Source: Anaerotignum sp.
GTDB lineage: Bacteria; Bacillota; Clostridia; Lachnospirales; Anaerotignaceae
Assembly (NCBI RefSeq): GCF_030625865.1
Contig: NZ_DAOUQB010000001.1
Span: 124,001 to 188,000, forward strand
Direction of reading: 5' to 3'
Length of the DNA: 64,000 bases
Of this stretch, positions 1 to 64,000 are shown one piece after another. Made by a program: the position numbers and the translations under genes. Within the stretch, counting starts at the first letter, position 1. Each line of letters starts with the position of its first letter. The notes under the pieces were generated by a model. It was not told where the DNA came from and made no database searches. It worked only from the letters and a program-made list of their open reading frames with translations.

Positions 1-2
1 GC

Positions 3-803
3 GATGAGCAACTTGTTATTATTACAACCGGCAGTCAAGGGGAAGCCATGTCTGCTCTTTCCAGAATCGCAATGAACGAGCATAAGCAGGTGAGCATTAA
101 GCCTGAGGATAAAATTATCATTAGCGCATCTGCAATTCCCGGTAATGAGAAGAATGTAATTCGTGTTGTAAATGAGCTGCTGAAAAAGGGTGCAAATGTT
201 ATTTATGGGGATATGGAGGAAATTCATGTTTCCGGGCATGCAAGACAAGAGGAGCTCAAGCTGATGCTTGCATTGACAAAGCCAAAGTTTTTTATGCCTG
301 TGCATGGTGAGTTTATGCATCTTGCCAGCCACAGAGATTTGGCCATTTCCATGGGAATAGAGAAAAAAAATATTTTTGTTATGAAGTTAGGCGAGGTGCT
401 GGAAGTATCACGAAACGAGGCGAAGGTCAATGGAACTGTACCTGCGGGACAGGTTATGGTAGACGGCCTTGGCGTTGGTGACGTGGGCAATATTGTCCTG
501 CGAGATAGAAAGCATTTATCCCAGGATGGTCTGATGGTGGTTGTTGTTACCATGGACCGGGAAAATGGTAATATTGTTGCCGGACCTGATATTATTTCCA
601 GAGGTTTTGTATACGTTCGTGTTGCAGAAGACCTTATGGATGAAGCAAAAAAAGTGGTAATGGAAGCTTTGCTAAAATGCGAAGAAAAAAATATTACCAG
701 CTGGAATTATATTAAGGGTATCATTAAAGATACGCTGAAAAACTTCCTTTGGCAAAAAACCAAAAGAAGCCCTATGATTCTACCTATCATTATGGAAGTA
801 TAA
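3..803 (+). CDS. rnj: Ribonuclease J, C-terminal part (5' end outside window)
   Basis: The reading frame is open from the first bases, so the gene is cut by the window edge; about 266 codons are visible. RNase J is a metallo-beta-lactamase/beta-CASP ribonuclease with 5'-3' exonuclease and endonuclease activity in mRNA decay and rRNA maturation. Visible parts are the end of the beta-CASP region (ITTGSQGE, SASAIPGNE), the late metal-ligand segment PVHGEF, the linker GLGVGDVGN and the C-terminal domain ending in KTKRSPMILPIIMEV, the typical RNase J tail. The Met at base 48 is internal and not the start. A strong terminator follows directly. Confidence 0.95.
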   Translation, partial: DEQLVIITTGSQGEAMSALSRIAMNEHKQVSIKPEDKIIISASAIPGNEKNVIRVVNELLKKGANVIYGDMEEIHVSGHARQEELKLMLALTKPKFFMPVHGEFMHLASHRDLAISMGIEKKNIFVMKLGEVLEVSRNEAKVNGTVPAGQVMVDGLGVGDVGNIVLRDRKHLSQDGLMVVVVTMDRENGNIVAGPDIISRGFVYVRVAEDLMDEAKKVVMEALLKCEEKNITSWNYIKGIIKDTLKNFLWQKTKRSPMILPIIMEV

Positions 804-808
804 AAGGA

Positions 809-858
809 AAAACCCCGAGGATACTGATAGAATCAGCATTTTTCGGGGTTTGTTTTTT
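809..858 (+). terminator. Terminator after RNase J
   Basis: The arms AAAACCCCGA and TCGGGGTTT enclose an A/T-rich loop and are followed by a run of T. It starts a few bases after the RNase J stop. Confidence 0.9.
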
Positions 859-924
859 GTTGGCGTACCGTGGAAAATACGAAATAATTTTAACAATTGG
901 TTTGAATGTTTTTTTGCTGTTTTA

Positions 925-933
925 TGATATAAT
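925..933 (+). promoter_or_regulatory. Possible extended -10 promoter for the RNase HII gene
   Basis: TGATATAAT is an extended -10 (TGnTATAAT) 24 bases before the ATG. The nearest -35-like hexamer, TTGAAT at 902, is too far away at 20 bp, so the call rests on the -10. Confidence 0.45.
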
Positions 934-957
934 TATTTAAGGAAAGGCGGGAAAAAC

Positions 958-2079
958 ATGCAGTCAATTAAACAAATCAAAGATTATTTACAACATTGCC
1001 CTATGGAACAGCTGAATCAAGGGATTGAGAAGTTTGCCTTGGATGAGCGAAAAGGGGTGCAAAGTGCTATTGCATCGGCAATGAAACGAAAGGATGCTTA
1101 CGAGAAAGAACAGATCCGTCTGGAAGGACTGCTGGAATATGAGAAATCCTGTTATGAACAGGGGTACGATTTGATTGCAGGGGTGGACGAGGTTGGTCGA
1201 GGCCCATTGGCGGGACCCGTTGTTGCTGCAGCAGTTATACTCCCCAAAAATTGTAAAATAGAGGGCGTAGATGATTCCAAAAAGCTTTCGGCAAAGAAAC
1301 GGGAAAGTCTTTATGAAGAAATATTGGAAAAAGCCATTTCCTATGGAATTGGCGTGATTTCATGGGAAAGAATAGATGAGATTAATATTTTGCAGGCGAC
1401 CTATGAGGCCATGCGTCAGGCAATTGCTGATTTGAATCCTGTACCTAGATTTATTTTGGCGGATGCAGTGACCATTCCTGGAATTTCTATCCCCCAAAAG
1501 GGCATTATAAAAGGAGATGCTAAGAGTCTTTCCATTGGTGCGGCAAGTATTGTAGCAAAGGTGTATCGGGACAGGCTGATGGAGACCTATGACGAATTAT
1601 ATCCTGCATATGCTTTCGCTTCAAACAAAGGCTATGGCTCGGCGCAACATATTGCGGGGATTCGTGTTCACGGAATCTGCCCCATTCATCGTAAAAGTTT
1701 TATAAAAAATTTTTTGAATCCAGAAGATAATCAAACAAAAGGTATTTATGGTGAGGAGCTGGCGGTAAAAGAGATGCGTCGCTTGGGCTATGAAATTTTG
1801 GAAAGAAATTATCGTAGTCTGGGAGGAGAAATAGATATTATTGCAAAAAAGGATACATACATCATCTTTACTGAAGTAAAATATAGGGCAGGGCGAAAAA
1901 AAGGGGAGCCGGCAGAAGCGGTAGACAAACGTAAGCAGGAGCATATTATCCGTACTGCGAAAGCTTATATTGCTGAAAACGGTCTCGATTGTGATTTTCG
2001 TTTTGATGTTGCGGAGGTTTTGGAGGAGAATGGAAAAACGTATTTTCGTTATACGGAGAATGCGTTTTGGTTAACATAA
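958..2079 (+). CDS. rnhB: Ribonuclease HII fused to a YraN (UPF0102) nuclease-like domain
   Basis: This 373-residue protein joins two families usually encoded by neighbouring genes. Residues about 70-255 are RNase HII, which removes ribonucleotides from DNA: DEVGRG at 77-82 carries the first two catalytic acids, DDSKKLS follows at 105-111, ADAV at 168-171 and GAASIVAKVYRDR near 195. Residues about 262-373 are a YraN domain with GEELAVKEMRRLGYEILERN, GGEIDII at 289-295 and FTEVKYR at 304-310, a PD-(D/E)xK-like core. A roughly 60-residue helical N-terminal extension precedes RNase HII. The ATG has an AGGAAAGGCGGG ribosome site. The frame runs through the junction without a stop. pgeF starts 10 bp downstream. 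Confidence 0.95.
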   Translation: MQSIKQIKDYLQHCPMEQLNQGIEKFALDERKGVQSAIASAMKRKDAYEKEQIRLEGLLEYEKSCYEQGYDLIAGVDEVGRGPLAGPVVAAAVILPKNCKIEGVDDSKKLSAKKRESLYEEILEKAISYGIGVISWERIDEINILQATYEAMRQAIADLNPVPRFILADAVTIPGISIPQKGIIKGDAKSLSIGAASIVAKVYRDRLMETYDELYPAYAFASNKGYGSAQHIAGIRVHGICPIHRKSFIKNFLNPEDNQTKGIYGEELAVKEMRRLGYEILERNYRSLGGEIDIIAKKDTYIIFTEVKYRAGRKKGEPAEAVDKRKQEHIIRTAKAYIAENGLDCDFRFDVAEVLEENGKTYFRYTENAFWLT

Positions 2080-2089
2080 GGAGTGGATT

Positions 2090-2899
2090 ATGAGGATTGA
2101 GAAAATTGGAGAAGTAGAAGTAATTGTTTTTGACAATTTAGCCAAAACGGATATGGTGAAGCATTGTTTTACAACACGTTACGGCGGTGTAAGCCAGGGT
2201 TACTACAGTAGTATGAATATGGGATTAACCAGAGGTGAAGACCAAACTTTGGTTTTGAAAAATTATGAGATATTAGGGGATGCCATAGGTTTTTCCAAAA
2301 AAAATTATGTGACATCCCAGCAGACTCATACTACAAATGTGCGGCGGATTACGGCGGAAGACAAGGGAAAAGGTGTGTTGCGAGAACGAGGATATTCCGA
2401 CGTGGATGGACTGATTACCAATGAATCCGACATTCCTCTTGTTATTTTTGGTGCAGACTGTGTGCCTGTTTTTTTGTTGGACACTGAAAAAAGAGCCATT
2501 GGTATGGCGCATTGCGGCTGGATGGGCACCGGCAACCGCATGGCGGAACATACCTTAAAGGCTATGATAGATGCTTTCGGAACAGACCCGAAAGATGTAG
2601 TTGCGGCAATTGGCCCTTCCATTGGAAAATGTTGTTTTCAGGTAGATGAACCGGTAGTATCGCTGTTTCGGAAAAATCTCGATTTTGCTGAGGAAATTAT
2701 TTTTGACGACCCAGAGGAAGGGGGGAAATACCGCATCGATCTTTGGGAAACAAACCGTCAGTTATTAGCAGATATGGGTGTGGAAAACATCGAAATTGCA
2801 GGTCTTTGTACCATGTGCGATACGGAGCGTTTTTATTCTCACAGAAAAATGAGGGAGAATAGAGGCGTTATGGCGGGCATTATGGAGTTAAAAGGCTGA
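2090..2899 (+). CDS. pgeF: Peptidoglycan editing factor PgeF (YfiH/laccase-domain family)
   Basis: Purine-nucleoside phosphorylase/laccase-fold protein of 269 residues. In other bacteria PgeF prevents misincorporation of amino acids at position 2 of the peptidoglycan peptide, and purified members act on nucleosides. Family motifs are visible: TTRYGGVSQG near residue 28, TSQQTHTTNV near 76, the metal-site segment GADCVPVFLLD, HCGWMGT near 142, GPSIGKCCFQV and the C-terminal LCTMCDTERFYSHR. It lies 10 bp after rnhB and is probably cotranscribed. The substrate in this organism is unproven. Confidence 0.9.
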   Translation: MRIEKIGEVEVIVFDNLAKTDMVKHCFTTRYGGVSQGYYSSMNMGLTRGEDQTLVLKNYEILGDAIGFSKKNYVTSQQTHTTNVRRITAEDKGKGVLRERGYSDVDGLITNESDIPLVIFGADCVPVFLLDTEKRAIGMAHCGWMGTGNRMAEHTLKAMIDAFGTDPKDVVAAIGPSIGKCCFQVDEPVVSLFRKNLDFAEEIIFDDPEEGGKYRIDLWETNRQLLADMGVENIEIAGLCTMCDTERFYSHRKMRENRGVMAGIMELKG

Positions 2900-2916
2900 A
2901 AACAGGGTATGTGCTA

Positions 2917-2946
2917 TTGTATTTGGAAAGAATACTGTGGTATAAT
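2917..2946 (+). promoter_or_regulatory. Sigma-A-type promoter for der-plsY-gpsA
   Basis: TTGTAT at 2917-2922, an 18-bp spacer and TATAAT at 2941-2946 lie about 90 bp before der. Confidence 0.6.
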
Positions 2947-3034
2947 CCTATATGGTTTTCGTGGCTAAATTTACCTAATTAATATGGAAAACACAAATGA
3001 ATTGTAAAATAGAGAGAAGTATGGAGGAAAAAAT

Positions 3035-4360
3035 ATGAGCAGACCAATCGTAGCAGTGGTTGGCCGTCCCAATGTAGGAAAATCTACATTATTTAACCGT
3101 CTGGCAGGGGAGAGAATCTCCATTGTTCAGGATACACCTGGGGTTACCCGTGATCGTATCTATGCGGATGTGGAATGGCTGAATCATAAATTTACTTTGA
3201 TAGACACCGGTGGTATGGAAATCGGTTCTGAAGAAATCATTCAAAAGCAGATTTTACAGCAGGCGGAAATTGCCATTGAAACTGCTGATGTAATTATTTT
3301 TGTTACCGATGTTAAAACAGGGGTGACTGATGATGACCGTCAGGTGGCAAATATGCTGCGTCGTACAAAGAAACCTGTGGTTCTGGCGGTGAATAAGGTA
3401 GACAGCACAAAGCGGGACAGCTTAGACATTTATGAATTTTACGAACTGGGTATTGGAGATCCAGTGCCGGTTTCCGCCGGACAGGCATTAGGTCTTGGCG
3501 ATATGTTGGATCAGGTAGTTGAAAACTTCCCTGATGGTTCGGAAGCAGGAGAAGATGATGATGCTATCCGTGTTGCAATCATTGGGAAGCCAAATGTTGG
3601 TAAGTCCTCCTTGATTAACAAAATTCTTGGGGAGGATCGCTTAATTGTCAGCAATATCCCCGGTACAACAAGAGATGCCATTGATACACCCATTACTGTA
3701 GACGGAAAAAAATATATTTTTATTGACACGGCAGGAATGCGCCGTAAAAGCAAAATCAAAGAAGAAATCGAGCGTTTTAGTATTATCCGTGCAGTTGCTG
3801 CGGTGGAACGCTGTGATGTAGCGATTTTGGTGATTGATGCTAACGAAGGCATTACCGATCAGGATACTAAAATTGCGGGGATTGCCCATGAAAGAGGAAA
3901 AGCAGCCATTGTAGCTGTGAATAAATGGGACTCCATTGATAAAGACGATAAGACCATGAACCGTTACTTAAAGGACATCGGAAATGAATTGGCCTATATG
4001 GCTTATGCACCTAAAGTATTTATATCTGCCTTTACGGGACAGAGAATAACCCGTATGCTGGAGTTGATCGAGACGGTACACGAAAACCATGCTCTGCGTA
4101 TTAGTACCGGTGTGCTGAACGAAGTATTGATTGAGGCCATGGCAATGCAACAGCCTCCTGCGGACAAAGGAAGACAGCTGAAGCTGTATTATATGACTCA
4201 GGTTTCTGTAAAACCGCCAACTTTTGTAATTTTTGTTAATGAAAGAGAATTATTCCATTTCTCCTATCGTAGATATATTGAAAATCAGTTAAGAGAAGCC
4301 TTCGGGTTTGTTGGTACACCTATTCATTTTATCGTAAGGGAAAAAGGGGAAAAGGATTGA
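3035..4360 (+). CDS. der: Ribosome-assembly GTPase Der (EngA)
   Basis: Essential GTPase with two tandem G domains that acts in 50S subunit maturation. The first P-loop GRPNVGKS is at residues 10-17 with DTPGVTRDR and NKVDS; the second, GKPNVGKS, is at about 183-190 with [12 protein letters not shown] and NKWDS. The C-terminal KH-like domain includes [21 protein letters not shown]. The length of 441 residues is typical. A ggagg site precedes the ATG. It begins a tight run with plsY (1 bp apart) and gpsA, an order common in Firmicutes; spoIVA, often next in that order, is absent here. Confidence 0.97.
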
Positions 4361-4361
4361 T

Positions 4362-4976
4362 ATGTATAGACTCATTAGTTTGCTAATCGGGTATTTTATT
4401 GGCTGTATCTCTATGGGCTTTATTGTTGGAAAGCTGACAAAAACAGATTTGCGCCAAAAAGGAAGCGGAAATTTAGGAACAACCAATGCCCTTCGTGTTT
4501 TAGGTTTTCGGGCTGGTTTGGCAACATTTCTTGGGGATATTTTAAAGGGTGTTGTGGCATTCTTTCTTTGCAGAGCCATATTTTCGGATTTTGGTTTCAT
4601 GGCAGGCGTTTATGCGGGGGTCGGTACCATTTTAGGGCATGACTTTCCCTTTTATTTGAAATTCAAAGGTGGAAAGGGAATTGCATCCACCATTGGTTTT
4701 GTTCTTTCTTTAGCTTTTGTATTTTCACCTTTTTTTGCAGTCGTTACCATAGGGGTGGGAATTTTGGGCGTTTTGTTTTCTCGTTTTATTTCTGTTGGTT
4801 CTATTTTATTTTCCATTTCCATTCCCATCAGTGCATTCTTTTTGGGAATGCCCATAGAGGGAGTTGGACTTTTTACCGCTTTGGCTATTTTAGCCATATG
4901 GCGCCATAGAGAAAATATAAAACGTTTGAAGTCTGGCACAGAAAATAAATTTACACTGCATAAAAGTGTGCAGTAG
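4362..4976 (+). CDS. plsY: Glycerol-3-phosphate acyltransferase PlsY
   Basis: Integral membrane enzyme of 204 residues that transfers an acyl group from acyl-phosphate to glycerol-3-phosphate, the first step of phospholipid synthesis. The PlsY signatures are present: GSGNLGTTNALRVLG near residue 35, GHDFPFYLKFKGGKG near 90-103 and a C-terminal IWRHRENIKRLKSGTE. Several hydrophobic segments fit the multi-spanning topology. It starts one base after der stops and precedes gpsA, which makes its substrate, so these genes supply phospholipid synthesis together. Confidence 0.95.
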   Translation: MYRLISLLIGYFIGCISMGFIVGKLTKTDLRQKGSGNLGTTNALRVLGFRAGLATFLGDILKGVVAFFLCRAIFSDFGFMAGVYAGVGTILGHDFPFYLKFKGGKGIASTIGFVLSLAFVFSPFFAVVTIGVGILGVLFSRFISVGSILFSISIPISAFFLGMPIEGVGLFTALAILAIWRHRENIKRLKSGTENKFTLHKSVQ

Positions 4977-4999
4977 GAGTATATTGGAGGTGGGCAACA

Positions 5000-5989
5000 T
5001 TGAAAAAAGTTACGGTAATTGGTTCAGGCAGTTGGGGTACCGCTTTAGCCGTTATGCTTCAAAAGCACGGACATGATGTTGTGATTTGGTCCAGAAGGCA
5101 GGATGCAGTAGATGAAATGCAAAGGGACAGGGAAAATAAAAAATACTTGCCCGGCATTACACTTCCTGAGGGATTGAAATTTACAACAGACCGTGAGCAG
5201 GCAGTGAAGGATGCAGAAATTATTATACTGTCTGTACCATCAAAGGCTGTACGTCAAACGGCAATGGATTTTGCGCCGTATTTTACCAAAAATCAGGTTT
5301 TGGTAAACGTTGCCAAGGGCCTTGAGGAGAGCAGTTTAAAGCGTCTTTCACAGGTGATTCAGGAGTGTATTCCCCAATGTGAGGTATGCATTTTATCCGG
5401 CCCCAGCCATGCTGAGGAGGTAGCCAGGGATATTCCCACTACCTGCTTAATCGCTTCCGAAAATGAGGAAACGGCGAAAATGGTACAAGGGGAGTTTATG
5501 AACCCAAGATTTCGCCTCTATACCAATACGGATGTGATTGGAGTAGAAATGGGTGCTGCACTTAAAAATGTTATGGCTCTTGCGGCAGGGGCTTCGGATG
5601 GACTGGGCTTTGGGGATAATACAAAAGCCGCAATTATGACCCGTGGTATTGCGGAAATGCGGCGCCTTGGGGTAGAAATGGGCGGAAAAACAGAAACCTT
5701 TGCAGGGCTTTCGGGTATTGGTGATTTGATTGTAACCTGTACAAGTATGTACTCCAGAAACCGCAGAGCCGGAATTTTATTAGGTCAGGGAAAAAGCCTG
5801 GCAGAGACATTGGATGAGGTTAAAATGGTTGTTGAAGGGGTAAATACTGTTCAGGCGGCGTATAAGCTGGCGCAGGAGCATCATGTGGAAATGCCAATTA
5901 CCAATGCTATTTATGAGGTGCTGTTTCAAGGCAAAAACACGAAACAGGCTGTGCTGGATTTAATGAGCAGAGACGGTAAGGCTGAATAG
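5000..5989 (+). CDS. gpsA: NAD(P)H-dependent glycerol-3-phosphate dehydrogenase
   Basis: Reduces dihydroxyacetone phosphate to sn-glycerol-3-phosphate in the cytoplasm, supplying PlsY. The N-terminal Rossmann motif is GSGSWGTALA at residues 8-17. LSGPSHAEEVA near 133, the catalytic Lys segment GAALKNVMALAAG near 190, NTKAAIMTRG and the binding motif GLSGIGDLIVTC follow. The 329-residue length is normal. The start is TTG, supported by a GGAGGTGG site a few bases upstream; no ATG fits. A terminator follows. Confidence 0.96.
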   Translation: MKKVTVIGSGSWGTALAVMLQKHGHDVVIWSRRQDAVDEMQRDRENKKYLPGITLPEGLKFTTDREQAVKDAEIIILSVPSKAVRQTAMDFAPYFTKNQVLVNVAKGLEESSLKRLSQVIQECIPQCEVCILSGPSHAEEVARDIPTTCLIASENEETAKMVQGEFMNPRFRLYTNTDVIGVEMGAALKNVMALAAGASDGLGFGDNTKAAIMTRGIAEMRRLGVEMGGKTETFAGLSGIGDLIVTCTSMYSRNRRAGILLGQGKSLAETLDEVKMVVEGVNTVQAAYKLAQEHHVEMPITNAIYEVLFQGKNTKQAVLDLMSRDGKAE

Positions 5990-5994
5990 AGATA

Positions 5995-6035
5995 AAAATG
6001 CTCCGATTTTTATAAGTTGGGGCATTTATTTTTTT
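5995..6035 (+). terminator. Terminator after gpsA
   Basis: AAATGCTCC pairs with GGGGCATTT across a 13-base loop and is followed by TATTTTTTT. Confidence 0.8.
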
Positions 6036-6254
6036 ACAAATTATTGTTTTATTTGGAAATAAATATAAAAGAATTGCATATAGATTACTTTGTTTTTTAT
6101 CTTCTGGGCGGGATGATTTTATGCGCAAATCATTTCAAAATATAATTTTATTATTCCATGAAAGGATTAGGTATATTTTCTTTTCTTTTACAAATAATAC
6201 AAGCACAAGAGAAATCAAGTGAAACAACCTTATTTGTAAATGGAGGAATTTTCT

Positions 6255-6800
6255 ATGAAAGCGACGGGAATCGTAAGAAGAATAGATGACTTAGGAAGGG
6301 TGGTTATCCCCAAGGAGATCCGCCGCACATTGCGGATCAGAGAAGGAGATCCATTGGAGATCTTCACAGATAGAGAAGGCGAAATTATTTTAAAGAAGTA
6401 CTCTCCCATTGGTGAGATGGGAACATTTGCGAAGGAATATGCAGAGAGCTTGGCACAAACTGCCGGACATGTAACCTGTATTGTGGATAAGGATCAGATT
6501 ATTGCCGTTTCCGGTGGCTCCAAGAGGGAATTATTTGAAAAGCATATCAGTCAAGAAATGGAAAAATGTATTAACCGCAGAACAACATTGATTGCGGATA
6601 AAAATGACAGCAACTTTGTACCGATTCTGGACGATGACAGTATGGAAGGGTATAATCACCAACTGATTACACCTATCATCGCCGAGGGTGATGCTATGGG
6701 CGCAATTGTTTTCCTCTCAAAAGACAAAAAGATGGGCGAGGTAGAGGGCAAATTAGCCCAAACGGCAGCCGGCTTTTTGGGCAGACAAATGGAACAGTAA
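6255..6800 (+). CDS. spoVT: Stage V sporulation protein T (SpoVT), AbrB-type regulator
   Basis: Forespore transcription factor that modulates sigma-G-dependent genes. Residues 1-50 are the AbrB swapped-hairpin DNA-binding domain (MKATGIVRRIDDLGRVV, then IPKEIRRTLRIREGDPLEIF). Residues about 55-180 form a GAF-like domain. The length is 181 residues. The start was set at ATG 6255: an upstream in-frame ATG at 6240 overlaps the GGAGG ribosome site at 6242-6246, which is correctly spaced for 6255, and homologues begin MKATG. The gene stands alone between terminators. No confident forespore promoter was recognised upstream. Confidence 0.95.
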   Translation: MKATGIVRRIDDLGRVVIPKEIRRTLRIREGDPLEIFTDREGEIILKKYSPIGEMGTFAKEYAESLAQTAGHVTCIVDKDQIIAVSGGSKRELFEKHISQEMEKCINRRTTLIADKNDSNFVPILDDDSMEGYNHQLITPIIAEGDAMGAIVFLSKDKKMGEVEGKLAQTAAGFLGRQMEQ

Positions 6801-6873
6801 TCGCCCATGTTATTGCTTGTTTTGAAGGAATACAGAAGAAATTTCGTTACACTTCAAGTTGATTTTAGAAACA

Positions 6874-6916
6874 ATAAAAACGGTATTCGTAAATTGGTGC
6901 GGATACCGTTTTTATT
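6874..6916 (+). terminator. Terminator after spoVT
   Basis: AAAAACGGTATTCG pairs with CGGATACCGTTTTT with few mismatches and ends in a T-rich tract. Confidence 0.85.
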
Positions 6917-7000
6917 TGAATAAAAATGTCTTAAGGCTTCTGGAATGGTAAAGATGAGATAGCATCATGGAAGAGATTTTTTTGAGGGAATTGTCTTTTG

Positions 7001-7029
7001 TTGTAAGAATGGTAAAAGTATGGTACGCT
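7001..7029 (+). promoter_or_regulatory. Sigma-A-type promoter for the lipid kinase gene
   Basis: TTGTAA, a 17-bp spacer and TACGCT lie 33 bp before the ATG. The spacing is good and the -10 moderate. Confidence 0.5.
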
Positions 7030-7061
7030 AAAATAAGTTTATTTTAAAGGGGATACAAAAG

Positions 7062-8009
7062 ATGAAGCATTATTTTATCATAAATCCTAAAGCGGGTCAC
7101 GGCAAAGGGCGGAACATGATACCAAAGATACAAAAAGCATTAGATGGTCGGGGGATTTCATATTGTATTCATATGACACGTTGTCAGGGAGATGCTGAGG
7201 TGTTTATAAGAGAAAAGGCGCAGGACGGCAGAACAGCCAGATTTTATGTATGTGGCGGCGATGGAACACTACATGAGGCCATGAACGGAGCGTATGGATT
7301 TACCAATGTTTCTGTGGGGTTGATCCCTACAGGAACAGGAAATGATTTTGTGAAAAATTTCGCTCCTAAAGATGCTTTTTTTAATATTGAAGCCCAGATG
7401 AATGGGACGGAAATACCCATAGATCTCATCCGAGTGAATGATAAGCTGGCAGTAAATATGATTAATATCGGGTTCGATTGTGAGGTGGCAGCGGAGGCAA
7501 CGAAACTAAAAAGGTATCCCTTAGTAAGAGGGTCTTTGGCATATTGGATGGGGCTATGTAAGCGTTTTTGTGGCCCTATGGGCAATGAAATGGAAATTTC
7601 CCATGGAGATGATGTGATTTTTTCTGGCGAGTTTTTACTCTGTACCATTGCAAATGGAAGTTTTTGCGGTGGAGCTTTTCGATCGTCGCCCTATGCAAAA
7701 ATTGATGATGGGCTTATGGATTTTGGGGGGATTAGAAAATTTACACGATTGAAATTATTAAAAATGCTTCCCAGCTATCAAAATGGTACATATTTGAAAA
7801 AAATGGAACGGGATAAAGGGGTGTACTATAAACAGTGTGAGAATTTATCAATGCGCACAAGAACCCCTTTATTTGCCAGTGTGGATGGGGAGATTATCTC
7901 CTTTACCCATTTGGATATGAAAATTGAGAAAAGGGCGGCAAAGTTTATAATGCCAAAGGGAACAATAAAAATTGAAAAACCAACGACTGACAAGAAAGAA
8001 TTTATTTAG
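7062..8009 (+). CDS. Diacylglycerol kinase-family lipid kinase (DagK/YegS-like)
   Basis: Soluble lipid kinase of 315 residues that phosphorylates diacylglycerol or a related lipid. The catalytic-domain motifs are FIINPKAGHGKG near residue 5, VCGGDGTLHEAMNG near 63-76 (the GGDGT nucleotide loop) and LIPTGTGNDFVKNF near 87. The C-terminal domain contains INIGFDCEVAAE and SVDGEII. The exact substrate cannot be read from sequence; recycling of diacylglycerol from polymer synthesis is plausible given the LtaS-like gene at 20.7 kb. The ribosome site is AAGGGG. Confidence 0.9.
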   Translation: MKHYFIINPKAGHGKGRNMIPKIQKALDGRGISYCIHMTRCQGDAEVFIREKAQDGRTARFYVCGGDGTLHEAMNGAYGFTNVSVGLIPTGTGNDFVKNFAPKDAFFNIEAQMNGTEIPIDLIRVNDKLAVNMINIGFDCEVAAEATKLKRYPLVRGSLAYWMGLCKRFCGPMGNEMEISHGDDVIFSGEFLLCTIANGSFCGGAFRSSPYAKIDDGLMDFGGIRKFTRLKLLKMLPSYQNGTYLKKMERDKGVYYKQCENLSMRTRTPLFASVDGEIISFTHLDMKIEKRAAKFIMPKGTIKIEKPTTDKKEFI

Positions 8010-8037
8010 TATTTGGGTTAGGAAAGGTGGTTTTATT

Positions 8038-8253
8038 ATGGATTTGGTAATTGGTGGAACATATGAACACTATAAAGGAAAAAAATATTGTGTTGTTGGG
8101 ATAGCAAAGCATTCGGAAACTCTGGAGGAAATGGTTGTATATCGCCAACTTTATGGAGAGCATGGTCTTTGGGTACGGCCAAAGGAAATGTTTTTGGAAA
8201 ATGTAAAGGTGGAGGGGAATTTGATCCCTCGCTTTCGATTGCTTCAGGAATAA
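8038..8253 (+). CDS. DUF1653 domain protein
   Basis: A 71-residue protein that is almost entirely a DUF1653 domain: GGTYEHYKGKKYCVVGIAKHSE, then the acidic/aromatic part MVVYRQLYGEHGLWVRPKEMF. The family has no established function. The ATG at 8038 follows a GGAAAGGTGG site; an upstream in-frame ATG lies inside the lipid kinase gene and has no ribosome site. It starts 28 bp after the lipid kinase and shares a terminator with the convergent CPBP gene. Confidence 0.88.
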   Translation: MDLVIGGTYEHYKGKKYCVVGIAKHSETLEEMVVYRQLYGEHGLWVRPKEMFLENVKVEGNLIPRFRLLQE

Positions 8254-8282
8254 AAAAGTTTTTAATAAAATGAATTTAAAGG

Positions 8283-8322
8283 AAAAAGGCACGATCCCTT
8301 TCTTGGAACGTGCCAAAATATT
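8283..8322. terminator. Shared terminator between convergent genes
   Basis: GGCACG and CGTGCC form a stem flanked by A-rich sequence on the left and T-rich on the right, so it can stop transcription from either side. Confidence 0.75.
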
Positions 8323-9210
8323 TTAGAATAAGTAACTGAGATATGGAATGATCCCAAAAATAATAAACAGACCAAATACGCAAAAAATAGGGAGAGAAAG
8401 AAAATGCTCTGTGGTTCCGTTTTTTAATGTATAAGGATTGGACGCAGGGTTTATTTTTAAAAATGCGAAGAGGATTAAACCCAATAACGGCAGAGATAAA
8501 AAGGCGGATATCCCGGTATAAAACAAAATTGTGGTGTTTCCCGGCATTTCCATGGCAGCAACATCCTGAGATACAGGAAGAAACATACTTATGACATTCG
8601 TTGCATTAATAATAAAATGCGGGATAATAGAAGCCCATATGGAACCTGTTCTTTCTACTAAAAAACAAAAAAATAATCCGGCAAAAAAAGCATAGGGAAA
8701 TTGCTGAGGGTTCATGTGCAAAAGCCCGAACAAAAGGGCGGTGCAGAAAATTGCCTTCCATGTGCCCAAGCGGCGATAGCCTGATAAAAACACACCACGT
8801 AAAGAAAGTTCTTCCAAGAATGCCGGTAAAATTGCCATGGAAATTAATGTACTGACAAAGCTTGCACCCTCCAGTGTTTCAGCATATTCCAGAGCCACGT
8901 TTGGGAAAAACATAGACGTGAAAAATGAAAGAAAACGCATGAGGGGTTGTATGACAAATCCAAAAACAATAATCAGCAATAAATTTTTCCATCCCAAAGG
9001 GTAAAGACGAAAAACTTCCTTGGGATTTTTTTTGGTACAGATAAAGTATCCGATGATGGGAATTGCAAAATACACAATTTGCACGATGCTGGAAAACCAG
9101 ACATAAGGTATCGCTTGCATAACGGGGACAAAATATAAAAGCTGCCCGCTGACAAGAAAAAATACAAAAAAGATTAATGCAAAAAGATTTGTTTGTTTGG
9201 TTTGATTCAT
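8323..9210 (-). CDS. CPBP-family intramembrane metalloprotease
   Basis: A 295-residue membrane protein with about eight hydrophobic segments and the CPBP (Abi/CAAX protease-like) motifs: EELSLRGVFLSGYRR around residue 133, with the EExxxR catalytic pair, and FGLLHMNPQQFPYAF near 161 with the conserved His. Members process prenylated or other membrane proteins, and some confer bacteriocin immunity. The substrate here is unknown. The ribosome site is GGAGG before the ATG. It is separated from the upstream minus-strand gene by a terminator. Confidence 0.88.
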   Translation of the reverse strand: MNQTKQTNLFALIFFVFFLVSGQLLYFVPVMQAIPYVWFSSIVQIVYFAIPIIGYFICTKKNPKEVFRLYPLGWKNLLLIIVFGFVIQPLMRFLSFFTSMFFPNVALEYAETLEGASFVSTLISMAILPAFLEELSLRGVFLSGYRRLGTWKAIFCTALLFGLLHMNPQQFPYAFFAGLFFCFLVERTGSIWASIIPHFIINATNVISMFLPVSQDVAAMEMPGNTTILFYTGISAFLSLPLLGLILFAFLKINPASNPYTLKNGTTEHFLSLPIFCVFGLFIIFGIIPYLSYLF

Positions 9211-9228
9211 TTTTTTCCTCCAAAAAAT

Positions 9229-9265
9229 TGAAAGAACAGTGTCTTTTGGTCAGACTGTTCTTTCT
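9229..9265 (-). terminator. Terminator after the AI-2E-family gene
   Basis: AAAGAACAGT and ACTGTTCTTT form a 10-bp stem with a 13-base loop. Read on the minus strand it is followed by CAATTTTTT. Confidence 0.85.
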
Positions 9266-9279
9266 GTTTATAATTTAGC

Positions 9280-10500
9280 TTATGCCTCAGGTGGGGTTTC
9301 ATGCGCTTGACTTTTTAAATTAAGGGGATCATCATCAGCATACTTTTTTTCATATTTTCTATTGATATACTCGGAAATAAACATTTTAAAGGTTGCTAAA
9401 ATTGGCACCCCGATAAACATACCCAAGGGCCCCATGAAGGCACCACCCAATACCACTGCCAAGATGATCCAACTAGGGCTAACATCTAAAGAGCTGCCTA
9501 AAATTTTAGGACCTAGGAAATTACCATCAAACTGCTGTATAGCAAGAATGAATAAGATTACCCATAAAGCGGTAACGGGACTTACCAAAAAGGTGATAAT
9601 TGCTGCCGGGATTGCACCGATAAACGGCCCAAAATACGGAATCATATTGGTTACACCAATAATTAAACTTAACACAAGGGCGAATGGTGCGTTGAGCAAT
9701 GAAAGACCTACAAATGAAATGATACCGATAATTAAGGAATCAACAGCTTTGCCAACAATAAATTTTTGAAAAATACAGTTTACCCGTTGCGCATTATAGA
9801 ATAGGTGCTCTGCTATTTTTCGATTTGTAATAACGTAAACGATTTTTCGGGTATATTTTGTAAAGTTCTCTTTATCAAATAGCATATAAAAAGAAATAAA
9901 GATTCCCATTACAATATCTACCGTTAGTTTTCCCACAGAATATAGATTTGTGGCAATTTCACTGACAAGCTCAGGTACATTTTGGAATACGCCCATAATA
10001 GGAGCCAGTATTCTATTGATAATATTATTTACATCCGTGGCATTGATAAAATCAATATGGTCAAATAGATTTGTTACAGATGCATTCAGTTGTGCAGTGT
10101 AGGTGGACAACTGGGACACAAAGGAGATAACGGAATCCTTTAGTTCGGGAATCAAATAGATGGTAATCCAGAAGATGCTCCCGATAATAATAATGTAAAT
10201 AATTAAAATACAGCAGGTTCGCATTATCCTTTTATGATTCTTTGCTTTGGGGATATATCTTAAAAAAATAGATTCAAAGAATTTCATAAAAGGGTTCATA
10301 ATATAGGCTATGGCAAAACCAATAAAAAATGGGGATCCCAAACGCAGAATTGTTTTTACTGTGGTATGGAAAAGAACACCCAAATTGGGAAGATGTCCAA
10401 TGATTTTTTCAAATAAAATAATTGCCGCAGCAACAGTAAATATATAAAGACTAATCTTAAGATAAGTTTTGTCTAGTTTTTTAAAATCAATCTTTTTCAT
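9280..10500 (-). CDS. AI-2E family transporter
   Basis: A 406-residue membrane protein of the AI-2E exporter (PF01594) family. Members export small molecules such as autoinducer-2 or act as Na+/H+ antiporters, so the substrate cannot be assigned. There are two N-terminal hydrophobic segments, a long central stretch, and a C-terminal permease core with GISFVGLSLLNAPFALVLSLI, GVTNMIPYFGPFIGAIPA and GPLGMFIGVPILATFK, all family hallmarks. The cytoplasmic tail is charged. The ATG is preceded by GAGGAG. The gene is monocistronic. Confidence 0.9.
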   Translation of the reverse strand: MKKIDFKKLDKTYLKISLYIFTVAAAIILFEKIIGHLPNLGVLFHTTVKTILRLGSPFFIGFAIAYIMNPFMKFFESIFLRYIPKAKNHKRIMRTCCILIIYIIIIGSIFWITIYLIPELKDSVISFVSQLSTYTAQLNASVTNLFDHIDFINATDVNNIINRILAPIMGVFQNVPELVSEIATNLYSVGKLTVDIVMGIFISFYMLFDKENFTKYTRKIVYVITNRKIAEHLFYNAQRVNCIFQKFIVGKAVDSLIIGIISFVGLSLLNAPFALVLSLIIGVTNMIPYFGPFIGAIPAAIITFLVSPVTALWVILFILAIQQFDGNFLGPKILGSSLDVSPSWIILAVVLGGAFMGPLGMFIGVPILATFKMFISEYINRKYEKKYADDDPLNLKSQAHETPPEA

Positions 10501-10756
10501 GGGTGCTCCTCATAATCGTATTGGTGGAAGGAATCATTTCTCCCTTTTATCATACTATGAAATTCACAATATTTCCATAATAATTGAGTTAATTTTATGG
10601 AATACACGGATTTCGCTTCTAAGTTTATAGTTTTAACACAAGCACTAAAATTTTGTGAGACCTCTAAATTAGCCTTGATTTTTTCATATTATACATGCCC
10701 TTTTTTAAGAAAAACCAAACAAATTCCTTATATTTCTTTACGTTTTTTCCCATTGA
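10501..10756. other. Intergenic region between divergent genes
   Basis: A/T-rich spacer with no coding potential. It should hold the promoter of the minus-strand AI-2E gene, but no convincing -35/-10 pair was found for it. The promoter of the MoxR gene lies at the right end. Confidence 0.5.
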
Positions 10757-10786
10757 TTGACTAAGAATGGGAAAAGACTTTATAAT
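10757..10786 (+). promoter_or_regulatory. Sigma-A promoter for the moxR-DUF58 operon
   Basis: TTGACT at 10757-10762, an 18-bp spacer and a perfect TATAAT at 10781-10786. Confidence 0.8.
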
Positions 10787-10818
10787 ACAGCTATGGACAT
10801 AAGGAGGGAACACTAATT

Positions 10819-11784
10819 ATGGAAGAAGAGATGATTCGTCAGTTTGAGACAGAATTTCAAAAGATAGAAGAAGAAATAGGTTCGATAATTATTGGGCAAA
10901 AAGACTTAATCAGGGGCGTTTTAACTGCCATGATTGCCGGAGGAAATGTATTGCTGGAGGGGTTGCCCGGGCTTGGAAAGACTCAACTGGTGAAAACCAT
11001 TGGGAAGGTTTTGGATTTGCATTTTTCTCGTATTCAGTTTACCCCTGATCTGATGCCGGCTGACGTTACAGGAACTACAGTTATGACGAAAAATCCCCAT
11101 GGGGAGATGGGCATGGAATTTCGAAAAGGCCCAATTTTTTCAAATATTGTTTTGGCAGATGAAATCAACAGAGCAACGCCAAAGACACAAAGTGCTTTGC
11201 TTGAGGCAATGCAGGAGCACACTGTAACCAGCGGAAATGTAACGTATACTTTGCCGGAACCTTTTTTTGTTTTGGCTACACAAAACCCCTTGGAGTCGGA
11301 GGGAACTTATCCATTGCCTGAGGCACAAATGGATCGTTTTTTGTTTAAACTGGAAGTATCTTTTCCCAGTAAAGCAGAGCTTTTGGAAATTGTTTCTTCT
11401 ACTACAACAGGCAGTCAAAGGGAAGCAAAGAAAATTTGCAGCCAAGAGAAATTATTGGAAATGAGAAGAATTGCAAAGGAAGTACCTGTTGCAACACCTG
11501 TGGCAGAATATATTATGGATGTTGTTTTAAAGAGCCATCCGGATTATGCTGAGGCACCGGAAATGGTGAAAAAATATGTGCGCTTTGGGGCAAGCCCCAG
11601 AGGTGCCCAAGGGATTATGATGACTGCAAGGGTTTATGCACTGATGGCCGGACGTTATAATGTGGCCTATGAAGATGTTAGGGCTGTTGCAAAGGGTGCT
11701 TTAAGACACCGGATTTTCTTGAATTTTGAAGGGATGGCTGATGGAGTAACGGTTGATCAAATAATCGAGGCATTATTGGTATGA
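10819..11784 (+). CDS. MoxR-family AAA+ ATPase
   Basis: A 321-residue AAA+ ATPase that acts as a chaperone for assembly or metal loading of partner proteins. Walker A is GLPGLGKT at 48-55; Walker B is VLADEINRA near 112; sensor 1 is ATQNPLESEGTYPLPEAQMDRF near 154, a MoxR signature. A lid domain ends the protein. The first ATG with GGAGG was chosen; a Met four residues later is also possible. It overlaps the DUF58 gene by 4 bases (ATGA), the usual MoxR partner. No transglutaminase or VWA gene follows. Confidence 0.93.
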   Translation: MEEEMIRQFETEFQKIEEEIGSIIIGQKDLIRGVLTAMIAGGNVLLEGLPGLGKTQLVKTIGKVLDLHFSRIQFTPDLMPADVTGTTVMTKNPHGEMGMEFRKGPIFSNIVLADEINRATPKTQSALLEAMQEHTVTSGNVTYTLPEPFFVLATQNPLESEGTYPLPEAQMDRFLFKLEVSFPSKAELLEIVSSTTTGSQREAKKICSQEKLLEMRRIAKEVPVATPVAEYIMDVVLKSHPDYAEAPEMVKKYVRFGASPRGAQGIMMTARVYALMAGRYNVAYEDVRAVAKGALRHRIFLNFEGMADGVTVDQIIEALLV

Positions 11785-12641
11785 AAACTTTACAGGATAT
11801 TTTTACAAAAGAATACTTATTGCAGTTAGAGAAGCTCTCTTTTTCTTTGCGGCAAAGGCTGAGCGTGAATGGTTACAGCGGAGCAAGAAAATCCCACGCT
11901 AAGGGTAGTTCTTTAGAATTTTCCGATTTTCGGGAGTATATTATGGGGGATGACCTGAGAAGGGTGGATTGGAATAGCTTTGGTCGGTTTGGTAAGCTTT
12001 ATGTAAAGCTTTTTATGGAGGAAAAACAGGGGGAAATCAATATTTTTTTAGATTGCAGTAAATCTATGGAGAAAGAAGGAAAGTTTTTGCAGGCAAAAGC
12101 CTTTGCTGCCTCTTTGGCCTATATTGGTCTTTGCAGTGGCGACCGAGTAAATCTTTTCCTTTGGAATGATATCATTTTTTTTGAAAAAAGAGGGAGTACC
12201 CAGAAAAATAGTTTTTTCCAACTATTGAGTTTATTGGATCAGGCGGAGTGCGGGGGAGGTTCTAATCTTTTACGTGCTGGTTTATTCAGTGGAAAATTAG
12301 GCAGAGGGATCTCAGTGGTTATTTCGGATTTTTTTACGGAAGCTCCCTTAGAAGAAGCTTTGCGGATTTTCCAAGGAAAAAAACAGCAGGTTTGCATGGT
12401 TCAGGTTTTATCTAATGAAGAAGAACAACCAACGGAGGGACAAGCGGCTCGTTTGGTAGATTCTGAAACAGGGGAAACCTGTGATTTGGAGTTGACTGCA
12501 TCCGTCCTTACGGCATATAATAAGGCATTAAAAGAGCAGAGAAGGGCTTTGGCGGAGATTTGTTTTCGTTCAGGTGCGGTTTTCTATTTTATGAACGAGA
12601 AAACACCGCTGTTTCCTATACTTAGAGAGATTTTACGTTGA
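11781..12641 (+). CDS. DUF58 (VWA-like) domain protein
   Basis: A 286-residue partner of the preceding MoxR ATPase, translationally coupled through ATGA. The DUF58 core is visible: GARKSHAKGSSLEFSDFREY near 34 and DLRRVDWNSFGRFGKLYVK near 57, then a VWA-like MIDAS start, FLDCSKSMEKEGK, near 89. No membrane segment is obvious, so unlike many DUF58 proteins it looks cytoplasmic. Function is inferred only from the pair; a role in envelope or protein complex assembly is possible. Confidence 0.9.
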   Translation: MKTLQDIFTKEYLLQLEKLSFSLRQRLSVNGYSGARKSHAKGSSLEFSDFREYIMGDDLRRVDWNSFGRFGKLYVKLFMEEKQGEINIFLDCSKSMEKEGKFLQAKAFAASLAYIGLCSGDRVNLFLWNDIIFFEKRGSTQKNSFFQLLSLLDQAECGGGSNLLRAGLFSGKLGRGISVVISDFFTEAPLEEALRIFQGKKQQVCMVQVLSNEEEQPTEGQAARLVDSETGETCDLELTASVLTAYNKALKEQRRALAEICFRSGAVFYFMNEKTPLFPILREILR

Positions 12642-12662
12642 TTTAAGCTGATACAGTTTTTT

Positions 12663-12690
12663 GCGAAAAAGGCTGTTTCGGCTTTTTTAT
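12663..12690 (+). terminator. Terminator after the moxR-DUF58 operon
   Basis: AAAAAGGCTG pairs with CGGCTTTTTT with two G-T wobbles, ending in T-rich sequence. Confidence 0.7.
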
Positions 12691-12714
12691 TAGTTACAAC
12701 AAGATACGTTCGTA

Positions 12715-12743
12715 TTGAGATAGACGTAAGTTTATGTTATAAT
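12715..12743 (+). promoter_or_regulatory. Sigma-A promoter for the mazG-like/gdpP/rplI/dnaB run
   Basis: TTGAGA at 12715-12720, a 17-bp spacer and TATAAT at 12738-12743, about 50 bp before the first gene. Confidence 0.75.
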
Positions 12744-12793
12744 ATATCATTGCAGATAATAAATAAAACCATCTGATAGGAGGCGGTTTTTGA

Positions 12794-13102
12794 ATGGACG
12801 GAAAGGATTTTGATATTGCAAAGAATATAAAGATGACTGAAAATCTTCAATGTCAGATGTTAACGGCGGTTTCTCAGTTTTTTACGGCAATGCAGGAAAA
12901 TGCGACAAAGGCAGAAAAAGCAGAGATATTGGCAGATTTAGAAATCGTAATGTATCTTTTAGCGGCAAGGATGGGGATTTCAAAAGAAACCCTTGATCAA
13001 AAAGCGGCGGCAAAGCTGAAGCTTGGGCTTTTACAGGAAGAAAGACCGGAATGGAAAACTTCGCTATTGGAATTGCACCGGGAACTGGGGCTGAAAATGT
13101 GA
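12794..13102 (+). CDS. MazG-like family protein
   Basis: A 102-residue, all-helical protein resembling the small MazG-like family (PF12643). It starts DFDIAKNIKMTENLQCQML and contains ILADLEIVMYLLAARMGIS, where the conserved helix with acidic residues lies, followed by a C-terminal helix. Related all-alpha NTP pyrophosphatases hydrolyse NTPs, but this short family is not biochemically defined. The ribosome site is GGAGGCGG. It begins a run into gdpP, rplI and dnaB, so it may serve nucleotide housekeeping. Confidence 0.7.
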   Translation: MDGKDFDIAKNIKMTENLQCQMLTAVSQFFTAMQENATKAEKAEILADLEIVMYLLAARMGISKETLDQKAAAKLKLGLLQEERPEWKTSLLELHRELGLKM

Positions 13103-13130
13103 GGGAACTGTTAGGTTTGGAGGCATATCA

Positions 13131-15101
13131 ATGTATAAATTAAAAAAGCGAGACAAAGTTATTTTTCCTATTTTATTAATGGGTGTTATCGTTTTTGTAT
13201 GTAGCTTAGTTGATATTTATTTAGGAATTGGTACATTAATCGGCGGAGCTGCTGTTTTTTTCGGTTGGCCTGTGCTGAAAGAGCTTCACTCCCCATTTGA
13301 GGTGGAAAAGGAAGGCTGCTCCTCTTTTTTAGATACTACGGTTTTGCAGGAAAACTTTCATATTCCTCAAAATTTACCAATTCCATATGCTGTTTTGGAT
13401 ATTCGTGGGCACATACTAATGTATAACAAAAAATTTGCTGAGGTTTTTACAAACATAGAAGAAGCGGATCAGTCTGTTGAAAAGTTATTGAAAAACAGCG
13501 GGGAAGGGGAAAAAACGCTACTTGAAATAGGAGAAAGATTTTTTGAAGGAGCATTGGATCATTGTGATGTAGTTGAGGAAAATGGTGCCATTGGAACGGT
13601 TTTAACCATGACGTTGGTAGATATTACACAAAAGCATCAGCAGACGAAGCTTTTGGAGGATCAGCAGACAGTTGTTGGGATGATTTTCTTGGACAACTAT
13701 GAAGAAGTGGTGGATAATCTGGATGAAACCCGGTGGCCAATTTTATCGGCTTTAATTGACAGAAAATTAAACCAAATGGCGCAAGATGTGGACGGAGTTA
13801 TTAAAAAACTGGAGAAGGATCGTTATTTCTTTTTGCTCAAAAGAGGCACGCTGGTGCAGTTGAAGGAAAAGAAATTTGACTTTTTAAATGATATCCGAGA
13901 AATTAGTGTAGGAGATCACATCCCTGTTACAATCAGTATGGGTATTGGGTGTGGTGAAAATTCCTTGGATGAAGCCATGCAGAACGCAAAAGCTGCCATT
14001 GACTTGGCCTTGGGGCGAGGTGGGGATCAGGTAGTAATGAAAGAGGGAGAGAATTACCTCTTTTACGGTGGCAAGATCGGCGAAATGGGTCGTAATGCAA
14101 GAATTCGAGCAAGAGTAAAGGCTGATGCTCTTTGGGATTTAATGGATGAATCCTCGGGAATTTTAGTTATGGGGCATAGAAATGCGGATTTGGATAGCAT
14201 GGGTTCTTGCATGGGTGTTTGTGCCATTGCCAGGGGTATGGATAAAAAGTGCCATATTGTAATGGATGATGTTGGAGTAGGAATTCGTAGGCTTTGGGAC
14301 AAAATAAATACCAGTGGCAGTCATCCTAATCTAACGATAAAAACCCAAGATGCTTTAAAAATGATGGATGATAATACTTTGGTAATTGTGGTTGATACCC
14401 ATAGAGAAGGTATGGTGGAGAGTCCTCAGGTATTGGAGACAGCAAAAAGGATTGTTTTGTTTGACCATCATAGAAAGAGTAAAGATGCAATTGATCAAGC
14501 GGTTTTAATTTACCATGAGGCTTATGCATCTTCAACTTCAGAGTTGATCACAGAGATGATTCAACATATTGGAAAGAAGGTAAAGCTCTCTAATATTGAA
14601 GCTGATGCCCTTTTGGCAGGTATTACAGTGGATACCAAGAACTTCTGCGTAAACACTGGGGCTATAACCTTTGAAGCGGCTGGTTTTTTGCGCCGTAACG
14701 GTGCGGATAGTATCCGTGTCAGACTACTTTTTCAAAATGATATGGATGCCTACAAAGCAAAGGCTTCTGCGGTTAGGGATGCAGAATTGTTTATGGGAAA
14801 TATTGCAATTTCTGTTTGTCCCGCCAATGTTGAAAATTCAACGCTGACAGCGGCGCAGGCGGCAGATGATTTGATGAATGTATCGGGAATCAAGGCCTCT
14901 TTTGTGTGCTGTAAGGTAGGGAATATTGTGTATATCAGTGCCCGTAGTTTTGGCGACATTAATGTGCAAAGAATTATGGAAAGATTGGGCGGTGGCGGCC
15001 ACCTTACAGTTTCCGGCGGTCAGCTTAAAGATTCCACCTTAGAAGAAGCGAAGGAAAAGATTCGTCATGCCATTGAAGAATATTTGGAGGAGGAAGCATA
15101 A
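13131..15101 (+). CDS. gdpP: Cyclic-di-AMP phosphodiesterase GdpP (DHH-DHHA1)
   Basis: A 656-residue membrane-anchored enzyme that hydrolyses c-di-AMP to pApA, affecting wall and potassium homeostasis. Two hydrophobic segments lie at about 12-50. A PAS-like domain follows (PYAVLDIRGHILMYN), then a degenerate GGDEF domain (VTISMGIGCGEN) and the DHH domain with GHRNADLDSMGS near 348, VVDTHREG and DHHRKS near 444. The DHHA1 domain ends in GGGGHLTVSGGQ. All metal-binding motifs look intact. rplI begins 1 base after the stop, as in many Firmicutes. Confidence 0.96.
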   Translation: MYKLKKRDKVIFPILLMGVIVFVCSLVDIYLGIGTLIGGAAVFFGWPVLKELHSPFEVEKEGCSSFLDTTVLQENFHIPQNLPIPYAVLDIRGHILMYNKKFAEVFTNIEEADQSVEKLLKNSGEGEKTLLEIGERFFEGALDHCDVVEENGAIGTVLTMTLVDITQKHQQTKLLEDQQTVVGMIFLDNYEEVVDNLDETRWPILSALIDRKLNQMAQDVDGVIKKLEKDRYFFLLKRGTLVQLKEKKFDFLNDIREISVGDHIPVTISMGIGCGENSLDEAMQNAKAAIDLALGRGGDQVVMKEGENYLFYGGKIGEMGRNARIRARVKADALWDLMDESSGILVMGHRNADLDSMGSCMGVCAIARGMDKKCHIVMDDVGVGIRRLWDKINTSGSHPNLTIKTQDALKMMDDNTLVIVVDTHREGMVESPQVLETAKRIVLFDHHRKSKDAIDQAVLIYHEAYASSTSELITEMIQHIGKKVKLSNIEADALLAGITVDTKNFCVNTGAITFEAAGFLRRNGADSIRVRLLFQNDMDAYKAKASAVRDAELFMGNIAISVCPANVENSTLTAAQAADDLMNVSGIKASFVCCKVGNIVYISARSFGDINVQRIMERLGGGGHLTVSGGQLKDSTLEEAKEKIRHAIEEYLEEEA

Positions 15102-15102
15102 T

Positions 15103-15549
15103 ATGAAAGTGATTTTATTAAAGGATGTAAAAAGTGTTGGTAAAAAGGGCGATTTAATTAATGCAAGCGAAGGCTATGCAAAGAATTTCTTATTACCCAG
15201 AAAATTGGGTGTGGAGGCAACAAAGTCCAATTTAAATGATTACGAATTAAAACAAAAATCTGAAGAAAAACGAAAACAAGAAGAGCTTGAAAGTGCCCAA
15301 AAAATTGCGGATGCACTGAAAGATCAGGTGGTTACGATTAAGGTGAAAACAGGCGGTAACGGTAAGTTATTTGGTTCTGTTACCAATAAAGAAGTTGCAG
15401 ATGCGATTGTGGATCAAACAAAACAGGAGATTGATAAAAAGAAGGTTTCTATCGGCGACCCCATTAAAATGATTGGGGAAAGAACAGCCACCATTAAACT
15501 GCATCCTAAGGTAACTGCAGAAGTTTCTGTTAAGATTGTAGAGGCTTGA
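15103..15549 (+). CDS. rplI: 50S ribosomal protein L9
   Basis: bL9, 148 residues: MKVILLKDVKSVGKKGDL, then the conserved GYAKNFLLPRKLGVEA, a long connecting helix and a C-terminal rRNA-binding domain. The start at 15103 has an ideal GGAGGAGG site inside the end of gdpP; an in-frame upstream start at 15067 lies wholly inside gdpP and would add a non-family extension. Confidence 0.97.
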   Translation: MKVILLKDVKSVGKKGDLINASEGYAKNFLLPRKLGVEATKSNLNDYELKQKSEEKRKQEELESAQKIADALKDQVVTIKVKTGGNGKLFGSVTNKEVADAIVDQTKQEIDKKKVSIGDPIKMIGERTATIKLHPKVTAEVSVKIVEA

Positions 15550-15569
15550 TGATAGCGGAGGCGGAATAC

Positions 15570-16919
15570 ATGGAACAGCAACAAAAACAAAATGAATATA
15601 TCCGTGGCGTGCCGCCCCATGATGAAACGGCAGAACAAGCCGTTTTGGGCTCTATGTTTCTGGATCGTGAAGCAGCATCCGTTGCCCTTGAGATTCTTTC
15701 GGGAGAGGACTTTTATCGCCCTGACCACAGAATGGTTTTTGAGGCGTCGGAAGAACTATATCGATCTGCATTGCCCATTGATGTAATTACAGTGAAGAAC
15801 AAGCTGGAAGAAAAGGGTGTATTTGAGCAAATTGGGGGGGTACCTTTTTTAGCGGCCCTTTCCACTGCGGTAGGTAGCTCCGTTAATGTGCGGCACTATT
15901 CGGCGATTGTGGAAGAAAAATCGGTTTTGCGTCGCTTGATTCGAACCGCAGGGAATATTTCTCAAATGAGCTATGAGGGGAAAGAACCCATTAATAACAT
16001 TATGGAACAGGCAGAAAAAGGCATCTTCGATATTATGCAGAATCGTCATTCTGAGGAATTTCATCATATTCGAGATATCGCCGTTGATTCCATTGAAAAA
16101 ATTGAAGATATTTATCGCTCTAAGGGGAAACTTACGGGGGTATCTACAGGTTTTGCTGACTTTGACGGTAAAACTGCCGGATTGCAAAAGTCAGATTTGA
16201 TTCTTCTTGCAGCCCGTCCTTCTATGGGCAAAACTGCTTTGGCATTAAATATTATACAAAATGTTGCAATTAGAAGTAATGTACCTGTGGCTGTGTTTTC
16301 TTTGGAAATGAGCCGAGAACAATTGGTAAACCGTATGCTCTGTTCTGAGGCCATGTTGGATGCTCAAAAATTAAGGACAGGTGAGTTAAACGATAGAGAT
16401 TGGGAGGATTTGATTCGGGCCATGGGTCCTCTTTCCCAAGCCCCTATTTTTATTGATGATACCCCCGGCATTTCTCCCATGGATGTTCGCTCCAAATGCC
16501 GTCGATTAAAGGCGGAAAAGGGCCTGGGGTTGATTGTCATTGATTACTTACAGCTGATGAGCGGCAATAGCAAAAACGATTCTAGACAGCAGGAAATTTC
16601 TGAAATTTCACGTAATTTGAAGGCTATTGCCCGAGAGATGGAAGCACCGTTGATTGCCTTATCTCAGTTAAGCCGTGCCTGTGAGCAGAGAAGTGAACAC
16701 AGACCTATGCTATCTGACTTGCGTGAATCCGGTGCCATAGAGCAGGATGCTGACGTGGTAGCATTTCTTTATCGGGATGAATATTATTTCCCCGAAACTG
16801 AGAAAAAGAATCAAGCGGAATTAATTATTGCAAAACAAAGAAATGGCCCAACAGGAACGGTAGATTTAACTTGGATGGGACAGTATACAAAATTTGGTAA
16901 TTCTTTGAAAAAATATTAA
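15570..16919 (+). CDS. dnaB: Replicative DNA helicase DnaB
   Basis: Hexameric 5'-3' replicative helicase, 449 residues from ATG 15570. The N-terminal domain (PPHDETAEQAVLGSMFLD) binds primase. The RecA-like domain has Walker A ARPSMGKTALAL near 211, SLEMSREQL and LIVIDYLQLMSG (Walker B) near 318, and SDLRESGAIEQDADVV near 383. The start at 15570 has a GGAGG site 8 bases upstream; the frame is open to a TTG at 15546 that overlaps the rplI stop and is less likely. gdpP-rplI-dnaB is a conserved Firmicute order. Confidence 0.97.
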   Translation: MEQQQKQNEYIRGVPPHDETAEQAVLGSMFLDREAASVALEILSGEDFYRPDHRMVFEASEELYRSALPIDVITVKNKLEEKGVFEQIGGVPFLAALSTAVGSSVNVRHYSAIVEEKSVLRRLIRTAGNISQMSYEGKEPINNIMEQAEKGIFDIMQNRHSEEFHHIRDIAVDSIEKIEDIYRSKGKLTGVSTGFADFDGKTAGLQKSDLILLAARPSMGKTALALNIIQNVAIRSNVPVAVFSLEMSREQLVNRMLCSEAMLDAQKLRTGELNDRDWEDLIRAMGPLSQAPIFIDDTPGISPMDVRSKCRRLKAEKGLGLIVIDYLQLMSGNSKNDSRQQEISEISRNLKAIAREMEAPLIALSQLSRACEQRSEHRPMLSDLRESGAIEQDADVVAFLYRDEYYFPETEKKNQAELIIAKQRNGPTGTVDLTWMGQYTKFGNSLKKY

Positions 16920-16998
16920 TATTTACGATTAAGCATATGCCTTATGAAAGAAATTTCACCTATTAAGGGAACCTTTTAAAGAATTTTTATGTAGGGTG

Positions 16999-17027
16999 TT
17001 GACGTTAAAATTTTTCAGGCATATACT
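16999..17027 (+). promoter_or_regulatory. Sigma-A promoter of the mgtE leader
   Basis: TTGACG at 16999-17004, an exact 17-bp spacer and TATACT at 17022-17027. Transcription would start near 17034, about 220 bases before mgtE, giving a long leader. Confidence 0.75.
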
Positions 17028-17064
17028 AAATATATAAAAAAATTCGAAAGCAGAGGTGATTCAA

Positions 17065-17166
17065 ATGGACGGCAAAAGTGAAAGTATTCCTTTAGAGCCT
17101 GAGAGTTATCGAACGTATCAGTTGAATATAGCCGTGTATTTGGGTGTACCTCTTTTTCTAAGTTAG
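17065..17166 (+). CDS. Putative 33-residue mgtE leader peptide
   Basis: A short ORF with its own AGAGGTG ribosome site, correctly spaced, about 30 bases after the predicted transcription start. The first 13 codons are rich in acidic residues and proline (MDGKSESIPLEPE); the C-terminal half is hydrophobic. Codons 22-26 contain the 5' arm of an antiterminator helix in the mgtE leader. Acidic and proline-rich nascent starts destabilise ribosomes at low Mg2+ in enterobacterial leaders such as mgtL. The same logic here is an inference. It has no known homologue that I recognise. Confidence 0.55.
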   Translation: MDGKSESIPLEPESYRTYQLNIAVYLGVPLFLS

Positions 17167-17236
17167 ACCCTTCGGTTTCTACGCCTTTTTTCGGATAGTA
17201 CACGGCTAATTTGTAGAAAATAAGTCGTGTTTTTTT
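17129..17236 (+). promoter_or_regulatory. mgtE attenuator: exclusive antiterminator and terminator helices
   Basis: Terminator: ACACGGCT (17200-17207) pairs with AGTCGTGT (17223-17230), the helix continues inward after one mismatch, and T7 follows (17230-17236). Antiterminator: TAGCCGTGTATT (17129-17140) pairs with AGTACACGGCTA (17197-17208), 12 bp with one wobble, sequestering the terminator's 5' arm. The two cannot coexist. The antiterminator's 5' arm lies in leader codons 22-26, so a translating ribosome would block it. A second weaker hairpin (GGTGTA 17143-17148 with TACGCC 17180-17185, then a T-run to 17191) sits in the antiterminator loop. Confidence 0.7.
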
Positions 17237-17256
17237 GTTGAATGGGGTGAAGGAAT

Positions 17257-18609
17257 ATGGAGGAAATGCAAGAGCTTTTTGACTTTTTGGATCAACTAAT
17301 GGAGTCAGGTGAGTATGTTCAATTAAAAGAGGAACTTAACTCAGAACAACCTGCCAATGTTGCAGAATATTTTGAGGAATTGACTGCTGAAAAACAACTA
17401 TTTGTTTTTCGTTTACTTACAAAAGATATGGCGGCGGAAGTTTTTTCTTATATGGATAGTGATACCCAAGAACATATTGTGCATTCTATAACGGATCGAG
17501 AAGTACGCAATATTGTAGACGAAATGTTTTTAGATGATACAGTGGATTTTTTGGAAGAGGCACCGGCAAACTTAGTAAAGAAGGTATTGCGAAATACGGA
17601 TGCGGAAACAAGAAAGTTAATTAATCGGTTTTTAAATTATCCTGAAAATTCTGCGGGAAGTTTGATGACGATTGAATTTGTAAAATTGCGCAGCAATATT
17701 ACTGTTGCCAATGCTATGAAGCAGATTAAGCGAACGGGAACGGACAAGGAGACAATTTATACCTGTTATGTTATAGATAACAAAAGAAAACTGATTGGCG
17801 TTGTGCCCTTAAGAACATTGATTTGTGCATCGGACGATGAAACCATCGAAGAATTAATGCAAGAGGATGTCGTTTCTGTGTTGACCACTGACGATCAGGA
17901 AGAAGTAGCCAATAGCTTTAAAAAATACAATTGGATGGCCTTGCCTGTTACTGATACAGAGGGGCGTTTGGTTGGTATTATCACTGTGGATGATATCGTG
18001 GATGTAATTGATCGAGAAACCACAGAAGATATGGAGAAAATGGCGGCGTTATTGCCTTCTGATGAGGAGTACTTAAAAACGCCGGTTATGGCACTTGCGA
18101 AAAATAGAATTCCATGGCTATCAGTGTTAATGATCTCAGGAACCCTTAGCAGTTTTGTTATTGTCCAGTATAATAATCTTTTAGAAATTGCAGTGGTACT
18201 ATCAGGTTTTATTCCAATCATTACGGGCACAGGCGGTAATGCCGGTTCTCAGGCATCGACAATGATTATTCGTGGTATGGCTTTGGGAGAAATTGAAATA
18301 AGAGATGCGATTAAGGTTGTCTGGAAGGAAATTCGTGTGGGAGTCCTTTGCGGTTTTGCATTAGGCCTACTAAATATGTTGAAGATGACTTTAATTAATA
18401 GAGATACTGGGTTTCTGATTAATCTTTCTGTATCCCTTAGTATGGCAGCGGTTGTTGTTTTAGCAAAGACAATTGGTTGTATTCTTCCAATTTTAGCCAA
18501 AGCTTTAAAATTTGACCCGGCAATGATGGCGGGACCTCTGATTTCAACTGTTGTTGATGCAGTTGCATTAGTCATTTATTTCAGTATTGCAACAATATTG
18601 GTTTTATAA
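17257..18609 (+). CDS. mgtE: Magnesium transporter MgtE
   Basis: Mg2+ channel of 450 residues. The N domain (residues about 1-130, helical, with LNSEQPANVAEYFEEL) is followed by two CBS domains (about 135-255: GSLMTIEFVKLRSNITVANAM and EDVVSVLTTDDQEEVANSFKKY). These sense Mg2+ in the characterised enzyme. A plug helix and five membrane segments follow, with GFIPIITGTGGNAGSQASTMIIRG near 320 as the channel signature and GPLISTVVDAVALVIYF near the end. The ribosome site is GGGGTGAAGGA. It is the only gene after the attenuator described upstream, which probably controls it. Confidence 0.96.
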   Translation: MEEMQELFDFLDQLMESGEYVQLKEELNSEQPANVAEYFEELTAEKQLFVFRLLTKDMAAEVFSYMDSDTQEHIVHSITDREVRNIVDEMFLDDTVDFLEEAPANLVKKVLRNTDAETRKLINRFLNYPENSAGSLMTIEFVKLRSNITVANAMKQIKRTGTDKETIYTCYVIDNKRKLIGVVPLRTLICASDDETIEELMQEDVVSVLTTDDQEEVANSFKKYNWMALPVTDTEGRLVGIITVDDIVDVIDRETTEDMEKMAALLPSDEEYLKTPVMALAKNRIPWLSVLMISGTLSSFVIVQYNNLLEIAVVLSGFIPIITGTGGNAGSQASTMIIRGMALGEIEIRDAIKVVWKEIRVGVLCGFALGLLNMLKMTLINRDTGFLINLSVSLSMAAVVVLAKTIGCILPILAKALKFDPAMMAGPLISTVVDAVALVIYFSIATILVL

Positions 18610-18647
18610 GCATTCCATTATTTTTATTTAAATTGTATTGATTTTAA

Positions 18648-18690
18648 GAGCGATAACCGTAGGTAAATGGTTGTCGCTCATTGTGTTTAA
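18648..18690 (+). terminator. Terminator after mgtE
   Basis: GAGCGATAACC pairs with GGTTGTCGCTC (one wobble), followed by ATTGTGTTT. The stem is strong and the T tract weak. Confidence 0.6.
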
Positions 18691-18705
18691 AGGGAAAGCA
18701 TAAAT

Positions 18706-18746
18706 AAAAAGAGGGATAATCACTATGATAGTGATTATCCCTCTAA
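18706..18746 (-). terminator. Terminator after the NSS transporter gene
   Basis: AGAGGGATAATCACT pairs perfectly with AGTGATTATCCCTCT. On the minus strand it is followed by TTTTTATTTATG. Confidence 0.9.
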
Positions 18747-18798
18747 AACGTTATCTAGTTTATACTGATTAACAGTTTAAACTATTCTTTTTGTAGGA

Positions 18799-20187
18799 TT
18801 AGGAAATAGACATACCAAGCAACAATCCTGCTACGATGATGAAAAAGATACCAACAGGAGCAGCAACTTTTACAAGGAATGCCCACAAAGGAGCAAGAGT
18901 GAACTTGTATTTTCCGTCAGAAGTTGCTTCTTTGATTGCATTGTCTGTACCCCAAATCCAACCAACAAAAATAGTTGTAAAGAATGCACCGAAAGGTAAC
19001 AGCAAACGGTCTGTCAAATATTCCATAAAATCGCCGAAGATAGGGAACTGAACACCATCCAGTGACCACCAGATACCTTTGATGGGCAAGTAAGCCTGAG
19101 ATAAGGTGTAGAAAATACCGATGACGAACAGAACAACGGAAACATAAACAACTGTTTTCTTACGTTCCATACCTTTTTCTTCAACCAGGAAGGCTACAGT
19201 ACCTTCTAAAATGGAAATGGAAGAGGTAATAGCCGCAAAGAACAACAAAGCGTAGAATAATAAACCGAAAATAGTACCGCCAGGAATTGAGTTAAATACA
19301 CCGGCCAAAGTTGCAAAAGCAAAACCACCACCCATACCGGGGTCAATGCCTGTTGCAAATACAGCGGGGATAATCATGAAACCAGCAAATAAAGCTACGC
19401 AAGTATCCAATACACAAACAACACCGGTATTGCTTATTAAGTTATCATCTTTGCTTAAATAAGAAGCATAAGTAATCATAACGCCCATACCTAAAGAAAG
19501 AGAGAAGAATGCCTGACCAAGAGCTACAAGGAATGAATTACTATTAATTGTAGAGGGGTCAAAATGTAGCATGTAAGAAACACCTTCGCCTGCGCCGGGC
19601 AATGTACAAGCACGAATCATCAAACCAATTAACAAGACAAACAGCAAAGGCATAAGGAATTTGCTGAGTTTCTCAATACCATCTGCAACACCACGGCTAA
19701 TAATGAATGATGTTAAAGCCAGGAAGATCAAGGGGAATATGATTGCGCCTTGAAGAGGGAATCCATTTGCACCCAACATATTCAAGAAATAAGCAGTAGG
19801 ATCTGCATATACTGTTGCAGAATCTGTGATGTAAGCGATGATGTACTTGATGGTCCAGCCACCAACTTGGCAGTAATAACAAAGAATAATGAAACCTGTT
19901 AAAACGCCGAGACCACCAACCCAAGCAAATTTCGCGTTCAATTCACGAAGAGCACCAATTGCGTTCTTTTGTGTTTTACGACCGAGTACGAACTCTGCAA
20001 GCATTACAGTTGAACCGATCAAAGCTACCATAAGTATGTAGATTACCAAGAAAGAACCACCGCCGTTATAGTATGCTTTGCCGGGGAACTTCCAGATGTT
20101 ACCGAGACCTACTGCAGATCCAGCCGCAGAAAGGATAAAGCCTAGTTTGGATCCAAATTGACCACGGTTTTCTATTGATGTTGACAT
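18799..20187 (-). CDS. Sodium-dependent transporter, NSS (SNF) family
   Basis: Na+-coupled symporter for amino acids or related compounds, 462 residues, with about 12 membrane segments. The family N-terminus is clear: FGSKLGFILSAAGSAVGLGN, then IWKFP, with the Na+/substrate unwound segment, and SLSLGMGVMITYASYL near 236. The start is set at 20187 (MSTSIENRGQ) because GGAGG lies 7 bases upstream and homologues begin there; the frame extends 17 codons further with no ribosome site. The substrate cannot be told from sequence. It has an unusually long 5' leader with possible alternative hairpins. Confidence 0.92.
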   Translation of the reverse strand: MSTSIENRGQFGSKLGFILSAAGSAVGLGNIWKFPGKAYYNGGGSFLVIYILMVALIGSTVMLAEFVLGRKTQKNAIGALRELNAKFAWVGGLGVLTGFIILCYYCQVGGWTIKYIIAYITDSATVYADPTAYFLNMLGANGFPLQGAIIFPLIFLALTSFIISRGVADGIEKLSKFLMPLLFVLLIGLMIRACTLPGAGEGVSYMLHFDPSTINSNSFLVALGQAFFSLSLGMGVMITYASYLSKDDNLISNTGVVCVLDTCVALFAGFMIIPAVFATGIDPGMGGGFAFATLAGVFNSIPGGTIFGLLFYALLFFAAITSSISILEGTVAFLVEEKGMERKKTVVYVSVVLFVIGIFYTLSQAYLPIKGIWWSLDGVQFPIFGDFMEYLTDRLLLPFGAFFTTIFVGWIWGTDNAIKEATSDGKYKFTLAPLWAFLVKVAAPVGIFFIIVAGLLLGMSIS

Positions 20188-20402
20188 ATAATTCCTCCTT
20201 ACAAAATGAATGATTTCGTTTTGGCAAAAAAGCCACATCCATCCAGCAACTATTCTGCCACAGAATAAGTTTCGTGTGGCGATAAAATGCTACATCTTAA
20301 GCCCCTCCCTCCATGTTAAACTGCATTTTTACTGCTTACATCACTGTTGTGATGTGAAACAAATCTCATACAATTTCCATAAACTCCAGATGATGATGGA
20401 TC
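20188..20402 (-). promoter_or_regulatory. Long structured 5' leader of the NSS transporter
   Basis: About 215 bases separate the predicted start of transcription from the ATG. In the transcript GCCACA (20275-20280) can pair with TGTGGC (20257-20262) or with a second TGTGGC (20232-20237) that is directly followed by TTTTTT. A third hairpin, TATTCT/AGAATA (20251-20267), competes with the first pairing. A separate inverted repeat ACATCAC-TGTT-GTGATGT lies at 20338-20355. This suggests attenuation, but no known riboswitch class was recognised. Confidence 0.35.
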
Positions 20403-20408
20403 ATTTCT

Positions 20409-20437
20409 ATTCTACATGAATTATTAATCAATTTCAA
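20409..20437 (-). promoter_or_regulatory. Promoter for the NSS transporter gene
   Basis: On the minus strand TTGAAA, a 17-bp spacer and TAGAAT. No better pair was seen closer to the gene. Confidence 0.5.
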
Positions 20438-20668
20438 TAAAAAAAATAAAAAAATACAATATTTTTTGGACGTTATATTGTACAAAGTAGGAGAATAAAA
20501 GAATATTCCAACGAATATACCCAAAAAACAAGATATGGAAAATCATTTTTATAAGAGAAAATCTAAGTATTTTCTGTATTTATCCAAAAAAAATGGAATA
20601 AAATGCAAGGGAAATGACGGAGTTTAACGAAAAATGTAAAATCGTTATAGTGAAAAAAATTCGTAAAA
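20438..20668. other. A/T-rich intergenic spacer
   Basis: Between the promoter of the NSS gene and the terminator of the LtaS-like gene. No coding potential or further structure was seen. Confidence 0.5.
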
Positions 20669-20700
20669 AGAAAAAAACGGCGGGATATTTCCCGCCGTGA
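20669..20700 (-). terminator. Terminator after the LtaS-like gene
   Basis: ACGGCGGGA and TCCCGCCGT form a G/C-rich stem. On the minus strand a run of seven T follows. Confidence 0.92.
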
Positions 20701-20714
20701 GAACTGCATGAGGT

Positions 20715-22604
20715 CTATTTTGAAAGGGATTGATCAAAAATCTTGTAGTATTGCCAAGCACTAAGCTTCGAAATGATTTCTTTTTGCTCATCCGATGGTG
20801 AGTCAGTATATGTTCCTTTGTCATCAACAAAAATCGCATTTGTGCCTGCGGGAAGGAGCTGACGCGCTTCATTAACATAATCGTATAGGGGAGATACACC
20901 TTCCATTCCCAATAGCTGAGTTAGCAGGGCCCCCAGGTATTGCGCATTTATGATGCCGGATTCCGGTAAATTTGCTTCCTTTTCCGTTTCACTAAATGCA
21001 CACTGTTCTTTTGCTGCATCGTTTTGCCAGATAAGAAAAGGTGTTTCATACAAAGCAAGACGTTCTTCCAAAGCTCCGTTTGGGTCGATGGGATAATCCA
21101 GAAGGCTGAAAAAGTCCATGCCATTTGAAAAACCGGGAAGATGATCACCAAAATATACAACCACAATGGGTTCGGTGCTTGCTTGGGCGTAATCTCTTAA
21201 GCGCCCCAACTCCTTATCTGCATCGTTAATTCCTTTAAAGTATTGGGTCAATAAATCTTTTTCGCCGTCAGATAAAGAAATATTCGTATCAAAATTTGCG
21301 GGCAGTGTTCCATAACGATTGTCATAGGGTCCATGATTTTGTATGGTTACTGTGAATGAAAAAAGCGGTGTATCTTCAGTTTGTAAATGTGTATCCAGGT
21401 TTTTAATAATTTTATCCATTGTAGCAGTTTCGTTAATATATCCGGCTAAACCCTGTGTTGCCAAATCAAAGGAGTCCTCTAAGAAATAGCAGTTGTTAAA
21501 ACCCAAATAGGGATAAACGTTTTGCCGGTTATAGAACCATTGATAGCCGGGATGGATCGCCTGTGTTTCATACCCCAGTTGTGCCAATCTGCGAGGCAGG
21601 GCATCGAAGGGTTGATGGATAAAGTTATAAGAAGGTAGGGAATTGTTCAGGTATCTGGTGGAGCAAGCTGTTAAAACATCATACTCGGTGTTTGAGGTGC
21701 CACCGCCAAAGCCGGGAACAACGATCTTACCGCTTACAGCATTTTTACTGGCTGCCATCTTTTTAAAGTTTTCCAAGGGATCTCGATAATTTGTAAAATC
21801 TAAATTTTTGTTATTACTTAAATCAGAGAAGGCCTCACCCATAATCATGATAATATGAGGCTTGCAGTTTGCCACGGTTAAGCCTTGTTCCTTCTCAATT
21901 TCATCAAAGGTGGATTTATTATAGTCTTTGGGAGGTGTTATTCTTGTTATATTAAATTGATGAAAAAAGGAATAAATTAATCCCTTTGAGTTGTATTGAT
22001 TGACTTCAAAATAAGGATTTTCCAACACAGGATAGCTAGCATATAATTCTTTATCTGCATACCAAAATGCGTTGGTACTGTAGCCGACAATAAGAAGAAT
22101 TATAGTTCCCAGAATACGTATCCTCCAAGATGGCGGTATGTTTTTCTTCTTTCGCAGAAGCAAATTTAATGCAGCCACAAGCAGGATAACGGCGAATGTC
22201 CCCAAAAAAAGGGGAAGAGGCGGAAAGGTTTTCACAATTGTAAGTGCTTCCTTTGCCAAAGTAAGATCCGTGGGGAGTAATGGTTCTTGACGCATATTAA
22301 TTTTAACTTTGTCCGCAACTGCAAAAAAAATAAAAATGGCAGTTGTGAATGTAATGGAAAATGTAGATTTCCCAGATAAAAAGTAAATACAAGCAATAAA
22401 TAGAAATACAGGTAAAATGTTTAAAAAAAGCAGCGTAGGGTTTTTTAACATATTGATCCCCAATAAATACAGGTGGTTTGAGGTAATGAGAAAAACCAAC
22501 CCTGTGATAAAGAAAGATGCTATAATGAAGAAAAGCCAAACATTATATTTTTTAACAAAATAAAACAGCTTGGCTTCTTTTTTTTCTTCGCTTGAGTCTG
22601 ACAT
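20715..22604 (-). CDS. LTA synthase (LtaS)-like sulfatase-fold membrane enzyme
   Basis: A 629-residue protein with about five N-terminal membrane segments (to about residue 190) and an extracellular alkaline-phosphatase/sulfatase-fold domain (about 245-560). Active-site features are PHIIMIMGEAFSDL (first metal ligand), PGFGGGTSNTEYDVLTA with the nucleophile Thr, IHPGYQWFYNR and VVYFGDHLPGF. LtaS enzymes polymerise glycerol-phosphate from phosphatidylglycerol; relatives add phosphoglycerol to other glycans, so the product is uncertain. It lies near two LCP genes. GGGAGG precedes the ATG. Confidence 0.88.
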   Translation of the reverse strand: MSDSSEEKKEAKLFYFVKKYNVWLFFIIASFFITGLVFLITSNHLYLLGINMLKNPTLLFLNILPVFLFIACIYFLSGKSTFSITFTTAIFIFFAVADKVKINMRQEPLLPTDLTLAKEALTIVKTFPPLPLFLGTFAVILLVAALNLLLRKKKNIPPSWRIRILGTIILLIVGYSTNAFWYADKELYASYPVLENPYFEVNQYNSKGLIYSFFHQFNITRITPPKDYNKSTFDEIEKEQGLTVANCKPHIIMIMGEAFSDLSNNKNLDFTNYRDPLENFKKMAASKNAVSGKIVVPGFGGGTSNTEYDVLTACSTRYLNNSLPSYNFIHQPFDALPRRLAQLGYETQAIHPGYQWFYNRQNVYPYLGFNNCYFLEDSFDLATQGLAGYINETATMDKIIKNLDTHLQTEDTPLFSFTVTIQNHGPYDNRYGTLPANFDTNISLSDGEKDLLTQYFKGINDADKELGRLRDYAQASTEPIVVVYFGDHLPGFSNGMDFFSLLDYPIDPNGALEERLALYETPFLIWQNDAAKEQCAFSETEKEANLPESGIINAQYLGALLTQLLGMEGVSPLYDYVNEARQLLPAGTNAIFVDDKGTYTDSPSDEQKEIISKLSAWQYYKIFDQSLSK

Positions 22605-22636
22605 GATACAACCTCCCTAATAAATTCATTGTTTGA

Positions 22637-22665
22637 ATTATACGAGTTTTTTCAAAGAAAGTAAA
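22637..22665 (-). promoter_or_regulatory. Promoter for the LtaS-like gene
   Basis: On the minus strand TTTACT, a 17-bp spacer and TATAAT. The -10 is perfect and the -35 weak. Confidence 0.6.
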
Positions 22666-22789
22666 GAAAACACAGAAATTAAGGAAAATGTAGATTTTTG
22701 CTTAAAGAATTCATGTATAATAAATATAGTGTTTTATAGGGAATATTATTGAAAAAATAACATGTTTTTTAAAAGAAACGATTTTTTAT

Positions 22790-22817
22790 TGTCAGTTTTT
22801 GCTTGTTTTGATATAAT
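22790..22817 (+). promoter_or_regulatory. Promoter for the LCP operon
   Basis: TTGTCA at 22790-22795, a 16-bp spacer and TATAAT at 22812-22817, about 50 bp before the first LCP gene. Confidence 0.7.
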
Positions 22818-22867
22818 AAATAAGTTGTAGAAGTGTCAGAATACTGACGAATGAGGAGAAACGAAGG

Positions 22868-24052
22868 ATGCGCAGAAGAAGAATAGATCACGAGTATAGG
22901 GATCGACGTGATGAGATACGCGTGGATAGAGAGACGGTTCGTCGCAGGCAAGTGCATAGTAATAAACAAATGACGACGCAGGCGCCAAACCAAAGAGCCT
23001 ATAGAAACGTACCCGTTAGGGTACCACAGGGAAAACGAAATGCCAGACGCAGGCGGTTGGCAAAAAAAAGAAGGATGCAGGGGATTTTTTTGGTTTTGGG
23101 TATCCTTTTGATATTGGTGGGGGCTTATGGTGGTTCAAAGGTATATATAGCGTTGCATAAATGGGAAGGAAAAGCCGAACAGAAGACCTTTAATGTTTCG
23201 GCATCCACCCCGGAAAAATTGGAAGATGAGATTATTAACTTGGCAATTTTAGGGACGGATGAAGATGGTTTTCGGGCAGATGTTAATATGGTTGCCAGCT
23301 TTAATACCACAACAAAGGCGCTGAATTTAATTGCAGTACCAAGGGATACCAGGGTTATTATGACCAAGGAAATGACTTCATTTTTGGAGAAAAATGGCCG
23401 AATGGTTCCGGAAAGAAACGGTGTTTACGGAGAGTGTAAGCTGACTGAGCTCCATGCGTATGCAGGGGAGGGAAACCGCAGTGCATTTTCTGTTAAGATG
23501 CTGGAGGAGATCCTTGGAATAAAAATTGATTATTATATTAAGGTGGATTTATCTGCATTTCGTGATATTGTAGACGCTGTCGGCGGGGTTGATATGGAGG
23601 TAAAGGACAGGCTATATTATGTCGACCCTTATCAAGATCTTTATATTGATCTGCAGCCGGGATTTCAGCATTTGGATGGAGATAAGGCTGAGCAGTTGGT
23701 TCGCTTTCGAGAGGGATATGCCCAGAAAGATTTAAAAAGAATTCAAGTTCAGCAAGATTTTATGCGGGAATTTTTGGAAAAGGTTTGCAGTACGGAGTCC
23801 ATATTGAAAAATATGAATGGTTTAATTCAAGTTGCTTTGGACAAAACAGAAAGCGATATAACTATTTCCGAAGCATTAAAGTATGTAAAGTATTTAAAGG
23901 AAATTGATCCGGAGAAAATGACGACGGTTACCATTCCCGGTGAGGGTGGATCATATTTCGATATGGATGAAGCGGGTACAAAAGCTTTGGTTGATCGTTT
24001 GATTTATGGTATTGAATCAGAAGAAGCGGTGCAAAATATGGCAGAAGAATAA
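22868..24052 (+). CDS. LytR-CpsA-Psr (LCP) family protein 1
   Basis: A 394-residue membrane-anchored phosphotransferase-like protein. LCP enzymes attach wall glycopolymers from lipid carriers to peptidoglycan. A long Arg-rich cytoplasmic N-terminus (1-70, many RRR clusters) precedes one membrane helix at 72-92. The LCP domain shows NLAILGTDEDGFRADVNM, LIAVPRDTRVIM (conserved Arg/Asp), KLTELHAYAGEG and KIDYYIKVDLSAFRDIVDAVGGVDM, then DGDKAEQLVRFREGY. It has no C-terminal LytR_C domain, unlike the gene that follows 6 bp later. Confidence 0.93.
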   Translation: MRRRRIDHEYRDRRDEIRVDRETVRRRQVHSNKQMTTQAPNQRAYRNVPVRVPQGKRNARRRRLAKKRRMQGIFLVLGILLILVGAYGGSKVYIALHKWEGKAEQKTFNVSASTPEKLEDEIINLAILGTDEDGFRADVNMVASFNTTTKALNLIAVPRDTRVIMTKEMTSFLEKNGRMVPERNGVYGECKLTELHAYAGEGNRSAFSVKMLEEILGIKIDYYIKVDLSAFRDIVDAVGGVDMEVKDRLYYVDPYQDLYIDLQPGFQHLDGDKAEQLVRFREGYAQKDLKRIQVQQDFMREFLEKVCSTESILKNMNGLIQVALDKTESDITISEALKYVKYLKEIDPEKMTTVTIPGEGGSYFDMDEAGTKALVDRLIYGIESEEAVQNMAEE

Positions 24053-24058
24053 TAACAG

Positions 24059-25408
24059 ATGGGTGAGAAGATGAACGGAAAACAGAGAAGACCAGTACGA
24101 CGTACGGAAAGAACTGCTCCTAAAAAAAGAGGATTTAATCCATTTAAGGTGTTTTTTAAAATTGTTATTTCTATTGTTCTTGCATTTGTGATGCTTGCCG
24201 GAGGTGCTTGCTTTGCATATTATAAAATAACAGGAAATACGCCTTTTGCAGATGATGGTGTGATAAGCAATAATGCGTCAGAAACAAGTCTTTTGGATGC
24301 ATTGTTAAAGCGTAACATCAAGTTAAATGTGGCGGTTTTTGGTGTAGATAAAGACGGAACCAGAACGGATGTTATTTTTGTCGTTCATTATGACAGTGCA
24401 ACAGAGGGCATTAGCTTGGTTTCCATACCTAGAGATACCAGAATTTCCCTAGCTGATGAGGTTAAGGCGAATATTACAGCGGAAGGCCGCTCTTACAATC
24501 AGGTTACAAAGATAAATGCAGTACACGCCTACAGCGGCGAAAAAATGGGGTGCCAAAATGCCGTTTTGCAGATCGAAGATCTTTTGGGCATTAAAATTGA
24601 CCACTATGTGAAAGTAGATCTAGAAGCTTTCCGTGCCATTGTGGATGCCATTGGTGGTGTGGATATGTATGTTCCCCAAGATATGTATTGGGATATGCGG
24701 GATACAGGAGATCCGCTGATTAACCTTAAAGAAGGGCAGCAGCATTTAGACGGAGATAAGGCGGAACAATTGGTTCGCTTCCGCCATTATTCTAATGGGG
24801 ATGTAGACCGAATAGAGGTGCAGCAATTATTTTTAAATGCCCTTGCTGAAAAAGTTTTAAGTACAGAAACAATTTTAAAGAATCTTCCTGATTTCATATC
24901 CGTAATGTATAAATATATTGAAACGGATGTTTCTTTATCAGACGCATTAAAATATGTAAACTATATTGACAAATTGGATATGAGTAAGATTTCCATGGAA
25001 ACGTTACCCGGTGTTGGCCAATATGTTGGTAAAATATCCTATTTTATATATGACCCGGAAGAAACCAGAGAAATGGTTGACCGTGTATTTTATAGTGTTG
25101 ACCCTGTTACGTCTGATGATGGGACACAAACGGACAGCAAGGCACTTTTGATAGAGGTTGCCAACGGAGGAAGTATTAACGGTTTGGCTGCGCAGTATAG
25201 CAAAAAGCTGGAGAATTCCGGCTACCGTGTAGCTTCTCCCACCAATTACAGCGGACAACAAAATACCTATACAAGGATTCAGGTGAAGAACGAGGGTGTT
25301 GGTTCGGATTTGGTTTCTTTCTTCACAGATGCGAAAGTCGAAGTTGCGCCTAACGAAGTAGACGATGATGTAGATATAAGGATTATTTTGGGGACGAAGG
25401 AAAAATAG
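24059..25408 (+). CDS. LytR-CpsA-Psr (LCP) family protein 2 with LytR_C domain
   Basis: A 449-residue paralogue of the preceding gene: basic N-terminus, one membrane helix at about 30-55, then the LCP domain with FGVDKDGTRTDVIFV, SIPRDTRISL, KIDHYVKVDLEAFRAIVDAIG and DGDKAEQLVRFRHYSNGDVDR. Residues about 355-449 form a LytR_C domain (LLIEVANGGSINGLAAQYSK). ATG 24059 was taken as start; ATG 24071, behind GGTGAG, is an equal alternative. Two adjacent LCP enzymes suggest either redundancy or different acceptor polymers. udk follows 28 bp later. Confidence 0.93.
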   Translation: MGEKMNGKQRRPVRRTERTAPKKRGFNPFKVFFKIVISIVLAFVMLAGGACFAYYKITGNTPFADDGVISNNASETSLLDALLKRNIKLNVAVFGVDKDGTRTDVIFVVHYDSATEGISLVSIPRDTRISLADEVKANITAEGRSYNQVTKINAVHAYSGEKMGCQNAVLQIEDLLGIKIDHYVKVDLEAFRAIVDAIGGVDMYVPQDMYWDMRDTGDPLINLKEGQQHLDGDKAEQLVRFRHYSNGDVDRIEVQQLFLNALAEKVLSTETILKNLPDFISVMYKYIETDVSLSDALKYVNYIDKLDMSKISMETLPGVGQYVGKISYFIYDPEETREMVDRVFYSVDPVTSDDGTQTDSKALLIEVANGGSINGLAAQYSKKLENSGYRVASPTNYSGQQNTYTRIQVKNEGVGSDLVSFFTDAKVEVAPNEVDDDVDIRIILGTKEK

Positions 25409-25436
25409 GGGAACGGAAAAAGGGAGGATCAATAAA

Positions 25437-26063
25437 ATGGATGATATCATGATTATTGGTATTGCTGGTGGCACAGGAAGCGGTAAGACAACGTTGACCA
25501 ATAGATTAAAGGAACGTTTTGGAGACGATGTGACAGTTGTTTATCATGACAATTATTACAAAAGACATGACGAAATGTCCTATGAAGAGCGTAGCCTTTT
25601 GAATTATGATCATCCAGATGCCTTTGAAACAGAACTTATGATTGAGCACATTCAAAAGTTAAGAAAAGGAATTGCCATTGCATGTCCAATTTATGATTTT
25701 ACCATACACAATCGTTCCAACGACACAATAACCATTTCCCCAACAAAAGTAATTGTGATAGAAGGAATTTTGATCTTCCAAAATGAAGTTTTACGTAATT
25801 TAATGGATATTAAATTATTTGTGGATACCGATGCGGATGTACGGATTTTACGCCGTATTTTAAGGGATGTAAAAGAACGGGGCAGAAGTCTGGAATCGGT
25901 GGTAACCCAATACCTAACAACGGTAAAGCCTATGCACGAGCAATTTGTTGAACCCAGCAAGCGTGCTTCGGATATTATTGTGCTGGAGGGTGGGAACAAT
26001 GTAGTTGCATTGGATATTTTAATACAGAGGATACATAATCATGTTTGTGGAACAAAGGTATAA
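25437..26063 (+). CDS. udk: Uridine kinase
   Basis: P-loop kinase of 208 residues that phosphorylates uridine and cytidine in pyrimidine salvage. The P-loop GIAGGTGSGKTT is at about 8-19. HDNYYKRHDEMSYEER, NYDHPDAFETELM and CPIYDFTIHNRSNDT form the nucleoside-binding regions typical of Udk, followed by VIEGILIFQNEVLRNLMDIKLFVDTDADVR, RRILRDVKERGR and KPMHEQFVEPSK. The ribosome site is GGGAGG. It is grouped with the LCP genes and a small membrane ORF ahead of one terminator. Confidence 0.95.
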   Translation: MDDIMIIGIAGGTGSGKTTLTNRLKERFGDDVTVVYHDNYYKRHDEMSYEERSLLNYDHPDAFETELMIEHIQKLRKGIAIACPIYDFTIHNRSNDTITISPTKVIVIEGILIFQNEVLRNLMDIKLFVDTDADVRILRRILRDVKERGRSLESVVTQYLTTVKPMHEQFVEPSKRASDIIVLEGGNNVVALDILIQRIHNHVCGTKV

Positions 26064-26075
26064 GGGGGACAAAGC

Positions 26076-26261
26076 TTGGACTATTTAAAATTACTAAAAA
26101 GAACGCTTGGTACAGGCGTACTTTGTACCTTAGTATATAACGGAACCCTTTTGATGTTAGGGCAGACGGTTACGTTAAAAAGTGCCACCACCTTTTTTGT
26201 TGTTTTTATTGTTCTTTACTATCTTTGGCTTTTTTTGACTTCCATGGGTAAAAAGAAATAA
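26076..26261 (+). CDS. Small two-span membrane protein of unknown function
   Basis: A 61-residue ORF starting with TTG behind a clear GGGGGAC site, 12 bp after udk and before the operon's terminator. There are two hydrophobic segments (about 13-30 and 36-55), a short loop and a basic tail (MGKKK). I do not recognise the family. The coupling to udk and good ribosome site support that it is real. Confidence 0.6.
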   Translation: MDYLKLLKRTLGTGVLCTLVYNGTLLMLGQTVTLKSATTFFVVFIVLYYLWLFLTSMGKKK

Positions 26262-26263
26262 AA

Positions 26264-26310
26264 GAAAGGAGATACGTTGTCTTATACAGACTTGTATCTC
26301 CTTTTTTTAT
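26264..26310 (+). terminator. Terminator after the LCP-udk operon
   Basis: AAAGGAGATAC pairs with GTATCTCCTTT over an 18-base loop and is followed by T-rich sequence. Confidence 0.9.
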
Positions 26311-26337
26311 TTCGTGAAAGAAGTTCAGGTCACAAGT

Positions 26338-26961
26338 TTAATCCTGTTGTAAATCAACCAAAATTGTTTTTATTGTTTCAAAAGAATCAAATTGTTTCAT
26401 AAACAGTTTATCCGCTAGCGAAGAAACTCCATCTTCAAGTAACTTTTTATGTCTTTTACCATTCAAATTTAAAGATTGTGAAAACCAATCAAGTAAATCA
26501 GCATCTTCATCTATATCATCTACCTTAGCCATGTATGAAATGATATTTCCATCAGCATCTATACTAACAGAGGTGATGTTTAAAGGAGCAGAAAACGGAA
26601 GATTTGAGAGAATTCCCATTTGGCACAGCTCACCCATTAGCAAACCGTATTCATGGGAGTCCGTCTTAATTTTTGATAAATCATATTTCTCATTTATATA
26701 TGCTTTTTGTTCATTCGTCAAAGCTTTTAACTGAGATAGTGGATTTTGAAAATCTTCAAGATCTTTAACAGTTCTTAATACTGGCAAGCATCCTTCTTGA
26801 CACGCTCTTATTTCTGAGGCACTGAGTGTCGGTCTGTTTTCGCTAGAAATTTGATAAGTATCAAAATCTTTTTTCAATTCATTGGTTTTTTGTTGAAATA
26901 GCTTTTTGAAGTCATCTGTTTTCTTAAGCGAACTTTTGTTCTTTATATAATTCTGATAAAA
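26338..26961 (-). pseudogene. Hypothetical gene lacking a proper 5' end
   Basis: On the minus strand the frame is open from a TAG at 26962-26964 down to 26338, but its first 28 codons contain no ATG, GTG or TTG. The first possible start is TTG at 26877, with no ribosome site, giving 179 residues. The upstream codons read like protein (KNKSSLKKTDDFKKLF), so this is probably the 3' part of a gene that lost its beginning. The product is acidic and soluble-looking, with LLMGELCQMGIL and a C-terminal DSFETIKTILVDL. I do not recognise the family. Confidence 0.5.
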
Positions 26962-26964
26962 CTA

Positions 26965-27193
26965 TTCTGTATACACCCTAGGGATATGTAAATTATAAAC
27001 TATTATGGAAATATTTGCAATTAAATTTGAGGGTTTAAGAAAGTTTTAAAAAAATTATCGAAAATTTAAAGTAAATAATTTTTCAGAGATTTTTTCCATG
27101 GAATCCAACACAAAATGCAACGCAACTTTTGCAAGATTTTCGTTGGCATATAAACGAAAGCAAAACAACACAAAAAGTCTATTTTAGGCACAA
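26965..27193. other. A/T-rich intergenic spacer
   Basis: Very A/T-rich with no supported ORF. It lies between the truncated gene and the mazF terminator and may be a remnant of the event that removed the gene's 5' end. Confidence 0.4.
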
Positions 27194-27240
27194 AAGAATC
27201 CTCAAAGTAACGAATAAAAGTTACCTTGAGGATTCTTTCA
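27194..27240. terminator. Terminator after mazF
   Basis: GAATCCTCAA-GTAAC pairs with GTTAC-TTGAGGATTC. T-rich sequence is on both sides, so it can act in either direction; it would end the minus-strand gerS-like/mazF transcript. Confidence 0.85.
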
Positions 27241-27268
27241 ATGGCGATATAGTACCTTTCCCTTTTTG

Positions 27269-27622
27269 CTACGAAGTTTGCTGCAAACCCAGGCTAACTA
27301 ACAAGCTTTGATCAACCCTTTGCATCATTTCTCCATCTAAGCGGCATACTTTTTCTTTTAGTCTTTGCTTGTCAATGGTACGAATTTGTTCCAAAAGGAT
27401 TACGGAATCTTTAGGTAAGTCATACTTTGCAGCTGACAGAGGGATATGTGTTGGTAGCTTTGCTTTGTTCATCTGGGATGTAATGGCTGCACAAATGATG
27501 GTGGGGCTGTATTTATTGCCTACATCGTTTTGTATGATTAATACGGGGCGGATTCCCCCCTGTTCACTGCCCACTACCGGGCTTAGATCTGCAAAATAGA
27601 TATCTCCTCTTCTAACGATCAT
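27269..27622 (-). CDS. MazF/PemK-family endoribonuclease toxin (NdoA-like)
   Basis: A 117-residue mRNA interferase: [20 protein letters not shown] at the N-terminus with the catalytic Arg-containing loop, [28 protein letters not shown] with the conserved Thr/Ser, and [20 protein letters not shown]. These motifs match chromosomal Firmicute MazF, which cleaves mRNA at short sequences. No MazE-like antitoxin ORF lies in the 111 bases upstream or immediately downstream. It probably shares a transcript with the GerS-like lipoprotein gene upstream, an association also seen in Clostridioides difficile. Confidence 0.93.
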
Positions 27623-27733
27623 AGGCTCACGCTCCGCTTAAAAATTCATCAGGCAGCAGAGGCATAGAAATATGTAGTAGTATTATTTGGCTTCTGTGCT
27701 GACTGCTACCATTATTGCCACGAATGTGGGCCT

Positions 27734-28360
27734 TTATTCTTCAATTACGAAAAGATCTTCCTCAAATTCAGGATTATATATAAATTCATCAAAATCCAAA
27801 CGATACCGTTCATTCTCCTCGGCATCATATAAGACAAACCGTTTCGGCAAAAATGTCTCCCGGTCTACCCAAAGTTTTTCCGTGGCTAAGGTACCGTCAG
27901 AGCCTGGAATAACGGCTTCCAGAACAATACATTGGGATTCGTCCAAAGCAGCAGCCTCTACGCCCACGCCTTCAGACTGCATATAGTTTTTGATAAATTG
28001 CCCTAAAAATAATTCGTTTCGTTGCTGAGATTCGGGAACATCTTTTATCAGTTTGTTGTCTAATCTGGGGTTATACTGACAAATTCTTTTCCCATCGAAA
28101 ACGGTATAGTTTCCGGTGACGCTATCGGGGGAAGTTAGCTCCAGACGATATTCCCCAGTTGACTTAGCATATTGCTTGGTGCCATAGACGGTTTCGCCTT
28201 TGTTGGAAGTGCGGGTGAGGGTGGCGGTACAGTAGTAGCCATCCATCTCGGCTAATTGCTTTTGTATTGTCTCCAGTTCTGATAAGGGTTCTTCTTTTTT
28301 ACACCCACTAAGGCTAAAAAGAAGACACAGACTAAGACAAATGGATATTGCTTTTTTCAT
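27734..28360 (-). CDS. GerS-like (LolA-fold) lipoprotein
   Basis: A 208-residue lipoprotein with signal peptide and lipobox LFSLSGC (Cys about residue 20). The remainder is predominantly beta, with the LolA/LppX-like outline seen in outer-membrane lipoprotein sorting-like proteins of Gram-positives. In C. difficile GerS is such a lipoprotein, needed for cortex hydrolysis in germination and encoded beside alr2 and near mazEF. The length, lipobox and mazF neighbour suggest the same family, but the sequence similarity could not be measured here. The ribosome site is GGAGG. Confidence 0.65.
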   Translation of the reverse strand: MKKAISICLSLCLLFSLSGCKKEEPLSELETIQKQLAEMDGYYCTATLTRTSNKGETVYGTKQYAKSTGEYRLELTSPDSVTGNYTVFDGKRICQYNPRLDNKLIKDVPESQQRNELFLGQFIKNYMQSEGVGVEAAALDESQCIVLEAVIPGSDGTLATEKLWVDRETFLPKRFVLYDAEENERYRLDFDEFIYNPEFEEDLFVIEE

Positions 28361-28784
28361 AATGAAAACCTCCTAATTGAAATCTGTATCATTTTATGAA
28401 AGGGACAAAAAATCTATGAGAAGAAGGAAATGAGAAAATATAGTTCTTTGAAAAAACAGCTTTTCTCTCTAAGAGAAGGGAAGGGTTTTTGAAGAATTTT
28501 GAAAGAAAACAGCGATAATTAATTTTAAAATGTTCAAAATTTTTTAAGGAAATATTGATTTTCCGGCGGAATAAAATTCCAATATTTTTTGTTTTTCCAG
28601 ATGCTGGTTTGGGAATATTACAGATATATTAAATTTTTAAAATATAGGAGAAATGAAAAAGAAAAAGTGCTAGAATGTAAGTCTAATGTTGGTAGAAAAC
28701 GTTTTTTTTGGAAAACGAAAAGGAACGAATTTCAAGAGAATGCGTCAATATAAATGATTTTTTGAATTTAAAGGAGAGTATAGA
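28361..28784. other. Intergenic region between divergent genes
   Basis: 424 bases, A/T-rich, with promoters presumably for both flanking genes. One short hairpin (CTTTTCTCT/AGAGAAGGG) lies near 28458-28478. No convincing sigma-A pair was found for the glycosidase gene. No coding potential. Confidence 0.4.
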
Positions 28785-31133
28785 ATGAAATATAGATTGG
28801 GCGGTTTGAAAAGATTAATGGGTGCCATATTGGCAGCGGTGCTGACGGTTTCGGCACCTACAATTTGGGCTTTTGGTGCCACTACATATTATGACCAGAA
28901 AACGGAGCAAACAGTAACCAGGGGTGTGGAATACGAAAAGAGCAGCCGTATGACGGATGCGGGTATTCAGAATTTGTATGTATTGAAGGTGGATTTAACG
29001 GAAAGTACTTTGGAATTCAAGGAAGTGGAAAGTACCGTTGAGTATGGATTGAAAGAAACGGTGAAAAAACTTTTGTCGGATAACGGTGCTCTTGCAGGCG
29101 TGAATTCGGATTTTTTTGGTATGACCGGGACTTATTCAGCACCCTTTGGCGCAGTTATGAATGATGGAGAGATTGTTTCAGCCGGAACATCTTTAAACCA
29201 TGATGGGGATCAGTATGTATCTTTTTTCATGGATGAAGACGACAATCCCTTTTTTGACTATTTTAAAATGACAGCGACTTTTACAAATGGTGAAAAAGCA
29301 ATGGAACTTGCATCCATCAATAAGGTTACTTCCATGGTTTTTCCTATTTATTTTGACAGACAGGCGTCGGAAAGTACGGCAGATTTAGATAAACGATTTG
29401 GAGGACTTGTAAAGTTTGTGGTGGAGGATGATGAGATTACTTATATTTCACAGCCGGGTGAAACGGTAGCTGTTCCCGAGGACGGTTACCTGATTGTTAT
29501 GAGTAAGGATTATCGTACCAACGCAGCAAGCACATTTCAGGTGGATGATGAGATTACACTTAATATAAATTCATCCATTGATTTAGATGATAAGGAATTT
29601 GGATTTGGCGGCGGTGGCAAGTTATTAATTAATGGCACTGAAGCACCTGCGACTTCTATTGTGGCAAGCGGGCGCCAGCCAAGAACTGCGTTTGGTCTTT
29701 CTGAAGATGGAGAAACTGCCATTTTTATGGTTGTAGATGGTCGTGGAGACAGTGTTGGTGTAACGCACAGTGAAATGGCAGCTTATATGAAAGCGTATGG
29801 TGCATATAATGCCATGCATTTAGATGGGGGCGGTTCCTCAACAATGGCTGTAAAAACAGTAGAGGATACCCAAGTGACAGTAAAAAATATTGTTTCCGAT
29901 GGCTCTGAAAGAAAGGTAATCAATGCAGTGGGCATTTTCCAGAATGCAGAAAAAGGGGACATAGAGGAAATTGTAGTTTCACCGTCTATGATGCGTACGG
30001 TTCCCAATAAGACAATGACTTTTACCGTTTATGGCTTAGACGAGTATTATAATCGAATTGAAATTCCTGTGGATGAGGTGGAGATGCAGGCAATCGGTGT
30101 GGACGGAATGTGGAATGGATATGATTTTACCCCATCTGAAAGTGGGAATTTTGCAGTTACCGCAATTTATAAAGAGTTAGCCGCATATTCTGCCGGCGTG
30201 GTTTCTGCACAAACGGGTAGGTTAAAGCCTTCTGCTGATATTAAGCTGAATGGGGCAGGAGGAACGGCTACGGTTGCTATGCAAGTGATTGACACCGACG
30301 GCTTTAGCCATTGGGTGTCAAAGACAACACAATATGAGGTGGCAGATCCTTCTATTGGCACAATGAAAGAAAATGTATTTACAGCATTAAAAACAGGATC
30401 TACATATATTAAATGTACGAGAGATGGACAAACGGCGTATATTGCAGTAACCGTTGGAGACAGTAAGGCTGTGACAACGCCCAAAGCTACATCAGCAGCA
30501 GATCCTTTGCAAAAAACAGTTTCGAAAACCAATGATGGAGCATATTACCTGAACATTATCGGTACTGTTACTTATACAGGGGATGGAAAGATTGATGACA
30601 ACACTTATGCAGATGCGAGAACGAAAGCAAGAGATACCGTTGATTCTAATGCAGAGGTAGCCATTTACGGTGGCAAGAGTGATATTAAAACTTCACCAAA
30701 GCTAGATACTTTGAGTTGGACAGGAGGATATCGGTTCTTAACCAGAGGCGGTACAAGTGTTGCTATGGTTTCTGCGGCAAGTGGCGGCATTCGTGCTACA
30801 AATGCTTCTCAGTATGCAAACTTAGCAAGGGATTTGGATGCTTCGGATAACAGTACCATTGTGATTATTATGGATAAAACTCCGGGAGATTTTACATCAG
30901 CAGCTGAAACAGCATATTTCCGTGGAATTTTAAATAAGTATATTTCTCAGGGTAAAGCTGTTTTTGTGGTTTCTTGCAGCGGCGTGGGACAGTGGAGTTC
31001 TGTGAAGGACGGCATTCGTTATATTAATCTTCCTAGTCTTTGGAAAAATGATGGCAGTGTGAACGGCAACTTTAGCATGCTAAAATTACGTGTGAATGGA
31101 CAAGAAGTTTCTTACGAGGTTGCAAAGGTATAA
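28785..31133 (+). CDS. Secreted phosphodiester glycosidase (NAGPA-domain) protein
   Basis: A 782-residue exported protein with a signal peptide (about 1-32, ending near AFG). The NAGPA-type catalytic domain spans about 60-390: AGVNSDFFGMTG, the segment RQPRTAFGLSEDGETAIFMV, VDGRGDSVG and the hallmark NAMHLDGGGSSTM. Such enzymes cleave sugar-1-phosphodiesters; bacterial members are linked to exopolysaccharide and teichoic acid metabolism. Ig-like repeats follow to about 560, and the last about 180 residues form an unrecognised metallophosphatase-like region ending LRVNGQEVSYEVAKV. No SLH or sortase signal is present. It borders the polysaccharide cluster. Confidence 0.88.
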   Translation: MKYRLGGLKRLMGAILAAVLTVSAPTIWAFGATTYYDQKTEQTVTRGVEYEKSSRMTDAGIQNLYVLKVDLTESTLEFKEVESTVEYGLKETVKKLLSDNGALAGVNSDFFGMTGTYSAPFGAVMNDGEIVSAGTSLNHDGDQYVSFFMDEDDNPFFDYFKMTATFTNGEKAMELASINKVTSMVFPIYFDRQASESTADLDKRFGGLVKFVVEDDEITYISQPGETVAVPEDGYLIVMSKDYRTNAASTFQVDDEITLNINSSIDLDDKEFGFGGGGKLLINGTEAPATSIVASGRQPRTAFGLSEDGETAIFMVVDGRGDSVGVTHSEMAAYMKAYGAYNAMHLDGGGSSTMAVKTVEDTQVTVKNIVSDGSERKVINAVGIFQNAEKGDIEEIVVSPSMMRTVPNKTMTFTVYGLDEYYNRIEIPVDEVEMQAIGVDGMWNGYDFTPSESGNFAVTAIYKELAAYSAGVVSAQTGRLKPSADIKLNGAGGTATVAMQVIDTDGFSHWVSKTTQYEVADPSIGTMKENVFTALKTGSTYIKCTRDGQTAYIAVTVGDSKAVTTPKATSAADPLQKTVSKTNDGAYYLNIIGTVTYTGDGKIDDNTYADARTKARDTVDSNAEVAIYGGKSDIKTSPKLDTLSWTGGYRFLTRGGTSVAMVSAASGGIRATNASQYANLARDLDASDNSTIVIIMDKTPGDFTSAAETAYFRGILNKYISQGKAVFVVSCSGVGQWSSVKDGIRYINLPSLWKNDGSVNGNFSMLKLRVNGQEVSYEVAKV

Positions 31134-31159
31134 GATTATTTTAAAATTGCAGTGTTTTA

Positions 31160-31188
31160 TTGTAAATTTGGGCAAAATAAGGTAATAT
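31160..31188 (+). promoter_or_regulatory. Promoter for the polysaccharide cluster
   Basis: TTGTAA, a 17-bp spacer and TAATAT, followed by a hairpin (AGGTGGGT/ACCCATCTT, 31190-31222) that could end read-through from the glycosidase gene or regulate the leader. Confidence 0.5.
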
Positions 31189-31280
31189 TAGGTGGGTGGA
31201 GATAAAACTCGACCCATCTTGTGTGTTTGCAAAAGAATTGGCTTCCTAAAAGGAGGCCCATCTGACAGGAGAACAAAAAT

Positions 31281-34200
31281 ATGTCACAAAAAGGCAATCA
31301 GGCAGTGAAGGCTGTCAGCTTAATGATGATTATAACATTGACAGGAAAAGTTCTTGGCTTGGTTCGAGAACAGTTTCTTGCCGCAAATTATGGCTTGGGA
31401 ATGGAAGCATCGGCATTTATGGTTGCCAGCCGAATTCCCAGGACTTTTTTTGATGCGATTTTTGCATCGGCTATTTCAGCAAGCTTTATCCCTATATTTA
31501 ATGAATATCTGAAAAAAAGAGGAAGGGAAGAAGCTTTTTCTTTGGCAAACCGATTTATTACGCTGATTTCCACGGTAACAGTGCTCATGATGCTTTTGGG
31601 AATGGTCTTTGCCAAACAATTTGTATGGTTATTTGCAATTGGCTTTGATGCCCAGACGGCAGAATTAAGTGTGTCCCTTTCCAGACTTTTGTTTCCTACT
31701 ATTTTATTTACAGCCATGGCTTTCTCCTTTGTGGGGATTTTACAATCTCTGGATGAATTTAATATACCAGCGGCAATCAGCGTGGCATCAAATTCCATTA
31801 TCATTTTCTATTTTATATTTTTCAACGATAAGTTTGGTATATATGGTTTGACTTCTGCCTTTTTAATTGGCTGGGCCATGCAGGCATTTATTCAAATTCC
31901 GTCTCTACAAAAAAAGGGTTATTGGTACAGACCGAATTTCCATTTTCGTGACGAGGGTCTGAAAAAAATAGGAAAGCTAATGTTACCGGTTATGATTGGT
32001 ACTTGGGTGCAACCCATTAACTTTATGATAAACTGTCGTTTTGCCTCACAGCTTTTTGACGGCAAACAAAAGGTAGCGGCATTGGAATACGCCAACAATT
32101 TATATACCATTATTGTAGGAGTATTTGTTTTGGCTATTGCCAATTTGATTTTCCCTAAACTTTCCCGTATTTCTGGGGAAGAGGATAAAATTGAATTTGG
32201 AAATACGATAAAAGTTACATTACGTTCGATGATGTTTTTATTGATTCCTATGATGGTTGGGATGATGGCGCTAAGCCGTCCTTTGGTGGCACTTATTTAT
32301 GAAAGAGGTAATTTTGGTGCAGACGGAACCCTTTTAACCTCCTCTGCGCTTTTCTTCTTTTCTCTTGGTGTTATGGGTTATGGAGTACAAACAATTTTAA
32401 GCAGGGCTTTTTATGCCAATCAGGATGGGAAAACACCCTTTTATTCCGGCGTTGTATCCGTCGTAACCAATGCAGTGTTATGCCGATTGTTCATAGAGTC
32501 CATGGGTCTTGGCGGGTTAGCCTTAGCAGCGGCAGTTTCATCTTTAGTTGCTGCGCTGGTGCTTTTGGTGCCTGCCATAAAGCGCTACCCTGAAATAATA
32601 GACAAAAAACTAGTTATGAGTTTTGGTAAGATGGCTATGTGCGCTGGGGTGATGCTGATTTTTGTACTGGGAAGTTTTCGTTTCTTGGAACCCAGAGTGG
32701 GAGCGGGACTGATCGGCCGTTTTCTTGCTCTAGGCATTCCTACGGGTGTTGGTGCCTTTGCTTATATTATGATGGCGTTTGTTTTAAGGATTGATGAGGG
32801 GCGAATGGTATTTTCTACCCTTGGAAAGCTGAAAAACCGAGGAGTTTTAAAAACTGAAGGTAGTCAAGGAGGCAGAAAAGAAAGAAAGCAGAGAGGATAT
32901 TTGCGTATGTTCCAAAGGATTTCCTGGATAATTGAAGACAGTTTATGCTATAGGGTATTAGAAAAAATAATTATAACAATCATGAATATCTGGATGGGAA
33001 GTTTTACCTATGCCTGTTATCGCAGCATTTGTGACAGGGTGGGCAATGCTTTTTGGCAAAGTGGTATTTTAGGCTTTTTTCGAGCAAATTGGGATGCTGT
33101 ACTGGGGAGCTGGCAGGGAATTATTCCCAAAACCTGGCGCAGACTGACGGTACTTTCGGGGAAAGCTGTGAAAGAGCGAAAAAATCCCTTTGCGTCAGCA
33201 CTGGCAGAGAGTTTTTTCCTACGGCTGTTTAACCAGAATTTTATTATTTTGTGTTTATGTGCTATCGTATTTGCCATTCCTATTTTGCCTACCATGCTTT
33301 TGGCGTTGCTTTCCCTTGGCACTCTGGGGGTTTATATCCTAAATCTTTTTATGGGACGCATTCGGGTGCAGAGAACAAGCTTGGTCAGTGTTTTCCTTGG
33401 ACTTTTTGGTGGTTGCTTTATTTATGGCAGTCTTACAAGTTATCATTTTCCCAAATCTTTGCAGGTTATGGCGATTTTCTTGATTTTTATGTCTATGTTT
33501 TTTGTTGCCAAGGATTGTGTTGACACAGAAGAAAAACTGGATTTTGTTCTTTTTGTAATGATTTCAACGGGTGTTTTGATTGCCCTTTATGCTGTATATC
33601 AATATGTAGTGGGTGTTGAAATGGATGCCGCTTGGGTGGATGCGGAAAGCTTCAATATCCGTACCCGTGCCTATGGAACATTCAATAATCCCAACGTTTT
33701 AGGGGAATATTTAATATTAATCGGGTCTTTGGCGGCAGGAATGCTTTGGAAGGTACGCAATTGGTTTGGAAGAATTTTCTATGCAGGTTGTTTCGGCGCT
33801 ATTTGTTTGGGACTTTTGGCTACAAACTCCAGAGGCGCAATGCTTGGTTTGATGTTTTCGGCGGGGTTATTTGTGCTTTTAGCGGAGCGCAGGTTGATAC
33901 CCTTGGGATTGGCTGGACTTGCTGCTATGCCCTTTGTTTTGCCGGCATCTCTTTGGGCAAGACTGGCAAGTTCCTTAACCATGAGCGATTCCTCATCACA
34001 GTATCGTCTTTCCATTTATCAGGCGGGACTTGATATCGTAAAACAGTATTGGCCCACCGGTATTGGCGTAGATGCTTTTAATCAGGTGTATCCCTTGTTT
34101 TCCTTAGAGGCAGCCAATGCGTATCATGTACACAATTTATTCCTTCAGGAGTTTATTGAATTGGGTTTCCTTGGTTTTATTATTTTAATTTTCCTATGTT

Positions 34201-34421
34201 TCCTCTTTTTTCAAAAGCTATATAGCAGTATGAAAAAAGTTCCAAAACGATTTCTGATGCTTTTGGCAGCCTTTTTCGGAGGGTTTGCTGGATTACTATT
34301 ACAAGGAATGACGGACCATATTTGGTTTGATTATAGTATTGTTTTGCTATTCTGGTGCTTTCTTGGCATAGGCATGGCAAGTGTGAGAGTGGGTGAAAAG
34401 CAGTGGAAAAAAGAAAAATAA
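31281..34421 (+). CDS. MurJ-type flippase fused to an O-antigen ligase-type polymerase
   Basis: One 1046-residue frame. Residues 1 to about 510 are a complete MurJ/MviN (MOP superfamily) flippase: TGKVLGLVREQFLAANYG, SRIPRTFFDAIFASAISASF and 14 expected helices. A basic linker (about 520-545, GGRKERKQRGY) leads into about 500 residues with a WaaL/Wzy-like core: TRAYGTFNNPNVLGEYL near 800, LLATNSRGAMLG near 845 and a later VHNLFLQEF with the conserved His. MurJ proteins flip lipid-linked sugars; WaaL-type enzymes transfer or polymerise them outside. A possible internal start exists at ATG 32907 (residue 543) behind GAGAGGA, so two products could be made. Confidence 0.9.
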   Translation: MSQKGNQAVKAVSLMMIITLTGKVLGLVREQFLAANYGLGMEASAFMVASRIPRTFFDAIFASAISASFIPIFNEYLKKRGREEAFSLANRFITLISTVTVLMMLLGMVFAKQFVWLFAIGFDAQTAELSVSLSRLLFPTILFTAMAFSFVGILQSLDEFNIPAAISVASNSIIIFYFIFFNDKFGIYGLTSAFLIGWAMQAFIQIPSLQKKGYWYRPNFHFRDEGLKKIGKLMLPVMIGTWVQPINFMINCRFASQLFDGKQKVAALEYANNLYTIIVGVFVLAIANLIFPKLSRISGEEDKIEFGNTIKVTLRSMMFLLIPMMVGMMALSRPLVALIYERGNFGADGTLLTSSALFFFSLGVMGYGVQTILSRAFYANQDGKTPFYSGVVSVVTNAVLCRLFIESMGLGGLALAAAVSSLVAALVLLVPAIKRYPEIIDKKLVMSFGKMAMCAGVMLIFVLGSFRFLEPRVGAGLIGRFLALGIPTGVGAFAYIMMAFVLRIDEGRMVFSTLGKLKNRGVLKTEGSQGGRKERKQRGYLRMFQRISWIIEDSLCYRVLEKIIITIMNIWMGSFTYACYRSICDRVGNAFWQSGILGFFRANWDAVLGSWQGIIPKTWRRLTVLSGKAVKERKNPFASALAESFFLRLFNQNFIILCLCAIVFAIPILPTMLLALLSLGTLGVYILNLFMGRIRVQRTSLVSVFLGLFGGCFIYGSLTSYHFPKSLQVMAIFLIFMSMFFVAKDCVDTEEKLDFVLFVMISTGVLIALYAVYQYVVGVEMDAAWVDAESFNIRTRAYGTFNNPNVLGEYLILIGSLAAGMLWKVRNWFGRIFYAGCFGAICLGLLATNSRGAMLGLMFSAGLFVLLAERRLIPLGLAGLAAMPFVLPASLWARLASSLTMSDSSSQYRLSIYQAGLDIVKQYWPTGIGVDAFNQVYPLFSLEAANAYHVHNLFLQEFIELGFLGFIILIFLCFLFFQKLYSSMKKVPKRFLMLLAAFFGGFAGLLLQGMTDHIWFDYSIVLLFWCFLGIGMASVRVGEKQWKKEK

Positions 34422-35515
34422 AGGTGTTTCATGTTTTGACCGACCGCAATGTAGGCGGTGCAGGTAGATGGCTTTTAAACTATTTGAAACATCATGACCG
34501 AGATCAGTTTGATGTATGGGTTATTTTACCCAGCAACAGTGCGTTGTACCCTGCGGTGACAGCATTGGATGTGGCGGTCATTCCTATGAAAGATATGGCG
34601 GACAAATCCTTTGACAAAAAGGCGGGAAAAGCCCTTTTTCAATTGTTTCAGGAAGAAAAACCGGATATTGTCCATACCCATGCCAGTCTGACGGCAAGAA
34701 TGGCGGCGAAGAAGGCTGGCGTGCATAAGATAATCAATACGAAGCATTGTATGGAATCGGCTCCAGGGTCACTACCAAAGAAAATTGCAAGAAGAATGTT
34801 GAATAAGAGATATAGTGATATAATCATTGCTGTGAGCAAGGCGGTAAAGCACAGCATGGTAGCTGGTGGAACAGACCCTAAGCAGATTGTGACTATTTTC
34901 AACGGGATAGATGGGATTGAACCAATTTCCCAAGAAGAAAGGGCGGAAATTCTTTTGTCCTATGGCGGTAACCCGGATAAAAAAGCAGTGGGGATTGTGG
35001 CTAGGCTGGAAGAAGTAAAAGACCACAAGACATTTTTGCTTGCTGCCAAAGAGGTTTTACGGCATCACCAAGACATCATGTTTTATATTATCGGTGACGG
35101 TACGCTAAGGGATTCTTTAGAAGAAGAAGCAAGGGCGTTGGATATTTATGGAGATATCATTTTTACCGGGTTTGTAAAAGATGTGGAGAAAATAGAAGGA
35201 GCACTGGATTTAAGCGTAATTACGTCGAAGCAGGAAGCCCTTTGTTTGTCGGTGATTGAGTCTATGAGTGCGGGAATTCCTGCCATTGGTACGGACAGCG
35301 GTGGTGTGAATGAAGTGATCCGCCATGGTGAAAATGGATATCTTGTGTCGGTGGGAGATTGGAAGGCATTGGCAGAACGGATTTTAGAAGTCCTTGCGAG
35401 TGAGGAGAAACACCTAAAATTTGGTGAGAATGCAAAGGCTTGGGTACAGGAAAATTTTACTGCCCGAAAAATGACGTCAAAGATTGAGAGACTCTATTTG
35501 GAGGAAAAAAAATGA
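34403..35515 (+). CDS. Glycosyltransferase family 4
   Basis: A 370-residue GT-B-fold transferase. The N-terminal domain has HVLTDRNVGGAGRWLLNYLKHHD; the C-terminal domain has GIVARLEEVKDHKTFLLAAK, FYIIGDGTLRDSLEEEA and the nucleotide-sugar motif EALCLSVIESMSAGIPAIGTDSGGVNE (E-x7-E). The start is GTG, overlapping the MurJ-ligase gene by 19 bases, so the two are coupled. It shares 4 bases (ATGA) with the next gene. Sugar donor and acceptor are unknown; the context indicates a wall or exopolysaccharide. Confidence 0.9.
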   Translation: MEKRKIKVFHVLTDRNVGGAGRWLLNYLKHHDRDQFDVWVILPSNSALYPAVTALDVAVIPMKDMADKSFDKKAGKALFQLFQEEKPDIVHTHASLTARMAAKKAGVHKIINTKHCMESAPGSLPKKIARRMLNKRYSDIIIAVSKAVKHSMVAGGTDPKQIVTIFNGIDGIEPISQEERAEILLSYGGNPDKKAVGIVARLEEVKDHKTFLLAAKEVLRHHQDIMFYIIGDGTLRDSLEEEARALDIYGDIIFTGFVKDVEKIEGALDLSVITSKQEALCLSVIESMSAGIPAIGTDSGGVNEVIRHGENGYLVSVGDWKALAERILEVLASEEKHLKFGENAKAWVQENFTARKMTSKIERLYLEEKK

Positions 35516-35997
35516 GAAAAAACAGAAAACTATTTGGGATATTCAATATAGTGGATATCATATTAGTTCTCCTTGTCATTGTGGCGGGGGTCATTGGTTT
35601 TAAACTGTTTATGGGCGGCGGTCAAGAAAGTGCTACTGCAACGAAAACATATACCTACGTTGTTGAGGGGCGAGAAGTGTTGGATGAAACAGCCCAGATG
35701 CCTGTAGTGGGAGAGAAGGTCTTCAACAGTTCTACCGCTGTATATTTAGGGGTTGTGAATGAGGTTACCTCTGTACCCTATAATGAGATTATTTATAGCA
35801 AGGAAATTGGGGCATATCAAAAATTACCCGTAGATGGATATAGTGACATCTTACTGACTATTGAAGGCAATGGGACAGAAACGGAAAAGGACATTACTGT
35901 GGAGGGTACTACGGTTAAAGTCGGCATGGAATTAAATGTGAAAGGCAAAGGATATGCTTTCAAGGGGTTCGTTGTCGAAGTAAGGGATGGTGAATAA
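35512..35997 (+). CDS. DUF4330 family membrane-anchored protein 1
   Basis: A 161-residue protein with one N-terminal membrane helix (about 12-32, IVDIILVLLVIVAGVIGF) and an extracellular domain of about 120 residues of DUF4330 type: VGEKVFNSSTAVYLGVVNEV, then DILLTIEGNG and VGMELNVKGKGYAFKGFVVEV. The family has no known activity but occurs in polysaccharide clusters. It overlaps the GT4 gene by 4 bases and is followed 2 bases later by a paralogue. Confidence 0.8.
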   Translation: MRKNRKLFGIFNIVDIILVLLVIVAGVIGFKLFMGGGQESATATKTYTYVVEGREVLDETAQMPVVGEKVFNSSTAVYLGVVNEVTSVPYNEIIYSKEIGAYQKLPVDGYSDILLTIEGNGTETEKDITVEGTTVKVGMELNVKGKGYAFKGFVVEVRDGE

Positions 35998-35999
35998 GG

Positions 36000-36476
36000 A
36001 TGACCCAAAGAAGACCAAATGTGGTAGATATATTGATTTTACTGAGTTTAGTAGCTGTGGTCGTTTTGGCTATTTTAAAATTAGGTGTGGTAAATCATAT
36101 GGAATCCTCTAAAGCTGAAGAGGCAGGGACTGCGACAACATATACCGCTTTTGTGGACAAGGTGCGAATGCCTACGGTGAATGCGCTGCATGAAGGGGAT
36201 TTGATTTTTGATGATAAAACAGGAGTTTGCATCGGAGAAATAAAAACCGTTTCCTTTGAGCCTTTGGTTTATAATTTACCTGATGGTTCCGGCGGTATGG
36301 TTCGGGCAGAGTATCCTGACTACTATCGAGTAACAATGACTATCGAGGGCTCTGTCCTTGAAAAAGAGGATGGATATTTTGTGGATGGTGTTGTGGAGTT
36401 GAAGGTGAACTCTGAAATGGACGTTTTTACAAAGTATGCAAAACCTACAATCAAAGTTACAAATATTGAGATGTGA
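36000..36476 (+). CDS. DUF4330 family membrane-anchored protein 2
   Basis: A 158-residue paralogue of the previous gene: same layout, N-terminal helix (about 9-30, VVDILILLSLVAVVVLAIL) then a DUF4330 domain (LHEGDLIFDDKTGVCIGEIKT, YRVTMTIEGSVLE and a C-terminal strand-rich part). The two proteins differ in most positions but keep the DGD/EKVF-DDxT-G-V pattern, so the duplication is old. They may form a heteromer in polymer export or assembly; that is inference from adjacency. Confidence 0.78.
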   Translation: MTQRRPNVVDILILLSLVAVVVLAILKLGVVNHMESSKAEEAGTATTYTAFVDKVRMPTVNALHEGDLIFDDKTGVCIGEIKTVSFEPLVYNLPDGSGGMVRAEYPDYYRVTMTIEGSVLEKEDGYFVDGVVELKVNSEMDVFTKYAKPTIKVTNIEM

Positions 36477-36490
36477 CAGGCGGGGTGGAT

Positions 36491-38731
36491 ATGAAGTATA
36501 AGGTATTAATGGCTTTAATGGGGTTGGAAATTGGTGGAGCCGAAACGCATGTGGTGGAGCTTTCAAAGGAATTAAAGAAACAGGGATTTGATATTGTTGT
36601 GGCTTCCAACGGCGGTGTATACGAAAAAGAGTTGGCAGAGGTGGGAATTAAGCATTACAAGGTACCCATGAATCAGCGAAACGTATTAAAAATGATAAAA
36701 TCCTACTTTTTATTGAAGAAAATAATACGTAAAGAAAAGATCGATATTGTGCATTCCCACGCAAGAATTCCCGGCTTTATTTGCGGATTGTTATTTAAAA
36801 AAGAGAGATTTACATTTGTTACTTCAGCCCACTGGGTATTTTATACGGGAATGGGTTTGAAATATTTAACAAACTGGGGGCAGAAGGTTGTTGCAGTAAG
36901 CGAGGATATACGTAGGTATTTAATTGAGAATTACCATGTACGCAATGAGGATATTTTTGTAACCATTAATGGGATTGATACAGATAAGTTTTCCCCTAAA
37001 ACAGATGGCAGCAAAATTCGTGAGGAATTTGCTCTGAAGAAAGAGGAACCAACTTTGGTTTATGTCAGCCGTATGGATGAAAGCCGTGCTTTGGTGGCAA
37101 GACAACTGATTGCCCTTGCGCCGGAGCTTGCGAAGGTGATTCCCGGGCTTAGAATGATAGTCATTGGCGGCGGTGACGTTTATGATGAACTTTTGGAAAA
37201 AAGCAATGAGGCAAACAGAAAAATCGGCAAAAAATGTATTACAATGACTGGAGCCAGAACGGACATTAACGAATTAGTAGCAGTGGCAGATGTTTTTGTT
37301 GGTGTGAGCCGTGCGGCGCTGGAGGCCATGGCTGCGGAAAAGACTACCATAGTTGCCGGTAACGAAGGTTATATCGGTATTTTCGGCCGGGACAAGCTGG
37401 AACTTGCCCAGGAGAACAATTTCTGTTGCCGCGGATGTGAATTATCCACGGAAAAGCAGTTATATCAAGATGTGGTTTATGCTTTTAATCAAATGACGAA
37501 AGAACAGCGTCAGCAGGTGGGTGCCTATGGCAGAGAGGTTATTTTTCAATACTATTCCGTATCGAAAATGGCGTTGGATTGTGTAAAGGCCTATGATACG
37601 GCATGGAAGGAAATGCATACAACACAGTACCATGTGGTTATGAGTGGTTATTATGGTTTCAACAATACAGGTGACGAAGCAATTATGATTTCCATGCATA
37701 AGAACATTCAGGATATGGGGGATAACTACCACATTACCGTACTTTCCAATAATCCTGCGGGTACCAGAGAAAAATATGGCATTGAAGCGGTATATCGTTT
37801 TGGTTTTTGGGAGGTCTTGCGTGCAATTAAGGGCTGTGATGTTCTTTTAAGTGGCGGCGGTTCTTTGCTACAGGACAGTACCAGTACCCGTTCTTTAATG
37901 TACTACCTTTCTATTACAGTTGCGGCTAAGATGATGCGAAAAAAAGTAATGCTTTATGCCAATGGAATTGGCCCAGTTTCGGGAAAGCGAAATAGACGAT
38001 TGGTAAAGCAAGTTGTAAATCGTGCGGATTTAATTACGTTGCGGGAAGAAAACTCTTATGAGGAATTGCTTTCCATGGGTGTCAATGGGAAAAAATGTTT
38101 TGTAACAGCAGACCCTGTATTTACAATGGATTGCATCTCCAAAGAGGAAGCTAGAACGCTTTTAGAAGCGGAAGGAATTCCTTTGGACAAACCCTTGGTT
38201 GTGGTTTCTGTGAGAAACTGGAGAGAAATGGATCGGTTCATCGACCGTTTTGCCAAGCTATGCGATACCATTGTTGAAGAGTATGATAGAACCATCGTTT
38301 TTTTAGCAATGCAGATGCCAAATGATATTACAGTGAGCGAAAAGGTTCGCAAGAAAATGAAGCAGAATGCTCATATATTACGAAATAATTACTCTCCTTA
38401 TGAGATTATGGGAGTTATCAGCATGGCTGATTTCATTTTAAGTATGCGCTTGCATACCCTAATATTTGCTGCACGGCAAAAAGTACCCCTTGTGGGATTT
38501 ATTTATGATCCAAAAATTGAGTATTATTTGGAAAAACTAGAGATGCCAAGCGGAGGTAAATTAAAAGAATTTGATATGGGGAAAACTTTGGAAATGGTGG
38601 ATGACATTATCCATAACAGAGGGAAATATATTGAGATTTTAGAAGAGAAGGAAGCATTATTGGAAGGACAGGCACACCAGAATGAAAAATATTTGGCGAA
38701 GCTTTTAAGGCATGGAAGAGGGCGAAAATAA
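36491..38731 (+). CDS. csaB: GT4 glycosyltransferase fused to CsaB-type pyruvyltransferase
   Basis: A 746-residue two-domain protein. Residues 1 to about 370 are a GT-B family 4 transferase: MGLEIGGAETHVVELSKEL, HSHARIPGF, TINGIDTDKFSP and a modified EGYIGIFG donor site (RAALEAMAAEKTTIVAGNEG). Residues about 380-746 are a polysaccharide pyruvyl transferase: MSGYYGFNNTGDEAIM, LLSGGGSLLQDSTSTRSLMY, YANGIGPV and SMRLHTLIFAARQKVP. CsaB adds ketal-pyruvate to secondary wall polysaccharide, the anchor for SLH-domain proteins. The start at 36491 has GGGGTGG; GTG 36473 is an alternative. It overlaps tagA by 1 base. Confidence 0.92.
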   Translation: MKYKVLMALMGLEIGGAETHVVELSKELKKQGFDIVVASNGGVYEKELAEVGIKHYKVPMNQRNVLKMIKSYFLLKKIIRKEKIDIVHSHARIPGFICGLLFKKERFTFVTSAHWVFYTGMGLKYLTNWGQKVVAVSEDIRRYLIENYHVRNEDIFVTINGIDTDKFSPKTDGSKIREEFALKKEEPTLVYVSRMDESRALVARQLIALAPELAKVIPGLRMIVIGGGDVYDELLEKSNEANRKIGKKCITMTGARTDINELVAVADVFVGVSRAALEAMAAEKTTIVAGNEGYIGIFGRDKLELAQENNFCCRGCELSTEKQLYQDVVYAFNQMTKEQRQQVGAYGREVIFQYYSVSKMALDCVKAYDTAWKEMHTTQYHVVMSGYYGFNNTGDEAIMISMHKNIQDMGDNYHITVLSNNPAGTREKYGIEAVYRFGFWEVLRAIKGCDVLLSGGGSLLQDSTSTRSLMYYLSITVAAKMMRKKVMLYANGIGPVSGKRNRRLVKQVVNRADLITLREENSYEELLSMGVNGKKCFVTADPVFTMDCISKEEARTLLEAEGIPLDKPLVVVSVRNWREMDRFIDRFAKLCDTIVEEYDRTIVFLAMQMPNDITVSEKVRKKMKQNAHILRNNYSPYEIMGVISMADFILSMRLHTLIFAARQKVPLVGFIYDPKIEYYLEKLEMPSGGKLKEFDMGKTLEMVDDIIHNRGKYIEILEEKEALLEGQAHQNEKYLAKLLRHGRGRK

Positions 38732-39462
38732 TGAGAAAAATCACGCAGGTTTTAAATGTACCCTTTGATGCAGTCACAATGAAAGAAGCAGTGGCAAGGG
38801 TGAAGGTACTTATGAATGGTGAGGGCCAGCATTTTATCTGTACACCAAACCCGGAAATTGTCATGGACGCCCAGAAGGACAAGGAGTTAATGTCTATTTT
38901 GCGGGAGGCGGACATGGTGGTGCCTGATGGAATCGGTGTAGTCTGGGCATCAAAATACAGCTCCATTCGTTTGAAAGAACGGGTTGCCGGATATGATTTA
39001 ACTCAAAATCTTTTTAATGAATTTGCAGGAACGGATAAAACGTTTTACTTTTTTGGCGGAGCACCAGGCGTTGCGGCGGATGCAGCCAGAAAAATGAGGC
39101 ATAAGTATCCGGGCCTTAAAATTGTAGGGTTGCATAACGGATATTTTGATGGGAAAGAGGAAAAAAAGATAATTCATGACATAAAAAACTTATCTCCGTC
39201 CATACTGTTAGTAGGACTGGGAGCACCAAAGCAGGAAAAGTGGATCTATGATAACATGCGTCTTCTTGGTGCAAAGGTTTCCATTGGCGTAGGCGGAAGC
39301 TTTGATGTTATGGCGGGAAATGTAAAACGGGCACCGAGACCATTTCAAAAGCTTGGTTTGGAATGGTTTTACCGTTTGATTACGCAGCCCACCAGATGGC
39401 GAAGAATGATGCGCTTACCAATATTTGCTTTCACAGTCCTGAAAACGAGGAAGCGGAGATAA
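38731..39462 (+). CDS. WecG/TagA/CpsF-family glycosyltransferase
   Basis: A 243-residue GT26 family transferase. In teichoic acid synthesis TagA adds N-acetylmannosamine to undecaprenyl-PP-GlcNAc. Signatures: FICTPNPEIVMDAQKD, ADMVVPDGIGVVWASKY, RVAGYDLTQNLFNEF, FFGGAPGVAADAARKM and LVGLGAPKQEKWI, then VGGSFDVMAGNVKRAPRPFQKLGLEWFYRL. All motifs are intact. It overlaps the CsaB fusion by one base. The context supports synthesis of the linkage or repeat unit of a wall polymer. Confidence 0.93.
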   Translation: MRKITQVLNVPFDAVTMKEAVARVKVLMNGEGQHFICTPNPEIVMDAQKDKELMSILREADMVVPDGIGVVWASKYSSIRLKERVAGYDLTQNLFNEFAGTDKTFYFFGGAPGVAADAARKMRHKYPGLKIVGLHNGYFDGKEEKKIIHDIKNLSPSILLVGLGAPKQEKWIYDNMRLLGAKVSIGVGGSFDVMAGNVKRAPRPFQKLGLEWFYRLITQPTRWRRMMRLPIFAFTVLKTRKRR

Positions 39463-39466
39463 CATT

Positions 39467-40321
39467 ATGTCTGAAAAGAATATAGAGGATTTGGTTTTAA
39501 GTATATGCGGTACATTAATCATGGCGGTAGGGATACAATGCTTTTTAGAGCCGGCGCATTTGGTTGCGGGGGGCGTAACGGGTATTGGTATTATGCTGAA
39601 TGCGGTAACAACGGAACGATTTGGGATTCCTACCCCTCTTTGGTTTGTGAATGTGACTTTAAACTTCCCTCTTTTTCTTGCAGCTTGGAAGATGCAGGGA
39701 GGTCGATTTGTTGGGAAAACAATTATGACCTCTCTTTTATTTTCATTTATGCTTTTTTTAGTTCAGGGTATTAATTTTTATACGGGGGATCTAATATTAT
39801 CATCGGTGTACGGCGGTGTGCTGGTGGGGATCGGACTTGGGTTGGTGTTGCGATGCGGTGCAACAACAGGCGGGGTTGATTTGGCGGCATACCTAATGCA
39901 GATGGTTTGGCATAGACCATCCATTTCAAAAAAAATATTCATTATGGACTCAGTGGTTATTTTTTCCGGTATGATTATGTTTGGGAGCATTAACGGTTTA
40001 TATGCGATTCTTTCTGTATTCATAACGGAAAGATGTACCAAATGGGTCATAGAAGGGGGCGAGGCCGTAAGGGGGGCTATCGTGATTTCTGACAAGGCCA
40101 AAGAAATCGGTGGAATATTAAATTTGAGATTGAATCGAAATGTAGTTGCATTTTGCACAAAAGGTACCCTTGGTCAACCAGGGGAGGAAATCCTATTTTG
40201 TATTTTTTCCCAGAAGGAGATCCAAGCGGCAAAAAGCATTATCATGAATATTGACCGAAAAGCCATTTTTTTACTTACGGATATTCGGGAAGTTTTAGGA
40301 GAAGCTGCAATCACAAAGTAA
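39467..40321 (+). CDS. YitT family membrane protein (DUF2179)
   Basis: A 284-residue protein with five or six N-terminal hydrophobic segments (LVAGGVTGIGIMLN, TTGGVDLAAYLMQ) and a C-terminal cytoplasmic DUF2179 domain (about 195-284, GAIVISDKAKEIGGILN, GQPGEEILFCIFSQKEI). YitT proteins are widespread in Firmicutes; their transport substrate or role is not established. The gene starts 4 bases after tagA, so it is probably the last gene of the cluster. It may or may not belong functionally to polysaccharide synthesis. Confidence 0.88.
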   Translation: MSEKNIEDLVLSICGTLIMAVGIQCFLEPAHLVAGGVTGIGIMLNAVTTERFGIPTPLWFVNVTLNFPLFLAAWKMQGGRFVGKTIMTSLLFSFMLFLVQGINFYTGDLILSSVYGGVLVGIGLGLVLRCGATTGGVDLAAYLMQMVWHRPSISKKIFIMDSVVIFSGMIMFGSINGLYAILSVFITERCTKWVIEGGEAVRGAIVISDKAKEIGGILNLRLNRNVVAFCTKGTLGQPGEEILFCIFSQKEIQAAKSIIMNIDRKAIFLLTDIREVLGEAAITK

Positions 40322-40626
40322 AAAATACTAAGATTTTTATTTAGCTGCGCACCGAGATAAATACAAAAAACATAGTGGGTGGTACAGTTTAAATAAAAAA
40401 AACAAGCCATTTTTATATAAAATTTATCTTTAAAGAGAATTTGTATGTTTTTTTTGCAAATTCCCTTTATTTTTTTGTGATTTTATTATAAAATGTGTTT
40501 AGGCTATTTTATCAATAGACAAAGAGGTTACTTTTCGTCATATTTTACAGGCTAGCGGGTAAATTAAGGTTGGCTGATTTTTTAGGATAAAGAGGCATAA
40601 AAATACGAGTTTGAGGTGAGCGCGCA
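40322..40626. other. Intergenic region
   Basis: 305 bases, A/T-rich. No clear terminator hairpin or confident promoter was seen. It separates the polysaccharide cluster from the CdaR-like gene. Confidence 0.4.
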
Positions 40627-41718
40627 ATGATTTCCAATCAGATTTTGCAAAGTACAATTGATGGTTTAAAAAACATCACACGCAAAGAGTTAAGTGTAGT
40701 CGAAAAAGAAGGGAAAGTAATCGCCACAACAGAAGAAAACATGATCGGCCGACAGATTGATGCAGTTGAGAATTTTATTAGCTCTCCTGCCGAAAGTCAG
40801 TTAATTTTGGGATATCAATATTTCAAAATCTATGACAATGGTGTGCCCGAGTATGTCATCCAGGTAAAGGGCGAGGATGAGGCAGGTTACCAGATTGGTA
40901 AAATTGCTGCTTTCCAGATTCAAAGTTTACTGGTTGCCTACAAGGAAAGATATGACAAAGACAACTTTATTAAGAATTTACTCCTCGATAATTTGCTTTT
41001 GGTTGATATTTACAGCCGTGCGAAAAAGCTACATATCGAAAACACTGTTCACCGCATCGTTTATTTGATTGAAACAAATATTGATAAGGAAATGAATGTT
41101 GTTGAGATAGTAAGAAGTATTTTCCCGGCGAAAACCAAGGATTTTGTTACAGCTGTAGACGAGCATAGCATTATTTTGGTAAAAGAATTAAAAGATAAAG
41201 AGTCTTCTGAAGATATTGATCGCATTGCCAAGAGTATTGAAGAAACCCTGAATGCGGAAACGAATAGTCGTGTTTATATTTCCAGCGGTACCATTGTTAG
41301 TGATTTAAAGGATGTTTCTCGTTCCTATAAAGAAGCAAAGATGGCTTTGGAAGTAGGAAAGATTTTTGAAACAGAAAAATATATCGTAAATTACGAAAAA
41401 TTGGGAATTGGTCGTTTGATTTATCAATTACCTTTGCCCCTTTGCCGTATGTTTATCAAGGAAGTACTCCATGGTCTGACGATGGATGATTTTGATGATG
41501 AGACATTGGCAACGGTAAACAAATTCTTCGAAAACAACTTGAATGTTTCAGAAACAAGCCGTCAGCTATATATCCATAGAAATACTCTGGTTTATAGATT
41601 GGACAAGCTTCAGAAAATGACAGGCTTGGATTTAAGAAACTTTGATGATGCAATTATTTTCAAGATTACTTTGATGGTAAGCAAATATATGATTTATATG
41701 GATAAGATGGCGTATTAA
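40627..41718 (+). CDS. CdaR/PucR-type transcriptional regulator
   Basis: A 363-residue regulator with an N-terminal sugar-diacid-recognition-like domain (about 1-130), a central GGDEF-like domain (VYISSGTIVSDLKDVSRSYKEAKMAL) and a C-terminal PucR-type helix-turn-helix (about 300-355, FFENNLNVSETSRQLYIHRN, then TLVYRLDKLQKMTGLDLRNFDDAI). The inducer and targets are unknown; it is not next to diacid or glycerate genes. The ribosome site (GAGGTGAG) fits ATG 40627. A terminator follows. Confidence 0.85.
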   Translation: MISNQILQSTIDGLKNITRKELSVVEKEGKVIATTEENMIGRQIDAVENFISSPAESQLILGYQYFKIYDNGVPEYVIQVKGEDEAGYQIGKIAAFQIQSLLVAYKERYDKDNFIKNLLLDNLLLVDIYSRAKKLHIENTVHRIVYLIETNIDKEMNVVEIVRSIFPAKTKDFVTAVDEHSIILVKELKDKESSEDIDRIAKSIEETLNAETNSRVYISSGTIVSDLKDVSRSYKEAKMALEVGKIFETEKYIVNYEKLGIGRLIYQLPLPLCRMFIKEVLHGLTMDDFDDETLATVNKFFENNLNVSETSRQLYIHRNTLVYRLDKLQKMTGLDLRNFDDAIIFKITLMVSKYMIYMDKMAY

Positions 41719-41775
41719 GGGCTTTTTAATTTCATCTGAAAAATTCTTTTTTAATATGGATCAGTATTAGTAATA

Positions 41776-41824
41776 AAGCAGGTATTTTTTGGTAGGTTAT
41801 ACCACAAAGATACCTGTTTTTTTG
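41776..41824 (+). terminator. Terminator after the CdaR-like gene
   Basis: GCAGGTAT pairs with GATACCTG over a 22-base loop, followed by T-rich sequence. The rest of the interval to 42082 holds the ftsEX promoter and nothing else recognised. Confidence 0.8.
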
Positions 41825-41967
41825 TGGCGGTTGGGTTTGGGAAAAGTTCGAAAAATGCCTGAAACAATGATGATTTCGATAAATAAGGATTGAAATATTT
41901 CTAAAAATAAATTTCGAGTAATTTTTTTCCCTAACAAATTTTTAATAAATTCGCAAAAACCATAGGG

Positions 41968-41996
41968 TTGTTCACCACTGTATTTTATGCTATACT
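41968..41996 (+). promoter_or_regulatory. Sigma-A promoter for ftsEX
   Basis: TTGTTC, an exact 17-bp spacer and TATACT. The 5' leader of about 80 bases has no obvious structure. Confidence 0.65.
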
Positions 41997-42082
41997 GGAT
42001 GATGCATTATAAAAGAAAAAGACGAAATATGAAATATTTGTTCATATTTTCTTAAAATTTTGTAGGAAAGGAAGATACGTTA

Positions 42083-42769
42083 ATGATTTGGCTCAATAAC
42101 GTAACGAAAACATACCCAAATGGCTCTCGCGGTGTGGAAGATTTAAATTTACATATTGAAAAGGGAGATTTTGTGTTTATTGTTGGCTCCAGTGGTTCGG
42201 GGAAATCTACCCTAATTAAACTCCTTTTAAAGGAGTTAGAGCCTACGTCGGGGGATATTACAATAAACCGTGTAAAAACAAATGAATTAGGCAGGAATCA
42301 AGTTCCTTATCTTCGCCGTAACTTAGGCGTTGTTTTTCAGGATTTTAGGTTGTTACCCAATAAAACGGTATATGAAAATGTTGCATTTGCAATGCGAGTA
42401 ATTGAAGCACCTAACCGTATTATTCGCAGGAATGTTCCGGCAGTGTTGGCCTTGGTTGGTCTTGGCAAAAAGGGTAGGAGTTATCCCAATCAGCTTTCCG
42501 GTGGGGAGCAGCAGAGAACTGCTTTGGCCAGGGCAATTGTAAATAATCCTCCTATTTTAATTTGTGACGAGCCTACAGGAAACCTTGACCCTGAAACGGC
42601 GTGGGGGATTATGCAGCTGTTAGATGATATTAATAAACGAGGAACTACCATTGTAATGGCAACCCATGCAAGGGATATTGTGGATGATATGCAAAAAAGA
42701 GTTGTTACATTAAAGCAAGGACATATTGTTAGAGATATTAAAAAAGGTGGTTATTGTGATGAGGCCTAG
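42083..42769 (+). CDS. ftsE: Cell division ATP-binding protein FtsE
   Basis: A 228-residue ABC ATPase that pairs with FtsX to control peptidoglycan hydrolases. Walker A is GSSGSGKST near 36-44, then VVFQDFRLLPNKTVYENVAFA (Q-loop), the ABC signature LSGGEQQRTALARA near 136-149, Walker B ILICDEPTGNLDP, and the H-loop ATHARDI. The gene overlaps ftsX by 11 bases. Confidence 0.95.
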   Translation: MIWLNNVTKTYPNGSRGVEDLNLHIEKGDFVFIVGSSGSGKSTLIKLLLKELEPTSGDITINRVKTNELGRNQVPYLRRNLGVVFQDFRLLPNKTVYENVAFAMRVIEAPNRIIRRNVPAVLALVGLGKKGRSYPNQLSGGEQQRTALARAIVNNPPILICDEPTGNLDPETAWGIMQLLDDINKRGTTIVMATHARDIVDDMQKRVVTLKQGHIVRDIKKGGYCDEA

Positions 42770-43658
42770 TACAATTAAATATTTTTTAAGAGAAGGCCTT
42801 AGCGGATTAAAGAAAAACCTACTGATGACAATGGCATCTATTGTAGCAGTTATGGCTTGTATTTCTATAATGTCTTTTTCTTATTGTGTTGCTTCAAATT
42901 TACAACATATACTACAGCAGATGGAAGATTCCATTGGGATTTCTGTTTTTATAGGAGGTAATCCTACCAGCCAGGAAATTGAGGACATGAAAAGCAGGAT
43001 ATCAGAAATAGACCATGTATTGGATGTTCAATATATTTCTCCCGGGGATGCATTGGAAGAGTTGAAAGCCGACTGGGGTGCAGATGAGGATATTTTTGTG
43101 GGATTGGATGATTCCAACAATCCACTGTCCCATTCTTTTCAGATTACTTTAGACAAGATTGAAAGTCAGAACAGTGTTTTGGATGCCTTGAAGGGAATTG
43201 ATGGCATTGATAATATTCGCCATGGGCAGACAGAAACAGAGCTGATTATGAAGGCCAGCAGGGTATTTAATATTGCAGGAGTTTTAGTAATGCTGATCTT
43301 AGGTATTATTTCTGTTATGATTATTATGAACACCATTCGAATTTCTGTTGTAAACCGAAGAGTTGAAATCAACATTATGAAGTACGTTGGGGCAACGGAC
43401 TGGTTTATTCGATGGCCGTTTATTATCGAGGGCGTGATTATTGGTGTGGTTGGTGCAATCATTCCTCTGCTGATAGGAATACCCATCTATGCAAAGGTTA
43501 TTAGTGCTTTATACAGTTATTTCCCGGTAATTAAAATCATTCAATTTAGGCTTGTGGGGGATATTTTTATTGTGTTATTCCCTATGGCATTGCTCTTTGG
43601 AATCCTTTTGGGAATTATCGGCAGCGTAACATCTATTCGTAAACATTTGCGGGTATAA
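42759..43658 (+). CDS. ftsX: Cell division permease FtsX
   Basis: A 299-residue membrane partner of FtsE: N-terminal helix (about 20-45), an extracellular loop domain (about 50-165, with SIGISVFIGGNPTSQEIEDMKS and FQITLDKIESQNSVLDALKG), then three membrane helices (about 170-295) including INIMKYVGATDWFIRWPFIIEG. In Gram-positives the loop engages cell wall hydrolases such as NlpC/P60 or PcsB-type partners, none of which lies next door. The start is placed at 42759 with an AAAGGTGG site; an in-frame TTG at 42726 is less likely. Confidence 0.93.
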   Translation: MRPSTIKYFLREGLSGLKKNLLMTMASIVAVMACISIMSFSYCVASNLQHILQQMEDSIGISVFIGGNPTSQEIEDMKSRISEIDHVLDVQYISPGDALEELKADWGADEDIFVGLDDSNNPLSHSFQITLDKIESQNSVLDALKGIDGIDNIRHGQTETELIMKASRVFNIAGVLVMLILGIISVMIIMNTIRISVVNRRVEINIMKYVGATDWFIRWPFIIEGVIIGVVGAIIPLLIGIPIYAKVISALYSYFPVIKIIQFRLVGDIFIVLFPMALLFGILLGIIGSVTSIRKHLRV

Positions 43659-43699
43659 ATAATAGGAACCATCCTGTCGGGAGGGATTTTTAGGAAGGT

Positions 43700-43840
43700 A
43701 TGGCTTTGGCAAGATTTTGCAAGGCATTTCCTGAAAGGAACTTGGATAGGGTGGTTTTTGCAATTTGTGTTGCGGTATGTTTTTCATTTAATATTCATAG
43801 GATAAAAGAAAGTCGTAAGAGAATGAGGCGAGAAGATTGA
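43700..43840 (+). CDS. Possible 46-residue single-span membrane protein
   Basis: A short frame between ftsX and the S41 protease: MALARFCKAFPERN, one hydrophobic helix (about residues 16-31, RVVFAICVAVCFSFNI), then a basic tail rich in K and R. Its stop codon overlaps the TTG start of the protease (TTGA), as in translational coupling. An AGGAAGG site lies just 1 base before the ATG, closer than usual, so the call is tentative. No family recognised. Confidence 0.35.
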   Translation: MALARFCKAFPERNLDRVVFAICVAVCFSFNIHRIKESRKRMRRED

Positions 43841-45030
43841 AGAAAAAAGATTTCTGGAAAGGATTTGGCGCTGCGATAGCGGTGATGGTGGTTTGTGTAT
43901 TGGTTTGGAGAACTGCACTGGTTCAGCAGTGGATACCTTGGCAGTATTTACCTTTTGACATAGGAATGTCAAAGTCAGCAAAAATGAATTTAGTGGAAGA
44001 CTTTTTAGACAAATATTATGTGGATGATTATGATAAGGACATGGTAAAAGAGGGGATGTATGCGGGGATGTTAGCCGGTGTTGGCGACAGGTATACATAC
44101 TATTTAACGGCGGATTATTTAAAACAGTACTTAAGGAATAATAATGGTCATTTTGAAGGAATAGGTGTGAAGGTATATCAAACAGAAGACGGCGAAGTCA
44201 CTGTATATGCGTTGATGGAAGGATACCCTGCGGAGCGTGCCGGTATTCTTGAGGGAGATGTGATTACAAAAATCGATGGTACGGATATTTCCGGTCTTAC
44301 GCTCAATGAAATTGCAAACAAAATGCGTGGGCCGGTAGGCAGTACGGTGGATATTGAAGTTTCACGCCAAAGTGATGGATCGAACCAATCATTTACCCTC
44401 AAACGGGAGGATATTGTTGAAAAAAGCGTTGAAGGAAGAATGCTTGACGATGAAAAGGGGTATATTCGTATCAGCGGTTTTAAAGAGAATACATATGATC
44501 AGTTTATGGAGGCTTTAAATGATTTGCAATCTCAGGGGATGAAAGGGCTGGTTTTAGATTTAAGAAATAATCCCGGGGGATTGGTGCGAATTGTTTATCG
44601 TATTGGGGATGAGCTTTTACCTGAAGGGGTTATGGTATATACTGAGGATAAGAATGGAAAACGGGAAGAGCTTATTTGTGATGACAAATATTTAGATATT
44701 CCCATGGTCGTTTTGGTGAACGGGAATAGTGCCAGTGCTTCTGAAATTTTTGCGGGGGCAGCAAAGGATACGGGAGCAGGTACCTTGGTAGGTACACAAA
44801 CATTTGGCAAAGGCTTGGTACAACGGTTATTTACCTTGCCTGACGGCTCGGGTTTAAACATTACAATACAGAAGTATTTTACACCAAACGGAACATCCAT
44901 TCATGGAACGGGAATTACGCCAAATGATGTTGTTGAATTGCCGAAAGAATATGGGGATGGAGATACAGTTCCACAAGACGAAGATACACAATTAAAGGAA
45001 GGTATTCGTATCTTGGAGGAGAAAATTTAA
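43837..45030 (+). CDS. S41-family C-terminal processing peptidase (CtpA-like)
   Basis: A 397-residue membrane-anchored serine protease. A membrane helix spans about 8-30. The PDZ domain is about 100-185 (GHFEGIGVKVYQTEDGEVTV, AGILEGDVITKIDGTDI). The S41 catalytic core has GLVLDLRNNPGGLV near 244, LVNGNSASASEIFAGA with the nucleophile Ser near 302 and QTFGKGLVQR with the general-base Lys near 326. The start is TTG with a GAGGCGAG site; no ATG fits. It follows ftsEX, an order known in Clostridia, suggesting processing of a division or wall-hydrolase factor. Confidence 0.93.
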   Translation: MKKKDFWKGFGAAIAVMVVCVLVWRTALVQQWIPWQYLPFDIGMSKSAKMNLVEDFLDKYYVDDYDKDMVKEGMYAGMLAGVGDRYTYYLTADYLKQYLRNNNGHFEGIGVKVYQTEDGEVTVYALMEGYPAERAGILEGDVITKIDGTDISGLTLNEIANKMRGPVGSTVDIEVSRQSDGSNQSFTLKREDIVEKSVEGRMLDDEKGYIRISGFKENTYDQFMEALNDLQSQGMKGLVLDLRNNPGGLVRIVYRIGDELLPEGVMVYTEDKNGKREELICDDKYLDIPMVVLVNGNSASASEIFAGAAKDTGAGTLVGTQTFGKGLVQRLFTLPDGSGLNITIQKYFTPNGTSIHGTGITPNDVVELPKEYGDGDTVPQDEDTQLKEGIRILEEKI

Positions 45031-45137
45031 AGAAAAAGAAAAATTAAAGCATTTTTTGTAAAAACATCTTTTCAGAATACTTGCTTTCCAGTATACTTAA
45101 AGAAAAATAGGATTTTAATTGACAAAGGAGCGTCACG

Positions 45138-46178
45138 ATGTTCAACTTTATGAGTTTTGGCGAAAATATAGGTATTGACTTGGGGACCGCAAGTGTACTG
45201 GTTTATATCAAAGGGCAAGGGATTGTAATTCGAGAGCCATCAGTGGTTGCCATTGACAAAGATACCAACAGTATTATGGCTGTAGGGGAAGAAGCAAGGC
45301 GGATGCTGGGTAGAACACCCGGTAATATTGTGGCAATTCGTCCGCTACGAGAAGGTGTTATTTCTAATTATGATGTGACGGAAAAGATGTTACAATATTT
45401 TATTGAAAAGGCTCTTGGAAAGCGTTCTTTTGTAAAACCTACCATTGCTGTTTGTGTGCCCAGCAGTGTAACGGAAGTGGAGAAGCGTGCTGTTGAAGAT
45501 GCAACAAGGCAGGCTGGTGCGAGACGCGTTCATATTATAGAAGAACCCATTGCTGCTGCCATTGGGTCAGGGATTGATATTTCAAGAGCATGTGGAAGTA
45601 TGGTGGTGGATATTGGAGGAGGAACGACGGATATTGCGGTGATTTCTTTGGGAGGGGCAGTAGTAAGCCATTCCTTAAAAATAGCCGGTGATAATTTCGA
45701 TGAAGCCATTATTCGCTATATGAGAAAAAAGCATAATATATTAATAGGCGAACGTACTGCAGAAGAATTAAAAATTGAGATTGGAACTGTTTTTGAACGT
45801 TCTATGCCTGTAAGTATGGATGTTAGAGGACGTAATTTAATTACGGGTTTGCCAAAAAATATTACGGTTACTTCCGATGAGATGTTGGATGCTTTGCTTG
45901 AATCGGCTTTGGCGATTACGGATGCAGTGCATAGTGTTTTGGAGCGTACGCCGCCAGAATTGGCTGCTGATATTTTTGAACGGGGGATTGTCATGACCGG
46001 TGGCGGCAGTCTATTATATGGTTTAGATAAATTAATACAAAGTAAAACGGGCATAAACGCAATGGTAGCCGAAGATGCTGTAAGCTGTGTTGCGATTGGA
46101 ACAGGGCGGTATATTGAATTTATGGCTGACAATACCGGGGAAGAGAAAAAAGAAAAAATGAGATTTTTTTCAAGATAA
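45138..46178 (+). CDS. mreB: Rod shape-determining protein MreB/Mbl
   Basis: A 346-residue actin-like ATPase that forms membrane-associated filaments guiding sidewall synthesis. Motifs: IGIDLGTASVLVYIKG (phosphate 1), VVDIGGGTTDIAVISLGG (phosphate 2), GIVMTGGGSLLYGLDKLI (adenosine) and EEPIAAAIGSGIDI. The N-terminal FNFMSFGENIG amphipathic start matches Mbl/MreBH rather than the MreB in mre operons, and no mreC or mreD follows. It has its own downstream terminator. Confidence 0.94.
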   Translation: MFNFMSFGENIGIDLGTASVLVYIKGQGIVIREPSVVAIDKDTNSIMAVGEEARRMLGRTPGNIVAIRPLREGVISNYDVTEKMLQYFIEKALGKRSFVKPTIAVCVPSSVTEVEKRAVEDATRQAGARRVHIIEEPIAAAIGSGIDISRACGSMVVDIGGGTTDIAVISLGGAVVSHSLKIAGDNFDEAIIRYMRKKHNILIGERTAEELKIEIGTVFERSMPVSMDVRGRNLITGLPKNITVTSDEMLDALLESALAITDAVHSVLERTPPELAADIFERGIVMTGGGSLLYGLDKLIQSKTGINAMVAEDAVSCVAIGTGRYIEFMADNTGEEKKEKMRFFSR

Positions 46179-46222
46179 AAAAAAGCAATTATAAGAAATT
46201 TTTCTTATAATTGCTTTTTTTG
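46176..46222 (+). terminator. Terminator after mreB
   Basis: AAAAGCAATTATAAGAAA pairs perfectly with its complement in the 3' arm, followed by a run of T. The symmetrical A/T flanks make it able to act in both directions. Confidence 0.92.
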
Positions 46223-46510
46223 TGGAAATGATAACAGAATAGGACAAATGAAATATCAGCTTATCAAACAAGGCCACAGAAAATGGGTGTCAATAAAAGA
46301 GTGAATGTTTATGATTTAGTGCGATTAAAAGAAAGATGTATAAAACATCCAAGTTAATTTAAAAAAATGGATTTTTTTTGTCATATTTTATTATAAAAAA
46401 GGCGTATTACGTCAAAAAAAATATAAAACGTTTTTTTGCATAATTTATAACGGGAAAATTTGTGTAAAAATAAAGATAAAACTTCAAAAAAATACTACAC
46501 AAAAGAAAAA
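46223..46510. other. Intergenic region between mreB and the gdhA promoter
   Basis: A/T-rich. A 24-codon frame at 46283-46357 has no ribosome site and was not annotated. No other feature was seen. Confidence 0.4.
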
Positions 46511-46514
46511 AGTG

Positions 46515-46523
46515 TGTTATAAT
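46515..46523 (+). promoter_or_regulatory. Extended -10 promoter for gdhA
   Basis: TGTTATAAT is an extended -10. No good -35 is present at the usual distance. Transcription would start near 46530, giving a leader of about 150 bases. Confidence 0.5.
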
Positions 46524-46530
46524 ATCATCG

Positions 46531-46679
46531 TAAAACACGGTGATTCATGTTTTATTGTTCAAATAAATCGAAAAATCACCTGGTTTTTTATGAAAAGATG
46601 CCTCAAAGGCGAGGTAGTCTTTTAGAGATTTACGTTAAAACAAGGTTAAAGAAAAGACAAATGTAGGAGGCAATGAGTT
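46531..46679 (+). promoter_or_regulatory. gdhA leader with a terminator-like hairpin
   Basis: GGTGATT (46539-46545) pairs with AATCACC (46574-46580), extended by an outer AAAAC/GTTTT pairing around a small internal loop, and is followed by TTTTTT (46584-46589). A smaller CCTC/GAGG hairpin follows. The arrangement is compatible with attenuation of gdhA, but no known riboswitch motif was recognised. Confidence 0.35.
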
Positions 46680-48026
46680 ATGAACGCTTATATGGCAAGT
46701 GTAATCGAACAGGTTAAAAAACGCAACGCTGGTGAGCCTGAATTCATTCAGACAGTAGAAGAAGTATTTCACTCTATTGAAAAGGTAGTGGAAACACATC
46801 CTGAATATGAAAAAACAGGTTTGTTGGAAAGAATAGTAGAGCCTGAAAGAGCTGTTTCTTTTAGAGTTACATGGGTTGATGATGCTGGCAAAGTGCAAGT
46901 TAACCGTGGTTTCAGAGTACAGTTTAGCAGCGCAATTGGACCTTACAAGGGCGGTCTTCGTTTCCATCCTTCCGTATATATTGGTATCATCAAGTTCCTT
47001 GGCTTTGAACAGATTTTCAAAAACAGCTTAACAGGATTACCTATCGGTGGCGGTAAAGGTGGTTCCGACTTCGATCCTAGAGGCAAGAGCGATATGGAAA
47101 TCATGAGATTCTGCCAGGCTTTCATGACAGAACTTTACAGACACATTGGTCCTGACGTTGACGTACCTGCTGGTGACATTGGTGTTGGTGGTAGAGAAAT
47201 CGGTTTCTTATATGGACAGTATAAGAGAATCAAAGGCGTTTGGGAAAACGGCGTTCTTACAGGTAAAAACCTTGAATTTGGTGGCTCTTTAATCAGACCT
47301 GAAGCTACAGGTTTTGGTGCTACTTACTATGTAAACGAAGTATTGACTCACTTGGGTGATACAATGAAGGGTAAGACAGTAGCAGTTTCCGGTTTCGGTA
47401 ACGTTGCTTGGGGTGTTTGCCAGAAAGTAGCTGAATTAGGCGGTAAAGTTGTAACAATCTCCGGTCCTGACGGCTATGTATATGATCCTGATGGTGTTTC
47501 AACTCAGGAAAAAATTGACTATTTAGTAGAAATGAGAGTTTCCGGACGTGACCGTGCTCAGGATTATGCTGACAAATTTGGTTGCAAATTTGTTGCTAAG
47601 ACAAAACCTTGGGAAGTAAAAGTTGATATCTGCATGCCTTGTGCGACACAGAACGAAATCAACATGGATGAAGCTCAGAAAATCATCAACAACGGCACAA
47701 AATACTACATTGAAGTTGCTAATATGCCTACAACAAATGAAGCATTGACATTCATTCAGAGCAAGGGCTTAGTTGTTGGTCCTTCCAAAGCTGTTAACGC
47801 TGGTGGTGTTGCAGTTTCTGCATTGGAAATGGCTCAGAACTCCATGAGATATAACTGGTCTGCTGAAGAAGTTGATGCAAAATTGAAAGGCATTATGAAG
47901 AATATCCACGCTGTATCTGTAGAAGCAGCTGAAGAATATGGTTTGGGCTATGACTTGGTAGCAGGCGCTAACATTGCTGGCTTCAAGAAAGTTGCTGCTG
48001 CAATGATGGCTCAGGGCTTGGTATAA
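46680..48026 (+). CDS. gdhA: NADP-type glutamate dehydrogenase
   Basis: A 448-residue hexameric enzyme that interconverts glutamate and 2-oxoglutarate plus ammonia. The glutamate-site motifs GPYKGGLRFHPSV, GLPIGGGKGGSDFDPRGKSD and DVPAGDIGVGGREIGFLYGQY carry the catalytic Lys and Asp; the nucleotide-binding fold begins VAVSGFGNVAWG. In amino-acid-fermenting clostridia this enzyme is very abundant. The ribosome site GGAGG precedes the ATG. The codon use is visibly more biased than in neighbours (GGT, GCT and CCT rich), as for a highly expressed gene. Confidence 0.97.
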   Translation: MNAYMASVIEQVKKRNAGEPEFIQTVEEVFHSIEKVVETHPEYEKTGLLERIVEPERAVSFRVTWVDDAGKVQVNRGFRVQFSSAIGPYKGGLRFHPSVYIGIIKFLGFEQIFKNSLTGLPIGGGKGGSDFDPRGKSDMEIMRFCQAFMTELYRHIGPDVDVPAGDIGVGGREIGFLYGQYKRIKGVWENGVLTGKNLEFGGSLIRPEATGFGATYYVNEVLTHLGDTMKGKTVAVSGFGNVAWGVCQKVAELGGKVVTISGPDGYVYDPDGVSTQEKIDYLVEMRVSGRDRAQDYADKFGCKFVAKTKPWEVKVDICMPCATQNEINMDEAQKIINNGTKYYIEVANMPTTNEALTFIQSKGLVVGPSKAVNAGGVAVSALEMAQNSMRYNWSAEEVDAKLKGIMKNIHAVSVEAAEEYGLGYDLVAGANIAGFKKVAAAMMAQGLV

Positions 48027-48152
48027 GATAGTCAAGCTTTAAGTTTGGGATGTCAAAGGTGTCATCACAAATATTGAACGGTTTCAAAAAATCGGTTTAA
48101 TTAAGGGTTAAACAGATGAAGAAGATGAAAAAATAGGTTGATTCCTAATAGA

Positions 48153-48188
48153 TTACACCCCTGCGTTTTTGTGGGGGTGTTTTTTTAG
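48153..48188 (+). terminator. Terminator after gdhA
   Basis: ACACCCC pairs with GGGGTGT and is followed by TTTTTTT. The 126 bases between the gene and the hairpin have no other feature. Confidence 0.9.
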
Positions 48189-48521
48189 GTGATTTAAGGT
48201 GAAAAGATATTTTTTAACTGATGTTTAGCAAAAAGCTTTATGTGAAGCGTAAAATGTTAATAGAAATTGCATAAAAATGCAAGAATAAATCTATCAAGGA
48301 TATGTTTGATTAAGATGATTGACAGGAGATAAGGCGGTTAAAAGTGGTATTCTTAGAATAAATTAGTCGTTGCAATAAGCAAATGTGATGAGAAAATTTA
48401 ACATTATTGTAATTGAACGTAAGACTACCTGACAGAAAAAATTTCTTAAAATTAAAGTGAATAGAATATTTTGTACAAAGGAAATGAACAATAAGGAAAT
48501 GTTCTGTGATAAATGGCGAAA
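48189..48521. other. Intergenic spacer between converging genes
   Basis: No coding potential on either strand and no recognisable structure. Confidence 0.45.
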
Positions 48522-48554
48522 CAAAAAAAGTGAGCAAACGCTCACTTTTTTTAA
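48522..48554 (-). terminator. Terminator after the ferredoxin gene
   Basis: AAAAAAAGTGAGC and GCTCACTTTTTTT form a perfect stem with an AAAC loop. It ends the minus-strand ferredoxin transcript and could act both ways. Confidence 0.92.
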
Positions 48555-48561
48555 GTAAAAA

Positions 48562-48732
48562 TTATTCGGGTTTAATTGCACCTGTAGGACAAGCACCAAC
48601 ACAAGTACCACAATCGATGCATTCAGCAGCTTTAATTTCAAAAACGCCGCCAGCTTCAACGATGCAGCCTGTTGGACATTCGCCAGCGCAAGCGCCACAA
48701 CCAATACATTCAGGTCCGATTTTGTGAGCCAT
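48562..48732 (-). CDS. 2[4Fe-4S] ferredoxin, clostridial type
   Basis: A 56-residue electron carrier: MAHKIGPECIGCGACAGECP, then two CxxCxxCxxxCP clusters (CIGCGACAGECP and CIDCGTCVGACP), eight Cys in total, and a short C-terminus GAIKPE. It serves pyruvate oxidation and similar low-potential reactions. The start is fixed by an AAGGAGGTG site 8 bases upstream. The gene is short, monocistronic and ends before a strong terminator. Confidence 0.96.
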   Translation of the reverse strand: MAHKIGPECIGCGACAGECPTGCIVEAGGVFEIKAAECIDCGTCVGACPTGAIKPE

Positions 48733-48766
48733 TATAAAACACCTCCTTCTTCATTCTACAATGCCT

Positions 48767-48795
48767 ATTGTATATCAAAATATTACATTGTGCAA
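48767..48795 (-). promoter_or_regulatory. Promoter for the ferredoxin gene
   Basis: On the minus strand TTGCAC, an exact 17-bp spacer and TACAAT, about 35 bases from the start codon. Confidence 0.75.
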
Positions 48796-49294
48796 GGAAT
48801 ATTTCACTTTTTTTAAAGAAAAAAATATGAAAAAGTGTAATTTTATACAATAAACTGAATTCATTATTATTTTAGCATTATAAGAATAATTGAGGTATTT
48901 AAAACTTTATTTTTCTAATTTACATTATTAAATTGCGGTATCTCTGAGATTCACTACTTTGTTTGATAAGGAAGTATATGAATTATATGTTAAGGTGCAG
49001 AGATATGGAGGTAAGCAAATTGAATGAATATGTTTCTTGAATAAGGGTTTGGGAGTGATCTACTTTCATAAAGCATTCGTTTTGCACCAGTTTTATCCTA
49101 TTAATAAGGAAAGGATTAGTAGCGTGGTTTTCTTTGATATGAAAATTTATTAATGCCGTACTATTTAGAAGTTTTTATAGGAGTTGCGATATTAGCATTG
49201 AAGCAGCAATTTACTTAAACAATATTGTTGGAAAAAAATTGATGATGTGGGTACTAATAAACCTGGGGTGTTTAACTAGAAAAGACAGGAAGAT
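48796..49294. other. Large intergenic region without a supported gene
   Basis: About 500 bases, A/T-rich with stops in all frames. No repeat, hairpin or RNA motif was recognised. It may be a decayed gene or hold an unrecognised small RNA. Confidence 0.4.
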
Positions 49295-49323
49295 TGAATT
49301 TTGTCGACTTTTATGATATGATA
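49295..49323 (+). promoter_or_regulatory. Promoter for the TSCPD gene
   Basis: TTGAAT, a 17-bp spacer and TATGAT. The spacer includes TGTCGAC, close to a Spo0A box (TGTCGAA), but one site of this length is weak evidence. Confidence 0.6.
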
Positions 49324-49355
49324 TTTCGGTATATGAGGAGCAAGGGGGATGAATA

Positions 49356-49607
49356 ATGCATTACAGCTTTCATACAAAAGGGATTTGTGCCACAAAATTG
49401 GAATTTGATGTGGAGGATGGTGTAGTAAAAAACGTATCTTTTTTTGGAGGGTGCGATGGTAACCATAAAGGGTTGGCAGCATTGGCAGAAGGAATGACGC
49501 CTGATGAGGCTGCAAAAAAATTGAAAGGTATTACTTGTGGGACGAAAAAAAGTAGTTGCCCGGATCAGTTATCAGTGGCACTGGAGGAGTTCATGAAAAA
49601 TCAGTAA
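49356..49607 (+). CDS. TSCPD domain protein (TIGR03905-like)
   Basis: An 83-residue protein that is a single TSCPD domain: HYSFHTKGICATKLEFDVED, FGGCDGNHKGLAALAEGM, KLKGITCGTKKSSCPDQLSVALEEF. The cysteines in GIC, GGC and CG-x5-CPDQL are all present. The domain is also found at the C-terminus of some ribonucleotide reductases; the free-standing form has no known function but is common in Clostridia. GGGGGATG lies before the ATG. Confidence 0.88.
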   Translation: MHYSFHTKGICATKLEFDVEDGVVKNVSFFGGCDGNHKGLAALAEGMTPDEAAKKLKGITCGTKKSSCPDQLSVALEEFMKNQ

Positions 49608-49672
49608 AAGAATCTGATATACTACAAAATATACATGTTCTCAGAAAAAAGCAGATTTTTCACGAATTGTTA

Positions 49673-49701
49673 TTGACATAAAAAGAGACTTGTGTTATTC
49701 T
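49673..49701 (+). promoter_or_regulatory. Sigma-A promoter for rpmG-secE-nusG
   Basis: A perfect TTGACA, a 17-bp spacer and TATTCT. A small hairpin AAGAC-GCAG-GTCTT followed by T8 (49711-49730) lies at the very 5' end of the transcript; it is too short to be a confident terminator. Confidence 0.8.
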
Positions 49702-49767
49702 AAGTCTGAAGACGCAGGTCTTTTTTTTATGTACAAAAAAATATCATCAGTAACGGAGGTGGAAATC

Positions 49768-49917
49768 TTGAGAACAAGGATTACCTTAGCCTGCACAGAG
49801 TGCAAACAGAGAAATTACAGCACTACCAAGGACAAGAAAACTATGCCTGACAGAATGGAAATCAAAAAGTATTGTAAGTTCTGCAAAGCCCATACATTAC
49901 ACAAAGAAACAAAGTAA
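49768..49917 (+). CDS. rpmG: 50S ribosomal protein L33
   Basis: bL33 of 49 residues: [16 protein letters not shown] with CxxC, then the second pair [17 protein letters not shown], so it is the zinc-binding type. The start is TTG 49768, behind an ideal GGAGGTGG site; the in-frame Met codons further upstream lie in the promoter leader. The rpmG-secE-nusG order is conserved in Firmicutes. Confidence 0.95.
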
Positions 49918-49949
49918 GTAAGGGAAATTCCGAAAAAGGAAGTGAACGT

Positions 49950-50207
49950 ATGGAAGAAAAGCAAAACACCAACCAAACGAATGAAACAAAACAAGCAAAG
50001 CCTAAGCAAGTAAAGAAAAACAATGACAGAGATGGCTTCGCAGACTACAAGGCAGAATTTAAGAAAATTATTTGGCCCAGCCGTCCTGAAATTGCGAAGA
50101 AAACGTTTACCGTTATTGTTACTTCCCTAATTCTCGGTGTTATCATTTTCTGTATGGATTCGGTATTTTCAGCCGGATACAGTGCGATTATCGGACTTTT
50201 GGGTTAA
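49950..50207 (+). CDS. secE: Preprotein translocase subunit SecE
   Basis: An 85-residue membrane subunit of the SecYEG channel. It has an extended polar N-terminus (1-30, rich in N, Q, T and K), the conserved amphipathic helix YKAEFKKIIWPSRPEIAKKT and one C-terminal membrane helix (about 53-78). The ribosome site GGAAGTGA precedes the ATG. It lies between rpmG and nusG as expected. Confidence 0.95.
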   Translation: MEEKQNTNQTNETKQAKPKQVKKNNDRDGFADYKAEFKKIIWPSRPEIAKKTFTVIVTSLILGVIIFCMDSVFSAGYSAIIGLLG

Positions 50208-50236
50208 AACAAATCGAGTAGAAAAAGGATGGTATT

Positions 50237-50791
50237 ATGTCTGAAGAAATCAACAAGCCAGAAAAAATCAAAACTTCCGCCGAATCAAGATGGTATGTTG
50301 TACATACCTATTCAGGGTATGAAAACAAAGTAAAAGCCAATATTGAGAAAACGGTTGAAAACAGAGGAATGCAGGATCAAATTCATGAGATCAGTGTGCC
50401 TTTGCAGGATGTTGTTGAAATTAAAGATGGACAGAAAAAAACTGTTCAGCGCAAAGTATTTCCCGGCTATGTGCTGATTAAAATGATCATGAACGATGAA
50501 ACGTGGTATGTAGTCAGAAACACAAGAGGCGTTACAAGTTTTGTGGGTCCCGGTTCTAAACCAGTTCCATTGACCGAAATGGAAGTTCGAGCTATGGGCA
50601 TTGGTGGCGAGGTGGAAAATCTGGATGTGGCATTGGGCGATTCCGTTCGTGTTGTTTCCGGGCCTTTTGCGGATTCTGTTGGTCAGATCAAAGAGATCAA
50701 TACCAATAAGAAAATCGTCATTGTCAGTCTTTCCATCTTCGGCAGAGAGACTCCGGTTGAGCTTGATTTCACTCAGATCGACAAGATTTAA
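50237..50791 (+). CDS. nusG: Transcription elongation factor NusG
   Basis: A 184-residue factor that links RNA polymerase with Rho or ribosome. The N-terminal NGN domain is WYVVHTYSGYENKVKANIEK through FPGYVLIKMIMNDETWYVVRNTRGVTSFVG; the C-terminal KOW domain has DSVRVVSGPFADSVGQIKEIN and the tail ETPVELDFTQIDKI. The length and motifs are typical. It is followed by the L11-L1 leader. Confidence 0.96.
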   Translation: MSEEINKPEKIKTSAESRWYVVHTYSGYENKVKANIEKTVENRGMQDQIHEISVPLQDVVEIKDGQKKTVQRKVFPGYVLIKMIMNDETWYVVRNTRGVTSFVGPGSKPVPLTEMEVRAMGIGGEVENLDVALGDSVRVVSGPFADSVGQIKEINTNKKIVIVSLSIFGRETPVELDFTQIDKI

Positions 50792-50822
50792 AGTCAACGT
50801 TTCATAAGGCGGCAAGTCCGCT

Positions 50823-50856
50823 AGGTGGGAGGGAAAATCCCCGCTAATTACCACAT
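50823..50856 (+). promoter_or_regulatory. Probable L1-binding leader site upstream of rplK
   Basis: AGGTGGGAGGG, an AAAA-capped stem (GGG/CCCC) and AATTACCACAT resemble the L1-binding part of 23S rRNA (AGGTGGGAGG...AAATACCAC). Such mimics let free L1 repress the L11-L1 operon. A small GCGG/CCGC hairpin precedes it at 50808-50822. The ribosome site of rplK follows at once. Confidence 0.75.
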
Positions 50857-50874
50857 TTATAGGAGGTGCCTATC

Positions 50875-51300
50875 ATGGCAAAAAAAGTAACAGGTTATAT
50901 CAAATTACAGATTCCAGCAGCGAAGGCAACACCCGCTCCTCCTGTTGGTCCTGCTTTGGGTCAGCATGGTGTGAATATCATGGGCTTTTGTAAAGAATTT
51001 AATGAAAGAACAGCTTCTCAGGCAGGTTTAATTATTCCTGTAGTTATCACTGTATATCAGGACAGAAGCTATACTTTTATTACAAAAACACCCCCCGCAG
51101 CAGTTCTTTTGAAGAAGGCTTGCGGCATTGAATCCGGTTCCGGTGTACCTAACAAAACAAAAGTTTCTAAAATTTCCAAAGCAAAAGTTATGGAAATTGC
51201 AGAGTTGAAAATGCCCGACTTGAATGCGGCGAATATTGATACTGCTTATAGTATGATTTGCGGTACAGCAAGAAGCATGGGTATCGTTGTTGAAGAATAA
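50875..51300 (+). CDS. rplK: 50S ribosomal protein L11
   Basis: uL11, 141 residues: [55 protein letters not shown] and the C-terminal ADLNA-like rRNA-binding domain ([20 protein letters not shown]). The start at 50875 follows AGGAGGTG; a frame three codons longer is possible but lacks a site. A probable L1 operator precedes it. Confidence 0.96.
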
Positions 51301-51323
51301 TAGCCGACTGATTTGACGGCAGA

Positions 51324-51355
51324 AGTGGGAGGGAATTCTCCCGATATTACCACAT
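51324..51355 (+). promoter_or_regulatory. Second probable L1-binding site, in the rplK-rplA gap
   Basis: AGTGGGAGGG, a GGGAATTCTCCC stem and ATATTACCACAT repeat the motif found before rplK and again match the 23S rRNA L1 site. Its position directly before rplA suggests direct autoregulation by L1. Confidence 0.72.
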
Positions 51356-51370
51356 AAGGAGGTCACGAAA

Positions 51371-52066
51371 GTGAAAAGAGGAAAAAAATATAACGAGGTT
51401 GCAAAACTCGTTGACAAGGCAATGCTTTACGATGCAAATGACGCAATCGAATTGGTACAGAAAACTTCTGTAACAAAGTTTGACGCAACCGTAGAAGCAC
51501 ATATTCGTTTGGGCGTTGACAGCAGACATGCTGATCAGCAGGTTCGTGGTGCCGTTGTTCTTCCACACGGTACAGGTAAAACAGTTCGTGTATTGGTATT
51601 TGCAAAGGGTGACAAAGCAGAAGAAGCTTTAGCAGCCGGCGCTGATTTCGTAGGAGCAGAAGATTTGATCCCCAAAATCCAGAATGAAAACTGGTTCGGT
51701 TTCGATGTTGCTGTTGCAACACCTGATATGATGGGCGTTGTTGGTCGTTTGGGCCGTGTATTGGGACCTAAAGGCTTGATGCCTAACCCCAAAGCCGGCA
51801 CTGTAACAATGGATGTTACAAAGGCGATCAATGATATCAAAGCAGGTAAGATTGAATACCGTTTGGACAAGACAAATATTATTCATGTTCCCGTAGGCAA
51901 GGTATCTTTTGGTTCCGAGAAATTGGAAGAAAACTTCCAGACTCTGATGAGTGCTATCATAAAAGCAAAACCTACAGCAGCTAAGGGTCAGTATTTGAAG
52001 AGCGTTGTTATAACAACAACAATGGGCCCTGGTGTAAAGGTTAACCCTGCGAAAATTTCTGAGTAA
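51371..52066 (+). CDS. rplA: 50S ribosomal protein L1
   Basis: uL1, 231 residues: [77 protein letters not shown] and [20 protein letters not shown]. The start is GTG behind AAGGAGGT. It probably regulates its own operon by binding the two leader sites described. Confidence 0.96.
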
Positions 52067-52081
52067 TCTCAAAGAAAGTTC

Positions 52082-52110
52082 TTGACGGAAACGTGTTTAT
52101 CTTATATAAT
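52082..52110 (+). promoter_or_regulatory. Sigma-A promoter for rplJ-rplL
   Basis: TTGACG, an exact 17-bp spacer and a perfect TATAAT give the L10 leader its own start of transcription. Confidence 0.8.
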
Positions 52111-52125
52111 AAACAAGTTGAAAAG

Positions 52126-52258
52126 AAACAACCGAATAGTACCGTAGACAGCAGGTGCAAAGTTTTGCGTAAATCCTGCCGAGGAGATTGCTGAAATTGA
52201 GCTATAAGCCTCTTTGTCTATGTGCAAAGAGGCTTTCTTGATTTATATAAGGATTTAA
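52126..52258 (+). ncRNA. L10 ribosomal-protein leader
   Basis: This matches the L10 leader class: AGACAGCAGGTGC, CCTGCCGAGGAGATTGCTG (kink-turn element bound by the L10-L12 complex), then a terminator hairpin AAGCCTCTTTG/CAAAGAGGCTT (52206-52233). Excess L10-(L12)4 binding is known to repress its operon. Confidence 0.85.
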
Positions 52259-52270
52259 GGAGGTGTAGAT

Positions 52271-52765
52271 ATGGCAAAGATTGAACAAAAGCAGGTCATC
52301 GTAAATGAAATTAAAGAAAAGCTGGACAAAGCAGCTTCCGTAGTAATGGTAGATGCTAGAGGCTTGACTGTAGAACAGGATACAGTTCTTAGAAAACAGC
52401 TGAGAGAAGCAGGTGTTGACTATAAGGTTTACAAAAACACAATGGTACACTTTGCAATTCAAGGCACTCAGTTCGAAGGGTTGGATGAGTACTTGGCTGG
52501 CCCCAGCGCATTTGCATTTAGCTATGAAGATGCTACAACAGCAGCAGCTGTCTTAAACAAAGTAGCAAAAGATGCAAAGGCTTTGGAATTCAAAGCAGGC
52601 GTTGTGGAAGGCGTTGTATATGATGCAGAAGGCATGAAGCTTGTTGCAGACATCCCTTCCAGAGAAGTATTGCTTTCCAAATTGTTGGGCAGCTTCAAAA
52701 GCCCTATGTCCTCTTTCGCACGCGTTATCGATCAGATCGCAAAGAAAGATGCGACAGCAGAATAA
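52271..52765 (+). CDS. rplJ: 50S ribosomal protein L10
   Basis: uL10, 164 residues: [75 protein letters not shown] and the C-terminal helix that carries L7/L12 dimers. The ribosome site AAGGAGGTG is ideal. It is controlled by the L10 leader upstream. Confidence 0.96.
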
Positions 52766-52842
52766 TTTAATGCAACAAAGAATTACCTTTATTGGTAAGT
52801 GGAAAATAAAAATATCCTAAAATTAATCGGAGGTGCTTTAAA

Positions 52843-53214
52843 ATGGCAAAATTGACAATTGAAGAAATTATTGCAGCTGTAAAAGAACTTACAGTATTAG
52901 AATTAAACGACTTAGTAAAGGCAGCAGAAGAAGAATTCGGTGTATCCGCAGCAGCAGGCGTAGCAGTAGCAGCAGGCCCTGCAGCAGCAGCAGCTGAAGA
53001 AAAAACAGAATTCGATGTTGAATTGACAGAAGTTGGCGCTGAAAAAATTAAAGTAATCAAGGCTGTTCGTGAAGTAACAGGTCTTGGATTAAAAGAAGCT
53101 AAGGAAGCTGTAGACGGCGCTCCTAAGGTTCTGAAAGAACAAGCATCCAAAGAAGAAGCTGAATCCATCAAAGCTAAATTGGAAGAAGTAGGCGCAAAGG
53201 TTACATTGAAGTAA
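52843..53214 (+). CDS. rplL: 50S ribosomal protein L7/L12
   Basis: bL12, 123 residues: helical dimerisation N-terminus ([20 protein letters not shown]), a flexible Ala-rich hinge (about 38-50, [15 protein letters not shown]) and the C-terminal factor-binding domain ([29 protein letters not shown]). The ribosome site is CGGAGGTG. The end of the transcript is marked by a strong terminator. No rpoB follows in this window. Confidence 0.96.
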
Positions 53215-53226
53215 TTAAAAGCCAGA

Positions 53227-53270
53227 AGAAAACCCCTAAAACATTATGTTTTGGGGGTTATTTTTTATTT
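53227..53270 (+). terminator. Terminator after rplL
   Basis: AACCCCTAAAAC pairs with GTTTTGGGGGTT, followed by ATTTTTTATTT. Confidence 0.92.
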
Positions 53271-53621
53271 GAGTGTACTCTTACAACAGCACCAGAATAA
53301 CACTGAAAAGTGATGCATAAGAAACGAAATAAGGCAATGCATAATGCCTTTGTTTTTGAAACCGTGTATAGTATAAAAAATATGAGCTTTTGAAAAAAAT
53401 ATTTTAAAGGAAAGTGCTTGTACAAGCTTTAAAGGCGTATTTGAAGACATTTATCCGTGTTATAGTGTTTTTCCATGGAAGACACTCCAAACAAGCCAAT
53501 TTGGTGTTTTTTTAGGACATGAGAGAAGTTTGATAGGCCGATGCTATTGTAGGATTCAGTTGTAATCATTTTGGGTTGGCTTATACATAATAGTTTGTCA
53601 AATCTTAAATAATATGAAAAA
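53271..53621. other. Intergenic region downstream of rplL
   Basis: About 350 bases with only short frames. A 97-codon minus-strand frame (53429-53722) overlaps the spo0A terminator and looks non-coding. Confidence 0.4.
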
Positions 53622-53676
53622 ATAAATAAACCTTTTAATTTGGGGTAATTTCTAACCAATATTAAAAGGTTTATCA
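53622..53676 (-). terminator. Terminator after spo0A
   Basis: ATAAACCTTTTAAT and ATTAAAAGGTTTAT form a perfect 14-bp stem with a 21-base loop. On the minus strand the 3' arm runs into TTATTTTTTCAT. Confidence 0.75.
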
Positions 53677-53748
53677 GGTTATAGAGAAAAAATTGTAGGG
53701 CTTTGAGACGAGAAATCCACAATGAAAGCCATATTAAAAGTAATAAAA

Positions 53749-54540
53749 TTATCCGGCTTTTTGTTCTAAACGCAATCTATCCGCAATTAACGCAATAAAT
53801 TCACTGTTAGTAGGCTTGCCTTTATGGTTATTTACGGTGTATCCAAAGAGGGCATCGATGGCATCAACCTTCCCTCGATTCCAGGCTACTTCAATGGCAT
53901 GGCGAATTGCACGTTCTACACGAGAGGGTGTTGTATTACATTTCTTTGCAATAGAAGGATAGAGCTCTTTGGTGATATAATTTAAAACATCCATGTCATT
54001 AACGCTCATAATAATTGCTTCCCTCATATAGTGATAGCCTCGAATATGAGCAGGAACACCAATTTCATGTAAAATATTTGTGACTTTTGTTTCCAAATCA
54101 TAATTTAACACAGGTAAGGGCTGATTAAAGGAGGGAATACCGCTTTTAATCAAAGGTTTTTCCTGTAATAACTGCCTGATGCGTTGGGTAAGTGCATCCA
54201 TGTCAAAAGGTTTAACCATATAGTAAGAAGCACCCAAGTCTAAAGCTTTCTGAACAACTTTGTCTTGGGAGAGAGCTGAAAGAATGATGGTTACTGGTTG
54301 ATGGATATCATTATTTTTCTGCAATCTTTCCAAAACGCCAATTCCGTCCAAACGAGGCATGATACCATCAATAATTGCGATATCCGGTTCTGTATCTCTA
54401 ATTTTGTTCATGGCATCGATACCATCAACGGCAACTGCGACAACAGTCATATCATCTTGTTTACTTAGATGACTTGCAATTACATCGCAAAAATCCTTAT
54501 TATCATCAGCTAACAGCACTTTTATTTTATTTTGATTCAA
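53749..54540 (-). CDS. spo0A: Sporulation transcription factor Spo0A
   Basis: Master response regulator of sporulation, 263 residues. The receiver domain (1-125) has the acidic pair D12-D13, the phosphoacceptor D58 in [11 protein letters not shown], the Ser/Thr segment ILSALSQ and the switch Lys in YMVKPFD. The DNA-binding domain has [36 protein letters not shown] and [13 protein letters not shown]. The start is TTG 54540 behind CGGAGGG; no ATG fits. spoIVB, the usual upstream neighbour, is absent here and lies about 9 kb away on the other strand. Confidence 0.97.
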
Positions 54541-54601
54541 AATGATCCCTCCGATTGTTGTTTGATGAATGAATATGCAAATAATACTTGCTTTTGGGAT
54601 G

Positions 54602-54630
54602 ATTATAGTACAGGAATTTTCTCATGGCAA
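54602..54630 (-). promoter_or_regulatory. Sigma-A promoter for spo0A
   Basis: On the minus strand TTGCCA, an exact 17-bp spacer and a perfect TATAAT. A possible 0A box, TGTCGAG (54802-54808, plus strand; 6 of 7 bases of TGTCGAA), lies about 170 bp upstream. No sigma-H promoter was recognised. Confidence 0.75.
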
Positions 54631-55092
54631 GACGTTTTCGCCAGACAAATTCAGACTGAAAATTTAACAAAGTTGTAAAAAGTTGCACTGTTCTTATTGG
54701 GGAATATTACCCATGCTGATTCGTGGAGATTCATGGCAGGGGGAAATAAGGGAAATGAAGAAAAATGGCGTGTTTTGTGGTGGAAAATACGATATTTTTC
54801 TTGTCGAGTTTTTCATTTTCCTCAGGAAACTAAGATAATTTCTCCTAAATAATGTTAATTAAATAATTAGTAAATGGAAAATACTAGTTAATATTTTTAA
54901 TATAAAGCGGTAAAAATTTAACTTAATTGAAATATATTTTATTGTTTTTTTTTCGTTTTTATGACGTAAATTAAGAAAAAAGTAATAATTATTGTGAATT
55001 TTGGAGAATATTTATACGAACACACCATAATTAGCAAAAATTGCTGAGATAGAGCGGAATATGGAGGAAGATAAAAGTAAACCCCAAAAAAG
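54631..55092. other. Long A/T-rich region between spo0A and ksgA
   Basis: Upstream region of spo0A, with one possible 0A box. No coding potential or other structure was seen. Its length may reflect complex control of spo0A. Confidence 0.4.
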
Positions 55093-55145
55093 GGACGAAA
55101 ACGGCTAGGAAAAAACGAAAATGTTTTTTCTTAGCCGTTTTATAG
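55093..55145 (-). terminator. Terminator after ksgA
   Basis: AAAACGGCTAGGAAAAAAC pairs with its 3' arm over 19 bp with a single wobble. On the minus strand a short T tract closes the stem. Confidence 0.8.
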
Positions 55146-55155
55146 TATTTTTTAG

Positions 55156-56034
55156 TTACTCATTATGAAGCTTTTGGTAAATTGCATCCGTTAAAGCCCC
55201 AAATTCTTGAATACCGAGAGCTTCTCCTCGTATTCGCGCATCCCAACCCAAAGATACAATAATTGAGGTTAATTCTTCTTTAGACAAATTTAGTTTTCCT
55301 TGGTTATTTAAGCCATTAAGCAAAGTTTTTCGCCGTTGTCCAAAAGCGCATTTTACCAAATGGAAAAACAAAGATTCATCTTTGGTTGATATTTTACGCT
55401 CAGGCAGCACTTTAAGGGTAATCACAGCAGAGGCTACTTTCGGTTGCGGCATAAAGCAAGAAGGTTGCACGATCATATCCAAATGAGCGTCGCAATAATA
55501 TTGTACTGCAATAGATAAAGCACCATATTCCTTTTCCTTTGGACCTGCCTGCATACGTTCGGCTACTTCTTTTTGAACCATAACTGTGATAGTATCGATG
55601 TGACGTTCCTTTTCCAACAAGTCCATAATAATTGGTGTGGTAATGTAATAGGGAAGATTTGCCACTACCTTAATTGCTTTACCGCTATTTTTTTTCTCGA
55701 TGATGGCATCAATGTCAGTCTTTAAAATATCCTGATTTAAAATTTCTACATTATCATAGGTGTCTAGGGTTTGTTTTAAAATTGGAATCAGCGTTGTGTC
55801 AATTTCAACAGCAACAACTTCTCTTGCATTTTCAGCCAGAATTTGGGTCAATGAACCGATACCCGGGCCAATTTCCAATACGCAGTCTTCTTTTGTAATG
55901 CCAGCACAGTTAGCAATGTTTTCCAGTATGTTAGAATCTATCAAAAAGTTCTGTCCAAAATTTTTCTTGAAAGAAAAACCATTTTCTTCAATAATTTGTT
56001 TGGTTTTTGACGGGGTAGAAATTCTTTCTGTCAT
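55156..56034 (-). CDS. rsmA: 16S rRNA (A1518/A1519)-dimethyltransferase KsgA/RsmA
   Basis: Dimethylates two adjacent adenosines near the 3' end of 16S rRNA, 292 residues. Motifs: FSFKKNFGQNFLID, LEIGPGIGSLTQIL (SAM site), VVAVEIDTTLI, NQDILK, VVANLPYYITTPIIM with the catalytic NLPYY, and FGQRRKTLLNGL. The start is set at 56034 behind AAAGGAGAA; a longer frame to 56238 overlaps the upstream gene and lacks homology. Resistance to kasugamycin follows its loss in other bacteria. Confidence 0.95.
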   Translation of the reverse strand: MTERISTPSKTKQIIEENGFSFKKNFGQNFLIDSNILENIANCAGITKEDCVLEIGPGIGSLTQILAENAREVVAVEIDTTLIPILKQTLDTYDNVEILNQDILKTDIDAIIEKKNSGKAIKVVANLPYYITTPIIMDLLEKERHIDTITVMVQKEVAERMQAGPKEKEYGALSIAVQYYCDAHLDMIVQPSCFMPQPKVASAVITLKVLPERKISTKDESLFFHLVKCAFGQRRKTLLNGLNNQGKLNLSKEELTSIIVSLGWDARIRGEALGIQEFGALTDAIYQKLHNE

Positions 56035-56045
56035 GGTATTCTCCT

Positions 56046-56552
56046 TTATGCACCAACGCCTAATCTGCCTAATAAACCAAAGGACAGTATAGACACAATA
56101 ATTCCTGCTGTTAATATGCCCAGAACGATAACAGGGAATGTTTTTTTCGGGTTTAAATTTAAAAGAACGCTGATTAAGGCTCCCATCCAAGCACCTGTAC
56201 CAGGCAACGGAACGGCAACGAAAAGAAAGACGCCCCAATATTCATATTTACGAATTTGGTCGCTTTTTTGATCTGCCTTTTTTTCACACCAATCAACAAA
56301 AGAGCGCAAGGGCGTTTTTTTCAATATGTTAAAAATATAGCGGATGAAAAGCAAAATAAATGGAACTGGCAGCAAGTTACCAATAAAAGCAATAATGAAT
56401 GTGGGCAGCCAATTCATTTGCAGGGCAAAACCCGCAATGATACCACCTCTTAGTTCCAGAATTGGGAGCATTGATACAATAAAAACAATAAATTCCCTAG
56501 CAAGGGAGCCCTGCAGGTTTGTAACAAACCAGGTTGCAATCGTTTCAGCCAA
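56046..56552 (-). CDS. COG2426 small multidrug export-type membrane protein
   Basis: A 168-residue protein with four or five membrane segments and the family motifs SMLPILELRGGIIAGF and VAVPLPGTGAWMGALI. The family was named from weak export similarity; no substrate is established. The start is TTG 56552 behind AGGAGG; an in-frame ATG at 56585 is upstream of that site. It lies 11 bp before rsmA and is probably cotranscribed. Confidence 0.85.
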   Translation of the reverse strand: MAETIATWFVTNLQGSLAREFIVFIVSMLPILELRGGIIAGFALQMNWLPTFIIAFIGNLLPVPFILLFIRYIFNILKKTPLRSFVDWCEKKADQKSDQIRKYEYWGVFLFVAVPLPGTGAWMGALISVLLNLNPKKTFPVIVLGILTAGIIVSILSFGLLGRLGVGA

Positions 56553-56705
56553 TTGAATTCCTCCTGAAAAAGAGCATGGCAACAAAGTCCATGTCGTTTT
56601 TTTCGAATCTTTAAAAATATATTATATACTAATATGATTTTCGAAACAATAAGAGTCGCAAAAAAAATATTTTTCTTTTGTTTTTCATTCTTTTGAAGTT
56701 TTGAG

Positions 56706-56735
56706 TTGAAAATGTGTTATATTTATGGTTATAAT
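56706..56735 (+). promoter_or_regulatory. Promoter for the RpiR-family gene
   Basis: TTGAAA, an 18-bp spacer and TATAAT at 56730-56735. A second TATAAT at 56758-56763 lacks a good -35 but is only 7 bases before the first in-frame ATG, which argues against that ATG. Confidence 0.6.
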
Positions 56736-56832
56736 GGTGCTATAGAAATTAATTTACTATAATATTAGCATGAAAAAATATCATTTATATAGAGTTTGTT
56801 ATATCATTTTTACATACGAAAGGGTGGAAGAT

Positions 56833-57696
56833 TTGACTGAAGAATTAAGAGGCCAGTTAATGGGGGTTAAATTAACAAAAAAAGAGAAATTAATTGCCGA
56901 ATTTATATTGGATAATTTTGCTGAGGCTTGTTTTATTACTTCTACTGATATTGCGAAAAGACTTCATGTCAGCGATTCTTCGGTAATTCGTTTTACACGT
57001 ACTTTGGGATATTCAGGTTTTATGGATTTTCAAAAGAGTATTCGTAAAACTTATACTGAGAGAATCAACAGTGTATCGGATAATATTACTGTGCCATCAG
57101 AAAGGTTAAAATTATCCATCAGCAAGCTGGGACAGAGTGATATTGTTGAGAGTTATTTTTCCAATGTGCTGCAAAATATGAAATACTGTATTAATCATAA
57201 TGATACCCTTTCCTTTGAGCGTGCGGCAGGTTTGATTGCGGGAAGTAAGCGCAAATTTATTGTTGCGTCCAGAGCAAACTCATGTATAGGTGATATGATG
57301 CTGCTATTGCTAAAGCATCTACTAACGGATGTTTATGAAACATCGCATCCTGCTTTGAATGTAATTGACCATTTATGTGATATTACGGAAAATGATTGCA
57401 TAATTGCCGTTAGTTTCCCCAGATACTCGGAAATGGATTTATTGGCTGCTCAAATGGCTTATGACGCAGGGGCAAAAATCATTTTAATCACCGATAAGGC
57501 CAGTTCGCCCTTAGCTCAGTATGCAACGCAGTTGTTAACGGTAAGTGTGGACAGTAATACATTCTTTAACTCCTATGTTGGGGTGTTATTTACTATGGAA
57601 TTACTATGTTCGTTTATAAGTAGAAAAATGGGTTATTCTACAGAGGCTAAATTACAGTTGGTTGATAAATATATTTCCAAAGTCGGCTTATTTTAA
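56833..57696 (+). CDS. MurR/RpiR-family transcriptional regulator
   Basis: A 287-residue regulator with an RpiR-type helix-turn-helix (ITSTDIAKRLHVSDSSVIRF, then TRTLGYSGFMDFQ) and a C-terminal SIS sugar-phosphate-binding domain (FIVASRANSCIGDMML, CIIAVSFPRYSEMDLLAAQM, LITDKASSPLAQYA). The ligand is probably a phosphosugar such as MurNAc-6-P, but no sugar operon adjoins. The start is TTG 56833 behind AGGGTGG; ATG 56770 has no site. Confidence 0.88.
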   Translation: MTEELRGQLMGVKLTKKEKLIAEFILDNFAEACFITSTDIAKRLHVSDSSVIRFTRTLGYSGFMDFQKSIRKTYTERINSVSDNITVPSERLKLSISKLGQSDIVESYFSNVLQNMKYCINHNDTLSFERAAGLIAGSKRKFIVASRANSCIGDMMLLLLKHLLTDVYETSHPALNVIDHLCDITENDCIIAVSFPRYSEMDLLAAQMAYDAGAKIILITDKASSPLAQYATQLLTVSVDSNTFFNSYVGVLFTMELLCSFISRKMGYSTEAKLQLVDKYISKVGLF

Positions 57697-57733
57697 GCTG
57701 TTATCAGTAGCAAATTGGATATTTCACAAATAA

Positions 57734-57764
57734 AAAAAGGACCTATTTAATTGGGCCCTTTTTA
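57734..57764 (+). terminator. Terminator after the RpiR-family gene
   Basis: AAAAAGGACC pairs with GGGCCCTTTTT with one mismatch and runs into T-rich sequence. Confidence 0.65.
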
Positions 57765-57826
57765 TTTGATTTTTATTATTTATGGATATTATGGAAAGTA
57801 TTTGTAATGTTACAAGAGATACAAAA

Positions 57827-58348
57827 TTAATATCTATGATTCACATATTCATCAATTAAAGATTTCCGGCTTTCCTCGGAAAAAACGCCTTCCTCTCGCA
57901 AGTTTTTTAAAATAAAAGGACTAGTAGAATGAAGAATAATATCTGCATTTTCGATTACAATTTCAAAAAGCTTACCCTTTAAATATTTGCTGTGCACTTT
58001 TACAAAATATGCTTCCGTTCCTCTATAATCCAACATTCGTAAAACTGTTTGGGTGGCTTTGTCTTTCTTTTTATAATAATAATTGCTATGTTCTAAAAAG
58101 TCCCTTTTTAGTTCATAATCCATATCTTTTGTGGTGCTGATTGATTTTTGTTCCTTTGCTAAAGCATTAAAATACTGGTAGTTAAATAACGCCTTTTCAA
58201 CTGTATCCATATTTGAAAAAGGGCCTATGTTTCCATATACAACGGCATTATAATTCTTTTCAAGATATTCTCTTTTGTTCATATCACCTTTCATGTATTG
58301 ATCAATAAGACTTTGTCGGTATTTAAAATATTTCTGAATTGCATTCAT
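57827..58348 (-). CDS. Conserved hypothetical protein, DUF6648-like
   Basis: A 173-residue soluble protein: FKYRQSLIDQYMKGDMNKREYLE, then FSNMDTVEKALFNYQYFNALAKEQ and a C-terminal alpha/beta part (EAYFVKVHSKYLKGKLFEIVI, SPFILKNLREEGVF). The layout recalls a family of unknown function in clostridia (DUF6648), an assignment from memory. The start at 58348 has GTGAGGC; the frame runs 6 codons further. No function can be inferred. Confidence 0.7.
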   Translation of the reverse strand: MNAIQKYFKYRQSLIDQYMKGDMNKREYLEKNYNAVVYGNIGPFSNMDTVEKALFNYQYFNALAKEQKSISTTKDMDYELKRDFLEHSNYYYKKKDKATQTVLRMLDYRGTEAYFVKVHSKYLKGKLFEIVIENADIILHSTSPFILKNLREEGVFSEESRKSLIDEYVNHRY

Positions 58349-58436
58349 GGTTTGCCTCACTTCCATCCATTCCCTATGGCAATGTTATGTTTTATCCTGT
58401 TACAATGATGAAAGAACAATTAGGGAGAGGATATAT

Positions 58437-58856
58437 ATGCAGACTTTTTTAGAATTTTATCAAAGGGAGATTCAGCCCAAAATTGCGGCAATAGATGTTT
58501 TTTTAAAAACAGAGCCTCAGCCTTACGATCAAGAACAAGTTTCAAACCTTTTATGTTTATCAACAACTGAATTATTAGAACTAATGGAACGAGAGAAAAT
58601 TGCTATCATAACAAAAGGTATGTTTTTGCACCTAATGCAAATTGGATCTTCTCCCCTGTGCAAGATGTTTCGCAGGGAGGTTTCCTGCGGTATGTCAGCA
58701 GTATACTCCTTACAGGAGATTTCATACATATACGATTTGGCGCAAAAGGATGTGGAAGAAGCAGCGGACAAAATTGGAAAAAGTCAATTTTCCTCAGCAG
58801 AGCTTCCCTCTCTTTTTGGCGAGATATTCATTTCTGATAAACAATATCGGCTCTAA
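58437..58856 (+). CDS. Hypothetical protein with a possible helix-turn-helix
   Basis: A 139-residue protein: FLEFYQREIQPKIAAIDVFL, then QEQVSNLLCLSTTELLELMERE, which resembles a small helix-turn-helix. A central SSPLCKMFRREVSCGM segment and a helical end (YIYDLAQKDVEEAADKIG) follow. I do not recognise the family. The start at 58437 is placed by GGGAGAGG; the frame is open 30 codons further upstream into the divergent gene. It overlaps the convergent DJ-1 gene by 29 bases at its 3' end. Confidence 0.6.
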   Translation: MQTFLEFYQREIQPKIAAIDVFLKTEPQPYDQEQVSNLLCLSTTELLELMEREKIAIITKGMFLHLMQIGSSPLCKMFRREVSCGMSAVYSLQEISYIYDLAQKDVEEAADKIGKSQFSSAELPSLFGEIFISDKQYRL

Positions 58857-59379
58857 GATTTTCAGCCGTTTCTTTGCCTGCCAAAATTTCAACAAGTTTT
58901 AGGGCGAAAGGAATGGCTGTGCCCGGTCCCCGGGAGGTAATGATATTGCCGTCAACACATACTGGGTTTGCAGAAGGGATTGCTCCCGTCAGTTTATTCT
59001 CCATACCTGGATATATGGTTGCGGTTTTTCCTGCTAAAAGATTAAGTTCACCTAAGATAAGAGGTGCAGCACAAATTGCACAAACTGTTTTTTTGGCATC
59101 ATTGTAGCTACAAATCAGGTTATACAAGCCTTGATGGGCCAAAAGATTTAAAGTGCCCGGCATACCTCCAGGTAGAACAATGGCATCTGCCCATACTTTT
59201 GCGGCTTCATCAAACATGATATCAGCGGTATAGACGATATTATGCGCTCCTTTGACCTGCAAGGATTTGCCAACAGAAACAAATTTTGCACTTATTCCAA
59301 CACGAAGCAGTAAATCTAAGGGAGTGACTGCTTCTATTTCTTCAAAACCTTCTGCAAGAAAAATATAAACAGTTTTCAT
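58828..59379 (-). CDS. DJ-1/PfpI family protein
   Basis: A 183-residue DJ-1 superfamily protein. VYIFLAEGFEEIEAVTPLDL with the conserved Glu, ADAIVLPGGMPGTLNL, and the nucleophile elbow VCAICAAPLILGE with the reactive Cys are all present, then GKTATIYPG and TSRGPGTAIPFALKLVEIL. Members act as glyoxalase-like, deglycase or chaperone proteins. The start at 59379 follows AGGAGG; a 74-codon upstream extension of the frame has no family similarity. Confidence 0.92.
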   Translation of the reverse strand: MKTVYIFLAEGFEEIEAVTPLDLLLRVGISAKFVSVGKSLQVKGAHNIVYTADIMFDEAAKVWADAIVLPGGMPGTLNLLAHQGLYNLICSYNDAKKTVCAICAAPLILGELNLLAGKTATIYPGMENKLTGAIPSANPVCVDGNIITSRGPGTAIPFALKLVEILAGKETAENLRADIVYQK

Positions 59380-59467
59380 AAGAATAGCCTCCTGATTTCT
59401 TTTTTTTTCTTTGGTTTTATTATTAACTATATTATATTCCAGAATGAAAGAATTATCAAGAATACCC

Positions 59468-59496
59468 TTGACAGAGGATTGTCTCGGGATTATGCT
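59468..59496 (+). promoter_or_regulatory. Sigma-A promoter for the CYTH gene
   Basis: A perfect TTGACA, an exact 17-bp spacer and TATGCT, 23 bases before the start codon. Confidence 0.75.
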
Positions 59497-59519
59497 TAAA
59501 AAAATTTGGGGGTGAGCAA

Positions 59520-59984
59520 TTGGAAATTGAAAAAAAATATTTAACCAAAGAAATTCCTTTTTCATTGGATGGATTTGTCTGCAAACAAATTTCTCAGTCA
59601 TATCTATCTTTTTGCCCTACCATTCGCATTCGAAAAAGTGATGAGCAATATTTTTTGACGGTGAAAGGAAAGGGACACATTAAAAGAGAAGAGTTTGAAA
59701 TGGAGATTGCGCAACAGGAATATGAACATCTGTATGAAAAAATAGAAGGGAAAGAGATTAGAAAAAAACGTTTTCTCATTCCTATAGAAAATGGGCTTAG
59801 CGCCGAGGTGGACATTTACGAGGGTCAATTGGAGGGCTTAATGACTACAGAAGTGGAATTTTCAACCATTGAGGAAGCGGAAGTATTTATTGCCCCCAGT
59901 TGGTTCGGAGAAGATATTTCTGAGGATTCGCGCTATAAAAATACATCCCTTTCGTTTTATGGCAAACCTTTAATCACGGAATAA
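59520..59984 (+). CDS. CYTH domain protein
   Basis: A 154-residue triphosphate-tunnel metalloenzyme fold. The N-terminal EIEKK matches the ExExK metal/phosphate motif, followed by IRIRKSDEQYFLTVKGKG, EEFEMEI, KKRFLIPI and AEVDIYEGQLEGLMTTEVEF. CYTH proteins hydrolyse inorganic triphosphate or thiamine triphosphate. The start is TTG behind GGGGGTGAG. A small terminator follows. Confidence 0.9.
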   Translation: MEIEKKYLTKEIPFSLDGFVCKQISQSYLSFCPTIRIRKSDEQYFLTVKGKGHIKREEFEMEIAQQEYEHLYEKIEGKEIRKKRFLIPIENGLSAEVDIYEGQLEGLMTTEVEFSTIEEAEVFIAPSWFGEDISEDSRYKNTSLSFYGKPLITE

Positions 59985-60008
59985 GCATCCTAAAAGATGC
60001 TTTTTTTA
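59983..60008 (+). terminator. Terminator after the CYTH gene
   Basis: AAGCATC and GATGCTT pair around CTAAAA, followed by T7. Confidence 0.8.
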
Positions 60009-60081
60009 TTGGTCTTTTTCTTATCTATGGTGCATAAAATATAGCGATGGACAAGAGACAAGCGAAGGGGAGAGGCCGAGT

Positions 60082-61416
60082 ATGTATAATAGAAGATATG
60101 ACAAGGTATTTCTAATGCTCAGACAGGAAACGGCAGGCTATAGTATGGGCCAAAGAGCGCCGTGGGGCAGCTGTATTATGGAAATTAAAAATGGAACGGG
60201 AAGAATTAGCCTGACAGTACAAGGTTTACGCCCGATCCACCGAGGCAGGTATGCTGTTTATGCCATTGCGGGGGAGAAAGAAAAACAAAATAATTTTTTC
60301 TGTGGCGTTTTAACACCGGATAGTGGAGGACACGGTGAGTTGAAATGGGACTTTAATCCGGATGGGTTAGGGGGAAAAAATATCACAGCAGAAGAATTAA
60401 ACACTGTTGCGATTTTAGCGGAAGCCGACGGAGGGTTTTCCGCACCATTGGCTGCGTATTTCAGCGGCAAAACAGATTGGCGTACATATTTCAACAAGGC
60501 GGCTATGAAAAAAGGGGCTCAAAAGGAGCCTACCAATATCCAATTGCAAAACTTGAATCAGCCGGTGAAAAAAGAACTAAAGGTGGAAAAACCTGTGGAA
60601 GAGCCGGCATTGGTTGCAGCTGAGGCAACGGTTGTGGAGATGCCTTCTTTTGAGATGCCTAAAATTAATTTAAAGAAGGATGGGGCGAAAGAGGAGAATT
60701 TAAAACCAAAAGAAGAAAAAAAAGAAAGCTTTCATGGAAGTTTTCGAGGATTATTGGAAAAATTTCGTCAAGAACTGGATGAACTTCAGGACACAGGGGT
60801 ATTTACGGACAAAGATTTAGATCGCATTGCCCGGGCGGGGCGAAGAAATTTTCAAAAAGAGGCTGTTATGCAAACCGCAGTTGAAGAGCCATCCACGGTT
60901 AAGCAAGCTACCATCGTTGAGGAATCTCCAATAGTGGAGCAAGCTACCGTAGTTGAGGAACCGTCCATAGTAGAGCAAGTCACTACGGTAGAGCAAGCTG
61001 ATGCAGTTGAAGGCTCAGAGCTGAATTTGGATGACAGCGTTGAGAAAGCTTCTGCCATCGAGGAGGAAGATCTGAATGAGGTAAAGGAAAATTTTTTGGA
61101 GAGATATAGGATGTTAAAGGAAAATACGGATATATTTCCTTTTGGTGAAGAGGTGATGCCCTGGAAATGCATTTCTATAGAAGAGATGATTTTACTGGAG
61201 GATATTCCTTTATCCTGGATGAAGGATTATTTTATACTATTTGCTATGAAAAAATATCATCATCTTATTTGGAAGCCCCAGAAAAATGGGTATCTTCTTG
61301 GGGCGCCAGGGGTGGATACAGACCAAGAACGTGCCAAGGCCGAAGAGTTAGGATTTCAGGAGTTTCGGAAAATGGAAGATGGCGACCTTGGATACTGGAT
61401 TTTTACAAAGAAATAG
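60082..61416 (+). CDS. Hypothetical protein with a low-complexity repeat linker
   Basis: A 444-residue protein. The N-terminal domain (about 1-145: RRYDKVFLMLRQETAGYSMG, then a beta-rich section with RISLTVQGL and GRYAVYAIAGEK) resembles a conserved domain of unknown function in clostridia, sometimes found in sporulation-associated proteins. The central linker (about 150-340) is acidic and charged, with three 12-residue tandem repeats at 268-303 (EEPSTVKQATIV, EESPIVEQATVV, EEPSIVEQVTTV). The C-terminal domain (about 350-444) ends ELGFQEFRKMEDGDLGYWIF. No enzyme motif was recognised. Confidence 0.75.
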   Translation: MYNRRYDKVFLMLRQETAGYSMGQRAPWGSCIMEIKNGTGRISLTVQGLRPIHRGRYAVYAIAGEKEKQNNFFCGVLTPDSGGHGELKWDFNPDGLGGKNITAEELNTVAILAEADGGFSAPLAAYFSGKTDWRTYFNKAAMKKGAQKEPTNIQLQNLNQPVKKELKVEKPVEEPALVAAEATVVEMPSFEMPKINLKKDGAKEENLKPKEEKKESFHGSFRGLLEKFRQELDELQDTGVFTDKDLDRIARAGRRNFQKEAVMQTAVEEPSTVKQATIVEESPIVEQATVVEEPSIVEQVTTVEQADAVEGSELNLDDSVEKASAIEEEDLNEVKENFLERYRMLKENTDIFPFGEEVMPWKCISIEEMILLEDIPLSWMKDYFILFAMKKYHHLIWKPQKNGYLLGAPGVDTDQERAKAEELGFQEFRKMEDGDLGYWIFTKK

Positions 61417-61419
61417 GGG

Positions 61420-61448
61420 TTGCCTTTGGGGGATTTCGATAGTATGAT
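61420..61448 (+). promoter_or_regulatory. Promoter for trmB
   Basis: TTGCCT, an exact 17-bp spacer and TATGAT, 37 bases before the ATG. It begins 3 bases after the stop of the preceding gene. Confidence 0.6.
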
Positions 61449-61485
61449 ACTTTTATGATATTTTGTTTGATTAAAGGAGAACGTT

Positions 61486-62121
61486 ATGAGAATCAGAAAA
61501 AAACCTTGGGCAGAAGCGGAACTTGAGAATAATAGCAGAGTCGTTCAGAATGCACCAATAAAAAAAGGGGAGTGGGCAGAGTTTTTTGGAAATGATAATC
61601 CAATTCATGTGGAAATAGGCTGTGGCAAAGGTGGCTTTATAACAAAGAATGCCCAAGCATATCCTGAAGTTAATTTTATCGGGATTGAAAGACAGCAATC
61701 GGTTATTGCCCTTGCAGCAAGAAGAACAGATGATGAGCTTTCAAATTTGGCTCTTATTTGGGAAAATGCTGCTAATCTTTCCGATTTATTTGAAGTAGGA
61801 GAATTTCAAAGGCTTTATTTAAATTTTTCTGACCCTTGGCCGAAAAAAAGAATGTATAAACGCCGTCTGACCTATCGGGATTTTTTGGTAAGCTATCGCC
61901 AAATTATGGGTGGACATGGGGAAGTGTTCTTTAAAACGGATAATCGAAATCTTTTTGAATTTTCCTTAAATGAGTTTTGCGCAGATAATTGGAAATTATC
62001 TAATATTTCTTTAGATTTGCACCACAGCGACTTTGAGGAAAATATTATGACAGAATATGAAGAAAAATTTTCTGAACAAGGGATGCCTATTTATCGTTTG
62101 GAAGCACGCTATGACCGATAG
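61486..62121 (+). CDS. trmB: tRNA (guanine-N7-)-methyltransferase
   Basis: A 211-residue SAM-dependent enzyme that makes m7G46 in tRNA. Motifs: NPIHVEIGCGKGGFITKNA (SAM site), NFIGIERQQSVI, LNFSDPWPKKRMYKRRLTY with the family DPWPKKR signature, and VFFKTDNRNLFEFSL. The ribosome site is AAAGGAGAA. The 3' flank is a structured repeat element that also supplies a terminator. Confidence 0.96.
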   Translation: MRIRKKPWAEAELENNSRVVQNAPIKKGEWAEFFGNDNPIHVEIGCGKGGFITKNAQAYPEVNFIGIERQQSVIALAARRTDDELSNLALIWENAANLSDLFEVGEFQRLYLNFSDPWPKKRMYKRRLTYRDFLVSYRQIMGGHGEVFFKTDNRNLFEFSLNEFCADNWKLSNISLDLHHSDFEENIMTEYEEKFSEQGMPIYRLEARYDR

Positions 62122-62204
62122 TACCCTTTGATGTTTGAGATGAGCATTTAGCAACAGAAAAGGATATTCAAGGTCAGAAAAAACAAAATAGAAAAAGATA
62201 TTTA

Positions 62205-62470
62205 AAATACCTGCCGTAAGGCAGGTGTTTTAGGGTGTCGATAAAGTCGACACCCTTTGAAAAAAGCTCAGTTCCTTCAAGCTTTTTTCAAGTTTGCAGA
62301 GGACAAATAGATGTGTTCCTGCGACCCCAAGGTCTTGAAACGCCCTATTTTCCTCGGATGGGCAAAGCTCATCCTGCGGATTCTACTTGGGGGGAACTTT
62401 TCGTTTCTAATCTCTTTCGTTTTATAAAATAGGTTTGTCTACAGTCTGAAATACCTGCCGTAAGGCAGGT
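62205..62470. repeat. Structured element bounded by two identical hairpin repeats
   Basis: Two identical 22-base copies (62205-62226 and 62449-62470), each a hairpin ACCTGCC-GTAA-GGCAGGT, flank about 220 bases that are rich in inverted repeats. These are AGGGTGTCGA/TCGACACCCT (62232-62256), TTGAAAAAAGCT/AGCTTTTTTCAA (62257-62291), GTTCC-n5-CCCCAAG with CTTGGGG-GGAAC (62315-62331 with 62386-62397), and GGATGGGC/GCTCATCC inside that arm. The first copy can terminate trmB; the second, read leftward, the GntR gene. It resembles a non-autonomous repeat (MITE/REP type) or structured RNA. No ORF lies inside. Confidence 0.65.
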
Positions 62471-62496
62471 ATTTATTTATGGTGAATTTAAGATAT

Positions 62497-63213
62497 TCAT
62501 TTTTGTATTTTTTCCGCTTTTGCTGCCATTATTTTGAACAGTTCTTGCATATCCATATTTCCATTACGCATAATCCATTCAATTGCGCCAAAAACAGGTG
62601 TTAAATGGTTGGGGATAAACTCTAATAACGCTGCTTCGTTTTTATCTTTCAAAAGCTGTACCATTTGTAAATGTTGGTCAAAAGAAGGTTGATGTTTTGT
62701 CAGCGGCATTTTTGAGAGCGTGAAGATTTGAAACATTGCCCCGATATTCCAATTATTTACATATAGTTTTGTTAATTGAGAATTCCCTGCTAAGGTTACA
62801 AACAATGTATGAAAGCGAATTTCCAGCTCAGTGGCAAGGTTATAATTTTGGCTGTCAATACCTGATAGATCAATTGCGACTTGCTCCATTTCATCTAAAA
62901 TTTCATGAGAAAAATCTATATTTTGAATCGCTTTTTTTACAGCATAAAGTTCGAACATTTCACGTACTTCTATAATTTCTTTCAGCTGCTGCGGCGAAAA
63001 ATCTGCTACAATAACACCACGCCGAGGTAATGCTACGGCCAATCCTTGTGCTACCAGGCGGTTAATTGCGGAAACAACAGGGGTTCTGCTAATTCCCAAA
63101 GAGTCGGAAATTTCTTGGGTGGATAATTTTGATCCTGGTGGATAGGTACCGTTTTGTATACGCGTGCGTATTTCGCGAAAAGCGTAGTCTAACAGTGATT
63201 CTGTATGTTCCAT
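62497..63213 (-). CDS. GntR-family regulator, FadR/FCD-type
   Basis: A 238-residue repressor. The N-terminal winged helix-turn-helix is LDYAFREIRTRIQNGTYPPG, then SKLSTQEISDSLGISRTPVV and VAQGLAVALPRRGVIVADFS. The C-terminal FCD domain (about 75-225) has EIIEVREMFELYAVKKAIQN, LEIRFHTLFVTLAGNSQL with Glu/His metal ligands, and FDQHLQMVQLLKDKNEAAL with another His. The ligand, probably a carboxylate, and the targets are unknown; no metabolic operon adjoins it. GGATACTATATG precedes the start (ATG 63213). Confidence 0.9.
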   Translation of the reverse strand: MEHTESLLDYAFREIRTRIQNGTYPPGSKLSTQEISDSLGISRTPVVSAINRLVAQGLAVALPRRGVIVADFSPQQLKEIIEVREMFELYAVKKAIQNIDFSHEILDEMEQVAIDLSGIDSQNYNLATELEIRFHTLFVTLAGNSQLTKLYVNNWNIGAMFQIFTLSKMPLTKHQPSFDQHLQMVQLLKDKNEAALLEFIPNHLTPVFGAIEWIMRNGNMDMQELFKIMAAKAEKIQK

Positions 63214-63501
63214 ATAGTATCCTCTTTCTTTACTAATTTGCTTTTTTTTAATTTAAAATAAATAAAATTAAATTCAAAATAATTCTTTTTTATTATAATG
63301 CCTCTGATTGACGTTGTAAACCCTATTCATTGATGTTGACGAAAAATGTGGCAGAAAGCTTGAAATACTTAAATTTCGGGATTTTTGTTTTACTGTATTT
63401 TATAGGTTGTATAGCAGGGTTTTTGTTTGGTCACATTAACTAAGGAACAAAAATTTTTAAAATTTTTTGTTTCAAAATCAGCTGCAGTGGGAGTGGGGCA
63501 T
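63214..63501. other. Intergenic region between GntR and spoIVB
   Basis: 288 bases between divergent genes. It should hold promoters for both, but no convincing sigma-A or forespore-type site was identified. No coding potential. Confidence 0.4.
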
Positions 63502-64000
63502 ATGTGGTTTAAAAAGGAAATAAAACGTCGCTTTTTTATACCTGTTGCGGCGATTCTAATCCCAATACTGCTCGGGTGTAGTGTAAACTGGCTCCTACCG
63601 AACGATCTGACTTTAGTAGAAGGTGAAAAAACAGAAATTGCCACGCAACTTCCTGTTTCAGCAAAATCAGAGGAAAGCATTGGCGTTTTGGGTATTACAA
63701 CAAAGCCATTGGCTGATGCTTTTCATCTAGAATTAGGTTCTTCTATTATGGCCGATCCTATTCAGGCAGGAACAACAAAAATTACTTTTTATTTCTGTAA
63801 TGCGGTGCCAATTAAAACCATTGATGCAACGGTGATTCCCAAAACCACTTTAGTTCCGGTTGGAAAAACAGTTGGAGTAAGCTTGGACACAAAGGGACTT
63901 TTGGTTTTAGGAACTGGCCAAGTGTATGTGGAGGAAAATGACACAGAGGAACCTTGTAAGGGACTTTTGAAAACGGGTGATCTTTTATTAGAAGCAAATG
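63502..64000 (+). CDS. spoIVB: SpoIVB peptidase, N-terminal part (3' end outside window)
   Basis: The frame is open to the window edge, 166 codons visible. SpoIVB is the forespore serine protease that signals SpoIVFA to activate pro-sigma-K processing. Visible parts are a membrane or signal segment (about 12-32, with FFIPVAAILIPILLG), the family region VIPKTTLVPVGKTVGVSLDT with DTKGLLVLGTGQVYVEE, and the start of the PDZ domain (LLKTGDLLLEAN). The SpoIVB-box catalytic Ser lies downstream. The ribosome site is GGGAG. spo0A is not adjacent here. Confidence 0.88.
   Translation, partial: MWFKKEIKRRFFIPVAAILIPILLGCSVNWLLPNDLTLVEGEKTEIATQLPVSAKSEESIGVLGITTKPLADAFHLELGSSIMADPIQAGTTKITFYFCNAVPIKTIDATVIPKTTLVPVGKTVGVSLDTKGLLVLGTGQVYVEENDTEEPCKGLLKTGDLLLEAN

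Follow-up and report, generated by a model that had tools for sequence, protein, structure and literature searches.

The mgtE leader in the window

The window analysed here is a stretch of 64,000 nucleotides from a genome of Anaerotignum (Lachnospirales; contig NZ_DAOUQB010000001.1). Its plus strand carries, at 17257-18609, the gene mgtE, which encodes a magnesium importer with MgtE_N, CBS and MgtE domains. The 2.75-Mb genome has no other MgtE match, and the protein is 94% identical to the MgtE of an Anaerotignum MAG and 91% identical to that of Anaerotignum sp. MB30-C6. A sigma-70-type promoter lies upstream on the same strand (16999-17027), with TTGACG at 16999-17004 and, after 17 nt, TATACT at 17022-17027. 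Promoter-like sites are not commoner between 16000 and 19500 than in shuffled sequences (5 against a mean of 10.8); of 27 named relatives, however, 23 have the TTGAC..TATACT pair ahead of mgtE, and a contig end accounts for one of the misses. The Shine-Dalgarno (SD) sequence AGAGGTG (17052-17058, plus strand, SD score 7) then precedes a leader ORF of 33 codons (17065-17166, plus strand), marked by its codon-position differences and by the conservation of its SD, whose peptide is MDGKSESIPLEPESYRTYQLNIAVYLGVPLFLS. The conserved part of this peptide is its N-terminal half, MDGKSESIPLEPESYR, and the late codons double as an arm of the leader RNA.

Four arms of this RNA, all on the plus strand, can be paired in three mutually exclusive ways. 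Arm 1 (17046-17073) comprises the leader SD, the start codon and codons 1-3, and arm 2 (17129-17158) covers leader codons 22 to 32. Arm 3 (17197-17208) is the 3' arm of the antiterminator and includes the 5' arm of an intrinsic terminator (17200-17236), in which 17200-17207 pairs with 17223-17230 to form helix 3:4 (-11.4 kcal/mol), followed by a T7 run at 17230-17236. The antiterminator, helix 2:3, joins 17129-17140 to 17197-17208 with standard pairs at 12 of 12 positions. The third possibility, helix 1:2, is an anti-antiterminator of 26 pairs between 17046-17073 and 17131-17158, and it competes directly with helix 2:3; the calculated duplex energies in this leader are -33.1 kcal/mol for 1:2 and -21.8 kcal/mol for 2:3. 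The leader RNA as a whole folds at -54.5 kcal/mol (z -3.15), and none of 200 dinucleotide shuffles folds as well. The terminator was not listed by a simple terminator scan, presumably because its loop exceeds the limit of 8 set in that scan. An earlier note, made from the sequence alone, had described the promoter, the leader ORF with its SD, the acidic and proline-containing N-terminus, the terminator and the antiterminator; all of these were found where it had placed them, and helix 1:2 had been overlooked.

Between arms 2 and 3, a T6 run (17186-17191, plus strand) is a possible, weakly indicated NusG-type pause site of the TTNTTT kind, a motif given for such pausing in PMC12288461. This tract stands 8 nt before the 5' arm of the terminator, a spacing that is similar in many leaders from two genera. 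The presence of TTNTTT by itself is not significant: 26 of 41 spacers contain it, and dinucleotide shuffles give a mean of 21.0 (maximum 28). Elsewhere in the window, strong stem-loops at 18648-18744, between mgtE and a convergent transporter-like gene (18799-20238, minus strand), look like ordinary terminators, and a ribosomal protein L10 leader (RF00557, 74.5 bits) at 52124-52248 is an element of an expected kind.

By sequence and folding, the region has the exclusive helices and the intrinsic terminator of a ribosome-mediated attenuator. It also has the early acidic residues with proline and the downstream Mg2+ transporter of leaders of the mgtL/mgtQ type, and the codon-position pattern and SD conservation suggest that the short ORF before the gene is translated. 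An M-box or another Rfam element in the leader was considered and rejected: the only Rfam match there at E<=10 is a sub-threshold snoRNA model, and the M-box covariance model (RF00380) scores neither the leader nor the rest of the window's genome, as the earlier note had suspected for this region.

Conservation of the peptide and of the helices

The distribution of the leader was surveyed in the 58 genomes of the family, 54 of which have an MgtE match. In all, 58 upstream regions from 53 genomes were compared; five of these belong to second, distant paralogues, only the first copy of each tandem mgtE pair was taken, and G031 supplied only a fragment. In one of the tandem pairs (G011:C7:11449-12797), the first copy appears as two overlapping matches, as a frameshift or an assembly error would produce. 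With a simple filter requiring an SD and an MD or ME start, a leader was detected in 52 of the 58 regions, examples of the peptides being MDGKSESIPLEPE, MDGSSESIPLGPE, MDNGESYSAEPVPLC and MEAGSSCNAEGVPLC. The six regions without one are those of G054 and G055, which have an M-box instead, G013, which lies at a contig end, G023, whose SD is too weak for the filter and whose leader is visible at the same contig coordinate in L011, and G030b and G024b, which are distant paralogues. Even when no start was preselected, MD or ME opened 54 of the 60 small ATG ORFs with an SD in these upstream regions. A core [IVA]P[LP] occurs within the first 22 residues of 40 of the 52 peptides, with an Asp or Glu at most four residues before it in 39 of the 40; the other 12 lack the core and keep MD/ME, which was the selection rule in this set. 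Three leaders of a distant kind of mgtE (L141, L143 and L142, from G041b, G043b and G044) start with MDNCGS or MESCGS, have a later DRH and show no Pro-Leu core. In 45 of the 52 cases a terminator-like hairpin with an energy of -5 kcal/mol or lower stands before mgtE, and seven have none; in 42 it starts no earlier than the end of the leader, and in the three others it starts inside that end.

The pattern of codon changes argues that the N-terminal peptide is selected as a protein, because the differences in codons 2-16 are nearly confined to third positions. In seven of the eight genomes of the window's genus, the differences at codon positions 1, 2 and 3 of these codons number 6, 6 and 82, with 65 synonymous and 24 nonsynonymous codon differences over 21 pairs; all genome pairs are counted, so that a single change may be counted several times. 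Codons 17-30 of the same genomes give 34/44/65. The divergent eighth genome, G002, changes the count for codons 2-16 to 49/56/161 when it is added. A second genus, g3, behaves similarly, with 24/16/109 in the early codons against 48/61/62 in the later ones in seven genomes, or 49/34/163 in the early codons with G021 included. The bias is weaker in g2 (19/25/53) and in g14 (11/8/21, or 20/18/37 with G053 over fewer codons). Judged by these counts, the first half of the leader ORF is, in this genus, under much stronger protein-level selection than the second half, and the idea of an incidental ORF was rejected on the codon-position pattern. The pattern SD-MDG(S/K/N) adjoins mgtE in 8 of 8 genomes of the genus; the remaining 4 of its 12 matches lie away from mgtE, two in G002 and one each in G003 and G004.

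The helices were compared in 14 leaders from two genera, leaving aside G002, which is divergent, and G021 and G023 of g3, the same genomes as were omitted from the codon counts. Helix 1:2 is paired in 86.8% of cells, against 36-48% when the partners are slid by 1-3 columns; the corresponding values are 90.5% against 23-47% for helix 2:3 and 90.2% against 15-50% for helix 3:4. Cells changed on both sides number 16 in helix 2:3 and 15 in helix 3:4, counts reached by none of 500 shuffles that take no account of kinship. Under the same kinship-blind shuffling, the two-sided changes in helix 1:2 are not significant (reached in 185 of 500), its variation being mostly one-sided. Columns 103, 177 and 229 covary as U-A-U in seven sequences and C-G-C in the other seven, which keeps both 2:3 and 3:4. 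Taken one by one against 200 dinucleotide shuffles (p<=0.05), the family leaders have a significant helix 1:2 in 41 of 52 and a significant helix 2:3 in 26 of 52, significance being missing in 11 and 26 respectively. Chance pairing was rejected, given the failure of the shuffles to fold as well as the window's leader, the conservation of the helices and the lower occupancy of 2:3 obtained with shuffled late codons (see below). At the level of sequence, the comparison demonstrates the ORF, the selection on its N-terminal peptide, three conserved helices, the association with mgtE and the replacement by an M-box in two relatives. Relatives thus keep the ORF, the peptide and the exclusive pairing, the comparison that the earlier note had proposed as a check on its reading.

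Ribosome position and the choice between helices

The competition was modelled by masking the RNA with a ribosome footprint of 30 nt and folding it as it would be before arm 4 is made. In the window's leader, the model forms helix 1:2 when no ribosome is present (25.6 expected pairs). When the P-site occupies one of codons 1-8, helix 2:3 forms instead (15.8-17.6 expected pairs); at codons 9-18 helix 1:2 forms again, and a ribosome placed exactly on Pro9-Leu10 no longer masks arm 1. Over codons 19-33, helix 1:2 falls to 2.7-13.4 pairs, and helix 2:3 never exceeds 2.3 pairs apart from a value of 12.5 at codon 31. A P-site placed on the stop codon lets 2:3 form once more (18.7 pairs), so that a long stay of the ribosome there would blur the OFF state. 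The full-length RNA of this leader favours the terminator at equilibrium at every ribosome position (0.93-0.97), and the switch must therefore be kinetic.

The same model was applied to 42 leaders of the family. With an early ribosome, helix 2:3 reaches a mean occupancy of 0.62; six runs in which the late codons were shuffled gave 0.24-0.28. Early occupancy exceeds that with a late ribosome by 0.2 in 27 of the 42 leaders and that without a ribosome in 19; it exceeds both in 19, against 3-12 in the shuffled runs. The antiterminator is favoured (>=0.6) with no ribosome at all in 11 of the 42 leaders, among them those of G001, G004 and G007 from the same genus, and in four of the 42 it is favoured with a late ribosome as well.

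The likely explanation of these observations is that mgtE is under ribosome-dependent transcription attenuation built on four RNA arms, the gene being ON when a ribosome is held or aborts at early codons, presumably at low Mg2+. On a leader free of ribosomes, helix 1:2 and then helix 3:4 would form and mgtE would be OFF. A ribosome traversing the late codons would cover arm 2, letting 3:4 form, with the same outcome. A ribosome held in roughly the first 8 codons, or starting and aborting there repeatedly, would cover arm 1 and leave arm 2 free; helix 2:3 would then form before arm 4 is made, and mgtE would be transcribed. The conserved acidic, Pro-Leu N-terminus (Asp2, Glu6, Pro9-Leu10) may make early elongation fragile, as the acidic residues do in MgtL and MgtQ. 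We infer that the leader is translated and attenuates in cells, that ribosomes pause or abort at its early codons and that Mg2+ is sensed. Low Mg2+ would be the most likely signal in view of the regulated gene, of the M-box that two relatives have at this position and of the MgtL and MgtQ precedents. Through such a switch, the ribosome itself would probably signal a lack of magnesium.

The core of the earlier proposal, that an acidic leader with prolines couples the attenuation of mgtE to translation, is upheld by the conservation of the ORF, the peptide and the exclusive helices. Its account of the switch holds in that complete translation is predicted to favour termination, and has to be amended in that a leader left bare after ribosome drop-off would not suffice for the ON state. 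Indeed, helix 1:2 covers the leader SD and start codon, and an untranslated or vacated leader is therefore predicted to end in termination. The original scheme, in which only two exclusive helices operate and the lack of translation turns the gene ON, must nevertheless be weighed as an unlikely alternative. Helices 2:3 and 3:4 exist and are conserved, as it requires, and the 11 family leaders favouring 2:3 without a ribosome would fit it; helix 1:2 is, on the other side, conserved as well, is stronger than 2:3 in the window's leader, and wins there before arm 4 is made when no ribosome is present. The two schemes make opposite predictions for a mutation of the leader start codon, which under the 1:2 topology should switch mgtE OFF, unlike under simple drop-off. 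In Salmonella, a start-codon mutation of mgtQ lowers mgtB (PMC8092293). The prediction is not guaranteed, because removal of the corL start codon raised corA in E. coli, an effect that the authors ascribe to a stalled small subunit (PMC11552253). For the window's own leader, the correction brought by the third helix is firm within the folding model.

A second alternative, which we judge rather improbable, is an arrest peptide answering some other signal, such as EF-P or ABC-F status, a small molecule or the state of the membrane, with mgtE as only one of its outputs. Such a peptide would show the amino-acid-level conservation found at the N-terminus, and Bacillus subtilis does rely on EF-P and ABC-F factors to translate proline and charged motifs (PMC11381351). 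Against it stand the adjacency of the SD-MDG(S/K/N) pattern to mgtE in all eight genomes of the genus and the fact that an M-box takes the place of the leader in two relatives.

An attenuator responding to an amino acid or its charged tRNA is more doubtful still. Here a shortage of charged tRNA-Pro would stall ribosomes at proline codons; this kind of control is reported for Salmonella mgtP, whose proline codons respond to proline limitation (PMC3641672). The RNA topology is of the same kind, and codons 9 and 12 of the window's leader encode proline. Its proline codons are nevertheless few and include no single-codon run, and the regulated gene is a Mg2+ importer. What stays constant in the family is the acid at residue 2 together with acid-x-[IV]-P-[L/P] (39 of 40), and MD/ME is kept by the 12 of 52 leaders that lack [IVA]P[LP] and by 54 of 60 unselected ORFs. 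In mgtQ, moreover, the proline codon itself is dispensable (PMC8092293). The proline-codon attenuator was rejected as first choice on account of the few proline codons, the constant acidic motif and the importer downstream. Direct sensing of Mg2+ by the RNA, riboswitch-like and with an incidental ORF, is very improbable: the alternative structures are stable, helix 1:2 alone could be Mg2+-sensitive, and for mgtA the choice between RNA and mgtL translation as the Mg2+ sensor is called unsettled (PMC11552253), but the 6/6/82 codon-position pattern, the lack of an Rfam aptamer in the leader and arm sequences that change with their pairing largely kept all speak against it.

Related leaders and M-boxes in Clostridia

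Ribosome-dependent attenuation of mgtE, the reading preferred here, has partial counterparts among known systems. In trp-type attenuators, three competing helices exist and the ribosome decides between them. The window's leader resembles them in both respects; it differs in lacking a stretch of codons for a single amino acid and in that arm 1 covers the SD and start codon, not later control codons. Salmonella mgtQ, an upstream ORF before mgtB, has the same 1:2 / 2:3 / 3:4 topology with arm 1 overlapping the ORF, and its acidic residues stand at positions 2 and 5, against 2 and 6 in the window's leader, both ORFs preceding a Mg2+ transporter (PMC8092293). The differences are that mgtQ has 8 codons, lies between two genes and, as described there, acts on translation by freeing the mgtB ribosome-binding site (PMC8092293), whereas the window's ORF is a 33-codon 5' leader with a longer conserved N-terminus and would control an intrinsic terminator before mgtE. 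Enterobacterial mgtL, the leader of mgtA, likewise has acidic and proline residues at its extreme N-terminus and precedes a Mg2+ transporter (PMC11282234, PMC11552253). Its EPDP motif destabilises ribosomes, an effect countered by EttA (PMC11282234), and efficient mgtL translation lowers mgtA (PMC11552253). It differs from the window's leader by Rho-dependent termination, another RNA fold and another transporter, MgtA. Further along, the MgtL sequence reads PTPLP. Bacillus subtilis ribosomes stall on Asp-Pro motifs and acidic runs (PMC11381351), which makes an early-codon effect plausible in Gram-positive bacteria.

The peptides are too short to tell descent, and convergence with mgtL or mgtQ is as likely as common origin. 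Among the matches listed in a search of open-licence papers, no prior description of a leader peptide of mgtE in Clostridia was found.

The M-box before mgtE, for instance in Bacillus subtilis, likewise controls the gene by transcription attenuation (PMC12288461), unlike the window's leader, which has no aptamer and whose conserved element is a peptide-coding ORF. The statement of the earlier note that Mg2+ transporters of Firmicutes are usually under the M-box proved too broad for Clostridia, where M-boxes were found in 38 of 146 genomes of the class, with stricter filters that lose some weak ones. Within the family, 9 of 58 genomes have M-boxes. Those of G054 and G055 stand directly before mgtE, in the very position of the leader, which is not detected there; those of G011 and G012 precede genes that read, in translation, as P-type ATPase-like, and those of G035 and one site of G036 precede CorA-like ones. 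At another locus of G036 (L144), an M-box is followed by a leader MDNGQSSSYHS.., a terminator-like hairpin and then mgtE, so that two possible sensors are placed in series.

MgtE was found in 97 of the 146 class genomes, and 101 upstream regions were fetched, a set without the second copies of tandem pairs and without G000 and G022 of the family. With L256, which lacks a start, and L180 left out, ORFs were counted over 99 regions outside the family. MD or ME starts 38 of 62 small SD-bearing ORFs, distributed over 36 regions, against 32 of 385 control ORFs, a conservative comparison because the controls include the mgtE-upstream parts of L029-L080; the other 63 regions have no MD/ME leader by this filter. 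Motifs formulated once the leaders had been seen, M[DE]..P[LVIF](x)P or M[DE]..[IV]P[LP], occur in 12 of the 62 ORFs and in 1 of the 385 controls. Peptides of this set include MDSGPLPNSYRKK, MDYPDPLPCSKN, MDFDPLPSNF, MDNSVPLPDSG and MDSDPLPGKYN, and leaders such as MDSGPLP and MDSDPLP resemble, in sequence, enterobacterial MgtL and MgtQ. A search of all 146 genomes for GAGG followed by M-D-x(1-4)-P-[LF]-P gave 63 matches, 22 of them in frame. Seven of the 22, in G198, G068, G164, G072, G073, G100 and G058, lie by eye directly before mgtE; of the other 15, eight (L264, L266, L268, L271, L277, L283, L285 and L289) comprise three starts of long ORFs and five small ORFs without an evident context.

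The two kinds of element also occur together. Of 21 M-boxes standing directly before mgtE in the class set, as judged by comparing coordinates by eye and with G132 unscored, eight are followed by an MD/ME leader: L180, L196, L181, L227, L209, L226, L185 and L183, from G072, G073, G100, G123, G163 (two), G164 and G197. This recalls Mycobacterium tuberculosis, where an M-box is likewise accompanied by a conserved small ORF in a Mg2+-related leader (PMC12810186). The mycobacterial ORF is under a translational M-box with Rho (PMC12810186), whereas the window's leader is free of any M-box.

A further set consists of 52 named loci with a more distant mgtE, mostly Lachnospiraceae by title, 22 of which passed a leader filter. 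Sixteen of these 22 leaders begin with M-K, M-N or M-S and have an acidic-x-P-[L/V]-P core, as in SDNPLPGRS, and 13 of the 16 end beyond the start of the mgtE match. The other six begin with MDAG, and two of them (L030 and L042) have an M-box as well. Several of the 30 loci that failed the filter contain cores of the DSSVPGRS kind. At L037, L048, L066, L075, L077 and others, a leader of the form M-K-..-SDNPLPGRS.. lies some 80-140 nt ahead of the mgtE match. In loci of the M-K type, GTGGTTTT just before the leader start can be paired by eye with AAAACCAC just before the mgtE SD. From its sequence, this Lachnospiraceae leader seems to apply the same principle at the level of translation.

On balance, we lean slightly towards the view that acidic, Pro-Leu leaders before mgtE constitute a widespread ribosome-based Mg2+ sensing of Clostridia, convergent with MgtL and MgtQ and either an alternative to the M-box or stacked on it. 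The fragility of the ribosome at early codons would have been recruited repeatedly and coupled to different RNA outputs: an intrinsic terminator in the Anaerotignum family, an ORF overlapping the mgtE start in Lachnospiraceae, and a leader behind an M-box elsewhere. The published examples found of Mg2+ sensed through early destabilisation of the ribosome are enterobacterial leaders (PMC8092293, PMC11282234, PMC11552253). If the wider reading is true, this mode of sensing would be a more general principle extending beyond them, and the mgtE leaders of Clostridia would offer a large natural set for working out which residues matter.
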